Source of the DNA: Desulfobacter sp.
Lineage (GTDB): Bacteria > Desulfobacterota > Desulfobacteria > Desulfobacterales > Desulfobacteraceae
Reading direction: 5' to 3'
Assembly (NCBI GenBank): GCA_028768545.1
Contig: CP054838.1
Coordinates: 310,001 to 374,000, forward strand
DNA: 64,000 nucleotides
In this document: piece after piece, positions 1 to 64,000 of the stretch
How positions within the stretch are numbered: the first letter of the stretch is position 1
How the letters are laid out: every line of letters starts with the position of its first letter
Position numbers and translations under genes: made by a program
The notes under the pieces: generated by a model
Told to the model about the DNA's origin: nothing
Seen by the model: only the letters and a program-made list of their open reading frames with translations
The model's database searches: none

Positions 1-697
1 CAAAATGTTTGCCTTGCTCCTGAAGCAGGTCAAATTCTTTATGGGATTGATATCCACGATCCATAACACCTGTTTGCCCCTTGGAAAGTATTTTGGGAAC
101 AAAAGTGCGTTCAGCGCCGTTGCCTTCAGTCAAAAAGATTTTGTTTGGGATTCCGTGATTAATGTCAAATCCGCAATGTACTTTGGCTTTTTTACTTCCT
201 TTTCTGTAGTTCGCCCAGTGCATTGAAAGGACTGCATTTATGAGACTACCGTCAATGGAAACCAACTCTCCTAACTCGGCGTGTTCACCCGGATGACACT
301 CAAGAGCCTGTTTATAAAGATCCTCAAAGATAAATTGCAGTTGTTCGAGTCCCCTGTGATTGATGGCTTCACAGAAACTACTACGGCTGATACCACCGTT
401 TGGCGCAATATTTTCTTTAGCAAAAACATTCTCCTTGAGATCCTGAATTAAATGTCGGGCAGACTTGTGCTCCTGAAGATGGAAATAAACTAAAGCATTT
501 ATCTGGTCTTCGAATGTCATTTTTAAAGGGCGGTCTCCTCGAGATTGTAATTCCGGTGCTTTTGAAAGTGACTTTATCAGAGGGCACCTGAAATTGTCAA
601 AGTTCAGGGACCGTAGTTGTTTTTTAGGGACTGAGATGTGCGTCATTTGAGCTCCTTGAGTTAAATTTTCAAGGCGCACAAAAATTTTTACGCACAT
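1..697 (-). CDS. IS4-family transposase, N-terminal part (C-terminus outside window)
   Basis: DDE transposase that moves the surrounding IS4-type element. The start (ATG at 697-695) and the readable protein match the 406-residue transposase at 51725-52945. The visible part covers the N-terminal region and the first catalytic Asp segment (VSIDGSLINA). The YREK region lies beyond position 1. No disruption is seen in the visible part. Confidence 0.9.
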   Translation of the reverse strand, partial: MCVKIFVRLENLTQGAQMTHISVPKKQLRSLNFDNFRCPLIKSLSKAPELQSRGDRPLKMTFEDQINALVYFHLQEHKSARHLIQDLKENVFAKENIAPNGGISRSSFCEAINHRGLEQLQFIFEDLYKQALECHPGEHAELGELVSIDGSLINAVLSMHWANYRKGSKKAKVHCGFDINHGIPNKIFLTEGNGAERTFVPKILSKGQTGVMDRGYQSHKEFDLLQEQGKHF

Positions 698-774
698 TTG
701 TCAACACAAAACAGACTGTTTTTTCAATGATTTTAGATGCTTTTTATATGCAACAACCTAACCGGACACTACTG
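1..774 (-). mobile_element. IS4-family element, copy 1 (cut by window edge)
   Basis: Nearly identical to positions 52249-53022 of the complete copy in this window; I noted two base differences, for example CCGTTTGG here and CCGTCTGG there. The outer end carries the terminal repeat CCTAACCGGACACTACTG, ending at 774. The other end lies outside the window, so the target duplication cannot be checked. Confidence 0.93.
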
Positions 775-874
775 ATAATTTATAGGACCTTGTATTATTT
801 TCACCTTTAATAAATATTATGAAAAAATTCAGAGCCTGATTATCATCAAAATTCTGGGCCTGGAAAAAGAATCC

Positions 875-2707
875 ATGGAGAGCCTGTTATTCTGGCGGAT
901 CCACATTCTTTTTTCCATCCTCTTTGTCGGGGTCTTTCTTGGGTTTGTGGCCCTGATCATCGTGATGCCCATGTTTTTGGAAAGACAATTATGGGGGCTT
1001 TTGGCTGCCGACACAGGGCTATGGGGACTTGGCCTGGTCCTTTTGGCTGTCCCTGGCATCAGTTTCAGGGTCAGGACAATCCTGTCTCTTTTGGGTGTTT
1101 ACAGTTTAGCCCTTGTGATCATTATCAATGTGGGGTTGTTGAGCGGCGGTCCTGCCGCCCTTTTTGCCTTTTCCGTATTGTGCGGGGTGTTACTCGGGTA
1201 TCGGGCAGCCCTCTTGTCCGTGGTCCTGAATGCTGTCACCCTTTGCCTGTTTGCCGCTCTGACCACCCAGGGCAGTCTGGAAACCGTTTCTGCCTTTTTT
1301 GATTCCCCTTTTTTGATGGTGACCTCCGGGGCCACCTTTATTTTTTTAAATGCAATGGCTGCACTCTCTGTTTCGGTTCTGCTCAGGGGGGTGGTGCTGA
1401 GCAATAAAAAGGAAAAACAGCTGAGCGCCTCGCTTACGGATGAGACCCGAAAGCTTATGGAAACCCGGGATATTCTGGAAAAGGAGATTCAAAAGCACAG
1501 ACTCACAGAAGAGGCGCTCTACGAAAGTGAACAAAAATATCGGCATCTGTTTAACCTGGCCCCTGCCGGGATGTATGAGATTGATTTTACAAACTTTTGT
1601 TTTGTCGAGGTAAATCAGCTTTTGTGTGATTTTTCAGGGTATTCCCGTGAAGAATTTCTGGCCATGAATCCCATGGATTTTTTAAAAGAAGAAGACAAGC
1701 TCAAATTTATTTTAAGGTACGAAGAACTAAAAAAGGGCCAAATTGACAATACTGAACAGGAGTATAATATCATTATGCCGGACGGCAGGGAGTTAACCGT
1801 GGCGCTGAGCAATGATTATCTCTATACAAACGGGGAATTAAAAGGGGCAAGGGTGGTGGTCCATGACCTTACCCGGCGGAAAAAAATAGAGGAGATGATG
1901 GTCCAGTCCGAGAAGATGATGTCCGTGGGCGGGCTTGCCGCGGGCATGGCCCATGAGATCAACAATCCTCTGGCCGGCATCCTTCAAAATGCCCAGGTGA
2001 TTGAAAATCGTCTGATCCGGGATCTGCCTGCAAACCATTCTGCTGCCTCGGCCCTTGGTACATCCATGGATGTCATCAAAGAATTTATGGAAGAACGGGG
2101 GATATTGGACCAGCTTTCACGGATCAGGGAAGCCGGCAACAGGGCGGCCCGGGTCGTTGACAATATGCTCAGTTTTGCAAGAAAGGAAAATGCCTCTAAA
2201 AATGGGCATAGCCTGGGCGCATTGATTGATTCAACCATTCACCTGGCAGAAAACGATTATACCCAGGCCTCCAATTACGATTTTCGTCAGATCGATTTGG
2301 TAAAGGAATATGCGCCTGATATCCCGGATGTCTGGTGTGAAAGGTCCAAGATCCAGCAGGTGCTCCTTAATATTATAAAAAACGGGTACGATGCCATGTC
2401 ATCGGCCGGTACAGAACATCCCCAACTCATTTTCCGGCTTAAAGCCCGGACAGGGATGGCTGTATTGGAGATTGTCGACAATGGTCCGGGGATGTCGCCC
2501 GGGGTTCAGAAGCGTATTTTTGAACCTTTTTTTACGACCAAAAAAGTGGGTGTGGGCACGGGCTTGGGCCTTTCTGTCTCCTATTTTATCGTTGTGGAAG
2601 ACCATGAAGGAGAACTCTTTGTTGACTCGGCACCCGGAAAGGGCAGTTGTTTTGTGGTCAAACTTCCCCTGGTCGGCACTGCCATGACGTCTGGTCAAAA
2701 AATTTAG
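875..2707 (+). CDS. Membrane PAS sensor histidine kinase
   Basis: A 610-residue sensor kinase. About five or six hydrophobic segments fill residues 1-180, followed by a short coiled linker, a PAS domain (about 220-340, starting near ESEQKYRHLFNLAP), a HisKA dimerisation domain with the phospho-acceptor His in GMAHEINNPLAG, and an HATPase domain with N box (NIIKNGYDAM), G1 (DNGPGM) and G2 (GTGLGLSVS). It should phosphorylate a response regulator that is not adjacent. The same frame stays open upstream to 779, almost to the IS4 end at 774, and no good ribosome binding site precedes ATG 875. The native N-terminus may therefore have been trimmed by the insertion. Signal and partner are unknown. 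Confidence 0.85.
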   Translation: MESLLFWRIHILFSILFVGVFLGFVALIIVMPMFLERQLWGLLAADTGLWGLGLVLLAVPGISFRVRTILSLLGVYSLALVIIINVGLLSGGPAALFAFSVLCGVLLGYRAALLSVVLNAVTLCLFAALTTQGSLETVSAFFDSPFLMVTSGATFIFLNAMAALSVSVLLRGVVLSNKKEKQLSASLTDETRKLMETRDILEKEIQKHRLTEEALYESEQKYRHLFNLAPAGMYEIDFTNFCFVEVNQLLCDFSGYSREEFLAMNPMDFLKEEDKLKFILRYEELKKGQIDNTEQEYNIIMPDGRELTVALSNDYLYTNGELKGARVVVHDLTRRKKIEEMMVQSEKMMSVGGLAAGMAHEINNPLAGILQNAQVIENRLIRDLPANHSAASALGTSMDVIKEFMEERGILDQLSRIREAGNRAARVVDNMLSFARKENASKNGHSLGALIDSTIHLAENDYTQASNYDFRQIDLVKEYAPDIPDVWCERSKIQQVLLNIIKNGYDAMSSAGTEHPQLIFRLKARTGMAVLEIVDNGPGMSPGVQKRIFEPFFTTKKVGVGTGLGLSVSYFIVVEDHEGELFVDSAPGKGSCFVVKLPLVGTAMTSGQKI

Positions 2708-2791
2708 CCTGATTTTTTTTTGACCGTTTCAAAAGTACAAATTGTCACCCTTCGGGCGAATCGATTCGTGAATTATGCGGGTTGGATTTTT

Positions 2792-3178
2792 TTATTTTTG
2801 ATGGTCCCGGTCCAGGTGAAAATTAACCCAGGAGCTGGTTTTGTTTAGCTCCCAGTTCCGGGGCGGGACATTTTTTTCCATGAATTGTTCCAGCCTGCCG
2901 GCCTGGTTGAGACGGTCATAGGCCCTGATCCATATACATTTTTTATCGGGATAGACTTCGCAGAATCCATTCCTGCTGCCCCCGCAGGGGCCGTTTCGGG
3001 TATGTTTGGGGCATTGGGATTCAGGGCAGAGAAATCCCGCATGCTGGATGGCGCAGTCCCCGCAGCTCTGGCAGGACAAAAGACTCATCTTTACAGGATT
3101 TTCAAGGCAGCATTTCAATATCCAGGTTTTATCCTGATCCTCCAGAAATTGGGCCAGTTTTCTATAGGCAGGCGCCAA
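2792..3178 (-). CDS. MetV-like zinc domain (C-terminal part of MTHFR, out of frame)
   Basis: 128 residues matching the C-terminal domain found on methylenetetrahydrofolate reductases of acetogens and sulfate reducers. It is Cys-rich, with CQSCGDCAIQHAGFLCPES and CPKHTRNGPCGG as the recognisable segments. The first codon is TTG and lies inside the metF reading frame. The frame is open further upstream and reads ILNTAHTLFFDKKNT before this point, which looks like natural linker to this domain. I infer that 2792-4281 was one fused protein with a one-base shift near 3217-3232. Separate overlapping metF and metV genes are the alternative. Confidence 0.7.
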   Translation of the reverse strand: MAPAYRKLAQFLEDQDKTWILKCCLENPVKMSLLSCQSCGDCAIQHAGFLCPESQCPKHTRNGPCGGSRNGFCEVYPDKKCIWIRAYDRLNQAGRLEQFMEKNVPPRNWELNKTSSWVNFHLDRDHQK

Positions 3179-4281
3179 GGTATTTTTTTTATCAAAAAAT
3201 AAGGTGTGGGCGGTATTGAGTATAGATAGGGAAGGTGTTCCAGAACACGGGCTTTGATGCCCGGGCTGTTCCTGGGAGCGCCGTTGGCGGAGGTGGTGTT
3301 GTCATAGTAATAATGGGCATTTTTTTGTTTTGCCGAAAATTCACTGAGATATTTGGGCCAGTCATCCTGGATCTCTTCCATCCGGTTGAGGATGGCCCCA
3401 ATGGTATTAAAATCTTTGTGGACCCCGCCGATGTGAATGCCCCGGTAGCCAAATCCCTTGAGGACCACCCCCAGCCTTGCGGCCCGTTCTATGCCGGCCT
3501 TGATGCCTTCTTTGGGGTCTTTCCATTCCAATACCACCTGGTTGTACAGTGCATCTGAAACATAGGCTCCGGGCACCCGGCCCATGTTCATGGCCTTGGC
3601 CGCCCTGGGGCTGAGCATGTAAACCGATGCCATCATGGGGATGTGGCTGTGGTTTTCATTGTGAAACCGGATAAGTTCGTTGAACTTGTTGATATCATAG
3701 CCCAGCTGGGTAATGACAAAGGTGGCGCCGGCTTGAAGTTTTTTATTCAGTTTTTTGTATTGGGCCAGGCATTCGGCTTCCTGGGTTTTAAAGGGGGAAA
3801 CCCCGCATCCGGCAAAAAAAGGTTCAGGATCCCCCAGGGCCAGGAGCCGGTCGCTCAATTTTTTGATCATGGCACTCAAGAGTACGGAGTCCAGGTCAAA
3901 CACGGGTGCGCCCCTGCCGCCGAATCCTTTGCCGCTATAGTCTCCTGTCAGGCATAATATGCTTTTCATGCCCATGCGGGCCAGTTGAAGTGCCCGGCTT
4001 TCCATGCCCACCCGGTTCATATCCCGGCAGGTAAAGTGAACGATCACATCCAGGCCGTATTTGAAAATTTCATATCCCAGAACATCCGGAGACAGGGAGG
4101 GGTTGCCTCCGGGGTTGTCTGTGATGGATACGGCAGAAATCCTGCCGTCGGCAAAGGCGTCTTTTGCAATGCCCACCAGGGTGTCTGTGGTTCGCCCAAA
4201 AGATTCCCGTCCCGGCACCAGCTCAAGGGTGACCACAAAATTTTTAGGATCCATCAACTCTTCACTGAAGATGCGCAGCAT
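3115..4281 (-). CDS. metF: 5,10-methylenetetrahydrofolate reductase, catalytic domain
   Basis: TIM-barrel MetF family protein reducing 5,10-methylene-THF to 5-methyl-THF, for methionine synthesis or the methyl branch of the Wood-Ljungdahl pathway. Family features include the N-terminal VTLELVPGRESFGRTTD, the central FCITGDYSG-like loop (SILCLTGDYSGKGFGGRG) and FVITQLGYDINKF. The ATG at 4281 is preceded by AAGGAG. The last 30 or so residues (from about SIPPTPYF) look like frameshifted reading of the linker to the MetV-like domain encoded at 2792-3178, so the annotated C-terminus is probably wrong. Confidence 0.88.
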   Translation of the reverse strand: MLRIFSEELMDPKNFVVTLELVPGRESFGRTTDTLVGIAKDAFADGRISAVSITDNPGGNPSLSPDVLGYEIFKYGLDVIVHFTCRDMNRVGMESRALQLARMGMKSILCLTGDYSGKGFGGRGAPVFDLDSVLLSAMIKKLSDRLLALGDPEPFFAGCGVSPFKTQEAECLAQYKKLNKKLQAGATFVITQLGYDINKFNELIRFHNENHSHIPMMASVYMLSPRAAKAMNMGRVPGAYVSDALYNQVVLEWKDPKEGIKAGIERAARLGVVLKGFGYRGIHIGGVHKDFNTIGAILNRMEEIQDDWPKYLSEFSAKQKNAHYYYDNTTSANGAPRNSPGIKARVLEHLPYLYSIPPTPYFLIKKIPWRLPIENWPNFWRIRIKPGY

Positions 4282-4425
4282 GGAAAGTCTCCTTGTCAGG
4301 TGCCAAAGCCCTTATCATAGGCTTCCCAAAAAGTGGGTTTAATGGGGTGATTATATATTAATTTATACGTCTGGGCCTTTTTTTTCAAGCAAAGAAATTT
4401 TTGAAAAGCTTGTTCCTCGGGTCTA

Positions 4426-5784
4426 TCAAGCCTTGACCAAATTCCTGATCCATTTTTTTGAAAAAAACCGGGGCAGGCCGATTATTAGTTTGAAAAGTTC
4501 TTCTGCGGCAATCAGGGCCATGACCCAATAGACGGGAAGGTCCAGGTAAAACGCGGCAAAAAAGGCCATGGGAACCCCAATGCACCAGACCCCTGTGAGG
4601 TCCAGTAAAAAACCGAACCTGGTATCTCCTCCGCCCCTGAGCACAGAGACCACATTGGTGAAATTGGTGGTTTTTGCCCAGAGAATGAGGCCTGACACCA
4701 GCATGAGATAATGGGCATTTTCATAGGTGCCAGGGGAAATCTTATAGAATCCCAGGATAAAATCCCGGGAAAGAATCATTAAAAGTCCTGCCCCCAGAGC
4801 CATGATCAGCTGGGCAATCAAGAGGAATTGCCCATAGGCATAGGCTGTTTTTTTATTTCCGGCACCAATGCTGTTGCCGATCATGATGGATCCGCCGTGG
4901 AAAATTCCGAAAAAGGGGATGAACATGAATTCCTCAATGGTGGAAACGATATTCACGGCCGCAATGGATTCCGTACCTATTCTGGCATAGACCAGCTTGT
5001 ACATGGAAACACCCGTGACCCAGAACAATTCATTGAGAAACACGGGCCAGCAGGTGGCCAATACCCGTCTTAAAAAGAGGATGTCAAAACTGAACATCTC
5101 CTTGAATCCTGCGGCCAGAGGATACTTTTTTTTGTAAACAATGGTGATGATGACCAGGCCTTCAAGGATTTTTGCCGTGCAGGTAGCAATGGCCGCCCCT
5201 TTGACCCCAAGGGCGGGAAACCCGAAATGACCAAAGATGAGCGCATAGTTCAGAAAAATATTCAGGATCACCGCAACCATGGAGGAGATTATGGGCACCA
5301 TTGCAAATCCCATACTTCTCAGATTGGACATGAGAGAAAAAATGGTGGCGGACACGGCAAAGGCAATGCCGACAATTTTCAGATACCCTGCCCCCAGAAG
5401 AACCACTTGGGGGTCTGTGGAAAATAAAGAGATCAGTTGAGTAGGGAAAAACAAGGCCCCCACAGAGAAAAGCAAAGAGACCGCCACCCCGGCCAGAATG
5501 CCCATGCCGGACAATTGCTTGATCCGGCTCAACTCTTTTTTGCCCCAGTACTGGGCCGTGAAAATGGAGACCCCTGAATGGATTCCGTACTGGATCACAA
5601 TGAACATGAAAACAAATTGATTGGCAATGCCTACGGCGGCAATGGCGGTTTCATTGAGCTGGCCGATCATGAGAATATCAATGGTGCTCATGGAACAGGT
5701 CAAAAGGTTCTGCAATGAAATGGGCAGGGCCAGGGTGAGGAGTAATCCTAAAAATGTTTTTTGGTGCTGTCCTGAGGAGATCAT
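4426..5784 (-). CDS. MATE family multidrug/drug-metabolite exporter
   Basis: 452 residues in about 12 membrane segments arranged as two related halves, the usual size and layout of MATE (MatE) cation-coupled antiporters of the inner membrane. The N-terminal pattern LALPISLQNLLTCSMSTIDI and the MIGQLN loop fit the family. The substrate cannot be told from sequence. It is a single gene, divergent from rubrerythrin and tail-to-head with metF, with no obvious operon partner. The start is supported only by a weak purine-rich stretch. Confidence 0.9.
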   Translation of the reverse strand: MISSGQHQKTFLGLLLTLALPISLQNLLTCSMSTIDILMIGQLNETAIAAVGIANQFVFMFIVIQYGIHSGVSIFTAQYWGKKELSRIKQLSGMGILAGVAVSLLFSVGALFFPTQLISLFSTDPQVVLLGAGYLKIVGIAFAVSATIFSLMSNLRSMGFAMVPIISSMVAVILNIFLNYALIFGHFGFPALGVKGAAIATCTAKILEGLVIITIVYKKKYPLAAGFKEMFSFDILFLRRVLATCWPVFLNELFWVTGVSMYKLVYARIGTESIAAVNIVSTIEEFMFIPFFGIFHGGSIMIGNSIGAGNKKTAYAYGQFLLIAQLIMALGAGLLMILSRDFILGFYKISPGTYENAHYLMLVSGLILWAKTTNFTNVVSVLRGGGDTRFGFLLDLTGVWCIGVPMAFFAAFYLDLPVYWVMALIAAEELFKLIIGLPRFFSKKWIRNLVKA

Positions 5785-5889
5785 TATCTTCTTGGCCCTT
5801 TTAAACGGATGGGTATCTTTACAGGGAAAATTGATTCAATGGTCTATACCAGACCCGGGCCTGTTTTTCCACTCAAACAAATATCTTTC

Positions 5890-5920
5890 TTGACATAAAG
5901 CCTGAAAATCCTGGTATAGT
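5890..5920 (+). promoter_or_regulatory. Possible sigma-70 promoter of rubrerythrin
   Basis: TTGACA at 5890-5895 is followed by GGTATAGT at 5913-5920. The spacing is 17 nt to GGTATA or 19 nt to TATAGT. It lies about 85 nt upstream of the rubrerythrin ATG in the gap after the divergent MATE gene. This is a consensus match only. Confidence 0.4.
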
Positions 5921-6005
5921 TGGTCGTGTCTTTGGAAAATCAAGTTCTTTTTAACTCAACTATAACCTATTATTTTTTTGTATTGTAAAAAGGAGATAAG
6001 AAATT

Positions 6006-6506
6006 ATGGGAACCATGGAAAATTTAGCCGCTGCATTTGCAGGTGAAAGCCAGGCCAATCGTAAATATCTTGCCTTTGCCGCCAAGGCTGAAAAAGAAGG
6101 CTTTGCCCAGGTGGGTAAATTGTTCAGGGCCGCAGCCGAGGCTGAAACCATTCATGCCCACGCACATCTTTGGGCCATGGGAGGGATTAATTCCACCCTT
6201 GAAAATCTTGAAGCCGCGGTTGAAGGCGAGGCCCATGAATTCAAGGAGATGTATCCAAAATTTCTGGCCACGGCCCAAGAAGAGGGCAATAAAAAGGCTG
6301 TGGTTTCCTTTAAAAACGCCATGCCCGTGGAAGAGACCCACCATGGACTTTATCTTAAGGCCCTGGATGCGGTAAAAGCAGGCAAAGACCTTGATGAATC
6401 CGGTATTCACATCTGTCCTGTCTGCGGGCATACCGTGGATGCGGGTGTGCCTGATACCTGTCCTGTATGCAATGTGCCGGGTAAAAAATTTATTGAAATT
6501 TCATAG
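6006..6506 (+). CDS. Rubrerythrin
   Basis: 166-residue cytoplasmic peroxide-reducing protein of anaerobes. The N-terminal ferritin-like diiron domain shows the typical glutamate pattern (AFAGESQANRKY; EAETIHAHAH). The C-terminal rubredoxin-type iron site is CPVCG followed by CPVCN. Length and domain order are canonical. The ATG follows AAGGAG. It is probably monocistronic, with a TTGACA-type promoter upstream. A role in oxidative-stress defence is inferred from the family. Confidence 0.96.
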   Translation: MGTMENLAAAFAGESQANRKYLAFAAKAEKEGFAQVGKLFRAAAEAETIHAHAHLWAMGGINSTLENLEAAVEGEAHEFKEMYPKFLATAQEEGNKKAVVSFKNAMPVEETHHGLYLKALDAVKAGKDLDESGIHICPVCGHTVDAGVPDTCPVCNVPGKKFIEIS

Positions 6507-6611
6507 CCATGGGCCGGGAACAAAAAAGTTTCAGTTCTTTGGGACCTGTTTGATTCCTTAGCCTGCTGTGCAAGCGTTCAAGTTGTGAATTCAAGTCAAG
6601 GATAGATTATT

Positions 6612-7607
6612 ATGGGCTGGAAAATAGAGTCAAAAATAGAAGAGATTCTGGATAAATCCATGGATGACGGCATTACCCGGTCTGATGCCCTGGAACTGAT
6701 CCATCTGGATCTGCATTCAAAGGAAACATACGCCCTCATGGAAACGGCAGACCGGCTCTCCCGTCAGACCTTCGGCAGCAAGGGGGAAAATCATCTTCAC
6801 ATCGGGGTGAACGTTGAGCCCTGCCCCCTTAACTGCCGGTTTTGTTCCCTGACCCGTGAGGCCGGCATATTCACCCAAAAAGTTGAATTTGAGAGAGAGC
6901 AGATTCTTGACTGGGCAAGGACGGCTGAAGCAAAAGGGGCAGATGCCCTGAATCTGATGACCACAGGGACCTATTCTTTTAAAAAGCTTCTTGATTTGGG
7001 GCGATTGCTTAAAAAAACAGTCTCCACCCCTTTGGTGGCCAATACCCGGGATATCTCCCGTCAGGAGGGGGAAAAACTTTTAGAGGCAGGGTTTGTCGGG
7101 GCCTATCATGCCGTCCGTTTGGGCGAGGGCAAAGATACCCCTTTGAAAAGGGAAAAACGGATTCAGACCATTTCCACATTCAAGGATGTGGGCCTTAAAT
7201 GGATGAACTGCGTTGAACCTGTGGGGCCTGAACACGAAGCTCAGGAGATTGTGGACCTCATGTTTCTGGCAAGGGAGTATGAGGCCACCTACTCCGGGGT
7301 GATGCGGCGGGTGAATTTTCCGGGCAGTCCCATGGAAAAGTTCGGGATGATCACAGAGTTTGAAATGGCAAGGCTTGTGGCGGTGAGCCGTCTGGTCATG
7401 GGCCGGGTGCCCAGGGCCCATTGTACCCATGAACCCCATACCGCATCCCTGACGGCCGGTGCCAATCTCTTTTTTCCGGAAAAGGGATCCAGCCCCAGAG
7501 ATTGCAAAGAAGATACGGGAAAGGGCCGGGCCCTGGACATTCCTGAATGCCAAAGATTCTTCTGGGAAACCGGATGGGATCCAAATTTGCCTTCAAATTG
7601 TTTTTAA
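6612..7607 (+). CDS. Radical SAM protein, BioB-like
   Basis: 331 residues. The radical SAM cluster motif is CPLNCRFC at about residues 71-78 (Cys71, Cys75, Cys78), set in an HIGVNVEPCPLNCRFCSL context resembling biotin synthase-type (BioB/HydE/ThiH-like) enzymes. The middle is a TIM-barrel sequence with GTYSFK and AYHAVRLGEG segments. The C-terminus is Cys-containing and not diagnostic. The reaction is unknown. A substrate-binding protein gene follows 37 nt later on the same strand, so it may belong with the transporter at 7645-10180. Confidence 0.8.
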   Translation: MGWKIESKIEEILDKSMDDGITRSDALELIHLDLHSKETYALMETADRLSRQTFGSKGENHLHIGVNVEPCPLNCRFCSLTREAGIFTQKVEFEREQILDWARTAEAKGADALNLMTTGTYSFKKLLDLGRLLKKTVSTPLVANTRDISRQEGEKLLEAGFVGAYHAVRLGEGKDTPLKREKRIQTISTFKDVGLKWMNCVEPVGPEHEAQEIVDLMFLAREYEATYSGVMRRVNFPGSPMEKFGMITEFEMARLVAVSRLVMGRVPRAHCTHEPHTASLTAGANLFFPEKGSSPRDCKEDTGKGRALDIPECQRFFWETGWDPNLPSNCF

Positions 7608-7644
7608 CCTGGAACAGGATGCCTAAAAATTAAGGATGTGGGGT

Positions 7645-8589
7645 ATGAAATATCTGTTAAAGGGGTTGATATGTCTGGCAGGAATTTCTCTGGCCGGACC
7701 CTCTTTGGCCCTGGCCTTTAATGTCGGGACCTGGAAGACGGCCCAGACCATCCAGCCGTTTTATTATCACCAATTTGCCCCAAACAGGGTTAAGGTGTTT
7801 TCCTTTACCAATCCGGCAGACCAGAAAACCGCACTGCTGGCAGGGGACCTGGATATTTGCGGCACCACCCTGGCCCATGCGATTCATTCAGCCGCCTTGG
7901 GCCAGCCTGTGGTGGTTGTGGCCGCCCTGTGCAATAAATGCTCGGCCTTTGTGGTTCGCAAGAACGCCGGGATCAAACGGGTGGCGGATTTAAGGGGTAA
8001 AAAGATCGGGTATGTGCCCGGCACCATGCACGAGATCTTGCTCAGGGAGAGTCTGGTCCGGAACAATCTTTTACCGGAAAAGGATGTAAGGCTGACCCGG
8101 GTGGATTTTTTTGACATGGGCCTGGCCCTGGCCCGAGGAGGCATTGATGCCTTTGTTTCGGGGGAGCCTTTTCCCACCCTGGCCCTGGTCAAAGGGTATG
8201 GCCAGATTCTGTCCTACCCCTATTACGGAGACTCCATCGGCAGCATCAATGGAGGGATGCTGGTCAGCCAAAAGACCATTGAAAACCGTCCCGATCTTGT
8301 CTTAAAGATGGTCAGGGCCCATGCCAGGGCCACACAATTTTTGAAACAACATCCCGGTATCTGGCTGGAAAAGGCTGAATCTTTCGGCACGCCCATGACG
8401 GTTCTTGAAAAAGCCGCCCCCAATATGGAACTTGCCTGGGATATGGACAGGGATTTTATCCGGAAAACCAGGGCCTTGGGCGAGCGGATGCAGGCCCTGG
8501 GACTGATCAAAGACCAGCCAGATTACAGCCGGCTCTTTGATTTGAGTTTTGTGAACCAGATCCGAGAAGAAAAAGGCCAGGCTCAATGA
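7645..8589 (+). CDS. ABC transporter substrate-binding protein (NMT1/SsuA-like)
   Basis: Periplasmic binding protein of the NMT1/THI5, nitrate-sulfonate-taurine class. It has a signal peptide (MKYLLKGLICLAGISLAG, cleavage near LALA-FN) and the class segments GDLDICGTTLAHAI, DLRGKKIGYVPGT and DAFVSGEPFPTLAL. I chose ATG 7645 because AAGG lies 9 nt upstream; ATG 7636 is in frame but too close to it. The stop overlaps the permease start (ATGA at 8586), so it heads a three-gene importer operon. The ligand is unknown. Confidence 0.85.
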   Translation: MKYLLKGLICLAGISLAGPSLALAFNVGTWKTAQTIQPFYYHQFAPNRVKVFSFTNPADQKTALLAGDLDICGTTLAHAIHSAALGQPVVVVAALCNKCSAFVVRKNAGIKRVADLRGKKIGYVPGTMHEILLRESLVRNNLLPEKDVRLTRVDFFDMGLALARGGIDAFVSGEPFPTLALVKGYGQILSYPYYGDSIGSINGGMLVSQKTIENRPDLVLKMVRAHARATQFLKQHPGIWLEKAESFGTPMTVLEKAAPNMELAWDMDRDFIRKTRALGERMQALGLIKDQPDYSRLFDLSFVNQIREEKGQAQ

Positions 8590-9359
8590 AGCGTATTCTG
8601 CCCTGGATACTGCCTGGCAGCCTTTTAGGAGTCTGGTTCTTGGCGGGCTTTTTTTCCTGGATACCCGCCTATTTGCTTCCCCGTCCCTGGGAGGTGGCCG
8701 AGACCGCCGGAATTTATATTTTCGGCCCTCCAGGCCAGGGTCCCTACAGCGGGCGGTTTTTCATGGATGCTCTGGCCAGCTGCACCCGGGTGGCCCTTGG
8801 GTTTGGCCTGGCTGCCGCCTTGGGCCTGCCTTTGGGAATTTTGTCCGGACGGGTGGGCTGGGTGAGGCATTTTTTAGGTTCATGGGTGAACGGGTTAAGG
8901 GCGGTCCCCGGAATTACCTGGCTGCCTCTGGCCATGATCTGGTTCGGCATTGGATTAAAAACAACCCTTTTTCTGGTGGCCCTGGCCGGGTTTTTTCCCA
9001 TTTATCTCAACGCTGCCGCAGGGGCGGCCCAGGTGAATCCGGTACTGCTCCAGGCCGGAGCCATGATGGGGGTGGACCGGGTGAGAGGCACCTTTGCCAT
9101 TCTTCTCCCGGCGGCCATGCCCATGCTCGTAACCGGCCTGCGCCTGGGCCTGGGTATTTCCTGGGCTTACCTGGTGCTGGGGGAATTGTCCGGGGTGCCT
9201 GACGGCCTTGGTGCCGTGATCATGGATGCCAGGATGCTCGGACGGATCGACATGATCGTGGTGGGCATCATCATCATTGCTGTCATGGGCAGGATCAGCG
9301 ATCTTTTGCTCAAGAAGGGGCTGAAGTTTTGTTTTAAAAGTGCGGCAAGGATGACATGA
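8586..9359 (+). CDS. ABC transporter permease (SsuC/TauC type)
   Basis: 257-residue inner-membrane permease with about six hydrophobic segments and a BPD_transp_1 coupling loop (EAA-like region near AGAMMGVDRVRGTFAILLPAA). It overlaps the binding protein gene and the ATPase gene by 4 bp each, indicating translational coupling. It forms the channel of the importer encoded at 7645-10180. Confidence 0.88.
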   Translation: MKRILPWILPGSLLGVWFLAGFFSWIPAYLLPRPWEVAETAGIYIFGPPGQGPYSGRFFMDALASCTRVALGFGLAAALGLPLGILSGRVGWVRHFLGSWVNGLRAVPGITWLPLAMIWFGIGLKTTLFLVALAGFFPIYLNAAAGAAQVNPVLLQAGAMMGVDRVRGTFAILLPAAMPMLVTGLRLGLGISWAYLVLGELSGVPDGLGAVIMDARMLGRIDMIVVGIIIIAVMGRISDLLLKKGLKFCFKSAARMT

Positions 9360-10180
9360 ACGGGAACAAAGAAAAATCAAATGGATTGGCCCAGGACGTT
9401 GAAATGCAAGGCCCTGAATATTCCGGCCCTTTGCTGGGCATCAGGCGGCTGTCAAAGTCATTCATGGTGAACGGGTCAAGGGTCGAGGTGCTCAAGGATC
9501 TTTCCTTTGAGGCCAGGGAAAAGGAGTTTGTCTGTATTCTCGGCCAGAGCGGTTGCGGCAAATCCACCCTTTTAAAGGTCATGGCCGGATTTATCCCTTT
9601 GGATTCAGGCCAGGTCCTTTTCCAGGGTTCCCCCATTACCAAACCAGGGCCTGAACGCTGTGTGGTCTTCCAGGAAGATGCGCTGTTTCCCTGGCTTACC
9701 ATTGAAGAAAATATTGGATTCGGCCTGGTTAAAAAGACCCGGGGCCAACGGCAAAAACAGGTGGACAAATTTTTAGGCCTGGTCGGTCTTTCCCCGTTTA
9801 GAAAGTATTTGCCCAAGGAAATTTCAGGGGGTATGAAACAGCGGGTGGCCCTGGCCAGGGTGCTGGTGCTCAACCCCAGGATTCTTCTCATGGATGAGCC
9901 CTTTGCCGCCCTTGATGCCCAGACCCGGGAAAATATGCAGGATCTGCTGCTCGCCCTCTGGCAGACCCTGGGCCATACCATTGTTTTTGTGACCCACGAT
10001 GTCAGGGAGGCTGTGGCCCTGTCAGACCGGACCATGGTCATGAACCAGGGGCCCGGGGATTTTGCCCGGATTGTGGACATCAACCTGGACCGGCCAAGAT
10101 TCCAGGAAGATGAGCGCTTCATGGGATATGTGGGTCGTTTAAAACGGCTTGTCTCCTCGGCAGATACGGGCAGGCCTTAG
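9356..10180 (+). CDS. ABC transporter ATP-binding protein (SsuB/TauB type)
   Basis: 274-residue ATPase with Walker A GQSGCGKST, Q-loop VVFQEDALFPW, signature ISGGMKQRVALARVL, Walker B ILLMDEPFAALD and switch VTHDVREAV. It powers the importer with the two genes before it. Its end overlaps by 4 bp the end of the convergent gene at 10177. Confidence 0.92.
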   Translation: MNGNKEKSNGLAQDVEMQGPEYSGPLLGIRRLSKSFMVNGSRVEVLKDLSFEAREKEFVCILGQSGCGKSTLLKVMAGFIPLDSGQVLFQGSPITKPGPERCVVFQEDALFPWLTIEENIGFGLVKKTRGQRQKQVDKFLGLVGLSPFRKYLPKEISGGMKQRVALARVLVLNPRILLMDEPFAALDAQTRENMQDLLLALWQTLGHTIVFVTHDVREAVALSDRTMVMNQGPGDFARIVDINLDRPRFQEDERFMGYVGRLKRLVSSADTGRP

Positions 10181-11516
10181 GGCGTTTGTTTTTTTATATT
10201 TGTATATCTGAAATCATCTGCATTGATATGGCCCCAGCCGCCGGCATGGTTATCCTTTATACAAATTTTTGCTGTTTTCCCCTTGTATTCACTGACATCC
10301 CAGATTTTTCGGGTCATGGTCTCATTGTTCTTCCCCGTGGCAGAGAAAATCGTTTTTCCTTCAACCACAAGAGAGACTGTCTCTTTGTCCGGTACATGGC
10401 CTCCTCCGATGAGGAATGAAATTTGATCCCCTTTGATGGTAAAGTCGGCAGAGGTCAGGGTGCCCACAGGGCGGTCTCCTTGACGGCTTCCAGGCCTCTG
10501 GTTTTCATTGCCCTGGTATTTTTCAAAGGTGCCGATCCAAAACTTTTTCTGGTGGTGTGAGGGCATTGTTTTCCGGCCCCGGGCGGTGGGGTTGTCTCCC
10601 TGGGTGGGTGCAAATTCAAATGCATTGCCCTCAGGGGTCCAATGGGTCAGGTCTCCCATTTCAAAATCAGAGTTGGGAAATAAAAGCAGCGGATCTTCAG
10701 CCAGGGCTTTTTTTTCAGGATCCAAGGGGTTGGGCATGGGGGAGGGTTCCGCAGCTGAAGGGGGCGCCAATTCCGTTGATTCAGGGCCGTCTTGAGCAAT
10801 TGGAGGCCCAGCTATTGGGGATGAGGGTATTGATTCGTTGTTCAGGGGGGCGTTGAACCCGGGGGGACTGCCGGCAGACCATTGCCCGTTTTTGTAGATT
10901 AACAGACCATTGCCCGGGTTAAATTCCCATTGGCCGCCGCCGTTATAAACAAGCTGGCAGGAGGTGTCGTTTTTTTCGTATCCGGGAAAGCCAAAGGCTG
11001 CCAGCTTGTTTGGATCCTGGACCCTCACATTCACAAAGCTCACAGGTGCCGGGTCATATTGATAATGGGGTACAATTCCCATTTGATCTCCCATATCGTA
11101 TTGGATGGCGCTGTTCCACATGTATTTTCCCCGGGGGACTTTGGGGATTCTCACCGGATAAATTTTATCTGCCTTTGTGTCCAGAGCGATTAGTTTTTCC
11201 ATCCTGTCATTGGGCCTGGACATGGCCTGGGTCTGGACCTGGTAACGGCCGGTATTAATCCGTGTGGCGCTGATTCGGTAGGGGCCGCCTTTGAAAGAAA
11301 ATCCGTATTTTTTAAGCACGGTATTGTCCTGAACCATGCATTGGGCAGTTAGGTTTACCCCCTGGGTTTGAATGGCCAGGGACATACAGCCCAAGTCCTG
11401 GCCCATTGGGATTTCGCCTCATCGTCAGTGGATCCGGCTGCCCAGGGGGCAGGTGCCAAAAGTATGAAACCCAAGGTAAGAGCCGTCCAGGTTAAGATCT
11501 TCAATCGCCGGTTCAT
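10177..11516 (-). CDS. Secreted protein with C-terminal lectin/sugar-binding-like domain (frameshifted near N-terminus)
   Basis: The frame from ATG 11406 gives 409 residues but lacks a leader. Just upstream, ATG 11516, preceded by GGGAGG at proper spacing, encodes a signal peptide in another frame (MNRRLKILTWTALTLGF, then LLAPAPWAAG). I therefore read 10177-11516 as one exported protein with a one-base shift at about 11401-11425. The body has a conserved N-terminal part, a Pro-rich linker (around SSPIAGPPIAQ) and a C-terminal beta-sandwich-like module beginning FPNSDFEMGDLTHW, as in carbohydrate-binding tails. Function unknown. It lies downstream of a Cys-rich gene remnant in the same direction. 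Confidence 0.6.
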
Positions 11517-11583
11517 TTTTCCTCCCGGGCTGTTTAGAAGGCCGGGACAGGCCCGGCCGTTTATTTTTTATGGGAGATTTATC

Positions 11584-11708
11584 CTATCTGCATCCGCATT
11601 GGCCGCCCTGCCACCGGCAGGTCATGGCCTTTGCGCAGCATTCCCGGTCCACAACCCATTCACAGGCGCAGGGACCCCCGTCGTTGTTGGGACTCCACCA
11701 GTTTTTCG
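11584..11708 (-). pseudogene. 3' remnant of a Cys-rich protein gene, cut by IS6 copy A
   Basis: An open minus-strand frame runs from the IS6 boundary at 11708 to a TAG at 11586-11584. It encodes about 40 residues with seven Cys (CACEWVVDRECC, TCRWQGGQCGCR). It ends 67 nt before the secreted-protein start at 11516, so it was probably the preceding gene of that operon. The 5' part is not in the window. Family unrecognised. Confidence 0.5.
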
Positions 11709-12545
11709 GGTTCTGTTGCAAAAAATTATTAATGTCTGATACAAGTCCGTTTTGGCACTAATTTGTTTGCAGAGAGATAGTATGAAAAATGAAAACCCTT
11801 TCAAGTGGCGTCATTATGAAAAAGAAATCATCCTGTTGAATGTTCGCTGGTATCTGAGATATCAACTGAGTTACAGGAATCTGGAAGAGATGATGCAAGA
11901 ACGGGGCTTGTCTGTGGATCACAGTACCATTTACCGATGGGTTCAGCGCTATGCTCCTGAAATGGAAAAGCGAAGCAGGAAGTATCTGCGGCAATCAAAT
12001 GATTCTTACCGTATTGATGAAACATATATCAAGGTGCGGGGGAAAATGAAGTATCTTTACCGAGCGGTCGATTCCCGTGGAAATACCATCGATTTTCTTC
12101 TTCGCAGCAGACGTAATATGGAATCTGCCAAACGATTTTTTAAAAAGATGCTGCGAGCTTCCAATAGCTCCAGACCTCGGGTTCTGAGTGTTGACGGAAA
12201 TCCTGCATATCCTCCGGCAGTAAAGGCTTTGAAAGAAAAAAAGCTTCTGAATAAGGACTGTATCCTAAGACAGAATAAATATCTGAACAATATTATTGAG
12301 CAAGACCACCGGTTTATCAAAAAGCTTGTCAGAGCTGGTATGGGGTTCAAGACATTTCATTCTGCCTGGCGGACGCTAAAAGGCTATGAAATTATGAACA
12401 TGATCAGAAAAGGACAAGTTAAAAATATCAGGAAGGGAGAAATTTTAAAGCAGAAAGAATTCGTCGAAAATCTGTTTTCTTATGCTGCGTAAATTTTACG
12501 CCTGAACGATCTCTTTGTCCTGGAAATATTTTTTGCAACAGAACC
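11709..12545 (+). mobile_element. IS6-family insertion sequence, copy A
   Basis: 837-bp element bounded by perfect inverted repeats GGTTCTGTTGCAAAAAAT and ATTTTTTGCAACAGAACC. It has the same sequence as copies B and C apart from rare single-base changes. The 8-bp flanks differ (GTTTTTCG on the left, TATGGGCT on the right), so there is no target duplication. Both neighbours are gene fragments, consistent with IS6-mediated deletion or rearrangement. Confidence 0.95.
11782..12492 (+). CDS. IS6-family transposase, copy A
   Basis: 236 residues. An N-terminal HTH (about residues 25-55, LEEMMQERGLSVDHSTIYRW) is followed by the DDE catalytic core: Asp in YRIDETYIKV, Asp in VLSVDGNPAY and Glu in NNIIEQDHRFIK. 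This is the usual IS6/IS26 size. The start at 11782 follows GAGAG; the frame is open further upstream to 11752. IS6 enzymes transpose replicatively, giving cointegrates, deletions or inversions, which explains the rearranged flanks in this window. Confidence 0.95.
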   Translation: MKNENPFKWRHYEKEIILLNVRWYLRYQLSYRNLEEMMQERGLSVDHSTIYRWVQRYAPEMEKRSRKYLRQSNDSYRIDETYIKVRGKMKYLYRAVDSRGNTIDFLLRSRRNMESAKRFFKKMLRASNSSRPRVLSVDGNPAYPPAVKALKEKKLLNKDCILRQNKYLNNIIEQDHRFIKKLVRAGMGFKTFHSAWRTLKGYEIMNMIRKGQVKNIRKGEILKQKEFVENLFSYAA

Positions 12546-12546
12546 T

Positions 12547-12603
12547 ATGGGCTTTCGCGGTGCCCAGGTAATTATCCAGGAATTAGCCAATATGCTCTGT
12601 TAA
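12547..12603 (+). pseudogene. Orphan C-terminal gene fragment next to IS6 copy A
   Basis: Immediately after the IS6 end, an open frame encodes MGFRGAQVIIQELANMLC and then TAA. It looks like the last residues of a larger protein whose 5' part is gone. The pattern vaguely recalls C-termini of nitrogenase-component-1-type proteins, but it is too short to assign. Confidence 0.3.
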
Positions 12604-12687
12604 GGCCAACCTGAAAAATACCGGTAACCCTGTGCATTATCCCTTCATAAGGGCTGAGCCGCCTATCCGGGGGATGGATAAAAAAAA

Positions 12688-12718
12688 GGAAAAGGGGGGA
12701 GACAATCACCCCTTTTCC
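12688..12718 (-). terminator. Intrinsic terminator of ornithine aminotransferase gene
   Basis: A 10-bp perfect stem GGAAAAGGGG / CCCCTTTTCC with an 11-nt loop. On the minus strand it is followed by seven T. It lies 20 bp beyond the stop of the gene at 12739. Confidence 0.8.
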
Positions 12719-12738
12719 CTGTGGCTGATTAAAGAGCA

Positions 12739-13938
12739 TCAGGCAAATGCGGTTTTGATTTTATCCACGGCCCAGTCAATATCAGATTTTGTAATGACCA
12801 GAGGCGGGGCAAACCGGATGGTATAGGTATGGGTCTCTTTACAGAGGATGCCCATGGTCATCAGTTTTTCGCAGATGGCCCGAGCCCCCCCGGGAGTGCC
12901 CTCTTCAAGCTCAATGGCGATCATGAGCCCGATGCCTCTGATCTCTTTGATGGCCGAATGCTCCATGGTCTCAAGCTGTTCTAAAAAATAGGCGCCCATT
13001 TCCTGGGCGTTTTCAACCATTTTCTCATCCACCATCACCTTGAGGGCAGCCCGGGCCACGGCACAGGCCAGGGGGTTGCCGCCGAAGGTGGACCCGTGCT
13101 GTCCCGGCTGAAGCAGTCCGAGAACCTCATCGTTGGAAAGCACGGCAGATACGGGATAAAACCCGCCTGACAAGGCCTTTCCGATCAGGGTAAGATCCGC
13201 CTGAATCCCCTCATGCTCTTCTGCCAGCATTTTACCGGTCCGGCCGAGGCCCGTTTGAATCTCATCTAAGATCATGAGGACATTTTTTTCAGTGCAGATA
13301 CGGCGGACCGCTTTGAGATATCCTTTGGGCGGGATGATGACGCCTGCCTCTCCCTGGATGGGTTCCACCATAAAGGCTACGGTGTTGGGGGTGATGGCGT
13401 CTTCCAGGGCTTTTTCATCCCCAAAGGGAATGGTTTTAAATCCCGGGGTAAAGGGCCCGAAATTTTGACGGGCATTGTCATCGGTGGAAAACCCGATGAT
13501 GGACAGGGTCCTGCCGTGAAAATTATCATTGCACACCAGAATCTCTGCCTGGTCTTCTTGAACGCCCTTGGATTCATACCCCCATTTTCTGGCACATTTG
13601 ATCACTGTTTCAACGGCCTCTGCCCCTGAATTCATGGGCAGCATCTTGTGGGAATCGGTAAGCTGGCACAGCTCGTCGTAAAGCAGGGGCAGCTGGTCGT
13701 TGCGAAAGGCACGGGAGGTGAGGGTGAGTTTGTCTGCCTGGTCCACCAGGGCCTGCCTGATTTTCGGATGGCAATGTCCCTGGTTGACTGCGGAATAGGC
13801 AGAAAGGCAGTCCATGTATTTATTGCCTTCCACATCCCATACCCAGATGCCCTCTCCCTTGGAAAGGACCACGTCCAGGGGTTTATAATTTTTGGCCCCG
13901 AACTTGTCCTCAAGATCAATCAATTCTTTTGCTTTCAT
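12739..13938 (-). CDS. rocD: Ornithine aminotransferase
   Basis: 399-residue class-III PLP aminotransferase converting ornithine and 2-oxoglutarate to glutamate semialdehyde and glutamate. Key segments are the PLP-phosphate region [33 protein letters not shown], the PLP-ring Asp in [13 protein letters not shown] and the Schiff-base Lys in [15 protein letters not shown], all close to RocD/OAT. Length is normal. It is divergent from the LysR gene at 14077, which could regulate it; a strong terminator follows. Confidence 0.92.
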
Positions 13939-14076
13939 ATTGTATCCTTATGCTTAATTGTTTTTGCCTGATCTTTTCTAGGGCATCCTGTGGAGACATC
14001 CCTTGCTTTTATAATAAAACCATATTAATAGGTGTCGTCAAACGATTTTAACACATGGGATGGATGAAGAAAACTC

Positions 14077-14997
14077 ATGCACAATAAAAAAACAGTCCCC
14101 CTTCCCTCATTAAATGCCCTAAGGGCATTTGAGGCGGCGGCCAGACATGAAAGCTTTACCCGGGCGGCCAAAGAATTATCCGTTACCCAGGGCGCCATCA
14201 GCCGCCAGGTCAAACAATTGGAAACCCAGCTTGATGTCATTTTATTCCATCGGCGGCACAAGCACCTGACCCTCACGGACCAGGGCATGCTCCTTTTATC
14301 TCCCCTGACCCAGGCGTTCTCCATCATGTCAAGGGCCGTTGAAAAACTCAAAAACCAAAGCCAGGATCTCAACCTTAAAGTCCATCCCACATTTGCCATC
14401 CGCTGGCTGATTCCAAGGCTCCACATTTTCCAGGCCCTTTACCCGGATATACGGGTGAGGCTGACCACTTCAGGAATTAATGCTGATTTTAAACATGAAA
14501 ATTTTGACGCCGGCATCACCCATCTGGGCAATGAGATCCCCGGAGTGGTCAGAAAAAAAATTCTTAAAGAACAATTGGTCCCGGTCTGCTCTCCTGACCT
14601 TGCCAAAGGAGCCCCCCCCATTAAAAAGCCCAAGGACCTTTGCTATCGCACCCTGCTCCACAACAGCCCGGACCTGAAAGAATGGCAGACCTGGGCAGAC
14701 CAGAAAGGGGTTAACGGCCTTTTTCTCGAGCATGGTCAGGTATTTGAGGTAGATGATGCCGCACTCCAGGCCGCCACATCAGGCCTGGGCGTTGTCCTGG
14801 GAGATATTTTCCTGATCAAGGAAGAACTGGATTCAGGCCGCCTGGTCGCCCCGCTGGGGCTTGAGCCCATCCAGACCGGAAATTACTATTTTTCCAGGCC
14901 CGAATTCAACCGGGAGGCCAAAGGGGTCAACCTGTTTTGGGGCTGGCTTAAAACCACCCTGGACCTTAAACCCGTAGACCCCAATAAAAAAGCCTGA
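14077..14997 (+). CDS. LysR family transcriptional regulator (GcvA-like)
   Basis: 306 residues. The N-terminal winged HTH (about 8-65) shows LNALRAFEAAARHESFTRAA and VTQGAISRQVKQLE, the GcvA/AmpR style. The C-terminal periplasmic-binding-like effector domain fills the rest. It is divergent from rocD across 138 bp, the usual arrangement of a LysR regulator and its target, but no operator was identified. Confidence 0.88.
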   Translation: MHNKKTVPLPSLNALRAFEAAARHESFTRAAKELSVTQGAISRQVKQLETQLDVILFHRRHKHLTLTDQGMLLLSPLTQAFSIMSRAVEKLKNQSQDLNLKVHPTFAIRWLIPRLHIFQALYPDIRVRLTTSGINADFKHENFDAGITHLGNEIPGVVRKKILKEQLVPVCSPDLAKGAPPIKKPKDLCYRTLLHNSPDLKEWQTWADQKGVNGLFLEHGQVFEVDDAALQAATSGLGVVLGDIFLIKEELDSGRLVAPLGLEPIQTGNYYFSRPEFNREAKGVNLFWGWLKTTLDLKPVDPNKKA

Positions 14998-15037
14998 TGC
15001 ATCCCCCCAACTCATATTATGGGTACACCAGGCTTTT
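14988..15037. terminator. Possible bidirectional terminator between convergent genes
   Basis: AAAAGCCTG (14988-14996) pairs with CAGGCTTTT (15029-15037) across a 32-nt loop, between the LysR stop and the cytochrome stop. The stem is good but the loop is long. Confidence 0.4.
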
Positions 15038-15057
15038 GGGCATAATGAATACATTAT

Positions 15058-16923
15058 TTATTCATTATGTTTTTCATAGCCCATGGGCAGTTTTTTGAAA
15101 CGACCGCCATGGATAATGGGATCTCCTTTATATCCCAGACCCTTAAAATCAATATAATCGGTTTTATTGATCAACTCATCCACATCCCGTCCCTGGGATT
15201 TCATATAGGAAAAATCGGTTCCTTTATGGGCGACCTTTTTAAAATCAACGTTTCGGTTGTCCTGGTGGCAGCGGTTACAGGTTTTATCACCTGCAAGGCT
15301 GTCATGGCACTGGACACATGATAAGGCCATCTCCTTGGGCATCACCTCATGATCCGCATCAATTGCCTGGACAGCCTTCATTATTTTAAAAGGAACAATC
15401 TTGGAGCCAGGATCGTTGATGGATCCCACAGGCTCGGTAATATTAATAATATCAGCGTTGAGATCAACCTTATCCCCCATGAGCACCCGTTTCATATACC
15501 CTGAATCCCAGGCATAGGTGGGGACCACAGACTCGTCCCATTTAAATTCACCTTTTTTCTTGTTATAATCGGGCTTGCCGTATTTGTCTTTTTTGGGCTT
15601 GCGGTTTTTATCCCCTGCCTTGGACCAGTCCCACCAGGTCTTGGTGGGTTTGCATTTTGCATAAACCGGTGCATGGCAGACATTACAGTCAAGGGTTTTT
15701 GCATGCTCATTTAAATGGTGATCCATGACGCTGCCGCAATAATGGGGTTCCTTAGAATGACATTGCTGGCAGGTGACCTCGCCTTCGGCAACCGGGACGG
15801 ATGAGCTTCTGCCCGCAATCTTGTGATTTCTTGTTTCATGACATTCCGCACAGGTAAAATCATATCCCCCCATATGAACGTCATAGTTTCTGCTGGGCTC
15901 CAAGAGCTGGCGTGACAGATCCGCATGTTTAACCGCATCTCCGCCCCCACCATTAAAGTGGCAGGAACCGCAGCTGGCACGGCTTGAATGCCCCACATTC
16001 TGGGCAATAAATTTTAAATCAATATCCTTTGCCGGCATGCCGGCATCCGGCCCGGGTTTTTTATACTTGCCCGTGGTATCATGGCAAACCAGACAATCCA
16101 TTTTGGTCTTATCACTAAAATCGAAACTATCGTCTTTCCAACCATATCCTGCATGACAACTTGTGCAACGAGCCTCGTTGCTTATGGGACTAATTCAGTA
16201 GTTGTTCAGGGCGGTTGTGCCCTTGCCGTGCATGACGTCCTTTCTATGCCCCGTTGTATAGGGAGAGGGCCCTTTCCACAGCCAGTGGGCTGTGGTCAGC
16301 ATGTCTTGGGCCTGGGCATCATGACAGCGCTGACATTCGGCTGTCACCTGGAATGGATCCGGGTTATCCGGCAGCTCGACCAACTCCTTGTGATCGGGAA
16401 CATTTTGTAAATGGCATCCCTTGCAGCCCACAGGTCCCTTGGCTTTTTCCTGATGGCATTCGATACACTGCTGATGATAGGCCGCCTTAAGGCCGATCCG
16501 TTCAGGATGATCCGGATTAAAAGAGTCCTGATGACAGGCCGAGCACCGTGTTGTTTCCAATGCCGCTTCATCCTTTGGCCGAAAATGATGGCATTTGCTG
16601 CAATCATTGGTGAGAGCTGCATGGCGTTTATGGGAAAATCTGACAGGCTCGTAATGGTCTTCGCGCTCCTTGATAATTGGACTGTTCAGCAAAAAATAAG
16701 TATCTTGAACATTATCTAAGGAAATGCCGGCATCCAGCAGACACATCCGTCTATTTACCATGCAGTCGTCCTTGTATTCCTTGATAAAGGGAACGACCTG
16801 TTTAGCCCTTTGCTTTGCTCGTTCCTGATCCGGGGCCTTCCAGACCTCTGCCATACACAGGGCAGTCGTCAAAATCCCAAGGCCAGCCAAAAAAATAATT
16901 TTCTTTATTTTTCTCTTTATCAC
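15058..16923 (-). CDS. Multiheme cytochrome c, octaheme tetrathionate reductase-like, probable selenoprotein (Sec at codon 243)
   Basis: Read through one in-frame TGA (16197-16195), this is a 621-residue exported protein. Its N-terminal signal anchor is KIIFLAGLGILTTALCMAE. A cytochrome c3/c7-like part has four hemes (CSKCH, CSACH, CIECH, CKGCH). An octaheme-reductase-like part has CQRCH, then after the TGA CTSCH, CLVCH, CGSCH, CAECH, CQQCH, CNVCH, CVQCH and CNRCH, 13 CxxCH in all. The sequence after the TGA (NEARCTSCHAGYGWKD) continues the octaheme family without a start codon, RBS or gap. A SECIS-like hairpin follows. The start is GTG 16923 with AAGGAGG, overlapping the NrfD stop. Nonsense mutation is the alternative. 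It probably takes electrons from the FeS/NrfD module. Confidence 0.8.
16165..16181 (-). promoter_or_regulatory. SECIS-like hairpin after in-frame TGA
   Basis: On the coding strand, GCAACGA GGC TCGTTGC forms a perfect 7-bp stem with a 3-nt loop beginning with G. It starts 13 nt after the TGA, so the loop is 20 nt from the TGA. Bacterial SECIS elements recognised by SelB are described as stem-loops just 3' of UGA, with about 16-37 nt to the loop and a G in its first positions. The match is by eye only. Confidence 0.7.
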
Positions 16924-17040
16924 GAAGACACCTCCTTGGGGGCCTGTAGAACAGGCAGATAGGTCACAACAAATCTATAAATAAACATCAAGGTTGCAAT
17001 AAGCCCTAAAGTGACCAGAATTTCTCCCAGGGCCGGGAAA
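16920..17040 (-). pseudogene. C-terminal end of NrfD-like membrane subunit, separated by IS6 inversion
   Basis: The minus strand, read from the IS6 copy B boundary, encodes ALGEILVTLGLIATLMFIYR then FVVTYLPVLQAPKEVSS and a stop that overlaps the GTG start of the cytochrome gene. This completes the NrfD-like protein that is cut at 21120. Removing one 8-bp copy (CCGGGAAA) and one extra C at 20285-20288 gives a single 400-residue frame, so the two pieces were once contiguous. Confidence 0.85.
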
Positions 17041-17877
17041 GGTTCTGTTGCAAAAAATTATTAATGTCTGATACAAGTCCGTTTTGGCACTAATTTGTTT
17101 GCAGAGAGATAGTATGAAAAATGAAAACCCTTTCAAGTGGCGTCATTATGAAAAAGAAATCATCCTGTTGAATGTTCGCTGGTATCTGATATATCAACTG
17201 AGTTACAGGAATCTGGAAGAGATGATGCAAGAACGGGGCTTGTCTGTGGATCACAGTACCATTTACCGATGGGTTCAGCGCTATGCTCCTGAAATGGAAA
17301 AGCGAAGCAGGAAGTATCTGCGGCAATCAAATGATTCTTACCGTATTGATGAAACATATATCAAGGTGCGGGGGAAAATGAAGTATCTTTACCGAGCGGT
17401 CGATTCCCGTGGAAATACCATCGATTTTCTTCTTCGCAGCAGACGTAATATGGAATCTGCCAAACGATTTTTTAAAAAGATGCTGCGAGCTTCCAATAGC
17501 TCCAGACCTCGGGTTCTGAGTGTTGACGGAAATCCTGCATATCCTCCGGCAGTAAAGGCTTTGAAAGAAAAAAAGCTTCTGAATAAGGACTGTATCCTAA
17601 GACAGAATAAATATCTGAACAATATTATTGAGCAAGACCACCGGTTTATCAAAAAGCTTGTCAGAGCTGGTATGGGGTTCAAGACATTTCATTCTGCCTG
17701 GCGGACGCTAAAAGGCTATGAAATTATGAACATGATCAGAAAAGGACAAGTTAAAAATATCAGGAAGGGAGAAATTTTAAAGCAGAAAGAATTCGTCGAA
17801 AATCTGTTTTCTTATGCTGCGTAAATTTTACGCCTGAACGATCTCTTTGTCCTGGAAATATTTTTTGCAACAGAACC
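17041..17877 (+). mobile_element. IS6-family insertion sequence, copy B
   Basis: 837 bp with the same terminal repeats as copy A. The left flank is CCGGGAAA. The right flank GCTTGGTC lies inside a truncated sigma-54 regulator. The left flank is the reverse complement of the left flank of copy C (TTTCCCGG), the hallmark of an IS6 replicative inversion of the 17878-21120 segment. Confidence 0.95.
17114..17824 (+). CDS. IS6-family transposase, copy B
   Basis: 236 residues, same as copy A except Ile for Arg in the segment RWYL(I)YQLSYR. The DDE residues are intact, so it is probably active. It lies between inverted repeats at 17041 and 17877. Confidence 0.95.
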   Translation: MKNENPFKWRHYEKEIILLNVRWYLIYQLSYRNLEEMMQERGLSVDHSTIYRWVQRYAPEMEKRSRKYLRQSNDSYRIDETYIKVRGKMKYLYRAVDSRGNTIDFLLRSRRNMESAKRFFKKMLRASNSSRPRVLSVDGNPAYPPAVKALKEKKLLNKDCILRQNKYLNNIIEQDHRFIKKLVRAGMGFKTFHSAWRTLKGYEIMNMIRKGQVKNIRKGEILKQKEFVENLFSYAA

Positions 17878-18664
17878 GCTTGGTCTGAATGGACAAGGGA
17901 ATATCGCCGATTTCATCCAGGAAAAAATCCCCTTGGTTGGCAGCCTCAAATCTACCGATACGATTGCTGTAGGCACCGGTGAATGCACCTTTAACGTGGC
18001 CGAACAATTCGCTTTCAAGGACGGATTCATTTAATGCGGCACAGTTGAGCTGAATAAAGGGTTTGTTTTTTTTTCCACCGCATAAATGGATGGCATTTGC
18101 CACCAATTCCTTGCCTGTACCGCTTTCTCCAAGGATGATAACAGGGGCGTTGCTCTCGGATGCTTTTCGGATCATATCAAAAACCTTCAGCATTTCAGGT
18201 GATTTGCCCACAAGACCTAAAAAATCAGCGTCCCTGTCACATTGCCTGGTAAGAATATGGACCTTTTCATCCAATTGGGTAAGTTCGGAAATATCGGTTA
18301 GCGTTTCCACAACACCAAGGGCTGTCTGGTTGTCGTCCCATAATATAGCGGCATTTTTTAAGACCGGTACAAAATTTCCGTCCCTGCATTTGATCAGGCA
18401 ACAGCATTTTATCATGTCTTTTTGGCCTTTTTCAAATAATTTGCACCATACTGATTCTTTGGCGGTCTGCAGGGTCTGTTCGCATGCATCACATCCCAGC
18501 ATCTGGCAGGACATGCCAATGGCTTGTTCGGATGTATACCCGGTAAGCCTTTCAAAGGCTTTGTTGACCATTAAAATGGAACCCTCGGGACCGATAAGCA
18601 TGAGACCGTCATTTATGGTATTCACGATCTTCTTCCAGAAGATGTTCATCTCGTGGTCTTTCAC
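17878..18664 (-). pseudogene. Sigma-54-dependent activator with PAS domain, 3'-truncated by IS6
   Basis: The native part is 262 codons: an N-terminal PAS-like sensor (about 5-130) with a striking Cys cluster (CQMLGCDACEQ, WCKLFEK, IKCCCLIKC), then the AAA+ domain with Walker A LGESGTGKELV, the GAFTGA loop and FFLDEIGDIP. It stops at IS6 copy B before sensor 2 and the DNA-binding HTH, so it should not function. Start is GTG 18664 after AAGGAG. It is divergent from a sigma-54-type promoter of the redox operon at 18863, which it probably controlled. The Cys-rich PAS may sense redox or metal; this is inference. Confidence 0.85.
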
Positions 18665-18683
18665 TGGCCCGCTCCTTTATGGA

Positions 18684-18707
18684 GTATTTAAACATATGTT
18701 TAAATAC
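18684..18707. promoter_or_regulatory. 24-bp perfect palindrome, candidate activator site
   Basis: The half-site GTATTTAAACAT is followed directly by its exact reverse complement, between the activator start (18664) and the sigma-54 promoter at 18805. It sits about 100 bp upstream of the -24 element, typical for an upstream activator sequence of an enhancer-binding protein. Confidence 0.55.
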
Positions 18708-18804
18708 TATTAAGCGGGCAAATCGTCAAGCCTTGGTTGTATATCCAAATAATTGATCCATAAAAACAGATGGTTATAAAGGGAGCGATTATCAGCGTTG
18801 TACA

Positions 18805-18820
18805 GGGCACACCTGTTGCA
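18805..18820 (+). promoter_or_regulatory. Sigma-54 (-24/-12) promoter of the redox operon
   Basis: GGGCACACCTGTTGCA contains the invariant GG-N10-GC (GG at 18806-18807, GC at 18818-18819) and close -24 (GGCAC) and -12 (TTGCA) elements. It lies 43 nt upstream of the TusA-like ATG and next to a sigma-54 activator gene, which raises confidence beyond the motif alone. Confidence 0.7.
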
Positions 18821-18862
18821 AATAACCTTTATAATTTTTACATTTTAACACTTGGGGTTTTA

Positions 18863-19126
18863 ATGACAGCAAAACATATAGTGGATCTCAGGGGGGTGAT
18901 TTTGCCCCTTAACCTGCTCAAATGTAAGAATTGTCTTAAATCCATGGAAAAAGGAGATGTTCTTGAGGTGTTTATTGAAGATGTTGATGTGGTGCAGGAT
19001 TTGAGAACGATTGTAAAACGCTCCAATGATGAAATCGTTTATACAAAAAACAGGGATGATTACATCTGTCTTGGCATAAAAAAGGGGCCGAGAAATCGTT
19101 TTAATATATTTTTACATGGGAGGTAG
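18863..19126 (+). CDS. TusA/SirA-like protein lacking the catalytic Cys
   Basis: An 87-residue protein from ATG 18863; the frame is open upstream but without support. It follows the TusA fold pattern: [40 protein letters not shown], then a closing strand. In true TusA sulfur carriers the segment after LRG is CPxP; here it is ILPL, so the persulfide-bearing Cys is absent, although Cys occurs further on (KCKNC). First gene of the operon with the FeS and NrfD subunits. A role in sulfur handling or as an accessory factor is inference. Confidence 0.65.
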
Positions 19127-19127
19127 A

Positions 19128-20030
19128 ATGCAACTCAGTAGGCGAAATTTTTTTAAATTCATGGGAGCCGCCAGCGCCTCAGTTACGGCCTTGCCATCAT
19201 CTGCCGATGCCTGGGAATCAAAGGCGCCGCCTGATCCTTACGGATGCCTGGTGGACCTGACCCGGTGCGTTGGCTGCCGCAAATGTGAGGAAGCCTGTGC
19301 CCAGGTCAATGGCCTGCCCGCACCGGAACGGGTCAATTGTCAATGTACGATTTTTGACAAAAAAAGAAGGCCGGACCACAAGGCATATACTGTGGTCAAC
19401 CGGTATTTTACAGGTCAACTGGATCGTTTTGACAAACCGCTTCCAACCTATGCCAAGGTTCAGTGCATGCATTGCCAGGACCCGGCCTGCATTGTCGGGG
19501 CATTGACCAAGGATGACACGGGCAGTGTCAGGTATGATGTGGATAAATGTATTGGCTGTCGATATTGCATGGTGGCCTGTCCCTTTGAAATACCCGCCTA
19601 TGAATATGCCGATCCCATCACACCCAGGGTGATGAAATGTAACTTTTGTTACGACAGGATTTCCAAGGATGGCGGGATTCCCGGCTGTGCCACCATTTGT
19701 CCCACCGAGGCCATAACTTTTGGCAAGCGAGCCTCTCTTTTAAGGGTAACCAAAAAAAGGCTCAGGGAAAATCCAGGGGTATACATTGATCATGTGTATG
19801 GTGAACGAGAGGTGGGCGGAACATCCTGGCTTTATATTTCTTCTGTGCCCTTTGAACGAGTAAATTTGCCCGCATTACCGGATAAACCGTCACCCAAACT
19901 ATCCGAAACCATACAGCATTCGCTGTTCAGCTATCTATGGTCGCCCATCGCACTTTTCAGCGTTCTGGGGGTGTTCATGTATAAATCAAACAAAGCTGAG
20001 GAAGAGCCAAAAAATAAAGGAGGTGCCTGA
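19128..20030 (+). CDS. Tat-exported four-cluster ferredoxin subunit (HybA/DsrO-like)
   Basis: 300 residues. The Tat signal is [15 protein letters not shown]. Ferredoxin motifs are [32 protein letters not shown] and CNFCYDRI with a following CATICP, giving four [4Fe-4S] sites. A C-terminal membrane helix (about 270-290) follows. Such subunits pass electrons between a NrfD quinone module and a periplasmic redox protein. I chose ATG 19128, 5 nt after GGGAGGT, over 19116. Its stop overlaps the NrfD start (TGATG). It acts with the TusA-like, NrfD and multiheme cytochrome genes. Confidence 0.9.
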
Positions 20031-21120
20031 TGGAGCATAAATCAAGTCCGTTACACCGGCCCTTCTGGAGCCCCGGTGTCCTTGTCATGCTGGTTTTTAT
20101 GATTGCAGGAGCCGTTGCCATCGTTGCACGGTTTACCGGCGGCATCGGCTATGTCACTAACCTGACCAATGCCAGGCCCTGGGGACTGTGGGTGGGAGTT
20201 GATGTGGCCACCGGTGTTGCCCTGGCAGCCGGCGGGTTCACCACGGCTGCTTTGGCCCATATTGCAGGCAAACATTATTATGAACCCCATTACCCGGCCG
20301 GCACTTTTAACGGCTGTTTTGGGGTATACCTTTGTTGTTCTGGGACTTTTGGTGGATATCGGGCGTTCCTGGGCCATCTGGAAACCCATATTCAACTGGA
20401 ATACCAATTCAGTGCTTTTTGAAGTGGCCATGTGTGTGATGGTCTATCTCCATGTGCTCTATTTTGAATTTTTTCCCATTGTTGCAGAACAGTTCAAGGG
20501 AAGGGTTAACCTTCCGGGCGTTCTTTCTTCGTTCAACGATCTTACGGAGATGATATTGAAAGTGGGGGACGCTGTCATGGGTAAAATCATGTGGGTGTTT
20601 ATCATTTTAGGGGTTGTCCTGTCCTGTATGCATCAATCAAGTCTGGGCTCTCTCATGCTGGTGGCGCCGACCAAGCTGCATCCGTTGTGGTATACACCGA
20701 TGTTGCCCCTTTTGTTTCTTACCTCGGCCTTTGCCGTGGGATATCCCATGGTGGTTTTTGAAACAACCCTTGTGACTGCTTCGTTTAAGCTGGATTCAGA
20801 GATGAGCATTCTGGCGCCTTTGACACGGATTACTATTTTCCTTTTGGACATTTATATGTTTCTCAAACTTGGGGATATGGTTTACAGGGGCACCTATGTC
20901 TATCTTCTGGACGGGACCCATCAAACCAATTCCTTTATTGTGGAGATACTTTTAGGCGTAATGGTGCCCTGGGTAATGCTGCTCGTTGACCGGGTCAGAA
21001 ATTCCAGAAGAGGTCTCTTTACTGCGGCATCTTTGATTGTCTTTGGTGTGGTTTTGAACCGGGTCAACGTATTCATTGTCGGATATAAACCGCCATTGAG
21101 TGACAATGGATATTTCCCGG
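20030..21120 (+). pseudogene. NrfD/HybB-like quinone-interacting membrane subunit, frameshifted and cut by IS6
   Basis: The first 85 or so residues (PHRPFWSPGV-like opening, helices, ARPWGLWVGVDVATGVALAA) are in the ATG 20030 frame. After the C run at 20285-20288 the frame must drop one base to continue as PITRPALLTAVLGYTFVVLG. Several NrfD-type helices follow, ending at YKPPLSDNGYFP where IS6 copy C begins. The C-terminus is at 16920-17040 on the other strand. Reconstructed length is 400 residues, normal for NrfD/HmcC-type subunits. As sequenced it cannot make a full protein. Confidence 0.85.
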
Positions 21121-21957
21121 GGTTCTGTTGCAAAAAATATTTCCAGGACAAAGAGATCGTTCAGGCGTAAAATTTACGCAGCATAAGAAAACAGATTTTC
21201 GACGAATTCTTTCTGCTTTAAAATTTCTCCCTTCCTGATATTTTTAACTTGTCCTTTTCTGATCATGTTCATAATTTCATAGCCTTTTAGCGTCCGCCAG
21301 GCAGAATGAAATGTCTTGAACCCCATACCAGCTCTGACAAGCTTTTTGATAAACCGGTGGTCTTGCTCAATAATATTGTTCAGATATTTATTCTGTCTTA
21401 GGATACAGTCCTTATTCAGAAGCTTTTTTTCTTTCAAAGCCTTTACAGCCGGAGGATATGCAGGATTTCCGTCAACACTCAGAACCCGAGGTCTGGAGCT
21501 ATTGGAAGCTCGCAGCATCTTTTTAAAAAATCGTTTGGCAGATTCCATATTACGTCTGCTGCGAAGAAGAAAATCGATGGTATTTCCACGGGAATCGACC
21601 GCTCGGTAAAGATACTTCATTTTCCCCCGCACCTTGATATATGTTTCATCAATACGGTAAGAATCATTTGATTGCCGCAGATACTTCCTGCTTCGCTTTT
21701 CCATTTCAGGAGCATAGCGCTGAACCCATCGGTAAATGGTACTGTGATCCACAGACAAGCCCCGTTCTTGCATCATCTCTTCCAGATTCCTGTAACTCAG
21801 TTGATATCTCAGATACCAGCGAACATTCAACAGGATGATTTCTTTTTCATAATGACGCCACTTGAAAGGGTTTTCATTTTTCATACTATCTCTCTGCAAA
21901 CAAATTAGTGCCAAAACGGACTTGTATCAGACATTAATAATTTTTTGCAACAGAACC
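21121..21957 (-). mobile_element. IS6-family insertion sequence, copy C
   Basis: 837 bp, inverted relative to copies A and B, with the same terminal repeats. The left flank TTTCCCGG is the reverse complement of the flank of copy B. The right flank is a 78-bp stub of the IS4-family element. Copies B and C form an inverted pair around 3.2 kb and could also recombine with each other. Confidence 0.95.
21174..21884 (-). CDS. IS6-family transposase, copy C
   Basis: 236 residues, same as copy A in the sequence compared, with complete HTH and DDE residues. It starts at ATG 21884 after GAGAG and is probably functional. Confidence 0.95.
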   Translation of the reverse strand: MKNENPFKWRHYEKEIILLNVRWYLRYQLSYRNLEEMMQERGLSVDHSTIYRWVQRYAPEMEKRSRKYLRQSNDSYRIDETYIKVRGKMKYLYRAVDSRGNTIDFLLRSRRNMESAKRFFKKMLRASNSSRPRVLSVDGNPAYPPAVKALKEKKLLNKDCILRQNKYLNNIIEQDHRFIKKLVRAGMGFKTFHSAWRTLKGYEIMNMIRKGQVKNIRKGEILKQKEFVENLFSYAA

Positions 21958-22035
21958 CTCATAGTTCAAACAGGGACAATATTGTCAAAGATCAAAAAAT
22001 TATTGAGCAAGCAAAAACCTAACCGGACATCACTG
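21958..22035 (+). mobile_element. 78-bp remnant of the IS4-family element
   Basis: Exact inverted counterpart of 51712-51789: the last codons of the transposase (reading VKDQKIIEQAKT and stop) and the terminal repeat CCTAACCGGACATCACTG ending at 22035. The rest was lost where IS6 copy C begins. The IS4 end is fused to the truncated helicase gene, so the IS4 insertion preceded the IS6 rearrangement. Confidence 0.92.
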
Positions 22036-22042
22036 AGTCACC

Positions 22043-23701
22043 ATGGCAAAGCTGATGAAAAAACATGGAATATCAGCCATGGCCGTCAGCGGCAAAGACA
22101 ACCAATCCGAATCATATATCCAGGAGTACCAGAAAGGAAGAACTCAATTTCTGGCCACCTGCTCCCTGTTGAATGAAGGGTGGGATTCCCCCCAGACATC
22201 TATTATTGTCATGGCCCGCCCGACCATGTCCAAAGTCCTGTATACCCAGCAATTGGGCCGGGGGACAAGGATCCACCCCGAAAAGGAAGCTCTTTATGTC
22301 ATTGATGTGGTGGATAATTACGGGGGGTTGGGAGGATTCACCAATAGGCCATGGTCAATACATGCGCTATTGGGCATTTCAGACTATATGCCCTGGGGCA
22401 GCATGCTCAATGGGAAGCAAAATTCATATTCAAAAGAAGAAATTATTTTAGCCGGGCTGTACGAGCAGGAACGGACAATCGAGCATATCAACATTTTTAC
22501 CTTTGAAAATAAATATCCCGATCATATTGATGATGAACAAATGGCCCGGGAGTTATTCGTCTCCACGGGAACCGTCAAAGCCTGGGTTAAAAAAGGTAAA
22601 ATAAAACCCAAAGTCACCATACCCGTGGGCCGCCAGAAAATAAATTATTTTGCTTTGGATCAAATAGAGCAGATCATCAAAGATCTCCAATTAAAACGGC
22701 ATGATGAAACCACTCAGCACAATGACTTTTTTGAATTTATTGACAAAGATGATTTTTCAATGTCCTATAAAATGGTGATGCTCCTTTCAATGCTCAAAGT
22801 GGTCGACCATAACGGAGAATGCCATTTAGACGACCTTCTCAGGGAGTATACTGATTTTTACAGATTCCGCCTTGGAAAAAAAATCAAAGTAGACCGAGCC
22901 AACTGCCCCTACATCCAGGAGGAAACTCTGGATGATATGGTAATAATAAAAAGAAGTCTGCTGCAAAATCCCTTTGAGAAATTCGAACGAAAGCGGTTCA
23001 TATACCATTGTAAAGATCTCAACCACATCTCTTTTTCCAATAATCTATGGACAAAAATCAATAACAAAAAAGATCTGGGCCGACTAAAAAACACATATTT
23101 CAAAAGCCTGATTCATTATTACAAAGATCTGGACGGACTGCCCAATGAACTGGACCTGCGGCAAAAATGGATGATTCCGGCAGAAGCTCAAGAAAAAGAT
23201 ATAAAGATGCCTGCCCGGGAAAATATCAGGATTCTTGAATTTAAAAAGATCAGAACCGCCAGGTTTAAAACAGCCCTGCCCCTTGTGGGAGACATCGCAG
23301 CAGGAGAGCCGTTCAGGGGATTTGATATCCATGATCTTAAGAATGCTGACGCTGATCTTCAATGGATTGAGCTTCCTGACGCCTTGTGCAATGACCGCCG
23401 CTTTCTGGTCCGTGTTGCAGGAGATTCAATGGAACCCACCATAATAAAGGGGGATTATCTTGTCTGCGAATACCACCGGCACCGCCAGGAAAATCATCCC
23501 ATAGTCATCATGGGTGATTTTTCAGCCTTAAACGCCGGAGAGGTTGCCGTCAAAAGAATCTCAGAATCTGAAAACCACTGGATTTTCAAGTCAGACAACC
23601 CGGAATACGAGGATATTCTTCTGGAAAAGGAATATGATGATCAATATCCTATTTTAGGGATAGTCGTCTATAATCTCACCAAAATGGTACGATGCTATTA
23701 G
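22043..23701 (+). pseudogene. 5'-truncated superfamily-2 helicase fused to HTH and LexA/S24-like autoprotease domain
   Basis: The 552 readable residues begin inside the second RecA-like lobe of an SF2 helicase (LNEGWDSPQTSIIVMARP, YTQQLGRGTR are motifs V-VI). The NTP-binding lobe was removed by the IS4 end at 22035. A MerR/excisionase-like HTH follows (about 170-215, MARELFVSTGTVKAWVKKGK), then an uncharacterised helical region, then an S24 domain with a LexA-type Ala-Gly site (VGDIAAGEPF, 420/421), Ser462 in GDSMEPT and Lys504 in EVAVKRI. The intact protein may have been a damage-responsive or defence helicase; this is inference. ATG 22043 may not be used. Confidence 0.75.
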
Positions 23702-23711
23702 AATTCATGAC

Positions 23712-23751
23712 ACCTATCTTTAAATCCTTTTCCACAGAGGATAAAGATAGG
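23712..23751. terminator. Hairpin after helicase fragment
   Basis: CCTATCTTT (23712-23720) pairs with AAAGATAGG (23743-23751), and inner ATCC with GGAT. There is no clear T run, so it is a weak terminator candidate. Confidence 0.35.
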
Positions 23752-23909
23752 TTGATGTTCTACCCAAATTATTATTGAAACATGGGGTACAGACCTATTG
23801 ATTAATAGAGTATCCTCCAGGCCCTTCCTCTGCTTGCTTTTTTTCATGCACAATGATTGTATTATGCAGCCCTGAATGATTTGCCTTAACCCCAAAAAGG
23901 ACATCGATA

Positions 23910-24317
23910 ATGAGAGTATTATTCTGGTATTGTGACACATTTGCCTGGACCCCGACCATCAAAAGCCTTGAACAGGTTCCGGAATCCGGGCCCAATGCGG
24001 CGGATGAGGTTGTGGTGGCCTTTGTTCATGTTGAACCCAGGGACCTTGAAAAGGGAAATTCCTCTGAAACCAAACTGGTGAAAAATGCCAAATGGCTGGC
24101 CCGCAAATGGGATGTATCAAAAATTTTACTCCATTCATTCACCCATCTTGGAGAAGACAAGGCCGATCCTGACGCCGCCGGCCAGATCCTGGAACAGGCC
24201 CGGGACCGGCTGATCAAAGCCGGCTATGATGCCTCCTTAACCGCCTTTGGATATTATAACGATCTGGTAATTGAGGCAAAAGGGCATCCTTTGGCAAGAA
24301 TATTCAAGGAGTTTTGA
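23910..24317 (+). CDS. Stand-alone archaeal-type tRNA-Thr editing domain protein
   Basis: 135 residues resembling the N-terminal editing domain of archaeal threonyl-tRNA synthetase (tRNA-Thr_ED, a D-aminoacyl-tRNA deacylase-like fold that hydrolyses Ser-tRNA-Thr). Recognisable pieces are DTFAWTPTIKSLEQVPES, VVVAFVHVEP, KNAKWLARKW, LHSFTHLGEDKA and the terminal GHPLARIFKEF. No synthetase domain is attached. AAAGGA lies upstream of the ATG. A trans-editing role is inferred. In bacteria a free-standing form is unusual. Confidence 0.8.
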   Translation: MRVLFWYCDTFAWTPTIKSLEQVPESGPNAADEVVVAFVHVEPRDLEKGNSSETKLVKNAKWLARKWDVSKILLHSFTHLGEDKADPDAAGQILEQARDRLIKAGYDASLTAFGYYNDLVIEAKGHPLARIFKEF

Positions 24318-24391
24318 CCCACAACACTTGCCATTATGGCACAGATCCATTATAATAAGCCCAATAGAATTTACGGGTAAAAGGAGGGACC

Positions 24392-24673
24392 ATGGCTGGA
24401 GTGGAAAAAAGATTTCAGACCCGGATGCCGTTTCATGTGCATGAAAAGCTTATAAAGGCGGCAGAGTTGTCAGGATCGACCTTAAATCAATTTGTTGTCC
24501 AGTCTGCATTGGAAAAAGCCAGTGACATCCTGGAAAAGGAACGGGTGCTAAATCTGAGCTACAATGATGCCCATACCATATTTGAGGCCATTGAAAACCC
24601 GCCGGAACCCAAAAATGCGCTAATCCGGGCAGCCAGGGAGTATCAGCAGGAATTCGGCAATGAATCGGTTTGA
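24392..24673 (+). CDS. TacA-type (DUF1778) antitoxin
   Basis: 93 residues with an N-terminal ribbon-helix-helix (about 8-50: RFQTRMPFHVHEKLIKAAEL, LNQFVVQSALEKA) and a C-terminal toxin-binding tail. Antitoxin and autorepressor by family. The ATG follows AAGGAGGG. Overlaps the GNAT toxin gene by 14 bp, the usual TacAT order. Confidence 0.88.
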   Translation: MAGVEKRFQTRMPFHVHEKLIKAAELSGSTLNQFVVQSALEKASDILEKERVLNLSYNDAHTIFEAIENPPEPKNALIRAAREYQQEFGNESV

Positions 24674-25163
24674 GGAACTCAACCGTTCACATAATAGAGC
24701 CGGATTTGACTGCGGAGAAGAGGAGCTAAACGGATTTCTGAAAAACCTTGCCCGCCAGAATCTTAAAAAGGGACTCTCAAGAACATTTGTATTAACGGCA
24801 AAGCAGATACCGGAAGAAATTCTTGGTTTTTTCACCCTGTCACTTTTCGAAATTAAGGCTGAAAGACTCCCTGAAAAATTTGCAAAAAAGTACAGAGTAA
24901 ATATCCCTGCCGTAAAAATCGCCCGACTGGCCGTTGCCAAAGGCCTTCAAAATCAGGGGATCGGCAGGTATTTGATGATAAATGCCATCTACCGGACAAT
25001 AAAGATTTCACAAAATGCCGGTATTACCGGACTGTTTGTGGATTCAAAAAACCAGAAAGTAAAAAAATATTACCAAAAATTTGGATTCATACCCTTACCT
25101 GACACGCCCTTGTCACTTTTCCTGCCTTTGGAAACCCTTTTGCAGATGCAGGCGTCTATTTAA
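24660..25163 (+). CDS. TacT-like GNAT acetyltransferase toxin
   Basis: 167 residues. It opens FDCGEEELNGFLKNLA as TacT-type toxins do, has the acetyl-CoA loop (LAVAKGLQNQGIGRYLM) and the C-terminal KKYYQKFGFIPL with the conserved catalytic Tyr. TacT enzymes acetylate charged aminoacyl-tRNA and stop translation. Paired with the DUF1778 antitoxin. Intact as read. Confidence 0.88.
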   Translation: MNRFEELNRSHNRAGFDCGEEELNGFLKNLARQNLKKGLSRTFVLTAKQIPEEILGFFTLSLFEIKAERLPEKFAKKYRVNIPAVKIARLAVAKGLQNQGIGRYLMINAIYRTIKISQNAGITGLFVDSKNQKVKKYYQKFGFIPLPDTPLSLFLPLETLLQMQASI

Positions 25164-25228
25164 ATGCACCGGATCCAAAGGCAATCCCCCCCCATACCGA
25201 AAAAACACCGGCCCGGGTTCAGCAGCGG

Positions 25229-26044
25229 TTAGGTTGTCCTGCCCACAGGACAGGCCAGCTCACAATTACGGCAGTATTTGATGGTGGGTAAAACAGAGTC
25301 TGCCCCATCCGTTGCCCACCCCTTCAGCTCCCTTTCATCCCAGTCCATTTGGACCTGGCACCCAGGCCTGGAAAATCTGCCGTCCCTGCCCGGAAGCTGG
25401 GACTGATCATACTCGTCTGCCGTATAAATCCGGGTTGAAAAGGCGTTTGGGGGGCATGCGTTACGACAGAATTGTTCACAACCGGTACAGGGATCAAAAT
25501 TCACAGGGCCGGTGGAGGGCAGATCAACGTCCAGAGTCATGGCCCTAAGGCGAATCCGGGGACCGAACTGCGGGGTGACCAGAAGATTGTTTTTCCCGAT
25601 ACAGCCCATTCCTGCCAGGACGGCTGCATCCTTAAGATAGGTACCGCCTTTTTCCACACGATAGGGCAAATGAAAGGTCTTTATGCCGTAGGTCTCTTCT
25701 ATCCATGGGCCCAGGGCCTGGATCGTTTTGATCAGCCTGCGGTTGCCGGAAGGATTTTTCAACCCGAGCCACCAGTCCATTTCCGGCTCATCTTCAGGAT
25801 GTGACAGCCCAATGACCAAAAGGATTTTGGCCTGTTCGGGCCAGGCAACTTCACCGGGGTGCAGACCCAGATCCTTTTCCCAGGTTTCCTGCTCTGATGC
25901 TGTCACAGGCATGTGTGGCGCAAAGGTAAATGAAGGGGCGCACTTGAGGGCTTTTACCGAGGCAAACCCAGCAAGGGAGGCGCCAATGTCCTTTGCATGG
26001 CTGAGTATGGCCGAAGAAATCTCTGACCTGCTTTGTATATTCAT
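25229..26044 (-). CDS. 4Fe-4S protein related to epoxyqueuosine reductase (QueG-like)
   Basis: 271 residues from ATG 26044 (after GGAGGG; GTG 26059 also possible). The cluster motifs are CTGCEQFCRNACP at about residue 180 and, near the C-terminus, CRNCELACPVG. The N-terminal part (ILSHAKDIGASLAGFASVKA) resembles QueG. It is shorter than E. coli QueG and lacks its C-terminal HEAT-like repeat, so it belongs with the shorter epoxyqueuosine reductase-like proteins. Substrate unknown. A single gene. Confidence 0.75.
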   Translation of the reverse strand: MNIQSRSEISSAILSHAKDIGASLAGFASVKALKCAPSFTFAPHMPVTASEQETWEKDLGLHPGEVAWPEQAKILLVIGLSHPEDEPEMDWWLGLKNPSGNRRLIKTIQALGPWIEETYGIKTFHLPYRVEKGGTYLKDAAVLAGMGCIGKNNLLVTPQFGPRIRLRAMTLDVDLPSTGPVNFDPCTGCEQFCRNACPPNAFSTRIYTADEYDQSQLPGRDGRFSRPGCQVQMDWDERELKGWATDGADSVLPTIKYCRNCELACPVGRTT

Positions 26045-26130
26045 GGGTCCCTCCTTCACTGATCAGACAGCAGAACTGGCACTGCGGGGACCAATATAGC
26101 ACAACACCGGGATAAGCACAGGGGGTTAAA

Positions 26131-26167
26131 AAGCCCCGTCTCTGTGCAAAAGACAGAAACGGGGCTT
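26131..26167 (-). terminator. Terminator after the betaine transport operon
   Basis: AAGCCCCGT (26131-26139) pairs with ACGGGGCTT (26159-26167), with further pairing inside. On the minus strand it is followed by TTTTT. It lies 44 bp beyond the stop of the second ProX gene. Confidence 0.8.
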
Positions 26168-26210
26168 GGGGAAGTCGTCCATTGATATGATAGTCTAAAA
26201 GGCAGAAATA

Positions 26211-27245
26211 CTATTGGGCAGCCTTAACGGATTCTGCAATCCATGCGTCCCATTGGGCCTTGTTTTTGGCAATCCACTCATCTGCATGACGGTCAATGTC
26301 TTTTTGTGATTTTTCACCATCATTCATCTTGGTGTTCTGCTCATTAATATCTGCCAGGGGCAGGGACAGGAGTTCAAAAAACCTTTGAGCAGCCGGATTC
26401 TTTCGGGTAAATGTCTTGTTGGCCACGATACGGATATCCGAAACCACGAATCCCAAATCAACGGGATCAGAGACGGCACCCTCAATACCGGATTGGGTCA
26501 TCCGGTCCTCGGCAATTTTCTGGGCCGCCGTGGGCATGGTCTTGGGAACATTGATCCACATGACATCCTGGTTGGGTTTGAGTTTAAAAATGGTCCAATT
26601 GGGTGCCCAGGTGTAAAAGAAAATGGGTTCGCCTGCTTTGTAAGCCCCTAAGGCAGAGGCCATGCCTGCCTCATAGGAGGCTTTTACCGGATTGATGGCA
26701 TCCCCAAGGTCATAGACCTTCATGTGATGGGCAATGACGTTTTCGCAGCCCCAGCCCGGAGGGCAGGCCGTGAGATCTGCTTTTCCGTCTTTATTTTTAT
26801 CAAAGGCTTTTTTAACCTCTTCCCGCTTAAAATCATCCAAAGACTTGATCTTGTATTTTTCAACATCCCGTTTGGAGACCATATACCCTTGCAGACCGCC
26901 GGCCTTGACCACATAGCCGTAGGTATCTGCCTTGTCATAAAAATTGTCAGGCAGCTGACTGTTGTGATTGGGAAACCAGCCGTTTGTCCAATAGTCCACA
27001 TCCCCTAAGGCAACGGATTTATAAAAAATAGGGTTTTGAAGATCTTTGGCTTTTTTCACATTATAGCCCATGGCTTCAAGGCCTTTTCTTACCAAAGCCT
27101 CCTGGAAAAATCCGGTATTCCATGTGGCCCGGGCCGGTTTTACCGTAATGCCCTCGCCGGGCTTGTCTTCCGATGCCCACAAAGCGGTTGTTGTCATCAT
27201 CACGAGGATGCATGCAATGGCCGTTAGTCTGGTTGGTACGCGCAT
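26211..27245 (-). CDS. proX: Glycine betaine/proline ABC transporter substrate-binding protein, paralog 2
   Basis: 344 residues with a signal peptide (LTAIACILVMMTTTALWA-SE) and an OpuAC/ProX-type periplasmic binding domain (VKPARATWNTGFFQEALV; VDYWTNGWFPNHN; FFYTWAPNWTIF). The Trp-rich aromatic cage residues fit quaternary amine binding. Almost the same as the protein at 27525-28559 over its full length. Differences such as IAEDRMTQSG here versus PDVAQMTQTG there suggest a tandem duplication with mild divergence. It is the last gene of the proV-proW-proX-proX set. Confidence 0.9.
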   Translation of the reverse strand: MRVPTRLTAIACILVMMTTTALWASEDKPGEGITVKPARATWNTGFFQEALVRKGLEAMGYNVKKAKDLQNPIFYKSVALGDVDYWTNGWFPNHNSQLPDNFYDKADTYGYVVKAGGLQGYMVSKRDVEKYKIKSLDDFKREEVKKAFDKNKDGKADLTACPPGWGCENVIAHHMKVYDLGDAINPVKASYEAGMASALGAYKAGEPIFFYTWAPNWTIFKLKPNQDVMWINVPKTMPTAAQKIAEDRMTQSGIEGAVSDPVDLGFVVSDIRIVANKTFTRKNPAAQRFFELLSLPLADINEQNTKMNDGEKSQKDIDRHADEWIAKNKAQWDAWIAESVKAAQ

Positions 27246-27448
27246 AATGTCTCCTTAAAAAATTAACCTTAAATTTTCCTATTTGACCTTCTTTAGTACT
27301 TGCTTTTTACCGGCCATGGACGGGGTAATTCATATCCTGCTGCACCATGGCAGGGCAGCCGCCACCCGGTTTTGATTGTTCACGGATTGTATCTGAACGG
27401 GTATAGTTCAATACAAAGACGATTCTGGGACCAGGACTGTAAAAAAAA

Positions 27449-27481
27449 CCCCGCCTCTATCTAAAAAGACAGGGACGGGGC
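27449..27481 (-). terminator. Terminator between the two proX genes
   Basis: CCCCGCCTCT pairs imperfectly with AGGGACGGGG around an A-rich loop. It is followed on the minus strand by eight T. It may reduce transcription of the second proX relative to the first. Confidence 0.6.
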
Positions 27482-27524
27482 CTGGGAGTATTCCATTGAT
27501 ATGATACTCTAAAATGCAGAAATA

Positions 27525-28559
27525 CTATTGGGCAGCCTTAATGGATTCTGCAATCCATGCGTCCCATTGAACCTTATTCTTGGCAATCCACTCGTCTGCA
27601 TGACGGTCAATGTCTTTTTGTGATTTTTCACCATCATTCATCTTGGTGTTCTGCTCGTTAATATCTCCCAGGGGCAGGGCCAGAAGCTCAAAAAACTTTT
27701 TGGCAGCCGGGTTCTTTCTGGTAAATTCCTTGTTGGCCACAATACGGATATCAGCAACCACAAATCCCAGATCAACCGGATCTGTTACCGCCCCTTCAAT
27801 GCCGGTCTGGGTCATCTGGGCCACATCAGGTGCCTGGGCCTCAGTGGGCATGGTCTTGGGAACATTGATCCACATGACATCCTGGTTGGGTTTAAGCTTA
27901 AAAATGGTCCAGTTGGGCGCCCAGGTGTAAAAAAAAATGGGATCACCGGCTTTGTAAGCGCCAAGGGCAGAAGCCATGCCGGCCTCATAAGAGGCTTTTA
28001 CCGGGTTGATGGAATCTTCAAGGTCATAGACCTTCATGTGATGGGCAATGACTTTTTCACAGCCCCAGCCCGGAGGACAGGCGGTGAGATCCGCTTTTCC
28101 GTCTTTATTTTTATCAAAGGCTTTTTTAACCTCTTCCCGCTTAAAATCATCCAAAGACTTAATATTGTATTTTTCAACATCCCGTTTGGAGACCAGGTAG
28201 CCCTGAAGGCCGCCGGATTTAACCACATACCCGTAAGTGGCGGCTTTTTCATCAAAATTTTTGGGCAGCTGGGCATTATGCATGGGAAACCAGCCGTTTG
28301 TCCAATAGTCCAGATCACCCAGGGTAACGGATTTATAAAAAATAGGGTTTGCAAGATCTTTGGCTTTTTTCACCTTATACCCCATGGCTTCAAGGCCTTT
28401 TCTCACCAAAGATTCCTGAAAAAAACCCGTGTTCCATGTGGCCCGGGCCGGTTTAACCGTAATGCCCTTTCCAGGCTTATCTGCCGATGCCCACAAAGAG
28501 GTTGCTGCCATCATCACGAGGATGCATGCAATGGCCGTTAATCTGGTTGTTACGCGCAT
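27525..28559 (-). CDS. proX: Glycine betaine/proline ABC transporter substrate-binding protein, paralog 1
   Basis: 344 residues with signal peptide and the same OpuAC/ProX binding domain as paralog 2 (VKPARATWNTGFFQESLV; LDYWTNGWFPMHN; FFYTWAPNWTIF). It follows proW by 48 bp, so it is the core binding protein of the importer. It captures glycine betaine or proline betaine in the periplasm for osmoprotection; exact ligand not provable here. Confidence 0.92.
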   Translation of the reverse strand: MRVTTRLTAIACILVMMAATSLWASADKPGKGITVKPARATWNTGFFQESLVRKGLEAMGYKVKKAKDLANPIFYKSVTLGDLDYWTNGWFPMHNAQLPKNFDEKAATYGYVVKSGGLQGYLVSKRDVEKYNIKSLDDFKREEVKKAFDKNKDGKADLTACPPGWGCEKVIAHHMKVYDLEDSINPVKASYEAGMASALGAYKAGDPIFFYTWAPNWTIFKLKPNQDVMWINVPKTMPTEAQAPDVAQMTQTGIEGAVTDPVDLGFVVADIRIVANKEFTRKNPAAKKFFELLALPLGDINEQNTKMNDGEKSQKDIDRHADEWIAKNKVQWDAWIAESIKAAQ

Positions 28560-28607
28560 AGTGTCTCCTTAAAGAGTTTAAAATTTAATCTTCCTGTTTG
28601 ACTTTCT

Positions 28608-29438
28608 TTATTTTTTCCCTGCCATGGACTGGGTAATTCTATCCAGAACCATGGCCAGAAGGACAATGCTCAAGCCGGCAATGACTGCCAGGCCGATATC
28701 CAGAGTGTTAAGCCCCAGAACCACAGGGGACCCCAAGCCGCCTGCCCCGATAAGGGCGGCAATAACCACCATGGCCAGGGCCATCATAATGGTCTGGTTC
28801 AAACCGGCCAGGATGGTAGGCATGGCCAAAGGCACCTGGACCTTGACCAGGACCTGCCAGCGGGTGGCGCCAAAGGCCAGGGCCGCTTCCACAAGCTCGG
28901 GATGCACCCCCCGGATCCCCAGGCTGGTCAGCCGGATAATGGGGGGCATGGCAAAGATGATGGTGGCCAGAACCCCTGCCACGTTGCCCACGGAAAAAAG
29001 CATGACAATGGGGACCAAATAGACAAAGGAGGGGGTGGTCTGCATGGCGTCCAAAAAGGGACGCAGCCCTTTTTGAACCCGATCGTTCCGCCCGGCGGCG
29101 ATTCCCAGCGGGACACCTGCAACGCAGCAGAACAGCACAGAAGACAAGACCATGGCCAAGGTGGTCATGGTATCCTCCCACAGGCCTAAAAGGCCGATGA
29201 GCACCATGGCGATGATGGAAAAAAGAGCCAGGCTCTTGCCTGAAAATTTCCAGGCCACCAGGGCCAGGGCAACAATGATAATAACGGGGTGCAAGGCGTT
29301 GAGGCCGGTGTCAAAACTGACCAGGGTCTGTTCCACCGGCCATTTGATCATCTGAAAGACCTCTCTGTAATTTTCCACCAGCCATTCCACAAAATTGGAA
29401 ATCCAAATATCTAAGGGGATCACTTTGTCTTCAAACAT
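28608..29438 (-). CDS. proW: Glycine betaine ABC transporter permease
   Basis: 276-residue permease with about seven hydrophobic segments and the BPD_transp_1 coupling region (LVEAALAFGATRWQVLVKVQ) typical of ProW/OpuAB. Its start overlaps the proV stop by 8 bp. Inner-membrane channel of the betaine importer. Confidence 0.92.
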   Translation of the reverse strand: MFEDKVIPLDIWISNFVEWLVENYREVFQMIKWPVEQTLVSFDTGLNALHPVIIIVALALVAWKFSGKSLALFSIIAMVLIGLLGLWEDTMTTLAMVLSSVLFCCVAGVPLGIAAGRNDRVQKGLRPFLDAMQTTPSFVYLVPIVMLFSVGNVAGVLATIIFAMPPIIRLTSLGIRGVHPELVEAALAFGATRWQVLVKVQVPLAMPTILAGLNQTIMMALAMVVIAALIGAGGLGSPVVLGLNTLDIGLAVIAGLSIVLLAMVLDRITQSMAGKK

Positions 29439-30669
29439 GGGATGCCTCCGTAGCCAATGAGTTGCCGTTGCCGTTTTGGTCTGATTTGTGAAGGGTTTTC
29501 AAAAACCTGTTTTTAGAAACAACCCCCATATAACGGTCTCCCCCATTGGTCACGGGCACCGGCCAGGGCCGCTGGGCCACCTCGGCCAGAATCTCCTGCA
29601 TATTATCCTCTATGCTCACGGTCTTGACCCCGGGCAGATAGCAGATATCAATGGGCTGTTCAGCCCGGCCCTCTTCAACGGCCTTGCCCAGAGAATCCAC
29701 GGACACGGCACCGAGAAATTTGCGGTCGGCATTCAGAACATACCCGTAACTATAGTCCTTTGCATTGAGAAGTTCGAGACTGGCCCGAATCCCCCCTTGT
29801 TTGGTTTTAATGATGGTGGGATAAGATTTAATGGCAATGTCGCCGGCGCAGATCACATTGGTGGGGTCCACCCCCCGGAAAAAGGCGCGGACATAATCAT
29901 CAGCCGGATTCTGGAGAATCTCTTCGGGAGTACCCACCTGGACCACCCGTCCCCCTTCCATGATAGCGATCCGGTCTCCGATGCGCAGGGCCTCGTCCAA
30001 ATCATGGGAAATAAACACAATGGTTCTCCGGTTGTTTTCCTGGAGTTTGAGCAATTCATCCTGCATCTCGGTCCTGATCAAAGGATCCAGGGCGGAAAAG
30101 GCCTCATCCATGAGCATGATATCCGGATCCACCGCCAACCCCCTGGCCAGGCCCACCCGCTGCTGCATGCCGCCGGACAGCTGTTTGGGCAATTGATTTT
30201 CCCAGCCTTCCAGGCCCACCTGCTTCAAGGCTTCCATGGCCCTTTCCCTGCGCTTGCCGGCAGGTTCACCGGCCAGTTCCAGACCAAAGGCCGCATTTTC
30301 CAGAACGGTTAAATGGGGCATGAGGGCAAAGGATTGAAAGACCATGCTCATATGCTTAAGCCGGAATTGGACCAGGTCATCCTGATTCATCTGGGTGATA
30401 TCTTTTCCATTGATGATCACACTGCCCGAAGAAGGCTCGATAAGGCGATTGATCATCCTCACCATGGTGGACTTGCCCGAACCGGACAGCCCCATGATCA
30501 CAAAAATCTCCCCTTCCTGAATGGCAAATTCAGCATTGTTGACCCCAACGGTCATCTTTGTTTTTTCAAACACCTCATCCTTTTCAAGGCCATCTTCCAA
30601 CAGCTTAATGGCTTTTGAGGGATCGGGTCCAAACACTTTATATAAATTCCGAATGACTATTTTATCCAT
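29431..30669 (-). CDS. proV: Glycine betaine ABC transporter ATP-binding protein with CBS domains
   Basis: 412 residues: the ABC domain has Walker A GLSGSGKST, Q-loop MVFQSFALMPH, signature LSGGMQQRVGLARGL, Walker B IMLMDEAFSALD and FISHDLDEAL. A C-terminal CBS pair (about 280-400) follows, as in ProV/OpuAA, where it senses ionic strength. First gene of the operon, behind a near-consensus promoter at 30749-30777. Confidence 0.94.
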   Translation of the reverse strand: MDKIVIRNLYKVFGPDPSKAIKLLEDGLEKDEVFEKTKMTVGVNNAEFAIQEGEIFVIMGLSGSGKSTMVRMINRLIEPSSGSVIINGKDITQMNQDDLVQFRLKHMSMVFQSFALMPHLTVLENAAFGLELAGEPAGKRRERAMEALKQVGLEGWENQLPKQLSGGMQQRVGLARGLAVDPDIMLMDEAFSALDPLIRTEMQDELLKLQENNRRTIVFISHDLDEALRIGDRIAIMEGGRVVQVGTPEEILQNPADDYVRAFFRGVDPTNVICAGDIAIKSYPTIIKTKQGGIRASLELLNAKDYSYGYVLNADRKFLGAVSVDSLGKAVEEGRAEQPIDICYLPGVKTVSIEDNMQEILAEVAQRPWPVPVTNGGDRYMGVVSKNRFLKTLHKSDQNGNGNSLATEASHV

Positions 30670-30748
30670 TCATTTCCCTTAACTAAAAGTTAAACCTATG
30701 GCGCAGATGGGTCTTTAAAAGAGATAAACCAAAACCATCAACGGGCAC

Positions 30749-30777
30749 AATATATTGAATACGATGCATTTTGTCAA
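30749..30777 (-). promoter_or_regulatory. Sigma-70-type promoter of proVWXX
   Basis: On the minus strand TTGACA (30777-30772), exactly 17 nt spacer, then TATATT (30754-30749). Start of transcription would be near 30742, about 73 nt before the proV ATG. The rest of this 328-bp AT-rich gap has no gene. A weaker plus-strand match (TTGACC-N16-TATAAA at 30800-30827) could serve the MarR gene. Confidence 0.7.
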
Positions 30778-30997
30778 CCATACCCGGGTGTCAAATACTT
30801 TGACCAAACAAATAAAACAGCTATAAAATCAGAATGATAAGCTTTTTTTATATCATTACTAATAAATTTATAATATATCGTACCCATTGTATTTTTTTAA
30901 GATCACTATATGTATTGCCTGGAAAAACCAACTAGTTTAAGATAGGGCTTAGATAATTTAAAATTACCGTCTAACCCAATTTAAGAGGCAAACAGTC

Positions 30998-31501
30998 TTG
31001 ACAAACGATCTTCATGACCAACGGTGCCGTGAACTGCTGATTTCCCTGAGAAAAATCATCCAGGCCATTGATATTCATTCAAGAACCCTGAATAAAAAAT
31101 TCGGAATCACCGGTCCCCAGCTTGTTGTGCTCCAGGAAATTTCAAATCACGGGCAGATCTCCATCACCCCCCTGTCAAAAACCACCAGCCTGAGCCAGGC
31201 CACTGTTACGGACATCTCCAAGCGCCTTGAGGGCAAGGGGCTGATTGCCAGAAAAAAACGGGAAGATGACAAAAGATCTGTCGGCCTTTCCCTAACCCCG
31301 GCCGGACAGGAGATCATGAAAAACACCCCCTCTCCGCTTCAAGATGTTTTTACCAGCCGGTTTTCAAAGACAGAAGACTGGGAACAGATGATGATTCTAA
31401 GCGCCTTTGAACGGGTGGTTTCCCTGATGGCTGCCGAAAAACTCGATGCCTCCCCCATCATGGTGACAGGCCCCATCCAGCCCGAAGGAAACAAAAAATA
31501 A
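30998..31501 (+). CDS. MarR family transcriptional regulator
   Basis: 167 residues with a winged HTH: ITGPQLVVLQEISNHGQISI, TSLSQATVTDISKRLEGKGL, and the wing RKKREDDKRSVGLSLTPAG. The start is TTG 30998 after AAGAGG. Divergent from the betaine transport operon, as EctR/OpuAR-type MarR regulators of compatible-solute genes are, so it may repress proV in response to osmolarity (inference). Confidence 0.85.
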   Translation: MTNDLHDQRCRELLISLRKIIQAIDIHSRTLNKKFGITGPQLVVLQEISNHGQISITPLSKTTSLSQATVTDISKRLEGKGLIARKKREDDKRSVGLSLTPAGQEIMKNTPSPLQDVFTSRFSKTEDWEQMMILSAFERVVSLMAAEKLDASPIMVTGPIQPEGNKK

Positions 31502-31687
31502 CGTCCTGGGTTTGCCATGGGATTTTCCAATGTACAGTCCTGGGCCACACCTTGTTTCAAGACTGTTCTGTTTAAATTCAGCGAGGGCCATCGTTTATCT
31601 TAAATTTTTGTGCCCCCTAGGGGTATTGTTTGACAAGGCCCCGGCCCCATGGTAATTTTGCCAAACAATTGCAGCGTCAATAAAAGG

Positions 31688-31775
31688 CTGGGGGAGTTGA
31701 TAAAAATCGGCTGAGAGGAAACAGACCCTTGTTTCGACCCCTGGAACCTGATCCAGATCATTCTGGCGAAGGAAA
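31688..31775 (+). ncRNA. TPP riboswitch (THI element)
   Basis: The conserved core is present: GGGGGAG near 31690, CTGAGA at 31711-31716, GACCC, then ACCTGATCC at 31746 with the closing TTCTGGCGAAGGAAA. It lies about 60 nt upstream of a thiamine transport and salvage operon. A small GGAAAG/CTTTCC hairpin follows. Control could act on translation of the first gene, since no T run is seen. The rest of the 31502-31833 gap is the leader. Confidence 0.93.
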
Positions 31776-31833
31776 GCCCTTTCCCCTCCGGACCTTTGTC
31801 TGAGCGCATAACATCTTATTGAGGGGCAAGACC

Positions 31834-32589
31834 ATGCTTGAGGTCACGGGCGCAGGCAAATCCTTTGACAACCAGACCATATTCAAGGCCTTTAATCTCA
31901 CGGTTCAGCCGGGACAATTCACGGTCCTGGTCGGCCCCTCCGGCTGCGGGAAATCCACCCTGTTCAACGGGCTTACCGGAATCACCGCCCTGGACCGGGG
32001 AACGATTTTCTGGAAGGGCCGCCCCCTTGACCATGTTCAGAACCATGCCGCCTATATACAGCAAAAAGACCTGCTGTTACCCTGGTTTACCCTTCTGGAC
32101 AACAGTCTGCTGCCTGCCAGAACCCGAAAAACCCGATCTTTTGACATCAAAAAAGACAAGGCCCTGGCCAAGACATTATTTGAACGCCTGGGGCTTAAGG
32201 GGTATGAAAACCACTACCCAAACCAGGTTTCAGGCGGGATGCGCCAGCGGTGTGCCCTGGTCAGGACCTTGATTTTCAGGCGGGAACTCATCCTTTTGGA
32301 CGAACCCTTGTCCGCTCTGGACGCCATTACCCGCCAGGGCCTGCAGACCCTTTTGCTCATGCTCCAATCCGAGTTCAGCAAAACCATTCTCATGATCACC
32401 CATGATATAGAAGAGGCCCTGGTCCTCGGGGATGAAATCTGTCTTTTAGGGCCGCGGCCCATGTCCATTGTTGAACGTTTTGTGCCCAGACTGCCCAAGC
32501 CCAGAGCCTTTGATCATCCGGACCTCATCGCGGCCAAAGCCCATATGATGACCCGGCTCCAGGAGGATATTGACCATGTCAAAGGCTAA
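31834..32589 (+). CDS. thiZ: Thiamine-precursor ABC transporter ATP-binding protein (ThiZ-like)
   Basis: 251 residues from ATG 31834 after GAGGGG (TTG 31819 also in frame). Walker A GPSGCGKST, signature VSGGMRQRCALVRTL, Walker B ILLDEPLSALD. Under the TPP riboswitch and co-transcribed with permease, binding protein and thiMED, so it should energise uptake of a pyrimidine precursor (HMP or formyl-aminopyrimidine). Overlaps the permease gene. Confidence 0.88.
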   Translation: MLEVTGAGKSFDNQTIFKAFNLTVQPGQFTVLVGPSGCGKSTLFNGLTGITALDRGTIFWKGRPLDHVQNHAAYIQQKDLLLPWFTLLDNSLLPARTRKTRSFDIKKDKALAKTLFERLGLKGYENHYPNQVSGGMRQRCALVRTLIFRRELILLDEPLSALDAITRQGLQTLLLMLQSEFSKTILMITHDIEEALVLGDEICLLGPRPMSIVERFVPRLPKPRAFDHPDLIAAKAHMMTRLQEDIDHVKG

Positions 32590-33316
32590 TCTCATTGCCC
32601 TTTGTCTGTGCCTAGGTCTTTTAGGCCTCTGGGAGGCATGGGCCAGGATGACCGGGATTCCCGTCTTTATCCTGCCCCTGCCCTCTGAAATTGTTTCAAC
32701 GGCCCTGACCCGGGCGCCTATGATTCTGCCCCATGCCCTGACCACGCTCATGGAAATTCTTCTGGGCATTGGACTGGCATTGATCACAGCCGTGCCCCTG
32801 GCCATTCTCATGTTTGCCAATCCCGGCTTTGAAAAGGGGCTGGCCCCATTTTTAGTGGCGTCCCAGGCCGTGCCCGTCTTTGCCCTGGCGCCTTTGCTTG
32901 TGGTCTGGCTGGGATACGGCATAGCCTCCAAGGTCTTCATGGCCTGGATCATTATTTTTTTCCCCATCACCATCAGTCTGCTCTCCGGGTTAAAAAGCTG
33001 TGATCCTGAATTCAGAATGCTGTTCAGGCTCATGGGGGCCTCTTTTGGTCAGAAACTGCGCCTGCTTTACTGGCCCTGGGCCCTGCCCCAGTTTTTTTCA
33101 GGACTGAAAATGGGGGTGACCGTGGCCACCATCGGGGCGGTGATCGGAGAGTGGGTGGGGGCCCAGCAGGGCCTTGGATATCTCATGATCCAATCCAATG
33201 CACGGCTCCAGACCGATCTTGTCTTTGCCGCCATTCTTTGGCTCACCGCCATGGGCTTAGGGCTTTGGATCCTGGTGGGCGCTGCTGAAAAACGATGGGT
33301 TAAATGGAAAAATTAA
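32576..33316 (+). CDS. thiX: Thiamine-precursor ABC transporter permease (ThiX-like)
   Basis: 246-residue permease, about six hydrophobic segments, BPD_transp_1 coupling region near LFRLMGASFGQKLRLLYWPW. Start ATG 32576 is chosen because AGGAGG lies 9 nt upstream; it overlaps the ATPase by 14 bp. Member of the riboswitch-controlled operon. Confidence 0.87.
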   Translation: MSKANLIALCLCLGLLGLWEAWARMTGIPVFILPLPSEIVSTALTRAPMILPHALTTLMEILLGIGLALITAVPLAILMFANPGFEKGLAPFLVASQAVPVFALAPLLVVWLGYGIASKVFMAWIIIFFPITISLLSGLKSCDPEFRMLFRLMGASFGQKLRLLYWPWALPQFFSGLKMGVTVATIGAVIGEWVGAQQGLGYLMIQSNARLQTDLVFAAILWLTAMGLGLWILVGAAEKRWVKWKN

Positions 33317-33374
33317 AAAACGGGATACCCTAAATTTACCCTCTATCCCAACTTACAAACATAAGGATATAAAG

Positions 33375-34310
33375 ATGAAAAAAAATTGTATTTTGCTGCT
33401 GCTGGCGATGATCCTCCTTGTACCTGTTTCTGGAATGGCTGCTGAAAAACTCAAACTCATGCTGGACTGGTTTCCCAATGTGGATCATCTGCCCATCTAC
33501 CTTGCCCGGGATGCAGGATATTTTGCAGACCAGGGCGTTGAGGTGGAGATTATCACTCCCTCTGAGACCTCGGATGCCCTGAAGCTGGCAGCCTCCGGCA
33601 ACGTGGACCTGGCCGTCTCCTACCAGCCCCAGACCATTATTGCGGCCGGCCAGGGCCTGGACCTGAGGGCGGTGACCCCTTTGGTGGTTCATCCCCTGAC
33701 CACCCTGCTCTTTCTGGACCCATCCATAAAGATCCCCTCGGACCTGTCCGGAAAAAAGATCGGATATACGGTGCCCGGGCTCATGGATGTCCTGCTCAAG
33801 GCCTTTGCCGATATTAACGGGATAAAAGAATTCACACCGGTGAATGTGGGCTTTACCATTCTGCCCGCCCTGGTTTCCAAAAAAGTGGCGGCTGTTATGG
33901 GCCCGTTTAAGACCTATGAAACCGTGGGTATGGAAAAACACGGGTACGAGGCCCGATTCTTTGAGTTGGAAAAATACGGAATCCCAGACTATGAAGAGCT
34001 GATCTTTGTGGCAGGTGCCAAGGTTTTGGCCCAAAAAGAAGAGGCCATCCACGGGTTTGTCAAAGCCATCCGCATGGCCATGGCCCAAATCCAGACAGAT
34101 CCAAAGATGGCCATGGGTATTTATCTGGCAGCGGTTCCCCAGGCGGATACGACCGTTGAAACCGCGGCCTTTGAACTGACCCGGCCCTATTTTGCAGGAC
34201 AAAAGGAACACGACCCTGAAAAATGGCAGGCCTTTGCCGACTTTACTCTGAAATACGGATTGATCAAGGCAAGGGTGGATACGGCCCGGCTCATCCATAC
34301 CTGGAAATAA
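33375..34310 (+). CDS. thiY: Thiamine-precursor substrate-binding protein (ThiY-like)
   Basis: 311 residues with a signal peptide (KNCILLLLAMILLVPVSG-MAA) and the NMT1/THI5-like fold. The opening LKLMLDWFPNVDHLPIYLAR is close to the LDWxPNxxH signature of ThiY/HMP-binding proteins. Delivers the pyrimidine moiety to ThiXZ. The ATG follows AGGATAT. Confidence 0.88.
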   Translation: MKKNCILLLLAMILLVPVSGMAAEKLKLMLDWFPNVDHLPIYLARDAGYFADQGVEVEIITPSETSDALKLAASGNVDLAVSYQPQTIIAAGQGLDLRAVTPLVVHPLTTLLFLDPSIKIPSDLSGKKIGYTVPGLMDVLLKAFADINGIKEFTPVNVGFTILPALVSKKVAAVMGPFKTYETVGMEKHGYEARFFELEKYGIPDYEELIFVAGAKVLAQKEEAIHGFVKAIRMAMAQIQTDPKMAMGIYLAAVPQADTTVETAAFELTRPYFAGQKEHDPEKWQAFADFTLKYGLIKARVDTARLIHTWK

Positions 34311-34364
34311 GATATACATTTAAGGATAAAAAACACCATACAACGCTAAGGTTAGGAAAAAAAC

Positions 34365-35162
34365 ATGCAATTAAATCCAGCTGAAATTTATAAAGACATC
34401 TGGTCCATTCGGCAAAAAAGCCCCCTGGTCCACAACATCACAAATTACGTGGTCATGAACAATACGGCCAATGCACTATTAGCCCTGGGCGCCTCACCGG
34501 TCATGGCCCATGCCGAGGACGAGGTGGAGGATATGGTCAGTATTGCAGGCGCCCTGGTCATCAACATCGGCACCCTGAGTCCTGAATGGGTGCGGTCCAT
34601 GGTCAAGGCGGCCAAAAAAGCCAAGGAAAACGCCACCCCCATTGTCCTGGATCCCGTGGGGGTCGGGGCCACACCCTATCGGACAGATACGGCAAGAGAT
34701 CTTGTAAAAGAGGCCCCCCCTGAAATCATCCGGGGTAACGGATCTGAAATCATGGCCCTGAGCCAGGCCGGGGTTACCACACGAGGCGTGGACTCCACCT
34801 CAGGGGCGGACCAGGCCATTGAATCGGCCAAAAATCTCAACACGGTCTTTAAATCCGTGATCTGTGTCACCGGAAAGACTGATTATATCCTGGCCAAGGA
34901 TTTTCTGGCAACCATAGACAACGGACATGAGATCATGCCCAGGGTCACAGGACTTGGATGCACGGCCACCGCCCTCTGCGGTGCCTTTGCCGCAGTCAAT
35001 CTTGATTATAAAAAAGCCGCGGCCCATGCCATGGCCGTCATGGGTATTGCAGGGGAAATGGCAGCAGAAAATGCAAAAGGGCCGGGCAGTTTCCAGGTCG
35101 CGTTTATCGATGCCCTCTACCAGATCTCTGAAAATGATATTCAAACCCGGTTAAGGGGTTGA
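34365..35162 (+). CDS. thiM: Hydroxyethylthiazole kinase
   Basis: 265 residues. Phosphorylates the thiazole alcohol for thiamine salvage. Family segments: [45 protein letters not shown] and the catalytic [11 protein letters not shown]. Length normal. Precedes thiE in the riboswitch operon. Confidence 0.95.
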
Positions 35163-35173
35163 GGAGAATCACC

Positions 35174-35803
35174 ATGAAAAAAAACGCCCGATTCCAGGGG
35201 GTTTATCTGGTGACCGGGGATTGTCTTTACCACAATCTTGAGACCGTGGTGGCAGATGCGGCCAAAGCCGGTGTCTGTGCGGTTCAGCTCAGGGAAAAAA
35301 ATGCAGACACCCGGACATTTCTGGACAAGGCCCTGGCCCTGAAAGCTTTACTCAAAGCGTATTCCATCCCTTTGATCATCAATGACAGGGTGGACATTGC
35401 CCTGGCAGCCAAGGCGGACGGGGTCCATATCGGACAAAACGACATGCCCTACTCAAAAGCCAGAACGCTTTTAGGCCCCGACGCCATCATCGGTCTCTCG
35501 GTTGAAACCTGGGAAGATGTTGAGGCTGCTCAACCCATGGACCTTTCTTATATCGGGGTCAGCCCTGTTTTTTCAACCCCCACCAAAACAGACACCAAAT
35601 CCCCCTGGGGGCTTGAGGGGCTGGCACGAATCCAAGGATTTTCCCGCCACACCATCGTGGCCATCGGCGGTTTAAACCAGACCAATGCAGAGGCGGCGGC
35701 AGGGGCAGGGGCTGACGCCATTGCCGTGGTTTCTGCCGTCTGCGGGGCAAAAGCGCCCTTTGATGCCGTCCAGAGGCTCAACATGGAATTTCAAAAGAAA
35801 TAA
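35174..35803 (+). CDS. thiE: Thiamine phosphate synthase
   Basis: 209 residues from ATG 35174 after AGGAG (TTG 35159 overlaps thiM). Joins HMP-PP and thiazole phosphate. Motifs: VQLREKNADTRTFL, IINDRVDIALAAKADGVHIG, GLSVETWEDVEAA, YIGVSPVFSTPTKTD, IVAIGGLNQTNA. A complete TIM-barrel of normal length. Confidence 0.95.
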   Translation: MKKNARFQGVYLVTGDCLYHNLETVVADAAKAGVCAVQLREKNADTRTFLDKALALKALLKAYSIPLIINDRVDIALAAKADGVHIGQNDMPYSKARTLLGPDAIIGLSVETWEDVEAAQPMDLSYIGVSPVFSTPTKTDTKSPWGLEGLARIQGFSRHTIVAIGGLNQTNAEAAAGAGADAIAVVSAVCGAKAPFDAVQRLNMEFQKK

Positions 35804-35817
35804 AAAGGAGACAAAAG

Positions 35818-36627
35818 ATGAGTTCATATTTTTGCGCATTGACCATTGCAGGATCCGACTCCGGCGGAGGAGCGGGTATCCAGGCCGACCTCAAGACCTT
35901 TTCCGCCCTGGGCGTTTTCGGTATGTCCGCCATTACCGCCCTGACCGCCCAGAACACCCGGGTGGTCACGGGTATTTTTCCTGCCCCCCCGGAATTCATC
36001 GGCAGGCAGATTGATGCGGTCATGGAAGATATCGGCACCCATGCCGTAAAAATCGGGATGCTCCACTCTCCCGAGGTGATCGAAACCGTGGCAGCCAAAC
36101 TTGAGCAATGGGGCTGTTCCAATGTGGTCCTGGATCCGGTGATGATTTCCAAAAGCGGGGATACGCTTTTACGCGAGGATGCTGTTGCCGCTTTAAAAGA
36201 GAGACTTTTGCCCCTGGCCACGATCGTCACCCCGAACCTGCCCGAAGCCTCGGTGCTCTTAGGCCAGAATATTGAGACCGCCAAAGAGATGCCTTTTGCA
36301 GCAAAAGCCCTGGCAGATCTCGGAGCCGCCAATGTTCTGGTCAAAGGGGGACATCTTCAGGGAGAAACCAGCCATGACCTTTTTTTTGACGCGGCAAACA
36401 ATGCCATGACCCCCCTGAAAGGCCCCCGCATAGAGACAGCCAATTCCCACGGCACCGGGTGTACCCTTTCCTCTGCCATTGCCGCAGGCCTTGCCAAGGA
36501 CCTCGATCTTGTCACCGCTGTTGAACAGGCCAAAACCTATATTACAGGTGCCTTAAAGGCCGGGGCCTCTTATACCACGGGAAGGGGCCACGGCCCGGTT
36601 CACCATTTTTATAATCTGTGGAAATAA
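35818..36627 (+). CDS. thiD: Hydroxymethylpyrimidine/phosphomethylpyrimidine kinase
   Basis: 269 residues of the ribokinase-like HMP kinase family: ALTIAGSDSGGGAGIQADLK, VVLDPVMISKSGDTLL, TPNLPEASVLLG, VLVKGGHLQG and the anion-hole region NSHGTGCTLSSAIAA. Makes HMP-PP for thiE. The ATG follows AAGGAG. Last gene of the operon. Confidence 0.96.
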   Translation: MSSYFCALTIAGSDSGGGAGIQADLKTFSALGVFGMSAITALTAQNTRVVTGIFPAPPEFIGRQIDAVMEDIGTHAVKIGMLHSPEVIETVAAKLEQWGCSNVVLDPVMISKSGDTLLREDAVAALKERLLPLATIVTPNLPEASVLLGQNIETAKEMPFAAKALADLGAANVLVKGGHLQGETSHDLFFDAANNAMTPLKGPRIETANSHGTGCTLSSAIAAGLAKDLDLVTAVEQAKTYITGALKAGASYTTGRGHGPVHHFYNLWK

Positions 36628-36664
36628 ATTTGCAAAATCATGGCCGCACAATAGTATCCAGGGC

Positions 36665-38548
36665 TTATTTTGAATCATCCATCTTTAAAATCTGCATTTC
36701 GCAGCAATCGCAGTTAAAGATGACCCTGAATCTGGCCTTTTTATTTTCCAGAATCATGGGAGGGGGCAACTCTATTTTCTGATTTTTCTTCTTTCCCGCA
36801 CAAAGCCCCAGACCGTATCTGATACAATGTTTTGTGGTCATAACAGGGGCCAAAGGCCCGGGCAGGGAAAGTTCAAAGGCAGGCGCCAGAGTGGTGACCC
36901 CCCGTTTTTTGTAAAATTTTTCAGCAAGATGGTTGGCCACATTGGCCCTGAAATCCAGATCGGTTGAACCATAAAAAACCGACTCAGGCCGGACAGGGGC
37001 CTGAACCGGCGCATAGGCGTTGGCCCGCATCTCTTCCATGGCCAGGACAAGGTTGCGCCTGAGCAGGTTCAAATCCTTTGCCCGGAGAAAATAAGGCTCA
37101 GACTGGATTTCAAGACGGTTCATAAAAAAGATACTGGACCCCAGTTTTCCCAGCTGCTTTTGTATCACCTCCATGGCCCGGGCAGGATCCCGGGCAGGCT
37201 GTTTATCAATCTCGAGCAGTATTCTTGTTTGAATATTGTCCTGGTCCCGGGCATCGATTCCAACCCCCTGATCGGTTTCAAAAAAAACCATATCCAGAGG
37301 AATCCGCCGTTCTGACGTCCTGCCGGCCATCTGTTTTAAAAAGGCCTGGTCATGGTTGCGAAACAAAACAGCCCCGGGAAAAAGCCCTGTTTTCTTGGTT
37401 GAGGTTCTGCCCGGCAAAATCAAGCGGCCCTCGTTGTCCACCCGGTTGACATGGAATCCTGAAAGCTGCCCCTGTTTATCCAAAAAACATATCCCGTCGC
37501 CATTTTGCAGGTCATGGTCCCGGACAAGGCTTACCCATTCAGGGGTAATTTTTTTAACGGTTCCGATTTTTTCTCCCATTGATTTAGGGGTATTAAAGGA
37601 ATGAACCGGATGGCGGGACTTGAACAAATAATAATCCGTCTCTTTACGGTTAAAGGTTTTAACCGGGTCAGGGGTAAAAAAAAGCCGGGTTTCTCCCGAA
37701 GAGGCTTGGGTGAAACGAGCATCCTCCCCAAGAAGCTGATCCAGGCGGTTACGGTAAAATCCAACAATATTCTTCACATAGTTTATATTCTTGAGCCGGC
37801 CTTCGATTTTAAACGAGGTAATGCCGGCCCCTGCCAGGGCTGCCAGGTGATCCCCCCGGTTCATATCTTTGAGAGAGAGCAAATATTTATTTTCAGCCAG
37901 AACCCTGCCCTGGTCTGAACGAAGATTCCAGGGCAGACGGCAGGGCTGGCCGCATTCCCCCCGGTTGGCGCTCCTGTTGCCGATGGCAGCGCTCATATAG
38001 CATTGGCCCGAATATGACACACAAAGCGCGCCATGGACAAAGGTTTCCAGATCTATCCGCGTATTCCTGCGAATTTTCTCAATGGCGCCAATCCCCAGTT
38101 CCCTGGCCAGAATCACCCGGGAAAACCCGCTTTGCTCCAAAAATTTCACCTTTTCAGGGGTTCTGTTATCGGTCTGGGTACTGGCAAATAAGGGGATGGG
38201 CGGCAGGTCCATTTCCAGCAGCCCCATGTCCTGGATGATCAGGGCGTCCACCCCTGAATTCCAGGCCTGATCAATTAACGTCCGGGCCAATGCCAGCTCA
38301 TGGTCAAAAAGAAGGGTATTCAAGGCCAGATAGACCCTGGCAAAATATTTATGGGCATGGGCGCACAGGGCCTCAATATCAGCCATGGTGTTTCCGGCGG
38401 CTGCCCTTGCCCCGAATTGATTTGCCCCAATATATACGGCATCCGCCCCGTGGTTGATCGCTTCTTTGCCCAGTTCCAGATTCTTTGCCGGGGCCAGCAG
38501 CTCCAGAGGGTGGGGGGGATGACTTCCCCCTGTGTTTAGAGTATTCAT
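36665..38548 (-). CDS. U32 family peptidase-like protein (RNA hydroxylation type)
   Basis: 627 residues. The N-terminal U32 domain (about 15-290) includes LELLAPAKNLELGKEAINHG, DAVYIGANQFGARA and FVHGALCVSYSGQCYMSA with the Cys pattern of YhbU/TrhP/RlhA proteins, then GQPCRLPW. The C-terminal part has a DUF3656-like region and a terminal Cys-rich end (FNCDCCEMQ). Members with known roles hydroxylate tRNA or rRNA rather than cleave peptides; which one applies here is unclear. A single gene. Confidence 0.85.
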   Translation of the reverse strand: MNTLNTGGSHPPHPLELLAPAKNLELGKEAINHGADAVYIGANQFGARAAAGNTMADIEALCAHAHKYFARVYLALNTLLFDHELALARTLIDQAWNSGVDALIIQDMGLLEMDLPPIPLFASTQTDNRTPEKVKFLEQSGFSRVILARELGIGAIEKIRRNTRIDLETFVHGALCVSYSGQCYMSAAIGNRSANRGECGQPCRLPWNLRSDQGRVLAENKYLLSLKDMNRGDHLAALAGAGITSFKIEGRLKNINYVKNIVGFYRNRLDQLLGEDARFTQASSGETRLFFTPDPVKTFNRKETDYYLFKSRHPVHSFNTPKSMGEKIGTVKKITPEWVSLVRDHDLQNGDGICFLDKQGQLSGFHVNRVDNEGRLILPGRTSTKKTGLFPGAVLFRNHDQAFLKQMAGRTSERRIPLDMVFFETDQGVGIDARDQDNIQTRILLEIDKQPARDPARAMEVIQKQLGKLGSSIFFMNRLEIQSEPYFLRAKDLNLLRRNLVLAMEEMRANAYAPVQAPVRPESVFYGSTDLDFRANVANHLAEKFYKKRGVTTLAPAFELSLPGPLAPVMTTKHCIRYGLGLCAGKKKNQKIELPPPMILENKKARFRVIFNCDCCEMQILKMDDSK

Positions 38549-38613
38549 TTATCAAACATGACTCAGATTAAGGATTTGTCAACTCCTTGTCCATCTGCCG
38601 GCGCTTTGGTATA

Positions 38614-39359
38614 ATGTTTAAATTTGCACCTATTGTTAAGGATAACCCATTGGCCCCTTTTATTGCCATTGTCGCACATATCGATAAAAACCGCTCCAAT
38701 ATGCCGGCCGTCAGTATTCCAATCACCTATATCCATGCCATTGAACAGGCCGGGGGGATTCCCTATATCCTGCCCTTTACCCGGGATCTTTCCCTAATTC
38801 AGGAAATGGCCATGCCGGCCAGGGGATTTTTATTTCCCGGTAGATTTGACCTGGACCCGGCCTATTTTAATGAAGCGCCCATTTCCGAACTTGGAAGAGT
38901 GGACCGGGACCTTGATGAATTCCAGCTGGCGGTTCTAAATATTGCCATGGAAAAAAGGCTCCGGTACTGGGTATATGCCGGGGGGCCCAGGTCATTAATG
39001 TGGGCCTGGGCGGCAGCCTGTTCCAGGATATTCCCACCCAGTTCACCCGACCGGTGCTGGGCCATATGCAGCAAAAAATTCATTTCGGCACTGACCATCC
39101 CATAGACATTTTACCCCATACCCGACTCTATGAAATGTTCGGGCCAAGGCTCAATGTCAATTCCAGGCACCACCAGTCCATAAAGGCGCTTGGAAAAGGC
39201 CTGAAAATCTGTGCAAAGTCTCCGGACGGGGTCATTGAGGCGGCCGAGCATACCTGCCTTCCCATTGACCTGATTCAATGGCACCCGGAATTGATGATGA
39301 TGGCAAGCCAGGTCATGGCCCCTTTATTTGATTCTTTTATCAGCCAATCTGCTCTTTAA
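38614..39359 (+). pseudogene. Class I glutamine amidotransferase-like (PuuD type), frameshifted
   Basis: Frame 1 gives the peptidase C26 N-terminus (FIAIVAHIDKNRSNMPAVSI, YIHAIEQAGGIPYILPF, GFLFPGRFDLDPAYF). At about 38959-38964 one C is missing; restoring it gives VLGICRGAQVINVGLGGSLF with the nucleophile Cys, then HHQSIKALG and the Trp-His-Pro-Glu segment IQWHPELMM. The family hydrolyses gamma-glutamyl-GABA-like compounds. Start uncertain (ATG 38587, ATG 38614 or a TTG near 38650 after AAGG). The shift is either an error in the sequence or a real lesion. Confidence 0.75.
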
Positions 39360-39365
39360 AATTGT

Positions 39366-39980
39366 CTAGGCAATGGAAAGAACAGGTTCGGACCGAGCGT
39401 CAGCCAGAACAGGTTCGGGAAAAATCAAGTCTGCCAGCCACCCGGTTTCCATGAGGGGCCAGATTTTATTTTCCGCCCAGTCTGTCACCTCCGCCCCAAG
39501 ACAGGCAGATGAACGGTCAAAACTCTGCACATCCAGGGGATGCATCCTGGAAAGGCCTTTAAACACAGGGTCTTGGACCCCGAGTTTTGGGGCATGGGAC
39601 AAGAGAAAGAACAGGGCCACGGGCATGGCTGCCAAGTCATCCAGATGACTGCGGATAAAGGAAAATGCCTTTTTCGTGCTTCCGGTTCGGTCCGGTGCAA
39701 TACCGATGAACACCCCGTCATAGCCGGCAAGGTCCCTTAAGGGGTCGGATCGATCCACAATCTTGCACACCGTGGTCATGGCATTTTTCCGGTCAAATCC
39801 ATGGGCCATGGTTTTGACCGTCTCTGACAAGACATGGCCGGCGCCTGCACAGGCCACGAGCACACACCTCTTTTCAGGGAGAGGAACTATCTTGTCCAAA
39901 GCGTTTCCGCTATCTTTTCCCGAATCAATACTACGAGATAAAAACAGGGGAATCATTCCTGATGCATTCACATTTTCCAT
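39366..39980 (-). CDS. Flavodoxin-like protein of unknown function
   Basis: 204 residues. From about residue 38 it alternates strands and helices: RCVLVACAGAGHVLSETVKT, DRSDPLRDLAGYDGVFIGIA, MPVALFFLLSHAPKLG, similar in layout to HemG-like flavodoxin domains. The usual T/S-x-T-G-x-T phosphate loop is not clear (CAGAGHV here), so FMN binding is uncertain. No informative neighbours; convergent with the amidotransferase gene. Confidence 0.5.
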   Translation of the reverse strand: MENVNASGMIPLFLSRSIDSGKDSGNALDKIVPLPEKRCVLVACAGAGHVLSETVKTMAHGFDRKNAMTTVCKIVDRSDPLRDLAGYDGVFIGIAPDRTGSTKKAFSFIRSHLDDLAAMPVALFFLLSHAPKLGVQDPVFKGLSRMHPLDVQSFDRSSACLGAEVTDWAENKIWPLMETGWLADLIFPEPVLADARSEPVLSIA

Positions 39981-40130
39981 CGGCTGCCATCCTTGAGTTT
40001 TATTAAATCCTTGGATTACTAACCCTTTTTGACAATAGCCCCAGGCTAAGGGGAAAATATAAAAATTTGTTTATCGTCTTGTAAAACTTTGTAAATCAAT
40101 AGTAATAAAGAGAACAAAGGGAAAAGAGCC

Positions 40131-40820
40131 ATGACCCAGACACTTTTGATCATAGACGATGATATCAAGCTCATAGAGTTGCTTTTTGAATATTTTGGAG
40201 AAAACGGATTCCAGGTATCTGCCCTGGGGGAAGGGACCCAGGCCATAAAAACCATACGGGAAACAGCCCCGGATCTCATTATCCTGGATATTATGCTGCC
40301 CGGCAAGGACGGACTGACCGTTCTCAAAGAGATCAGAACTCAATTTTCAACCCCTGTCATCATGCTCACAGCCAAGGGGGATGACACCGATCGGATCGTT
40401 GGCCTGGAGCTGGGGGCGGATGACTACCTGCCCAAGCCCTTTAATCCCAGAGAACTTCTGGCCAGAATCCGGGCCATCTTAAGACGGCAGGACAGAACAG
40501 AGCCTATTGGGGAAGAAAGATTGATCCGCTCCGGGGATATGGTACTGAACCGGGCCGCCAGATCTTTGACCCTCCAGGACCGGGCAGTTGAATTATCCAC
40601 CACCGAGTTCAATATCCTTGAAGTCCTCATGAAAAACCCCAATGCGGTGCTCAGCCGGGACCAGATTATGAACATGGCCCAGGGCAAGGATTTCATGGCC
40701 TTTGACCGAAGTGTGGATATCCATATTTCAAAGCTCCGGGCCAAGATAGAAAAAGATCCTGCAGCTCCCGCGCGCATCAAGACGGTATGGGGAACAGGGT
40801 ATATGTTTGTGGACCTATAA
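40131..40820 (+). CDS. OmpR-family response regulator
   Basis: 229 residues. The receiver domain (1-115) has acidic pocket DDD at 9-11, phospho-Asp in IILDIMLPGKDG, Thr in MLTAKG and Lys in LPKPFNP. The C-terminal OmpR winged helix (130-228) ends RTVWGTGYMF-like (KTVWGTGYMFVDL). Overlaps the kinase gene (TAATG), so the pair is one CpxRA-like two-component system; targets unknown. Confidence 0.94.
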   Translation: MTQTLLIIDDDIKLIELLFEYFGENGFQVSALGEGTQAIKTIRETAPDLIILDIMLPGKDGLTVLKEIRTQFSTPVIMLTAKGDDTDRIVGLELGADDYLPKPFNPRELLARIRAILRRQDRTEPIGEERLIRSGDMVLNRAARSLTLQDRAVELSTTEFNILEVLMKNPNAVLSRDQIMNMAQGKDFMAFDRSVDIHISKLRAKIEKDPAAPARIKTVWGTGYMFVDL

Positions 40821-42169
40821 TGAAGATCAGGCGGCTGTATACCAAAATCCTGGTCTCCTTTCTCGGGCTGCTCCTGGTCACCATTGTCCTGATCCTGGTT
40901 TTATTTATTTTAACCGCGGGAAAATCTTACAAAGACCTGCTGGACCAGCAGACCTTTTCAAAACTCCAGATTGTCCGGTCAAGGGTTCAGGAAACCATTG
41001 ACCTGCATCCGGACCAGCCTGTGACAAACAACCCGGATCTTCTCAAGCTGTTTAACACCTTTTCCTCCCTGTTTGAGGTAAAAATATGGATTACCGATCC
41101 CGGGGAAACCGTTTTATTCAAGACCTTTGAAGGTCAGACAGGCATGCCCGTGAAAGGGGTTCACCGCCAGGTGCACCACGAAAACGGAATCACCCTGTAT
41201 CATTTTGTCCTCAAGTGGATCAAGTACTATGCCACCATTCCCATCCGGTCGGGCAAAGACGAACTCCGCCTTCACCTCTACTATGATACCCGGCACCCGG
41301 ATCACCCCGAAGGTCTTTTTTTCATGGGTATTCTCATCATCGGAGGAGTGGTGGCCCTTTTGGTCGTTCCCATGGCCTCTTTGATTACCCTGAGGATCAA
41401 CCGGCTCAACCGGTCAGCCATTGAATTTGCAGATGGGAATCTGGCCGTAAGGACCCACATCCAGGGGCACGATGAAATTGCCAAACTCGGGGATTCGTTC
41501 AACCACATGGCCGCCCGGCTGGAAACCCTGATTCACAATGCCAAAGAACTCACCGCCAATGTCTCCCACGAGCTGCGTTCACCCCTGGCCCGGCTGAGGG
41601 TGTCCAAGGAACTCATCCAGGACAAACTGGACCAGGACGGAGCCAGGGCAGATATCCAGAACCTGGATACCCTGGTAGAGGAAATGCTGGCCTTGTCCAA
41701 AATGAATTACCAGGAGTCTTCCCTGGCCAGGGAGACCTTCAGCTTTGCACAATTTTTGGACCAAGAAATTCTCTCCTACCAGCCCTTGTTACAGCAAAAC
41801 AAGCTCACCCTGGACCTGGACGTACAAGGGGCAGTCGAGGTAAACCAGGATAAATCCGTTCTCAAATCCGTATTGTCCAACCTTTTAGACAATGCCGTCA
41901 AATACACGGATTCCGGAAAAACCATCCGTGTCCATGCCCGGCCCGGCAAGAAAAAAGGGCTCAAATTTTCGGTGACCACCCCGGGAAAGCCCCTGTCAAA
42001 AGAGGATCTTGATAAATTATTCAACCCTTTTTTCAGGGTCTCAGGCCAATTGGCACCCGGATCCGGCCTGGGCCTGACCATTGCCAAAAAACAGGTAAAT
42101 CGCTGCCAGGGAAAAATCCAGGCCCAGAATACGGACCAGGGGCTTTGTCTGTCTGTGAGTCTGCCGTAA
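40820..42169 (+). CDS. Sensor histidine kinase (CpxA/EnvZ-like)
   Basis: 449 residues from ATG 40820. The topology is helix (about 10-32), periplasmic domain (33-165), helix (166-190) and HAMP (190-240, ending DEIAKLGDSFNHMAARLE). HisKA follows with phospho-His in NVSHELRSPLARL, then HATPase with NLLDNAVKYTDSG and GSGLGLTIAK. The usual DxGxG box is degenerate (VTTPGKPLSK). Pairs with the regulator just upstream. Confidence 0.92.
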   Translation: MKIRRLYTKILVSFLGLLLVTIVLILVLFILTAGKSYKDLLDQQTFSKLQIVRSRVQETIDLHPDQPVTNNPDLLKLFNTFSSLFEVKIWITDPGETVLFKTFEGQTGMPVKGVHRQVHHENGITLYHFVLKWIKYYATIPIRSGKDELRLHLYYDTRHPDHPEGLFFMGILIIGGVVALLVVPMASLITLRINRLNRSAIEFADGNLAVRTHIQGHDEIAKLGDSFNHMAARLETLIHNAKELTANVSHELRSPLARLRVSKELIQDKLDQDGARADIQNLDTLVEEMLALSKMNYQESSLARETFSFAQFLDQEILSYQPLLQQNKLTLDLDVQGAVEVNQDKSVLKSVLSNLLDNAVKYTDSGKTIRVHARPGKKKGLKFSVTTPGKPLSKEDLDKLFNPFFRVSGQLAPGSGLGLTIAKKQVNRCQGKIQAQNTDQGLCLSVSLP

Positions 42170-42170
42170 A

Positions 42171-42199
42171 AAAAGCCCTGACCATGGATCAGGGCTTTT
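42171..42199 (+). terminator. Terminator after the two-component operon
   Basis: Perfect 11-bp stem AAAAGCCCTGA / TCAGGGCTTTT with a 7-nt loop, directly after the kinase stop. The symmetrical ends (A run and T run) could let it serve the convergent asd gene too. Confidence 0.85.
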
Positions 42200-42235
42200 G
42201 ACGATCAAAAAAAATTCACCTTGCCCTAAACCGGG

Positions 42236-43342
42236 CTAAAGAATAATATTTAAAATTCTGCGTAAGGGTTCTGCCGCTCCCCAGAGCAATTGGTCTCCCA
42301 CGGAAAAAGCCGTGAGAAAATCATCCCCAAGACTCATCTTCCTGACCCGTCCCACAGGCACGGTCAGGGTGCCGGTGACAGAGGCCGGAGTCAATTGGGC
42401 AATGCTGTCTTCCTTGGTATTGGGCACCAGCTTCACCCATCGGTTGTTGGCGGCCAGGGCCCCATTGATATCGTCTAAGGGGATATCCTTTTTCAGCTTA
42501 ATGGTAAAGGCCTGGGAATGGCAGCGCATGGACCCGATGCGGACGCATTGGCCATCGATGGGAATGGGGGCGTCAGACCTGCCCAGGATCTTATTGGTTT
42601 CCACAAACCCCTTCCACTCCTCCCGGGTCTGACCGTTTTCCATGGCCCGGTCAATCCAGGGAATCAGGCTGGCACCCAGGGGAACCGCCCAGTTGTCCAC
42701 GGGGAATTCTTTGGACCGGATGGTCCGGGTCACATTCCGGTCCAAATCCAGAATGGCTGAACCGGGATTGTCCAGAACCGGAGCGGCCTGGTCTCCAATG
42801 GCCCTCATCTGGGCCACGAGTTCTTCCATGTTTTTGGCGCCCGCTCCGGAGGCGGCCTGGTAGGTCATTGAGGTCACCCATTCAACAAAATCATTTTCAA
42901 AGAGCCCGCCAAGGGCCATGAGCATGAGGGAAACCGTGCAGTTGCCGCCGATATAATTTTTGATCCCCCTGGCAAGGCCCTCTTCGATCACACTAAGATT
43001 CACCGGATCCAGAACAATGATACTCTGATCATCCATTCTCAGGGTGGAGGCCGCATCAATCCAGTAGCCTTTCCAGCCTTTTTCCGCAAGCTTGGGGCGG
43101 ATTGCTTCAGTATATGACCCGCCCTGGCAGGAAACCACAATATCCATCTCCATCAGGGTATCGATATCATGGGCATCAATGAGGGCCGGCACGTCTTTAC
43201 CCACATCAGGTGCCTTTTGTCCGGCCTGGGAGGTGGTAAAGAAAACCGGGGTAAATTGTTCAAAATCATTTTCCGCCATCATTCTTTCCATAAGCACAGA
43301 ACCTACCATGCCCCGCCAGCCGACCATTCCTACTTTTTTCAT
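42236..43342 (-). CDS. asd: Aspartate-semialdehyde dehydrogenase
   Basis: 368 residues from ATG 43342 (after GGAGGAAAGG; the frame is open to 43372 without an RBS). NADP-binding start [20 protein letters not shown], catalytic Cys in [13 protein letters not shown] and substrate-binding [10 protein letters not shown], all of the AsdA (Gram-negative, E. coli-like) class. Makes aspartate semialdehyde for lysine, threonine and methionine. Confidence 0.96.
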
Positions 43343-43389
43343 TTCCTTTCCTCCAGATCCAATGGAATACATTTGAGTTAAAACCTAAT

Positions 43390-43590
43390 CTATACCTGTT
43401 TTTTTCTAAAGATTCCATAGGCCGGCAAAATAATTTCAGAACCAATGCAGATAAGATCCATGAACGGCCCGTGCCGCGGGAAAAATTCCATCTCTTCCAA
43501 ATACGTTTTCTTCCTACCTATTTTATCCATAACCGGATCCCCCCGGAATCCATATGCAATCGTCCTGTAAACAATTTTCCCTCTTATCAT
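43390..43590 (-). CDS. Small hypothetical ORF
   Basis: 66 codons (MIRGKIVYRTIAYGFRGDP...), with GGG 7 nt before the ATG. No family recognised, composition unremarkable. It is the only candidate in the 43343-43757 gap, which otherwise holds the AT-rich upstream region of the secreted-protein operon. May be chance. Confidence 0.25.
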   Translation of the reverse strand: MIRGKIVYRTIAYGFRGDPVMDKIGRKKTYLEEMEFFPRHGPFMDLICIGSEIILPAYGIFRKKQV

Positions 43591-43757
43591 GTTTTTTCCC
43601 TGTTACCCCAAAACATCATGGCGAAATAAAAGACTCATCTCATCGCCTAAAACCGACTAATCATTAACAGCACTTACCTGGCTTTATATAGTAAATTCGA
43701 CCATCTAAAATTAACGATCCTTTAACCCTTGGCGTTTCAAGTGCAGGAGGTCTTCTC

Positions 43758-45065
43758 ATGAAATTAAACAGATTGTTTTTAATTTTCCTGGTATTCATAT
43801 GCTGTGTTTCAATTACGCCCTTAGCCCTGGCAGAAATGGAGGGGCAGTCTCCCATGGGAGAGTCCTCAGGCTCTGGCGCCTCCAATGATTTCATGAAAGA
43901 ACTCATGGGCCTTCTCAGCGAAGGTATTGACGAATTTATCGGAAACTATAAAGGACGTCTCGGCGATATAAAACTATTAGATCGCCGGGGAAACAAAATT
44001 GTCCTTGAGGTGACCTATGATAATGTAAAACGCAGCGATAATGTCCATGTTCAAGGGGAAGTCAGGCAATTCGGCGAAAAACTTGAGGGATTTCAGAACA
44101 CCCTTTCCGCTGTAACCGGACGCCACGGCAAGGCAAGGCTGACCATCGGCTGGAATTCGGCCGGGGAAGATGACGGGTGGGGAACCACGTCCTCCCAGGT
44201 CCAGTCAGACCAGATCCGGCTTTTCCTGATCAGGGGGACCAACCCGGACCGCCCCTTTGGAGAAATTATCTACGATCTGCCAAAGGTGTGGACAAATTCC
44301 AGTGACCCGGACCAGGAAACCATGACTGCCGGAAATGACTCGGCCCAGGAAAGCGACGGGATAGAGCTTGAAGAAGGCCAGGCCGTGGCAGACTCGGGCG
44401 GTGCGGCCAGTGCTCCTTCCCCTGGTTTTGTAAAACCGGGCATGGTTCTCAAACCCCATATCCCCCAGGCCGCCGGAACTGCAGCCGTGGCATCTGCCCA
44501 GCCAGCACCTCCCACAGCGGCCAGGACGGTGACCCAGGTCACGCCTGGGGCGACCATGGCCATGCCGGTCAAGACAGTCAAAACCTATGACCTGTATAAA
44601 AACGCACGATTTGCAAAGTGGAAAAGCAAGGCAGGCGCTCTGCCATATCCCGGAAAAACCAATGACAAGCGGGGCTTTGTCCGGCAGATACCCAAAGCGG
44701 CCTTGAGCACGGGCAACACCGCCATCAGCCTGCTTCAGACCCATCCCCAGTGGACGCCCGGAGGATGGATACAAGGAGTTTATCCTGCCATAATCCTGGG
44801 CCCCAACCTTCACTTTAAATCAGTGGTCGGCTTTCTCAAAGGGGCCAGCAGATCAGACGGGGCAACCTTTTTGGTCTCGGTCAAGACCGGCACCAAAACC
44901 CACAGACTGGCAAGCAAAAGGGTGAGAGTCAATACCTATGCGAGTATAGATGCTGATCTTTCCCGCTGGGCAGGCCAAAAAGTTCAGATCAGCATTCTGG
45001 TCCACACCGGAAAAACCAGTACCCAGGACTGGGCTGTATGGGTAAAACCCAGACTGACCCAATAA
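43758..45065 (+). CDS. Secreted protein with C-terminal beta-sandwich-like domain, first gene of paralog operon
   Basis: 435 residues with signal peptide (LNRLFLIFLVFICCVSITPL-ALA-EM). The N-terminal half (about 50-190) is a conserved-looking alpha/beta domain (KGRLGDIKLLDRRGNKIVLE). A Pro/Ala-rich linker (about 210-275) and a C-terminal module (about 275-435) of jelly-roll type follow (GGWIQGVYPAIILGPNLHFK, ADLSRWAGQKVQISILVHTG). It lacks the YYLP motif of the downstream genes. The ATG follows AGGAGG. Role unknown; probably periplasmic or cell-surface. Confidence 0.75.
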   Translation: MKLNRLFLIFLVFICCVSITPLALAEMEGQSPMGESSGSGASNDFMKELMGLLSEGIDEFIGNYKGRLGDIKLLDRRGNKIVLEVTYDNVKRSDNVHVQGEVRQFGEKLEGFQNTLSAVTGRHGKARLTIGWNSAGEDDGWGTTSSQVQSDQIRLFLIRGTNPDRPFGEIIYDLPKVWTNSSDPDQETMTAGNDSAQESDGIELEEGQAVADSGGAASAPSPGFVKPGMVLKPHIPQAAGTAAVASAQPAPPTAARTVTQVTPGATMAMPVKTVKTYDLYKNARFAKWKSKAGALPYPGKTNDKRGFVRQIPKAALSTGNTAISLLQTHPQWTPGGWIQGVYPAIILGPNLHFKSVVGFLKGASRSDGATFLVSVKTGTKTHRLASKRVRVNTYASIDADLSRWAGQKVQISILVHTGKTSTQDWAVWVKPRLTQ

Positions 45066-45137
45066 GCCAAGGATTTAATTTCTCACCATAAAATTAAAAT
45101 ACCCATAATTTTAGGACATTTTCTCCGGAGGCCTATG

Positions 45138-46619
45138 ATGCGTTGTTTTATTTTTCTTTTGCTCTGTCATTCTCTTGTTCTGGCATCCCCCTGTTTCGGG
45201 GCAGATACCAGCCCCCAGCTCAACACCTTTAAACTGGCACAGCCCATCAAGGTCCGCCAGTTTAAGCCTGTAACCGCCGTCATGATCAAGCAGCCGCCAA
45301 AGCTCAACCTCAAATTGCGCCCCCTGGTCCCGCCGGCCCCTGTAAAACCCCAGGGACCGGATCCTAAGGCCTCTGTTGACCTGGCCGATATCATTGATGA
45401 TGCCGCCCTTTTAGAGGATCTTTCCGTCACCTGCGGCTGGGACCCCCACCTCATCTTCCAGGACAAGGCAGCCGGCAATGTCTTTTATTATCTTCCCAAA
45501 GAATTTCGCCTGGTCCACAAGCAGGGCACAGGATACGGACTCAATGTCCAGTACAACCACCTTAAAAAAGATGAGGGGCCCTCGGTCATGCTGACCGCAG
45601 AACTTGCCGCCCCCCATCATCCAGGGGACATTGCCCTGCTCAAAAGTATATTAAAGCAGGCCTTTGACCTTAAGCCCGGTGACAAACTCATCTTAAAATC
45701 CATCTCCGGAATCGGGGCAACCGCAGATGTTCAGACCATGGCGGCAGGACTCTCCCTGACCCCGGAAAGAATCAATCTGACCCTGCCCTCCCACCTTAAA
45801 AAATCCTTCAGGCTGACCCTGCTTCTGGACCCGGATGAAACCGAAGAGGTTCTGGCCCAGATTAAAAGGGAAGGGCTTACCGGCAACCTCATGGTCATGG
45901 TGGGAGAAGCCTCTGTACCTGTTCCCATTTTACTCCAATACTTAAGTTTTACCGGAAAAAAAACAAACGGGTTTTTCCAATGGACCGAAAACCGCCCCCT
46001 TGGAGTGCTTAAAAATATCACCCCCTTTCCCATCACCCTTGAATCCATCAACGGGTACGCAGTCAAGGGAGGAAATCTCAAACGGATCTCCAAAACCCTC
46101 AAGCCCTCCACCCTTTCTCCGGGCAAAGAAAAATCATTTAAACTTCCCCCTGCATCCAAGGTCCTGGGTCCCAACATCATGATGGCCTGGCTGGGATCCT
46201 CTCTGGACACGGGATGTACGGACTGTATCAAAGGCATTGACCATGATGTTCGCAAGGGTGTGGGAACGGCAGCAGGCAGTCCCATTAAATTGGAGGCCAT
46301 TCCTTCGGTATTTGAGGATCTTGAAATCTACAAAATTATTGTCCAGATCAAAAGCCCTTATTTTGCGGCAGAACCCGGTACCGTGGCCGTGAGGGAAACC
46401 CAGCTGACCCAGGAGGAAAACACCAGCCAGGAAATTGTCATTTACCAGCCCCAGGGAAAGGGGGAAGACCCCCTTTTATTCCGGTACAAAATCAAGCTGA
46501 TCACCAATGAGGGCACTGCCATGGTCCAGGATCTCTGGACCGATGCCAGAACACTGAGCTGCTTTTTCGGATCAAGCCAGCTTGAACCCTTTATGGACAC
46601 TGCCGGGACCCAGGAATGA
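45138..46619 (+). CDS. Secreted YYLP-motif protein, gene 2
   Basis: 493 residues from ATG 45138 (GGAGG six nt upstream; ATG 45135 is the alternative). Signal peptide RCFIFLLLCHSLVLAS-PCFGA, Pro-rich segment (LVPPAPVKPQGP), then VFYYLPKEFRLV at about 116-127, the motif shared by the operon. The rest is beta-rich (MVMVGEASVPVPILLQYLSF). No enzyme motif seen. Its stop overlaps the next start (ATGA at 46616). Confidence 0.7.
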   Translation: MRCFIFLLLCHSLVLASPCFGADTSPQLNTFKLAQPIKVRQFKPVTAVMIKQPPKLNLKLRPLVPPAPVKPQGPDPKASVDLADIIDDAALLEDLSVTCGWDPHLIFQDKAAGNVFYYLPKEFRLVHKQGTGYGLNVQYNHLKKDEGPSVMLTAELAAPHHPGDIALLKSILKQAFDLKPGDKLILKSISGIGATADVQTMAAGLSLTPERINLTLPSHLKKSFRLTLLLDPDETEEVLAQIKREGLTGNLMVMVGEASVPVPILLQYLSFTGKKTNGFFQWTENRPLGVLKNITPFPITLESINGYAVKGGNLKRISKTLKPSTLSPGKEKSFKLPPASKVLGPNIMMAWLGSSLDTGCTDCIKGIDHDVRKGVGTAAGSPIKLEAIPSVFEDLEIYKIIVQIKSPYFAAEPGTVAVRETQLTQEENTSQEIVIYQPQGKGEDPLLFRYKIKLITNEGTAMVQDLWTDARTLSCFFGSSQLEPFMDTAGTQE

Positions 46620-47645
46620 AACGACTCGGTTTTATCCTCACCCTTGTTTTCACGGCAGCCCGTCTTTTTGCCTCTCCCAACCTGGATGATTTTTCAGACA
46701 TTGAAGGGGTAAGAGTCTACAGGGACCATGCCAAATCAGCCCTTTTTTTCTCAGTCCCGGCCCGCCTGCCCTGAACATGGGCAAAGACAAAATCCCCAAC
46801 CTATCCTTTGACCTTTTCAGATACCATGGCCGCAAGGAAACCTCCGATGCAGCAGAATTCAGGGCCAAGGGGATATTAAACATCGGCCTTCACAGGCAAA
46901 GGGATAACACCGCCTTAAAGAAAATAAAATCTGTCCTGAAAAAAAACATCCGATCAAATTTCCCAAGCTCAGGAGCATGCCGGTTGAACAGACAAAAGGC
47001 AGGCTGATCTTTGGAGAGACAGAACTCAACTGGTCCCAGCCCAGCCAATGGTCTGGGAAAAAAATCTCCCTTTCCCTGGCTCCAGATGTCAGTGAAATCC
47101 TCTGGAGCGCCATTGAAGCCGGCCAGACCCTCATGAGTGTGGAAATCACCCAGACCCTTTCAGGGGTAAGGCAGAATCCGGACAAAAAATGGGAAAAGGC
47201 AGGGGTCAGCATGGGCGCCACCCTGCCCATCACCCTTGATATGAAGGCCTACCCCTCTTTGTTCAGGCGAATTGATCTGGATGGAAGAATGGTCAGGGGC
47301 TATACCGGAATCGATGTTTTCTGCTTTGATTTCCTTGAACACCTGGATGACACCCTTTATTCCAAAGTAATAGACATTGCCATCCCCACCACAGGCAACC
47401 CGCTGGTGGAAACCATAACCTTTAATCAGGAATCCGACTATAGGGCAAGGGTGGAATTCAAGCTGGCCAAGGACCTGGACACGGCATATAAAATAAGAAT
47501 CACACGGGTGTACATGGACGGCACCACCCAACAAGGCACCTGGGTCAAACGAAAAGGCGAAGCCATGCTCGATATCACCGACTACAGAGGAGATGACCAT
47601 GGGCAGGATCTTGAAGATGAAAATGAGCAGAACACCAATGAATAA
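46616..47645 (+). pseudogene. Secreted YYLP-like protein, gene 3, with two frameshifts
   Basis: The leader MKRLGFILTLVFTAARLFAS and first 52 codons end at a TGA (46772-46774). Adding one C near 46762-46767 continues as ALNMGKDKIPNLSFDLFRYH, including the motif LFFSVPARPAL. A second shift at the A8 run (46939-46946; nine expected) leads to KHPIKFPKLRSMPVEQTKG and on to the stop at 47645. Joined, it is about 340 residues, beta-rich, related to the other operon members. Both breaks are single-base losses in homopolymers, so sequencing error is possible. Confidence 0.65.
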
Positions 47646-47664
47646 AGAGAACAAGGAGGGCTTC

Positions 47665-50385
47665 ATGAACCTCAAAAAACACTTAAGATTGTGGCTGCTG
47701 GCCCTTGTCCCGATTCTTCTGGCAGTCTTTTCCACCTCAGCCATCTGCCAGGAAATCAATCTGGACAAGATGAAAAAAGCAGGGGACCTGGTCTGCTACC
47801 AGTCCCTGAAAGAACCGGCCGTTTGGTACTATCTGCCGGATCAGCCGCGGCTGGCCCAAAAAAACGGCAGGCCCCAGTTTTCTTTTATGAAGTACAGCCG
47901 CACGGACAAACAGGGCAAGGCCGGGACCCATGCCGCCCAGGGCGGGGGCGTTGTCCATTTCCTGGTCACCTACGGGGTAACGAAAGACAGGGTCAGGGCA
48001 GCGGAAAGAAGGCTTCAGGAAGACTATCCCGAAGCAACCATCCAGGGTCCCATTGTATACAGAAAGGGCAGCTTTGCCCTGATCACCTCCTTTACCCAGG
48101 ACCAGGACACCCTGGTCAGAACGGTTGCCGTTGGCAAGGCCCCGCTCATGGAAGGTCAGAAGGCGGCCGTGTCCATGGCCCTGTCCCGGGAAGGGGCCCA
48201 ACTTTTATGGGAATCCTTTAAAAGCGATACACCTGACATCTCCCTGGTTTTTGACATGGAATTTGCCGGGGTCAGAGAACCCTATGAAGCCACCATTGAA
48301 GCGGACTGGTCAAGGGTGTCAAAACATAAACGCCTCAAGGCGGGAGTTAAATATTCCTGGTTCGGGGCGGACGTGGACATGCTCTTTCAAGAACTTCGCC
48401 AGGACGGTGCCATTAAAATCACCACCAAGGGCGAAAACGCCAGTATGGATAAAATCGTTGAAAGCGCCCATGCAAAACTGCTCCAGGTCATGTTTGACCC
48501 CGCACCGGTGGATGAACTTAACCGGGCGGCGGCTGAAAAAGACTCGTACTCCAGCCTCAACCAGGCCATGAAAATGATCAAGGATTCAAGGCTCTCAAGC
48601 CGATCCTCTCTTAACCTTGATTCTCCTGATTTCAGGACCATGATGGCCTCTGTACTCAAAACCATCCTGTCCGAAAACATCTTGTCCAGCCTGCTCCTGC
48701 CCCGGGCTTATGCAGGGGATGTCGGCCCCACCCTGCCGCCCTTGCCTGGAACCGGCAGCGTTACGCCATCAGGACAGGGAGACCAGGTCGAAAGCCAGCA
48801 AAGAGGATCAGAAACCGGTTCAGCGAGCCCACCCCAGCCCGGCATGACACGTGGGGAACAAGAGGCAAGAGAACTCTTCCGCCAGGGAGAGCAGCATTTT
48901 AATAATAAAGAATACCAGCAGGCCCTTGATGCCTTTATGGAATCCGAAGAGATCCACCAGGTAAAGGTGAGCAGACCCACACCGGGCGGGGCCATGCCCA
49001 ACAATATTGCCAACTGCCACAAACACCTGGGTCAATATGATGAGGCGGCAGACTATTACAGAAGAGCTGCAGAACGCTACGGCAGACAGACGGAAAGGGG
49101 CCGGCTCTGCCTGGCAGAGGCAGACCGCATGGAAGCCCGGGCCTCGGGCATCCCTTCCAGGGGTCTTGCACAAAACCCGGACCAGACCGCACCTGAGACC
49201 GCGGCCCAGGCCTACAACCGGGCCAGACGGGCAGCCCAGGAGGCAAGCGAAAGCAACTATGCCCCGGCCCAGACAAGGGCGGCCATTGAGGCCTATGAAA
49301 ATTACCAAATCACCCATCCGGCTTCAGGACAGCGGGAACAGGAAATCCAAGGCCGGCTCAGGTCGCTGAACCGCCGCCTTGAAGCGGCAGGCGAATCCAC
49401 TACCCCGGGCACGGGCGCCCTGGACATGCCCATACCGCCACCGGTACCCACCTCACCCCCGGGCAATACCCTGTCATCCACCCCCTCATCCGGATCCGGC
49501 AGCAGCAGAGCACCGGGCAGTTCGGTCGGCAGGACAGGCTCTCCAACAGCCCGACCGGCCAGCAGTTCCGCAGCAGCCTCCACACCACGGGCGGCGTCAG
49601 GGAGTTCCGGTTCAGGTCAAAGGGCGGCAGCCCCGTCTTCAGGCAGGGCACAACAGGCCTCAAACCAAAAGCCCGGGTTCTCCCTGGTGGCCTCCTACAA
49701 GATGAAAAACATCAAGCGAAGCGGTAAAATGGTTTACCAGATGAATCATTTCCGGTCTGAAAAACAAAGCTTCACCATGGCTGAAAACATCGGCAGCCTT
49801 TACTCGCGATATCAGAATGATGCCAGGATATTCAAGGCAATAACCATTGATGATCCCGTGTTTAAGCAACGGGAAATCCTGGTTACTCTGGACGGCCAGG
49901 ATGCGGCCACATTTACCAAATATCTCAACTTTGTCACGGTAAAGATGAAAAAAAGACACCAGTCCGGAGAAAACACCATGGATGAGGTTGTCATTACGCC
50001 TGAAACCTTCAGCCAGAAGGCCAATGCCTTCAGTCTCAGCTACGGATACAAAGGCGACACAAACCGGGATCTCTGGCTGGGCTATGAATACCAGGTCATC
50101 TGGTCTTTCCACGGCGGGGTGGATATCCGCTCTCCATGGAAAAAAGAGACCAACCCCATGCTCTCCTTATTCCCGCCCCACCAGTACAAGGGGCTGACCA
50201 TAGAAGGGGAAGGAGAGGCATTACGCCTGGCCAAGGTCCGCCATGCCCTGGTCACGGTGAGCAGCCGAATAAACAACAAACCCATTGCCACCCAGGCCAC
50301 CATCAAAAACCTGGAATTAAAAGACCAGAGACTGGAAGGGGACATTCTTTACTGGGATGAGCTGCCCCAAGGAGGAAACTCATGA
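47665..50385 (+). CDS. Large secreted YYLP-motif protein with TPR and Pro/Ser-rich linker, gene 4
   Basis: 906 residues from ATG 47665 (AAGGAGG upstream; earlier starts overlap gene 3). Signal peptide LKKHLRLWLLALVPILLAVF. YYLPDQPRLAQ at 55-65, then a domain to about 320 shared with genes 5 and 6 (GKAPLMEGQKAAVSMAL; DISLVFDMEF). Then a TPR-like helical region (about 400-480, ARELFRQGEQHFNNKEYQQA), a low-complexity Pro/Ser/Gly/Ala linker (about 575-665), and a C-terminal domain also shared with gene 5 (LWLGYEYQVIWSFHGG). Looks like a multi-domain envelope protein. Function unknown. Confidence 0.8.
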   Translation: MNLKKHLRLWLLALVPILLAVFSTSAICQEINLDKMKKAGDLVCYQSLKEPAVWYYLPDQPRLAQKNGRPQFSFMKYSRTDKQGKAGTHAAQGGGVVHFLVTYGVTKDRVRAAERRLQEDYPEATIQGPIVYRKGSFALITSFTQDQDTLVRTVAVGKAPLMEGQKAAVSMALSREGAQLLWESFKSDTPDISLVFDMEFAGVREPYEATIEADWSRVSKHKRLKAGVKYSWFGADVDMLFQELRQDGAIKITTKGENASMDKIVESAHAKLLQVMFDPAPVDELNRAAAEKDSYSSLNQAMKMIKDSRLSSRSSLNLDSPDFRTMMASVLKTILSENILSSLLLPRAYAGDVGPTLPPLPGTGSVTPSGQGDQVESQQRGSETGSASPPQPGMTRGEQEARELFRQGEQHFNNKEYQQALDAFMESEEIHQVKVSRPTPGGAMPNNIANCHKHLGQYDEAADYYRRAAERYGRQTERGRLCLAEADRMEARASGIPSRGLAQNPDQTAPETAAQAYNRARRAAQEASESNYAPAQTRAAIEAYENYQITHPASGQREQEIQGRLRSLNRRLEAAGESTTPGTGALDMPIPPPVPTSPPGNTLSSTPSSGSGSSRAPGSSVGRTGSPTARPASSSAAASTPRAASGSSGSGQRAAAPSSGRAQQASNQKPGFSLVASYKMKNIKRSGKMVYQMNHFRSEKQSFTMAENIGSLYSRYQNDARIFKAITIDDPVFKQREILVTLDGQDAATFTKYLNFVTVKMKKRHQSGENTMDEVVITPETFSQKANAFSLSYGYKGDTNRDLWLGYEYQVIWSFHGGVDIRSPWKKETNPMLSLFPPHQYKGLTIEGEGEALRLAKVRHALVTVSSRINNKPIATQATIKNLELKDQRLEGDILYWDELPQGGNS

Positions 50386-51711
50386 CACAGACCTTTTATA
50401 AAAAATTTTCAGGACTGTTTATTTTCCTGGCCCTGATTTTTTTCCCTTTAAATGCCCTTGCCCTGGTCAATTACGAGGCAGGACGCCTCCAGATCAACGG
50501 GATTCTTTTACTCCAGGATGCAGCCGATCCCCACAACTATTACTATATCCCCCCGGCTCCCAGGGTTTCCCAGCGCAAGGACGGGGGGCTTGAACTCTCA
50601 GTGATCAAATTTGTGGATCCAGGCGGCGAAACCAGCGGCGGGCTTTTTCACATGCTCATCTCCCTGTCCCTGCCCCAAGAGGATCTGGCAGCACTTGAAG
50701 CTGAACTTAAAAAAATAAAGCCCAAGGGACGGCTGGCAGGGCCTGTTCCGTTAAAACAGGCGGCTGAGGGCAGTTTTTCCATTATTTCCGGCACCCTGAG
50801 CAATGACAAGTTCACCACCAGTATCATCTCTTCGGGCAGAGCCCCTGTGACCCCTGGATCAAAAGCGGCCGTGGCCGCCACCCTCTCCCCCCACGGGGCC
50901 ACCCTGCTCTGGGAGTCCATACAAAAACCCACCTCGGATGTCTCGGTGGCGCTTCGCACCTATTATGAGGCCAGCCTTCCCTCTTTTGAGGCAAAAATCC
51001 ATGCCCAAGTCTCCACGGTGTACACCCATTTTTCAAAAATCAAAAACCGCCAGGACGGGTATACCCGAAAACAGGTCAGGGATATTGTGGATGAACTGGT
51101 GAGAACCGGGGACATCAAGGTGGATGTGATGGACAGGATGCCCGAGGATACGGCCAACAAGGCCATGCAGTCCCTGGTGGACCTTATCACAGGCAAGCTC
51201 ACCGAAATCATATTTGACCAGAAGACCGGGTTCACGGCCATCCCTAAAAAGGAAACAGCCGTGGCATCCGGCCAGATCAAGGGCCGCCAGAAAAAAGGAT
51301 GGCTGGCCAAGCTGTTCACCTCCACGGGAAACCAAAAATATTTCACCGACAACCAATATGTCCTTAAAAACCGGAAAGACATTAACCGGGCCGTATTTTC
51401 CATCAATTTAAACCGTCGGGCCGTCATCCGGGTGCCCGTGGATACGGCCGGCAATATTTCAGGACTGTTCCAGGCCTTTGGCAAGGATCCGGACATGTTC
51501 CGGGTGGTCAACCTGGCAGACCCCGCCTTTCAGAAACAGGAGCTGTTCTTCAGGATTGACGGGGAATATTCAGGGGCATTTGAAAAAATCATGAACTTTG
51601 CCGGGGTCTCCATCCAAAAGATCTACAAGGGCCGGGCCGATGCCACAGGAGAACTTGTGTTTACAAGGGAGGATATCCGCCAGGGTATATTGAGCAAATC
51701 CTGGAAATATC

Positions 51712-53022
51712 CAGTGATGTCCGGTTAGGTTTTTGCTTGCTCAATAATTTTTTGATCTTTGACAATATTGTCCCTGTTTGAACTATGAGAGCCCTGCTCC
51801 TCGCAGCCAAACAGGTCATTTAGAATGGCGGTTCGCAGCTGCCGAACTCTTTTGATCGTGACCTTTTCATTAAACTGTTTTTGGCAATGGATTGCCAGTA
51901 ACAGGTAAGTGATAAGGCCGCCAAGAATCTGAACCATAAGGCCGTATTCACTGCGGGCAATGAGATGATATACCTTCAGATGTTCTTTCCACCATTTGAA
52001 AAAATCCTCAATGGTCCACCGGAGTTTATAAATTGTTGCTATTTGTTCCGCTGTTAAATCATGCCTGTCAGTTGCCACATAGTATTTGACGCCAGCAATT
52101 TTATAGCCAACAACCCGAACAGGCCTTTTCGTCTGGTTTTGATTCGGAGTACCAAGTTTAACCAGTGCATCATAAAAAATGTAGCTGTCGGAAGGGGTCT
52201 CGTGGTTATCAATAATTGTTCTTGTTGTCCTGGTTTTTATACGGCAGACAAAATGTTTGCCTTGCTCCTGAAGCAGGTCAAATTCTTTATGGGATTGATA
52301 TCCACGATCCATAACACCTGTTTGCCCCTTGGAAAGTATTTTGGGAACAAAAGTGCGTTCAGCGCCGTTGCCTTCAGTCAAAAAGATTTTGTTTGGGATT
52401 CCGTGATTAATGTCAAATCCGCAATGTACTTTGGCTTTTTTACTTCCTTTTCTGTAGTTCGCCCAGTGCATTGAAAGGACTGCATTTATGAGACTACCGT
52501 CAATGGAAACCAACTCTCCTAACTCGGCGTGTTCACCCGGATGACACTCAAGAGCCTGTTTATAAAGATCCTCAAAGATAAATTGCAGTTGTTCGAGTCC
52601 CCTGTGATTGATGGCTTCACAGAAACTACTACGGCTGATACCACCGTCTGGCGCAATATTTTCTTTAGCAAAAACATTCTCCTTGAGATCCTGAATTAAA
52701 TGTCGGGCAGACTTGTGCTCCTGAAGATGGAAATAAACCAAAGCATTTATCTGGTCTTCGAATGTCATTTTTAAAGGGCGGTCTCCTCGAGATTGTAATT
52801 CCGGTGCTTTTGAAAGTGACTTTATCAGAGGGCACCTGAAATTGTCAAAGTTCAGGGACCGTAGTTGTTTTTTAGGGACTGAGATGTGCGTCATTTGAGC
52901 TCCTTGAGTTAAATTTTCAAGGCGCACAAAAATTTTTACGCACATTTGTCAACACAAAACAGACTGTTTTTTCAATGATTTTAGATGCTTTTTATATGCA
53001 ACAACCTAACCGGACACTACTG
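51712..53022 (-). mobile_element. IS4-family insertion sequence, complete copy
   Basis: 1311 bp. Ends CAGTGATGTCCGGTTAGG and, inverted, CAGTAGTGTCCGGTTAGG (16 of 18 identical). Flanked by 9-bp direct repeats GGAAATATC at 51703-51711 and 53023-53031, so this is an undisturbed simple insertion and probably recent. Confidence 0.96.
51725..52945 (-). CDS. IS4-family transposase
   Basis: 406 residues with a DDE_Tnp_1 core: Asp in ELVSIDGSLINAVL, Asp in GVMDRGYQSHKEF, and the IS4 YREK signature in YKLRWTIEDFFKWWK (Y-x2-R-x3-E-x6-K). Full length with no internal stop, so it is likely functional. Copies of the element also lie at 1-774 and, as a stub, at 21958-22035. Confidence 0.96.
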   Translation of the reverse strand: MCVKIFVRLENLTQGAQMTHISVPKKQLRSLNFDNFRCPLIKSLSKAPELQSRGDRPLKMTFEDQINALVYFHLQEHKSARHLIQDLKENVFAKENIAPDGGISRSSFCEAINHRGLEQLQFIFEDLYKQALECHPGEHAELGELVSIDGSLINAVLSMHWANYRKGSKKAKVHCGFDINHGIPNKIFLTEGNGAERTFVPKILSKGQTGVMDRGYQSHKEFDLLQEQGKHFVCRIKTRTTRTIIDNHETPSDSYIFYDALVKLGTPNQNQTKRPVRVVGYKIAGVKYYVATDRHDLTAEQIATIYKLRWTIEDFFKWWKEHLKVYHLIARSEYGLMVQILGGLITYLLLAIHCQKQFNEKVTIKRVRQLRTAILNDLFGCEEQGSHSSNRDNIVKDQKIIEQAKT

Positions 53023-53516
53023 GGAAATATCCAAGACTGGGGGAAAAAGGATCGGACTGGCTCAATTATAATTATTCCACCATCTGGTCCATCCAGGGCC
53101 GGCATAAGATCAGAGACCCGGAAGAGCCTGGAAAATGGCTGCCCAGCAGTGATCCCATTATCACCCTTGCCCCGCCCCTGGAACGGCTGGATCTTGAAAT
53201 CGATGCAGACCGGTTTTTATTTGAAGACGCCAATATGAGAAGCGCCACCATTGAGATGCGCTACACCATATTCGGCACGGACAAAAAAGGGCGCTTTGCC
53301 GTGATGCGGGCAACGGATGCAGAGTCTGTATCAAGCCAGGTGCTCTTCCATGATCCCAAGACCCAGGTCCAGTTCAGGGTGAACTGGTATCCGGCAAAAG
53401 GATCGCCTGACAAAGGCGAGTGGACAGATCTTGATGATACTTACCTGGTGCTTTCACCCCCAGGGATTTAATTTTGGGAACCGCCGAAAATGCGGCCTAA
53501 GTTTAAGGAGGATAAA

Positions 53517-55481
53517 ATGAAGCTGAACAGATTTTGCTTAGGAGTCCTGGTGTTGGGAATCCTGGGACTTTTACCTGCCCTGTCAGGGGCCACCGAGCAG
53601 ATGACCTATATGAAGCAGTTTAAACCCCTTCAGATCAGTCCCAGCCAGACCATTCCCTCTTCAAGCACTGTCAAGGAGGTGGGAGGGATCCGATACGGCC
53701 AGCATGTTGACGTAAAGTTGTCCGACGGCACCACGGTCAGATGTTTTCCAGCCGCCACCAAAGATCCTGCCAAAAAATCAAAAAATTATTATTATCTTCC
53801 GGCAGATCCCAAGGTCTCCAGGGACAAGGACGGTACCCCGAAATTTTCAATGGTCAGGTTTGTAACGGATAAAACCGTGGCAGACGGCGGTGCCGAAGGG
53901 GCCATCATCCATTTTCTGGTGGAATACGGGCTGGATAAAAAACAGGTCAAGGAAACCGAAAAACTGCTGAAAAAAAAGGTCAAAGGCGCCAAGCTCAAAG
54001 GGGCAGTGCCTTTGGAAACCGGGGCGGAAGGCAACTCCTTTAACGTGGTTTCGGCCACCTTAACGGACAAGGGGTTCACCTCAACCCTGGTGACTTCTGG
54101 CAAAGCCCCTGTAATGGAAGGGCAAAAGGTTGCAGTGGCAGCAAAACTGGACGCCTACGGGGACACCCTGCTGGCCAAAAGCCTGGAACAGCCCACCACA
54201 GATATCTCCGTGGTTTTTGATCTTAAATACGTGGTCAAACTGCCGGCCTATGACGTCAGGGTAACCATCAACTACGATAAATATCACCTGCTTGAAAAAG
54301 AACATACCGAATCCAGGGAAAAAAAGACCAAGGTCAAAAAGTATTGGAATCCCAAATGGTACAACCTCTTTAAGGTCAGCTCCAGAAAAACCACCACCCT
54401 GACCGAGGAAGAGCAGACCCGGGCCCTTGACACCCTCCAGGAGTCGGGAGTGGTCACCTTTGACTATGTCCAGCATGTGCCTGATGCAGACAAGGAGATC
54501 GTTGAATCAGGACTTCACAAAATTGTGCTGGAATCCTTTTTTGATATGCAAAAACGGCTGGGGGAACCCACGGACGAGGAACTCTCCGACGAGGGAGATT
54601 CTGACTCGGATAAATCTGCCGAAGAACAGCACCGGAAAAATGCAGCCAAAGCCAGAAACTATAAGTACACGGTCTTTCAGAAAAAGGAAATCAAGCGGAC
54701 CTCCACCCAGACCCTGAGCCTGAAAAAAGTGATAGTAAGGTACGAACACCACACCATGACCGGAAATGTGGGCACCTGGTATGCCAAATACAAGGACAAT
54801 CCCAAGCTGGTCTCAGAGGTCAACCTGAACGATCCTTTTTTCCAGAGACGGGAGCTGCGGTTTATCATCGGCCTGACTGCCTATGATATTTTCAATGAGA
54901 TGGTCAATTACGCCACAGTCCAGGTCAGGGTGCCCAGAAAAGGCCAGCGCCCCTTTATTGACGAGCTGACCATTGACAAAAAGTATCTGGAGGAAAACGG
55001 GCAGACCGCCATGCTCTCTTACGCCCGCATGGGTGATGATGAACAGGTCTATGACTATGCCGTCCAGTGGAGCCTGAGAGGGGGGCATCTGTATCCTAAA
55101 AAACCCCAGTGGAAAAAAGGGGAACTCATGACCGTGGATCTCACCGCCCCCATCAAACCGGTAACCATTGAGGCCGAGGCCGAACTTGACGAGCTCGAAG
55201 AGATGGGGATCGCCAGGGTCGGTATTGAGCTGAAATATAAACGGTTCGGTAAAACATTTATAGACAAAAAAGGCTTTGCCCTTTCCCCGGGTGTAGGGGA
55301 ACCTGCGGTCTCCAAGGTCATCTACCAGGATGAAGACAGTGATGCTGTAGACTATCGTTTAATCTTTTACACCAAAAAAATCGGCAAGATCACGTCAGAC
55401 AAATGGCAGAGGGTGGATGCGGATTTTATCTATTGCGCCCCCGGAGAAATGATATTGGAAAAACTTAAAAGCCTGTTGTAA
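53517..55481 (+). CDS. Secreted YYLP-motif protein, gene 6
   Basis: 654 residues from ATG 53517 after AAGGAGG (frame open to 53490). Signal peptide LNRFCLGVLVLGILGLLPAL-SGA. YYLPADPKVSR at 92-102. Shared segment GKAPVMEGQKVAVAAKL and DISVVFDLKY, with a charged region (about 355-390, EELSDEGDSDSDKSAEE). C-terminal part contains QWSLRGGHLYP, matching the SFHGG/SIQGR region of genes 4 and 5. Intact. Followed by a terminator at 55513. Confidence 0.8.
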   Translation: MKLNRFCLGVLVLGILGLLPALSGATEQMTYMKQFKPLQISPSQTIPSSSTVKEVGGIRYGQHVDVKLSDGTTVRCFPAATKDPAKKSKNYYYLPADPKVSRDKDGTPKFSMVRFVTDKTVADGGAEGAIIHFLVEYGLDKKQVKETEKLLKKKVKGAKLKGAVPLETGAEGNSFNVVSATLTDKGFTSTLVTSGKAPVMEGQKVAVAAKLDAYGDTLLAKSLEQPTTDISVVFDLKYVVKLPAYDVRVTINYDKYHLLEKEHTESREKKTKVKKYWNPKWYNLFKVSSRKTTTLTEEEQTRALDTLQESGVVTFDYVQHVPDADKEIVESGLHKIVLESFFDMQKRLGEPTDEELSDEGDSDSDKSAEEQHRKNAAKARNYKYTVFQKKEIKRTSTQTLSLKKVIVRYEHHTMTGNVGTWYAKYKDNPKLVSEVNLNDPFFQRRELRFIIGLTAYDIFNEMVNYATVQVRVPRKGQRPFIDELTIDKKYLEENGQTAMLSYARMGDDEQVYDYAVQWSLRGGHLYPKKPQWKKGELMTVDLTAPIKPVTIEAEAELDELEEMGIARVGIELKYKRFGKTFIDKKGFALSPGVGEPAVSKVIYQDEDSDAVDYRLIFYTKKIGKITSDKWQRVDADFIYCAPGEMILEKLKSLL

Positions 55482-55512
55482 CGGCCCTCGTGGCTGGACC
55501 AGGGTAAAAATA

Positions 55513-55543
55513 AAAGGGCAGCGCCTTTGGTGCTGCCCTTTTT
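55513..55543 (+). terminator. Terminator of the secreted-protein operon
   Basis: AAAGGGCAGCGCC pairs with GGTGCTGCCCTTT (one G-T) around a 3-nt loop, followed by further T. Lies 32 bp after the stop of gene 6. Confidence 0.88.
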
Positions 55544-55622
55544 GCTTTGACAAACGCCAGGGACTGTGATTTAGGTGGGGTCGGAATATAAATTATCAAG
55601 CCCTTGTTTTTGGAGAAACGCC

Positions 55623-56507
55623 ATGAAGCTTTCCAGTCAGATGGTCGGAACCCGGCTTAAACCCCATACCGCTGATATTTGTTGGCAGCAGACCACCAAC
55701 TTTGCCGCAGGCATTGGGGATAACACCCCTCTTTACTTTGACGATACCCGGGAAAAAGGAATTATGGCGCCCCCCACCTTTCCTGTGGCCGTGACCTGGC
55801 CCGTGCTCAGCCGGCTGGGAGAATTTATCCATTCAGACAATTTTCCCAAGGAGGTGCTTTTCACCCAGGTCCACTATACCGAGCACCTGATAATCCATCG
55901 CCTGGTGCGGCCGGAAGACAGCCTTTTTCTGGACGGAGAAATTGTCTCCATCGCCCCCCACAGGGCAGGTACCCATGCGATAATCAAAATCAATGCTTCG
56001 GACCAGAAACACAGGCCCGTGTTCACCGAACACATCGGGGCCATGCTCAGGGGGGTGGACTGCGATCATGGCGCCGGATCAGAGTCTCTGCCCCAAGTGC
56101 CTCTGCCTGATCCCAGCAGCCCGCCCCCATGGACAAAACCGCTGCAGGTCGATCCTCTGGCCCCCTATGTATATGACGGGTGCACCAATATTGAGTTCCC
56201 CATTCATACCTCTCCAAAATTTGCCAAAGAGGTGGGCCTGCCCGGCATATTGCTCCAGGGCACCTGCACCCTGGCCTATGCGGTCAGAGAACTGATCAAC
56301 ACAGAGGCAGAGGCTGACCCTGAAACCGTCAAGGAAATTGCCTGTTCATTCACCGGCATGGTCCTGCCCGGTACCAAGATTGACATCTGCTGCCTGGAGA
56401 CCCGAAAGGAAGATAGATTTACCCATATTTTTTTTGAAGTGCTCAATGCTGATAACCAAAAAGCCATCCGCAACGGCTATATGAAAATTGAAAGGACCCC
56501 CTCATGA
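55623..56507 (+). CDS. MaoC-like double hot-dog hydratase/dehydratase
   Basis: 294 residues from ATG 55623 (after GGAGA). The N-terminal half resembles a FAS1-like dehydratase hot-dog (FAAGIGDNTPLYFDD, MAPPTFPV). The C-terminal half (about 160-290) is a MaoC-like fold (PIHTSPKFAKEVGLPGILLQG, SFTGMVLPGTKI). Probably acts on an enoyl- or hydroxyacyl-CoA. Overlaps the acyl-CoA synthetase gene (ATGA), so both serve the same acyl-CoA pathway; the substrate is unknown. Confidence 0.75.
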   Translation: MKLSSQMVGTRLKPHTADICWQQTTNFAAGIGDNTPLYFDDTREKGIMAPPTFPVAVTWPVLSRLGEFIHSDNFPKEVLFTQVHYTEHLIIHRLVRPEDSLFLDGEIVSIAPHRAGTHAIIKINASDQKHRPVFTEHIGAMLRGVDCDHGAGSESLPQVPLPDPSSPPPWTKPLQVDPLAPYVYDGCTNIEFPIHTSPKFAKEVGLPGILLQGTCTLAYAVRELINTEAEADPETVKEIACSFTGMVLPGTKIDICCLETRKEDRFTHIFFEVLNADNQKAIRNGYMKIERTPS

Positions 56508-58213
56508 CAGCGCCCCAAAGACTTGCCAGACTCAACGATTACATTGACAAATGGGCAGCAGCCCGGCCAGACCATGTGGCCATGGTTCAGCATGAGGATA
56601 ATAAACAGATCTCCTATAAAAAATTTGCCCAGCTCATTGATTTTTTTGCCCTGCGCCTGCTGGACATGGGCATCCAAGAGGGGGACCGGGTGGCCACCCA
56701 GCTGGTGCTGGTGCCCGAGCACATGATCCTCATGTATGCCTGTTTTAAAATCGGGGCGATTTTTGCGCCTCTGGATGTCAGACTCACCGAATCTGAAGTG
56801 GTCAGGGATGTCAATAAAATCCAGCCCAAGGCCTTTTTCTTTCTGGGCAACACCCCTGTCAAAGATTTCAGGGAAGTGGGAAAATCCGTTCTAAAAGACT
56901 GCCCCTCGGTAAAGCATTTGATCCAGTTCACTCCGGATCCAAAACCCGGAGACCTTGCACAGGGGGCCATGGCCATCACCGATATGATGGACAAAAAAAA
57001 GCTGATCTGGCTCAAACTCAAGGAGATGGTCACAGGAAGGCTTAAAAGCGCCTATGCCAACATCCACACAAGAACCCCGGCCCTGATCATCTATACCACG
57101 GGCACCACAGGAGAACCCAAACCCGCCGTGCTCTGCCATGAAAACATCATTGTCCAGAACCAGGTCCTGGCCCGGGGATTTGGCAGCGATGTCAAAGGCG
57201 AGGACTTTGTCTGTTTGGTCAATCTGCCCCCCTCCCATGTGGGCTGTGTCACCGAGACCTTTATGACCACCCTCTATCTGGGAGGCAAAACCGTTCTTTT
57301 GAGAATATTTGATGCCAAGGCCAGTCTGGAGGCCATCCAGACCCACAAGGTCACGGCTCTAGGCCAGATTCCCACCATGTTCCGCATGCTATGGAACCTG
57401 CCTGACTATGACGCCTATGATTTGTCCTCCCTTGAATTTGTGGCATACGGCGGATCTGCCGTGGACACCGGCTTTTTAAAACGAATGGCTGCCATGGCCC
57501 CGAAATTCGGCACCGGCATCGGCATGACCGAAAATGCAGGTTTCGGCACATTCACCCCCCATGACATTCCCATTGAGGAGATGGTCGGACAGGTGGGGCA
57601 AGCCTTTGACGACCTTGCCCGGGTCAGCATCAGAAAACCCATGAACGCCGACCAGACTGCCGGACAAGAAGTCCCTGACAATGAGATCGGAGAAATCTGC
57701 TACCACCCTCCCATTGTATTTTTAGGGTATTATAACCAGCCCGAGGCCACGGCGTCAGCCATTTCCAAGGAAGGCATCCTCTACACCGGGGACATGGGAT
57801 TTTTCAAACCCATGGACGGATACAAGGCCTTATATCTTTCAGGACGGAAAAAATTTGTCATCAAGCAAAAAGGGTATAATGTTTTCCCGGGCGAGGTGGA
57901 AGAACATATCGCGGGGATGGAAGGGGTGGAAATCGCCGAAATCATCGGGATGAAACACACCCTGTTTGCCGAAGGCATATTTGCCTTTGTCCGACCCGAG
58001 CCGGGCAGAACCATCACCCCTGAAGATGTCATGGCCCATTGCAAGGCCATTGCCGCCTATAAGCGGCCGGCCCATGTGGAAATCTGGCCGTCTGACCAGG
58101 AATTTCCCCTGACAAGATCCACCAAGGTGGATAAAATAGGGCTCATCAAAAAAGCCGAGGCCATTGTGGAAGATCTGAGAAGCAAAGGGCTTTGGGATTC
58201 AGGTCAGGTATAA
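56504..58213 (+). CDS. AMP-forming acyl-CoA synthetase/ligase
   Basis: 569 residues of the ANL superfamily. P-loop IIYTTGTTGEPKPAVL, A5-like GMTENAGFGTF, adenylate-binding ILYTGDMGFFKP, and the hinge plus C-terminal Lys region (KFVIKQKGYNVFPGEVEEHI; LTRSTKVDKIGL). Activates a carboxylic acid to its CoA thioester. Coupled to the MaoC-like gene. Confidence 0.92.
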   Translation: MTAPQRLARLNDYIDKWAAARPDHVAMVQHEDNKQISYKKFAQLIDFFALRLLDMGIQEGDRVATQLVLVPEHMILMYACFKIGAIFAPLDVRLTESEVVRDVNKIQPKAFFFLGNTPVKDFREVGKSVLKDCPSVKHLIQFTPDPKPGDLAQGAMAITDMMDKKKLIWLKLKEMVTGRLKSAYANIHTRTPALIIYTTGTTGEPKPAVLCHENIIVQNQVLARGFGSDVKGEDFVCLVNLPPSHVGCVTETFMTTLYLGGKTVLLRIFDAKASLEAIQTHKVTALGQIPTMFRMLWNLPDYDAYDLSSLEFVAYGGSAVDTGFLKRMAAMAPKFGTGIGMTENAGFGTFTPHDIPIEEMVGQVGQAFDDLARVSIRKPMNADQTAGQEVPDNEIGEICYHPPIVFLGYYNQPEATASAISKEGILYTGDMGFFKPMDGYKALYLSGRKKFVIKQKGYNVFPGEVEEHIAGMEGVEIAEIIGMKHTLFAEGIFAFVRPEPGRTITPEDVMAHCKAIAAYKRPAHVEIWPSDQEFPLTRSTKVDKIGLIKKAEAIVEDLRSKGLWDSGQV

Positions 58214-58221
58214 AAAACAAT

Positions 58222-58250
58222 CAGGCCCCGGGAGGACACGCCGGGGCCTG
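58222..58250. terminator. Terminator between convergent genes
   Basis: Perfect 10-bp stem CAGGCCCCGG / CCGGGGCCTG with a 9-nt loop, after the synthetase stop. The T run is on the minus-strand side (TTTTTT), so it best fits the convergent regulator gene at 58315, but it can stop both. Confidence 0.7.
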
Positions 58251-58314
58251 CATCAAAAAGATCTGCCGTTGATACGGTCCCGGCCCTGATTAAGCCGGGT
58301 AGCAAAAAAAAAAA

Positions 58315-58884
58315 TTAAAGGTGCTTGGCTGCCCATAGCGCCGCCTGGAGCCGCTGTTTTACATTGATTTTCCCAAAAATATTCTGAAGATGGGTTTTGA
58401 CGGTATGGGGGCTGATAAACAATTCATCGGCAATCTTCTGATTGGAAAACCCCGATGAGATCAAATCAAGGATCTCTTTTTCCCGCCGGGTCAAGTCATG
58501 GGCTTTGGGCGCCGGGGTATCTGAGAGAAACTGGAATTCGCAATCCCTGCCAAAGGCCAGGGCGGTATTTTCGCCCGAGACCCTTACAACCTGGCCTTTA
58601 AGGGCAACCTTGGCCTTGTCCCCTTTTAATTCCCTGAGGGCTTCCAAGGGGATATCAATATCGATTTCCAGGGTGGTGCCCACGGCCATGGGCAGGTTGG
58701 TCGAAATCAATGCCCCGGAAGATGAAATATTCCGGGTTTTCAATGTCATTTTTGAGGTCTGGGTTACAGGATCACTCACCGTCAGGTTCATTGGGAGTTC
58801 AAGATTAAAACGTTCATTTTCCCTGCTGTTTTCCGGCACCATATCAATATCCTTGGGATCCAAATAAATTGAAGTTGATCTCAT
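58315..58884 (-). CDS. PilZ-LuxR fusion regulator
   Basis: 189 residues: the N-terminal PilZ-like domain (about 20-120) has the RxxxR element (RENER) and NISSSGALI, the PilZ c-di-GMP-binding pattern. The C-terminal LuxR/GerE HTH (about 128-189) is LTRREKEILDLISSGFSNQK, IADELFISPHTVKTHLQNIF. Suggests a transcription factor gated by c-di-GMP. A monocistronic gene; target unknown. Confidence 0.85.
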   Translation of the reverse strand: MRSTSIYLDPKDIDMVPENSRENERFNLELPMNLTVSDPVTQTSKMTLKTRNISSSGALISTNLPMAVGTTLEIDIDIPLEALRELKGDKAKVALKGQVVRVSGENTALAFGRDCEFQFLSDTPAPKAHDLTRREKEILDLISSGFSNQKIADELFISPHTVKTHLQNIFGKINVKQRLQAALWAAKHL

Positions 58885-58986
58885 TTGTATATCACGAAAT
58901 TGTCAATGTCAATCAAGACCTTGGACATAGCAGGGCTCACGCATGTAAATATTGTAAAGTGCCTATAGTTTTGATTGGTTCAAGTA

Positions 58987-60105
58987 TCATCCAAACATAA
59001 CTTCCTCCAGATATTTGATATCCATAGCAGCATTCAACCTTTTGGTTTTTACACTCCCTTTAAATGTCTTATTGTTCCGTAATAAATTTAATGCAATGTG
59101 CCGAATCGCTGCAAAATTCTCAGGAGAGTTCCCCTTTCTGACTCTGCTTTCGTCTTCACGGAACGCAATATCCAATACCCAATGCACTGAATTTTCAATT
59201 CCCCAATGCCTCCTGACAGCATTACCAAAAATATTGGGGTCGCTATCCAGGCTCGATATATAATATCGCTTTTCATGACTGATCTGGCCGTCCATTTCCC
59301 GGGTGGATTCAATCATTCCAATACTTTTCAAACCTTTCCAACTTTTTTTATCTTCAAACCAATCAATATCAGAGGTTATCACAGCCCTGCGCGTTTCGAC
59401 TCGACCGTGCCCTCCGTCAACACTGGTCTGTTCATTAAACTGGTACCCCTGATTTTTCATTTCTTCCATTTTATTGAAAAAAAGTACCGCTTCATCATGC
59501 AAGGTTTTATGATTTTCTTTCAGGGCAAGGACATAGTCACACCCTTTGTTTATTATGGTTTCAGCGATTTTCTTTTGAGTGCCCATGGCATCAATGGTTA
59601 TAATGCAGCCCGAGATATCTAAAAGTTTTAAAAGATTTGGAATGGCCGTAATTTCATTTGATTTTTCTTCGGTTTTTAATTGCCCTAAAACCACTTTATT
59701 AGACGAAGCCCACGCACTGATCATATGAATGGCTTTCTTATCATTGGAGGTATCGTGTGAACGCCTTAGAGTTTTGCCGTCGATTGCAATGACTTGACCT
59801 TTGGTCATCTTTGCAACCGACTGAACCCAGTGCATAAAACTGCTCTGAAATTCATTCGGGTTCATCCTTTCAAAAATTCTGCCAAAGGTGTCATGGGAGG
59901 GTATCCCATGGGGAAGGCTTAGAAATTTTGACAACCACCTTTTTCTCTTTTTGCCAAAGTTTTCAATTTGCTCATAAGTGTCTGCGCCAGCAACTACCGC
60001 ACAAATTGCGATGATGACGACATCAATTAAATTATGAAGCTTATTGTGGTGTCTGGGGTCCTGAATATTGTCAAAAAAAGTTTCAAGAGATTTTTTTTCG
60101 TTCAT
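58987..60105 (-). CDS. ISAs1-family transposase
   Basis: 372 residues, start ATG 60105 after AAGGAG (TTG 60111 is too close to it). N-terminal DUF4338-like DDE_Tnp_1-associated region (FFDNIQDPRHHNKLHNLIDV), then catalytic Asp in GQVIAIDGKTLRRS, ITIDAMGTQKKIAE, and HWGIENSVHWVLDIAFREDE near the end. Full length. I could not define matching terminal repeats, so the element borders (somewhere in 58885-58986 and 60106-60207) are open. Confidence 0.93.
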   Translation of the reverse strand: MNEKKSLETFFDNIQDPRHHNKLHNLIDVVIIAICAVVAGADTYEQIENFGKKRKRWLSKFLSLPHGIPSHDTFGRIFERMNPNEFQSSFMHWVQSVAKMTKGQVIAIDGKTLRRSHDTSNDKKAIHMISAWASSNKVVLGQLKTEEKSNEITAIPNLLKLLDISGCIITIDAMGTQKKIAETIINKGCDYVLALKENHKTLHDEAVLFFNKMEEMKNQGYQFNEQTSVDGGHGRVETRRAVITSDIDWFEDKKSWKGLKSIGMIESTREMDGQISHEKRYYISSLDSDPNIFGNAVRRHWGIENSVHWVLDIAFREDESRVRKGNSPENFAAIRHIALNLLRNNKTFKGSVKTKRLNAAMDIKYLEEVMFG

Positions 60106-60207
60106 TGGCAACTCCTTGTGTTTATTGCCATATATATCGTATCTGTGCAGCGATGTCTAGGAAAATTTTGTTCGATGCTCATATACTATAGCAAGCCAGG
60201 AGAGCCA

Positions 60208-60345
60208 GGCTGGGATAGGGTGAAGGGGGTGGAGTGGCGTAAATGAGCGGCCCGCCAGGACGGCATAGGTCCGATCATTTCCGCTTCTTAAGCGGTCAGG
60301 ACGACCGCTTAAGATTTAACGGAATCCCCCTCACCTATTCCAGCC
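60208..60345. repeat. Foldback element with nested hairpin
   Basis: The outer arms GGCTGGGATAGG (60208 on) and CCTATTCCAGCC (60334-60345) pair, with extended imperfect pairing next to them (GTGAAGGGGG with CCCCCTCAC). A perfect inner hairpin TTAAGCGGTC / GACCGCTTAA lies at 60288-60312. Non-coding. It fills most of the 60112-60428 gap. Could be a small non-autonomous mobile element or a structured RNA. Confidence 0.5.
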
Positions 60346-60428
60346 GGGTAAGGACGAATCTTAATAAAAGTTACATGCGATGACCCTGTTGGACATAGGG
60401 TTTTTAAATCTGCCTTGGGGTCTTTTCC

Positions 60429-60695
60429 TTATTTTAACTGGCTGTCCTTGCTTCCCTTTCGATTTATTCCGCCCTGTTTTTCCTGCCGGGTTTCCAGTTC
60501 AGCCTGGCAGGTCACACAGAGTCTTACCCCGGGCACGGCCTTCTGCCTTGCCCGGGGAATTTTTTCTTCGCACAGGGCGCAATGGGTCAGGCTCTTTCCT
60601 TTGGGCAGCCGGCTTCTTGCAAGCTTTACCCCGTCATCTATGCCTGCATCGATCTGCTCTTGTACGGCCCCGTCCCGGGCCCATCCCACTGCCAT
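60429..60695 (-). CDS. DksA/TraR-type zinc-finger protein
   Basis: 88 residues. C-terminal four-Cys finger CALCEEKIPRARQKAVPGVR then LCVTCQAELE, as in short TraR/YbiI proteins that bind the RNA polymerase secondary channel. The N-terminal coiled-coil is short. The ATG follows AAGGAG. Upstream on the same strand is the Lrp-type regulator, 36 bp away, so they may be co-transcribed. Confidence 0.85.
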   Translation of the reverse strand: MAVGWARDGAVQEQIDAGIDDGVKLARSRLPKGKSLTHCALCEEKIPRARQKAVPGVRLCVTCQAELETRQEKQGGINRKGSKDSQLK

Positions 60696-60731
60696 TGGGT
60701 TTCTCCTTTTACTTTTGGATCAGGTTTTGGC

Positions 60732-61190
60732 CTAATTTTCCTGATCTTCCCCCTTTGAGGAGGAAAGAACAATACTGGTCCGGGTTTTGCCAAAGGGGCT
60801 GAACCCTGCCACAACCGTTTCAAGATCAGCCACGGAACCCGCTTTTACCTTGAGAATAAAGGCGGACCGGCCACTGATATGATGGCATTCAATTACCTGG
60901 GAAATACGAGCCGCCGTCTGCTTGACCCGATCGTAAAGCCCGCAAGCCGCATCCAGTTCGATAAATGCCGTAACCCTGGATTGGGCGCGTTTTTTTTTTA
61001 TCCTTGCATGGTATCCCAGGATAATGCCGGCCTCCTCCATCTTCCTGACCCGTTCGGTCACCGCAGGGGTGGACAGCCCGGCCACCTTTCCCAGACGGCT
61101 GTACGAAATCCTGGCGTCAGCCTCAAGGCTCTTGAGAATTTTTTTTCCAATGTCATCCATCAACTTGTCAAACCGGAAATCCATACACAT
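60732..61190 (-). CDS. Lrp/AsnC family transcriptional regulator
   Basis: 152 residues: N-terminal HTH (about 8-60, LEADARISYSRLGKVAGLST then VTERVRKMEEAGII) and a C-terminal RAM ligand-sensing domain (about 70-145). The normal Lrp size. Ligand, probably an amino acid, and targets are unknown. Confidence 0.9.
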   Translation of the reverse strand: MCMDFRFDKLMDDIGKKILKSLEADARISYSRLGKVAGLSTPAVTERVRKMEEAGIILGYHARIKKKRAQSRVTAFIELDAACGLYDRVKQTAARISQVIECHHISGRSAFILKVKAGSVADLETVVAGFSPFGKTRTSIVLSSSKGEDQEN

Positions 61191-61306
61191 CGTCTCTGGT
61201 AAAATTAATATTTATCCATACCTCTCCACATCTAAGCCAGGGCTTGTGAAGAAAATATGGTTGAAACGACTATACATAAAGATCAATTCTTTTATCAAGG
61301 GGATTT

Positions 61307-61912
61307 TCAATTGGCGGCCAGGGCAGAGATGTCCTCCCAGAAAGGGCAGCGGATCATTCTGTCATGATCCGGGCAGTCCCAGTTCCAGGGCCGATCCTTT
61401 AATGCGGTCACCACCCCCATTTCCCTGGCCAAAAACAAGGCCATCTCCCCTGAATCCTCAACGGCCAGGTCATAGGGCCTTGAGGCCAGCTCTGTCTTGG
61501 AAATGGCAATGGACAGATCATTTCCCGGGCGCTGGTACTTATCCACCATGATAAAATTATCATGGGGAACCCCCTGGTTTTCAAGCCATTCAAGGGTCAC
61601 CTGCCGGGCAGAACTTGGCCGGCCCGTGACAATATCAATACAATGCCCCTGGTCCGCCCAGGATCTCAAGGTTTCCACGGCCCCGTCCACAGGCGCAAAC
61701 CCTAAAAGAAAATCAGGCTGATGCACCCGGTCAAAAAAATAATGAAACTCATTTTCCGTGAGCTGAAAAGAGGCCCTCAGATCAAAGGAGGTCAGGGCCT
61801 CAAATGCCACCTTTCTTCCAAACTCCTGCTCCACAATCCGGGTATAGGTTTCAGTGGTTTTTGAAATCACGTCATCCACATCCACATATATTTTTTTGGG
61901 GGCTGTCTGCAT
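61307..61912 (-). CDS. HAD-superfamily phosphatase (5'-nucleotidase-like)
   Basis: 201 residues from ATG 61912; the frame is open to 61948 with another ATG at 61942. Motif I DVDDVISKT, motif II-like IVTGRPSS, and a late acidic segment AVEDSGEMAL with a preceding Lys. The layout resembles NT5C-type deoxyribonucleotidases and related small HAD phosphatases. Substrate not determinable. Confidence 0.75.
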   Translation of the reverse strand: MQTAPKKIYVDVDDVISKTTETYTRIVEQEFGRKVAFEALTSFDLRASFQLTENEFHYFFDRVHQPDFLLGFAPVDGAVETLRSWADQGHCIDIVTGRPSSARQVTLEWLENQGVPHDNFIMVDKYQRPGNDLSIAISKTELASRPYDLAVEDSGEMALFLAREMGVVTALKDRPWNWDCPDHDRMIRCPFWEDISALAAN

Positions 61913-62051
61913 TAGTTTTGTATTCTCCCGGATAAAATCCATACTCAAACCAGGGGCATGATCTCATGTCCAAAGATCCGGGTCAAGCCAGAGAGATTTT
62001 CATTTCTTTTTTACCTTTTTTTTCTTGCCTCATCCCGTTGAAACTGGTTGA

Positions 62052-63374
62052 ATGCCTGGCATGAAAATAACGAATTATCACTCGGACAGGATAAAGATTG
62101 AATTTTTTGAGGCTTGTCCGGGTCAGGCCTGGTGTATTCACGGCAGCAACCGCTCAGGCATTGAAGATTTTTTCACCCTTTTGGCAGAAGAGACCGAAGA
62201 GACGTCCAAGAGCCAGATCCAGCGTCCCACTAGCTGCGGTCTATTTTCATTCGCCGATCAACAGGCCCGGTTTGAACAGGAATTAAAAAACAACGATACC
62301 GACTTCATGGACCGCATTGATCCGGGGACCCCGGCCAGGGACCTTCTCGTTTGCCCTGAAGACCACAGGGCACTGATCCGGGCCTTTGACCTGGACAAGG
62401 TTCTGGACCAGGGAATTTCACAGCTTTCCACAGGCCAGTACAGGAAACTGCTACTCTTGGCCCAGGGTATTCAGATCATCATCACGGTCCATAATCCCGA
62501 GGACATCCCTTGCTGGGCCACCCATCTAGGCATCATGGACCAGGGCCGGCTGGCATTTTCAGGCGAAAAGGATATTCTCCTCAACCACTGGCCCAGCCTC
62601 ACGGTTCGACCTGACTTCAAGGTATCAATGGATGACATTCTAAAACAGGATAAAAAAAAATCCATGAACAGCCCAGCAACCGGGTCCAGAGAGGGCCAAG
62701 AACTGGTCCGCCTTGAAAACGGGAAAGCCGGCTACCTTGGAAAACCCGTATTTCAAAACCTTGACCTGGTTGTCTGCAAAGGCGACCATACCCTGATCTC
62801 AGGGCCAAACGGATGCGGAAAGTCCACCCTGATCCAGGTCATCACAGGGGATCACCCGGCCTGTTATCAAAACCGGCTATGGCTTTTCAACATCAGGCGG
62901 GGCACCGGGGAATCCATCTGGGAACTGAAAAAAAACATGGGCATTGTCAGCCCGGACCTGCACAAGAACCACATGGTGCCGGGCAGTGCCCTGGACTGTG
63001 TGCTTTCCGGGCTGTTCGACTCCATCGGCCTCTATACCAGACCCCAAAACGACCAGATAAAAACCGCCATGACATGGCTTGAACGGATCAACCTAAGGCA
63101 TAGAGCCCAGACCCCGTTTCGCGCCCTTTCCTATGCGGACCAGCGGCTGGTGCTCATTGCAAGGGCCTTGATCAAACTGCCCTGCCTGCTCATTTTAGAC
63201 GAACCCACCCAGGGACTGGACCGGGCCAACCGGGAAGCCCTGTTAAACTTTCTGGCCCGGGCAGAAGAAGAAAAAATCACCACCATCCTCTATGTCAGCC
63301 ACCGCCAAGATGAGTTCAAAGATTTTTTTGTTCACCACTTGCAGATGGAAAAGCAATCATCAACCCAAGGTTAA
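62052..63374 (+). CDS. Tandem ABC ATPase, ModF-like, with degenerate first domain
   Basis: 440 residues. The second ABC domain (about 220-430) is complete: Walker A SGPNGCGKSTLI, ModF-like LWLFNIRRGTGESIWELKK, signature LSYADQRLVLIARAL, Walker B LLILDEPTQGLD. The first (about 5-190) has GSNRSGIEDF in place of Walker A. Its signature LSTGQYRKLLLLAQ runs directly into GIQIIITVHNPEDIP, so the Walker B/D-loop segment (roughly 35 residues compared with E. coli ModF from memory) is absent. The reading frame is intact, suggesting a tolerated deletion and a domain kept for structure. Role unknown. Confidence 0.85.
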   Translation: MPGMKITNYHSDRIKIEFFEACPGQAWCIHGSNRSGIEDFFTLLAEETEETSKSQIQRPTSCGLFSFADQQARFEQELKNNDTDFMDRIDPGTPARDLLVCPEDHRALIRAFDLDKVLDQGISQLSTGQYRKLLLLAQGIQIIITVHNPEDIPCWATHLGIMDQGRLAFSGEKDILLNHWPSLTVRPDFKVSMDDILKQDKKKSMNSPATGSREGQELVRLENGKAGYLGKPVFQNLDLVVCKGDHTLISGPNGCGKSTLIQVITGDHPACYQNRLWLFNIRRGTGESIWELKKNMGIVSPDLHKNHMVPGSALDCVLSGLFDSIGLYTRPQNDQIKTAMTWLERINLRHRAQTPFRALSYADQRLVLIARALIKLPCLLILDEPTQGLDRANREALLNFLARAEEEKITTILYVSHRQDEFKDFFVHHLQMEKQSSTQG

Positions 63375-63440
63375 ACACCCGAACCTTTCATAACCTGAAG
63401 GTCAGAAACTGACAATTTGAGGGATCTGGATATTATCAGT

Positions 63441-64000
63441 TCAGGCCTTTTCTTGATCTGCAGGCAGGCAGATGGTAAATTTCGTTCCCTGGCCCGGGGT
63501 TGAAACCACGTCCATTTGTCCCTCATGATCTTCGGTCACAATAAAATAAGAGACAGAAAGACCAAGCCCTGTGCCGGCACTGGTCTCCTTTGTGGAATAA
63601 AAGGGCTCAAATATCCGTTTGCGCACCGTTTCTTCCATGCCCGGACCGTTATCCTCCACAGAGATGCAGCATCGCTCTTCTTTCTGGAAAATGCAGACAT
63701 TAATTTCAGGAGATTTATTTTCCTCTTCTTCGGCCATGGCCTGGGCGGCATTTTTAAACAAATTCAGCAATACCTGCCTGATCTTGCTCTCCTCGCAAAG
63801 CGCCTTTTTCACCCCCGGCTCAACCTGCTTGCGGATATTGATTTTTTTAAAATCATACCCATCCTTCAGGGTAAAATCGGTCCGCACCAGACGTAAAGTC
63901 TTGTCCAGGACCGCTGAAAGATCCCAGGATTGCTTTTCCAACCCAGGCTTTTGAGCAAAGCTGAGCATATTATCCACGATTTCAGCGGCATTTTTTCCGG
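63441..64000 (-). CDS. PAS-type sensor histidine kinase, C-terminal part (continues beyond window)
   Basis: The visible end has the HisKA tail (EIVDNMLSFAQ) and the HATPase domain: N box LLNLFKNAAQAMAEE, G1 EDNGPGM, F box IFEPFYSTK, G2 GTGLGLSVSYFIV. It closely resembles the kinase at 875-2707 (for example SVSYFIV.EDHEG in both), so they are paralogs of one Desulfobacteraceae-type kinase group. N-terminal sensor not visible. Confidence 0.88.
   Translation of the reverse strand, partial: GKNAAEIVDNMLSFAQKPGLEKQSWDLSAVLDKTLRLVRTDFTLKDGYDFKKINIRKQVEPGVKKALCEESKIRQVLLNLFKNAAQAMAEEEENKSPEINVCIFQKEERCCISVEDNGPGMEETVRKRIFEPFYSTKETSAGTGLGLSVSYFIVTEDHEGQMDVVSTPGQGTKFTICLPADQEKA

Follow-up and report, generated by a model that had tools for sequence, protein, structure and literature searches.

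The window, a stretch of 64,000 nucleotides from the single contig of a Desulfobacter sp. genome (CP054838.1), carries on its minus strand a gene for a multiheme c-type cytochrome that is interrupted by one in-frame TGA. The 621-codon frame runs from a GTG at 16923 to a TAA at 15058, its sole break is the TGA at 16197-16195 (codon 243), and the GTG start overlaps the stop codon of an upstream nrfD 3' fragment (GTGA). A sequence-only reading of this DNA had described two open reading frames in the same frame, split by one TGA and with hemes on both sides, and the gene is organized in this way. Of its 13 CxxCH motifs, four belong to a class III (c3-like) domain at the N-terminus, eight correspond to those of octaheme tetrathionate reductase (OTR) and one is an extra motif at the C-terminus. 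A Pfam search placed the class III cytochrome c domain at residues 89-171 with other multiheme segments downstream, and an NCBIfam search assigned the product to TIGR04315, the tetrathionate reductase octaheme family, with 397.6 bits against a cut-off of 375 despite a deletion in the gene. The closest solved structure found by sequence search is the Shewanella octaheme cytochrome 1SP3 (E 6e-99). Kinship of the gene to the TIGR04315 family is not in doubt.

The encoded protein shares with OTR of Shewanella oneidensis (1SP3; TIGR04315 octaheme_Shew) the order of the eight CxxCH motifs, the Asn-Asn-Phe/Tyr-Cys/Sec segment ahead of heme II and the GGGGDAxKH segment with the heme II lysine. In contrast to 1SP3, it is predicted to carry selenocysteine (Sec) in place of Cys64, is extended by a tetraheme c3 domain at the N-terminus and a further heme at the C-terminus, and is encoded together with FeS and NrfD subunits. 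In the 1SP3 structure described by Mowat in 2004, Lys153 is reported to be a heme II ligand and Cys64 to lie near the same heme. Heme II is the catalytic heme of OTR (PMC4484225). The positions of all features are collected in Table 1.

Table 1. Features of the c3-OTR locus (window coordinates).
Feature	Position	Strand	Remarks
13-heme c3-OTR fusion gene	15058..16923	-	GTG start, TAA stop, 621 codons, TGA predicted to be read as Sec
Junction of 171-bp (57-codon) in-frame deletion	15347..15355	-	one copy left of 9-bp repeat GGATCATGA
Lys332	15928..15930	-	aligned with Lys153 of 1sp3; invariant in family
CTSCH motif of OTR heme II (catalytic heme)	16153..16167	-	hairpin ends (3') with the first Cys codon of the motif
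Putative SECIS hairpin	16165..16181	-	7-bp stem GCAACGA/TCGTTGC, apical loop GGC
TGA codon 243, predicted selenocysteine	16195..16197	-	aligned with Cys64 of 1sp3 chain A
3' fragment of nrfD (quinone-linked membrane subunit)	16920..17040	-	
IS6/IS240-type insertion sequence, copy 1	17041..17877	+	
PAS/sigma-54 activator, 5' part only	17878..18664	-	about 264 of 459 residues
TusA-like protein, first gene of ancestral operon	18770..19126	+	
4Fe-4S ferredoxin subunit with Tat-like signal	19116..20030	+	
5' part of nrfD	20030..21120	+	one-base (C) frameshift near 20285
Insertion sequence copy 2	21121..21957	-	inverted relative to copy 1

The TGA occupies a column that holds cysteine or TGA in homologous genes. 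It aligns with residue 64 (Cys) of 1SP3, ten residues upstream of the heme II CTSCH by alignment count, as expected from the earlier proposal that it encodes Sec near the second heme where OTR homologs have Cys. Relatives of the gene are present in 65 of 86 genomes of the same taxonomic family, most of the close ones with one in-frame TGA and a few with none. Among all non-identical loci collected, the column is TGA in 75 and Cys in 28, as read with a regular expression that admitted C or U alone at this position. The column is also invariant in two independent alignments in which Sec was entered as C, A1 with 10 sequences and A2 with 26 sequences reaching out to Chloroflexota. Read directly, TGA genes encode LNNYU-ISPISNEARCTSCHAGYGW and Cys genes NNYC-INVISNEPRCTSCH. 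The codon immediately preceding the TGA (16198-16200 in the window) is TTC or TAC in 72 of the 75 Sec loci. TTT or TAT is frequent there in Cys relatives, possibly an upstream context effect on UGA decoding.

A hairpin with the features of a bacterial SECIS element follows the TGA. The perfect hairpin with a GGC loop noted by the sequence-only reading (GCAACGA-GGC-TCGTTGC, positions 16181-16165) begins 13 nt past the TGA, which sets the apical loop 20 nt from the UGA. The bacterial SECIS model as given in a 2026 review (PMC13188914) calls for a loop of 3-9 nt with G in its first two positions, a stem of 4-16 bp, a distance of 16-37 nt from the UGA and a minimum free energy at or below -7.5 kcal/mol. 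The hairpin satisfies each of these constraints and resembles the consensus presented there, with a small 3-nt apical loop starting with GG, a stem of 7 bp, the 20-nt spacing and an energy of -9.0 kcal/mol. Compared with shuffled sequences, this fold energy is not beyond chance (z -0.8) and was dropped as evidence for the hairpin. Stems of at least 6 bp that fit the model are found in 73 of 75 TGA contexts versus 3 of 28 Cys contexts, and stems of at least 7 bp in 71 of 75 versus none of 28. Close Cys relatives with a plain sense codon, which could have counted against decoding as Sec, exist but have lost the full hairpin, as the Sec hypothesis predicts. Two of the three Cys cases with at least 6 bp retain Ala at codon +8 together with much of the stem, and are probably remnants of a SECIS that was lost.

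Conservation of the RNA rather than its predicted stability indicates that the hairpin is more than a chance fold, because synonymous change is absent from it across many loci and its sequence pattern is confined to OTR genes. The hairpin codons +5 to +10 (AGC AAC GAG GCT CGT TGC) exhibit zero synonymous variation across 57 non-identical TGA loci, in which nearly every degenerate flanking codon varies, and the same six codons do vary in 21 Cys loci. Across 395 genomes of the phylum, the TGA-N13-hairpin pattern has four matches, all of them in OTR genes and located at the Sec codon, and a reversed-pattern control has none. This OTR-specific sequence, in the genomes searched, distinguishes the hairpin from bacterial SECIS elements in general; an Rfam search of the window matched no SECIS family and returned a TPP riboswitch (31680-31791, 68.4 bits) as its sole match. 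Since the stem is nearly invariant within this hairpin class, it offers hardly any covariation, though relative L154 retains the stem by means of a G-U pair. Codon +8 encodes Ala in 58 TGA genes, Ser in one and Cys in the third OTR subfamily, compared with Pro in most Cys genes. The RNA loop therefore appears to dictate the residue at this position, an RNA signal apparently fixing protein sequence.

The genome encodes the machinery required for Sec insertion. Its one contig of 4.96 Mb contains a tRNA-Sec with anticodon TCA as well as selA, SelB in full frame and selD, so that selA, selB, selC and selD are all present. The selD match (L040, G000:C1:1671238-1672158) itself carries one in-frame TGA and is probably a Sec-containing SelD. 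With these genes present, and with homologs carrying Cys where the UGA lies, the comparison supports well the decoding of the in-frame TGA of the OTR family as Sec.

Sec is predicted at the same column in three OTR architectures and has repeatedly been exchanged with Cys. These are the c3-fused form found in the window, a membrane-anchored octaheme form (L045-L049) and a soluble octaheme form (L042-L044, L127-L142). The anchored form possesses a C-terminal hydrophobic anchor and a 17-nt hairpin identical to that of the window, which may reflect common descent, transfer or convergence. The soluble form carries a different hairpin, (T/C)TGGTGC-NGNT-GCACCA(A/G), with its loop four nucleotides farther from the TGA. 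Its outer pair changes from U-A to C-G, a single compensatory pair, but a formal covariation test in this third subfamily found no significant excess over shuffles and covariation was rejected as support. In a phylogeny built from 82 OTR proteins, 59 with Sec and 23 with Cys, seven Sec/Cys state changes are required, at least six of which are forced by well-supported branches, and the Cys forms of Desulfobacter and Desulfospira are nested inside Sec forms. Tentatively, the three subfamilies may have gained Sec at this heme-adjacent position more than once with unrelated SECIS elements, making the catalytic c-type heme pocket a recurrent site for a selenol; we consider this a possibility on the doubtful side. 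If true, heme and selenium would act on each other directly when sulfur or nitrogen oxyanions are reduced. A second OTR paralog in the same genome (L055, G000:C1:2605909-2606994) has a C-terminal hydrophobic anchor and Cys at the Sec column.

The c3-OTR gene belongs to an operon that is intact in relatives and broken up in the window. Intact ferredoxin, nrfD and c3-OTR genes lie side by side in relatives L062, L066 and L095, with a divergent PAS/sigma-54 regulator (L062) or a TusA-like gene (L066) upstream. The window operon is partly inverted and does not retain an intact NrfD/FeS pair. An 837-bp IS6/IS240-type element cuts nrfD, which is also frameshifted, into halves that end at 21120 and start at 17040; both halves carry the 8-bp target duplication TTTCCCGG, and the halves now point in opposite directions next to two IS copies that are inverted relative to each other. 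Fragments of the missing 3' part of the regulator are located about 35 kb from its 5' part (G000:C1:292158-292774), are 85% and 69% identical and contain internal stops. A one-step inversion between two IS insertions was rejected, as regulator sequence does not continue on the far side of IS copy 2; this, combined with the distant 3' fragments, requires more than one rearrangement.

In addition, the window gene lacks 57 codons between the seventh and eighth OTR hemes, where the aligned relatives are intact, and its catalytic domain is consequently incomplete. Neither this deletion nor the broken operon had been noticed in the sequence-only reading. In intact relatives, the missing segment is flanked by 9-bp copies of GGATCATGA, and a deletion between two such copies is a typical slippage signature. 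The lost residues include invariant Pro, Trp, Gly and Tyr positions (alignment A2) and correspond to the best-predicted part (residues 520-576) of an AlphaFold2 model of an intact relative, a model too poor overall for fold comparison (mean pLDDT 56). Errors in the assembly could in principle account for both the deletion and the frameshift. The rearranged copy might also still yield an active selenoenzyme, expressed from a promoter provided by the IS end or another gene. It retains the frame, the Sec codon, the hairpin, Lys332 and every one of the 13 heme motifs, and outside the deletion the protein is 95% identical to its nearest relative, but the loss of invariant and well-predicted residues and the split, frameshifted NrfD partner make such an active copy unlikely. 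Although the reading frame and the putative SECIS survive, the deletion and the IS rearrangement probably leave the window operon without function. Because of the 57-codon deletion, the IS-split nrfD and the truncated regulator, we think that the window copy looks recently inactivated, the Sec family itself being real. The Cys-containing paralog L055 may cover the lost function.

The clear decay of the window copy could invite the explanation that the TGA is an undecoded nonsense mutation in a dying gene. However, the same TGA and the same hairpin occur in dozens of otherwise intact relatives from several families, and a mutation would not stay conserved with zero synonymous change around it. 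For the OTR family as a whole this explanation is, on the sequence comparison, already refuted, and for the window copy we regard it as very improbable. That the gene instead encodes an N-terminal cytochrome that stops at the TGA and, separately, a C-terminal cytochrome initiated at an ATG at 16101, 32 codons past the TGA, where the mechanical list of reading frames splits the gene, has next to no probability, given that the heme II CTSCH between TGA and ATG would be lost and that Cys relatives encode one continuous chain. The existence of this ATG does correct the earlier statement that the downstream part has no start, while homology is unbroken across the TGA.

Decoding of the UGA as Sec in a c3-OTR fusion that would serve as an NrfD-fed reductase, with an operon now decaying in this genome, is on comparative grounds the reading we hold with high confidence. 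SelB and tRNA-Sec would decode the in-frame UGA with the downstream hairpin acting as SECIS, placing Sec at the position of OTR Cys64 immediately before the CTSCH of catalytic heme II. The product would be a periplasmic protein in which a tetraheme c3-type domain is fused to an OTR-type domain, with one extra heme. The operon of intact relatives has the order tusA-like (where present), ferredoxin, nrfD and c3-OTR, with the divergent PAS/sigma-54 activator alongside. In intact relatives, the NrfD/FeS pair probably oxidizes menaquinol, and electrons could pass from NrfD/FeS to the c3 hemes, then along the chain of OTR hemes as far as heme II; there the selenol may help reduce a small oxyanion. 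OTR reduces tetrathionate, nitrite and hydroxylamine (PMC4484225). For the Sec form, tetrathionate or another S-S compound seems the most likely substrate, with nitrite or hydroxylamine also possible; the TusA-like gene beside the operon hints at sulfur compounds.

The sequence-only reading knew of no described Sec-containing member of this family, a view that has to be revised. The selenoprotein catalogue of the 2026 review includes a 'Tetrathionate reductase family octaheme c-type cytochrome' (WP_331457571.1), listed as GenBank-annotated without analysis (PMC13188914). This entry represents the same family as the window gene; as it stands in the catalogue, it describes neither the Sec position nor the SECIS, subfamily or evolution. 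The ExtKL selenoprotein (NF040886) listed in the same review is also a bacterial multiheme c-type cytochrome with one Sec but belongs to a different family model (PMC13188914). A search of one literature collection for other accounts of Sec in the OTR family beyond this review found none. The Sec position, the SECIS, the three OTR subfamilies with Sec at one column and two SECIS sequences, and the at least six Sec/Cys switches thus appear to be new.

Many marine sulfate reducers possess this multiheme reductase, in which the predicted Sec immediately precedes the motif of the catalytic heme. Intact Sec forms are found, for example, in Desulfocicer vacuolatum and Desulfosarcina widdelii. Neighboring species naturally harbor Cys and Sec versions that are 70-80% identical, and the contribution of selenium to the chemistry is therefore directly testable. 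Because standard gene calling splits Sec-OTR genes, annotation errors arise easily for reductases of this type. The window in turn appears to capture a selenoprotein operon while it is being lost through IS activity. The genome contains 40 full-length copies of the IS6/IS240-type element that are almost all identical, which suggests a recent expansion, and other operons may be in the process of being broken as well. A further copy is located in the window at 11709-12545. Beyond IS copy 2, the segment at 21958-23701 encodes parts of a helicase-like protein spread over different frames, possibly another IS-damaged gene.

Follow-up and report, generated by a model that had tools for sequence, protein, structure and literature searches.

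A helicase gene with a LexA-like S24 tail, split in a Desulfobacter chromosome, belongs to a family of putative phage-defence nuclease-helicases

A stretch of 64,000 nucleotides of a Desulfobacter chromosome (C1:310001-374000, hereafter the window) contains an open reading frame (ORF) at 22043-23701 that combines helicase and LexA-like S24 domains. We report that the helicase-HTH-S24 fusion is a real and recurrent architecture, and that the window ORF is a broken gene copy without a working product, whose relatives rather than the copy itself are the most informative finding. As judged from sequence alignments and a structural model, the full gene most likely encodes a Vsr-like PD-(D/E)xK nuclease, a RadD/SauUSI/HsdR-type SF2 helicase, an HTH, a helical region and an S24 domain, and the intact cassette most likely serves phage defence as a restriction-like nuclease-helicase. 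The best explanation overall, to which we give an even chance, is that the split gene stems from a device in which a phage-defence nuclease-helicase, accompanied by a methyltransferase, would be controlled by the S24 tail.

Results

The window ORF joins a helicase domain to an S24 domain

An earlier note on this DNA had described the ORF as a helicase fused to an HTH and to a LexA-type self-cleaving domain. As shown in Table 1, the fusion of helicase and S24 domains in one polypeptide is confirmed, because both Helicase_C (residues 4-77) and Peptidase_S24 (residues 413-542; 62.3 bits against a cut-off of 23.3) exceed the curated Pfam cut-offs, and the helicase domain aligns to residues 471-561 of SauUSI (7clg) and 290-359 of RadD (6jde). 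The cleavage site, Ser462 and Lys504 had been placed exactly and align with their counterparts in E. coli LexA. The MerR/excisionase-like HTH stands less firmly: there is an HTH_17/MerR match at residues 165-212, but it stays under the Pfam cut-off; among relatives, the segment occupies the same position in the alignment (PF12728 E 0.003 in relative L002 and 0.023 in L041). The S24-less relatives end shortly past the family-specific helical region in this alignment.

The ORF is not itself a LexA repressor, since the NCBIfam LexA model TIGR00498, which matches residues 396-542, remains below its equivalog cut-off (44 versus 111 bits), and since a helicase rather than the LexA winged helix precedes the S24 domain. 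Nor does the S24 domain appear to be a recent relic of the host LexA or of a prophage repressor, the best S24 paralogue in the genome having only 28% identity to it. RecA is present in the host genome.

Table 1. Features of the split gene and of the adjoining insertion sequences, in window coordinates
Feature	Position	Strand	Basis
3' half of the split gene (C-terminal part of the nuclease-helicase-S24 protein)	22043..23701	+	552-aa ORF, ATG 22043 to stop ending 23701
Second RecA-like helicase domain, motifs V-VI, residues 4-77	22052..22273	+	PF00271 Helicase_C, E=7e-6
HTH-like segment, residues 165-212	22535..22678	+	PF12728 HTH_17/MerR, E=0.011, under Pfam cut-off
Family-specific helical region with PFEKFERK motif	22730..23167	+	Alignment of relatives
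LexA-like S24 autoprotease domain, residues 413-542	23279..23668	+	PF00717, E=4e-17; TIGR00498, E=1.7e-11
Predicted scissile bond Ala420-Gly421	23300..23305	+	Aligns with E. coli LexA A84-G85
Predicted catalytic Ser462 (GDSM)	23426..23428	+	Aligns with E. coli LexA S119
Predicted catalytic Lys504 (AVKR)	23552..23554	+	Aligns with E. coli LexA K156
IS6-family insertion sequence, terminal repeats GGTTCTGTTGCAAAAAAT	21120..21957	-	NF033587, E=1e-79; transposase ORF 21174-21914, minus strand
78-bp terminal remnant of the gene-splitting IS4-family element	21958..22035	.	Terminal repeat agrees with the opposite IS4 end (C1:297492) at 18/20 positions
9-bp target site AGTCACCAT, duplicated when IS4 inserted	22036..22044	+	Second copy where the 5' half ends, C1:297501

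An IS4 insertion followed by an IS6 inversion would have split the gene

Because the window copy is broken, no working device can come from it. A relative's N-terminal half, used as a query against the host genome, located the missing 5' half at C1:297465-299081 on the minus strand; this half is 57% identical to relative L020 over residues 6-502 of the latter, and the window ORF represents the remainder. The two halves lie 33 kb apart on opposite strands, and both are still open. The 5' half carries PTGIGKT and DEAHH, the window half carries motifs V-VI, and a methyltransferase gene (C1:299024-299647) lies directly upstream of the 5' half. An intact gene would have encoded a product of about 1,060 aa.

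The 5' half terminates at the start of an IS4-family element (NF033592, E=9e-62), which has itself been cut in two: 1,241 bp, including the transposase, remain beside the 5' half (C1:296252-297492; IS4 transposase at C1:296189-297418), and the 78-bp remnant lies beside the window half. Both IS4 parts run up to an IS6 copy; the remnant begins with 8 bp, CTCATAGT, that were duplicated when IS6 inserted and that are found at both IS6 copies in inverted orientation. Further, the reading frame agrees across both halves (CVSVKHAVT / VTMAKLMKK), and the 4.96-Mb chromosome has 41 near-identical IS6 matches, including the one in the window. Given the matching IS4 ends, the AGTCACCAT and CTCATAGT duplications and the 41 IS6 copies, the simplest history is that IS4 inserted into the gene and that IS6 subsequently entered IS4 by replicative transposition, inverting about 35 kb. 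The earlier note was thus right to name IS4 as the cause of the interruption, of which the 78-bp end remains, but the complete element adjacent to the ORF is IS6, and the gene was split with its other half kept, which excludes a plain truncation by an insertion sequence. The fusion is also not an artefact of this rearrangement, because intact fusions occur in many genomes (see below).

The IS6 copies of this chromosome suggest a recent expansion with at least one inversion. Every copy of the gene found in Desulfobacteraceae is broken or incomplete: among the related copies, one (G049) is without the first helicase domain, one (G045) is frameshifted and carries a deletion, and one (G068) runs off its contig. 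Several other features of the window surround the ORF. The gene of an NrfD/HybB-like membrane subunit (20030-21170) has an apparent frameshift near 20300-20420, runs into IS6 at 21120 and is probably also broken. A free-standing 135-aa archaeal-type threonyl-tRNA synthetase editing domain (23910-24317; PF08915, E=7e-36) is encoded in this bacterial genome, and a TacA-like antitoxin gene followed by a GNAT acetyltransferase gene (24392-25163) is likely a type II toxin-antitoxin pair.

Intact relatives encode a putative nuclease, a helicase and an S24 tail in one chain

A scan of genome contigs yielded 340 relatives, and 80 of them were retained; a scan with the window protein alone gave no match. 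Among these 80 of 340 relatives, and with L098 added from a separate search, 13 open genes of full length carry the S24 tail (L024, L028, L034, L041, L042, L044-L047, L049-L051 and L098; 1,030-1,065 aa). They span Nitrospirota, Myxococcota, Thermodesulfobacteriota and Pseudomonadota, have Walker A, the DEAH box and motifs V-VI in one chain, and reach S24 scores of 35.4 (L098), 27.8 (L024) and 32.4 bits (L041) against the cut-off of 23.3. Full-length homologues with the same domain order are therefore found in many lineages, well beyond this truncated locus. The S24-less relatives, which occur in gut Bacillota and others, are the majority, and most of them end at 830-890 aa. The distribution of the family is patchy (5/145 relatives).

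The N-terminal 240 residues of the relatives have an invariant set of residues in the alignment (E122, E144, D158, E171-x-N-G, HHP and QN) and were modelled by AlphaFold with a pLDDT of 89. Residues 117-232 of the model have I-Bth0305I (Z 7.6) and Vsr endonucleases (Z 7.2) among their top matches, values below the confidence threshold, and Pfam gave no nuclease match. Because the Vsr-type Z score is under the usual threshold, the PD-(D/E)xK assignment rests on motif and fold jointly, and the domain would have nuclease activity. Among helicase folds, RadD comes closest (Z=25 across 353 residues), with SauUSI and HsdR also recovered; a fold search with the whole model was filled by helicase matches and was uninformative on the other domains.

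With respect to mobile elements, the PD-(D/E)xK form turned up on a plasmid or phage only once, on an unannotated faecal contig filed as phage (L002, without S24), and the four matches in viral contigs all were without the S24 part. The S24 tail was found on one Pseudoalteromonas chromid. The contig filed as 'Bacteriophage sp.' (MT836124.1) resembles a Lachnospiraceae chromosomal fragment, with TRAP-transporter-like, DUF262-like, methyltransferase, nuclease-helicase and S8-peptidase-like genes.

The family is related to, but distinct from, known restriction and repair enzymes

The Type IV enzyme SauUSI (7clg; mREase_IV in PADLOC) shares with the window family a nuclease and an SF2 helicase in a single chain, and is the best PDB sequence match for the helicase; SauUSI-like genes are found beside several of the loci. 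The window family, in contrast, has a PD-(D/E)xK-like nuclease, no PLD and no DUF3427 match, and adds the HTH/helical region, the S24 tail and the methyltransferase partner; because the PLD domain was not found with Pfam, we do not regard it as a SauUSI Type IV enzyme. RadD (YejH), a DNA-repair helicase, is without a nuclease or S24 domain, unlike the window family, which scores 77.5 bits with the RadD model NF053632 against a cut-off of 720 and is thus not a RadD equivalog. HsdR of the EcoAI/EcoKI type has nuclease and motor in one chain, as the window family does, and the HsdR model NF046051 matches the motor (E=3e-36; 125 versus a cut-off of 550 bits); however, the family is not Type I restriction-modification, as neither HsdM nor HsdS is present and the one regular neighbour is a small class I methyltransferase.

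With LexA, UmuD and CI, the tail shares the S24 family, the Ala(Cys)-Gly bond, the Ser and partly the Lys, but it is attached to an enzyme, not to a DNA-binding repressor domain. The published idea that comes closest is that protease modules have repeatedly been paired with nuclease/helicase defence systems as a means of control, as in HamMAB, Avs and canu (PMC12799240). In those systems, the pro-nuclease is a separate protein, cut in trans by a trypsin-like or caspase protease, whereas in the window family a predicted S24 autoprotease is built into the nuclease-helicase itself. No PADLOC 2.0 model covers the full protein, matches being limited to the helicase motor.

A methyltransferase gene and, at several loci, defence genes accompany the nuclease-helicase

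A homologue of a class I SAM methyltransferase of ∼200 aa was found in 63 loci and is directly upstream of the nuclease-helicase gene in 52 of them, often overlapping it; in the full-length S24 loci, it is directly upstream in 13/13. This protein matches general methyltransferase and TehB models, and the NPPY motif of DNA methylases was not found in it. Consequently, we assign it to the general class I type and not to the DNA methylases.

Defence genes were seen near several loci. Neighbours of the defence type (as classified by PADLOC) include SspC (L098), ZacABC (L019), IetS (L028), SauUSI-like genes (L031, L041 and L060), a DpdE/ZorD-like helicase (L046), Lamassu-like LmuA/LmuB (L115), an EACC1-type caspase (L042), DrmC-like PLD proteins (L018 and L044) and an HNH protein (L018). 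About 10 loci looked at lie amid defence genes; any enrichment is an impression from about a dozen loci and not a statistic. Two loci (L034 and L050) have ordinary, housekeeping-like neighbours. No SOS box (CTG-N10-CAG-like pattern) was found close upstream of the S24-carrying operons, the sole match lying 951 bp upstream in L024; therefore, there is no transcriptional link to SOS.

The S24 tail is an optional module recruited repeatedly

When the S24 state was placed on the tree of the nuclease-helicase core, it changed 7 times, at least 6 of these on supported branches. The S24 domains themselves fall into three groups in a quick tree with long branches: a LexA-like AAGEP type in the window and two other Desulfobacteraceae, an AAG type in L024, L028, L031, L044, L049 and L098, and an ACG type in marine Gammaproteobacteria. 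These trees indicate that one and the same position received S24 tails of at least three S24 lineages. No separate S24 gene was found beside the S24-less relatives. Directly behind a frameshifted S24-carrying gene in L031 lies a short S24-like remnant (9994-10212), which suggests duplication or replacement of the tail.

The earlier note had made its reading depend on retention of the Ala-Gly bond, the Ser and the Lys. In the S24 alignment, Gly is present at the scissile bond in 44/44 rows that cover the site, with Ala or Cys before it in all 44, and the catalytic Ser is present in 44/45 rows. The Lys, however, is kept in 10 rows only (the window and the AAG types, including E. coli LexA) and is Arg in 35, that is, in 35/35 of the Alteromonadales/ACG-type tails aligned. 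This exchange in the marine type may make cleavage slower or abolish it. Cys before the scissile bond is always paired with Arg at the Lys position (L147-L173 and L041-L051).

Of 394 genomes from the order to which Pseudoalteromonas distincta (L041) belongs, 28 have the ACG-type S24 domain; 24 of these 28 domains end a PLD-nuclease helicase, 3 end a PD-(D/E)xK helicase, and 1 is a remnant. The PLD-S24 relatives carry PLDc_2 (Pfam), and this alternative core is of the SauUSI kind. In all 27 nuclease-helicases of the ACG type, the methyltransferase is encoded upstream or is fused into the protein, as in L168, where a 1,317-aa open frame (2236-6186) encodes methyltransferase, PLD nuclease-helicase and S24 in one polypeptide. 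In Pseudoalteromonas CuT4-3, the slot of the L041 genes contains a methyltransferase 84% and an S24 domain 89% identical to those of L041, and the core between them is a different, PLD-type nuclease-helicase. Because PLD and PD-(D/E)xK cores are interleaved in the S24 tree, the cores have been swapped inside a frame of methyltransferase and S24 that stayed constant.

Discussion

The intact device would be a two-gene cassette in which a small class I SAM methyltransferase comes first and a nuclease-helicase-S24 protein of ∼1,060 aa comes second. It would act much as a restriction motor-nuclease (SauUSI, HsdR) does, with a LexA-type switch added. We propose that the S24 tail pairs as in LexA and UmuD and thereby restrains the motor-nuclease, that RecA filaments formed on single-stranded DNA after phage attack or DNA damage would be the trigger, and that the tail would then cut itself off at the Ala(Cys)-Gly bond. 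The remaining core would approximate the natural S24-less relatives, which we take as the free, active form. It is from sequence comparison that we infer nuclease activity, a role in defence, self-cleavage, its dependence on RecA and which way the switch turns. That cleavage activates the enzyme falls, in our estimate, just short of an even chance. The predicted scissile bond lies 83-108 residues past the FERK motif and the S24-less relatives end 46-72 residues past it, so the cut protein would be roughly of the S24-less form; if the S24-less relatives are active, cleavage would therefore mean release.

The switch could also work in the opposite direction, with RecA-triggered cleavage exposing -IAA or -LAA and ClpXP then degrading the nuclease-helicase, a built-in restriction alleviation that would spare the cell during damage to its own DNA. 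We regard this shut-off as quite possible, if not the favoured direction. Cleavage of the AAG types would leave a core with the end -AA, mostly as -IAA or -LAA; one of these two ends is predicted for the window protein and for L018, L019, L028, L031, L044, L049 and L098. In LexA, cleavage uncovers ClpX signals on the fragments, which ClpXP then destroys (PMC10584840), and ClpXP removes HsdR, the helicase-nuclease of a Type I enzyme, in restriction alleviation (PMC4231737). The core ends and both precedents for destruction by ClpXP make the shut-off nearly as likely as release. Conversely, S24 cleavage sites themselves typically have Ala-Ala before Gly, and the putative degron is thus not independent evidence; further, the marine-type core would end in -IAC, and alleviation of EcoKI restriction is independent of the general SOS response (PMC4231737).

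A different role for the tail, as a dimerisation module that does no cutting in vivo and only sets the oligomeric state of the nuclease-helicase, would fit the Arg found in place of Lys in every marine-type tail and the many relatives that do without S24, but we consider it unlikely: the scissile Gly with its Ala or Cys is invariant and the Ser nearly so across three S24 groups, and pure dimerisation needs neither the scissile Gly nor the Ser. We likewise think it improbable that the family is a DNA-repair enzyme, a RadD-like helicase-nuclease under SOS control, rather than a defence enzyme. RadD being the closest helicase fold, the LexA-type tail and the housekeeping surroundings of some loci would agree with repair; the patchy distribution, the defence neighbours, the exchange of cores between conserved flanks and the frequent decay argue against it. 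Finally, since both halves of the split gene are still open, the window ORF might be thought to be a working fragment (helicase lobe 2 and S24) that acts in trans to regulate or complement the separated 5' half. This we consider very improbable, because no recognisable ribosome-binding site precedes ATG 22043, 33 kb and a change of strand separate the two helicase lobes, and the G045 and G049 copies have decayed as well.

Overall, we return to control of a defence nuclease-helicase by its S24 tail as the reading to be preferred. The interpretation in the earlier note, which had recognised the fusion, is partly supported; the note overlooked the N-terminal putative nuclease domain, the paired methyltransferase, the other half of the gene and the nature of S24 as an optional module. 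More broadly, and tentatively, we suggest that a class of phage-defence nuclease-helicases may have been wired to the SOS signal, to be switched either on or off through RecA filaments, by a fused LexA-type autoprotease, with a constant methyltransferase/S24 frame, swapped cores (PD-(D/E)xK or PLD) and S24 domains of three or more origins. Searches of the open-access full-text literature brought up no helicase or nuclease fused to S24, although a description in a subscription paper could exist, and the S24-tailed nuclease-helicase with its methyltransferase is probably a type of defence device that has apparently not been described.

If this reading is true, defence enzymes would be controlled post-translationally by the DNA-damage sensor of the cell, with neither new transcription nor a separate protease, and the balance between attack on foreign DNA and self-harm could be tested directly. 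The recurring S24 tails and the cores swapped between constant methyltransferase and S24 parts form a natural comparison series, and the pair of methyltransferase and nuclease-helicase is a candidate defence system outside PADLOC 2.0.
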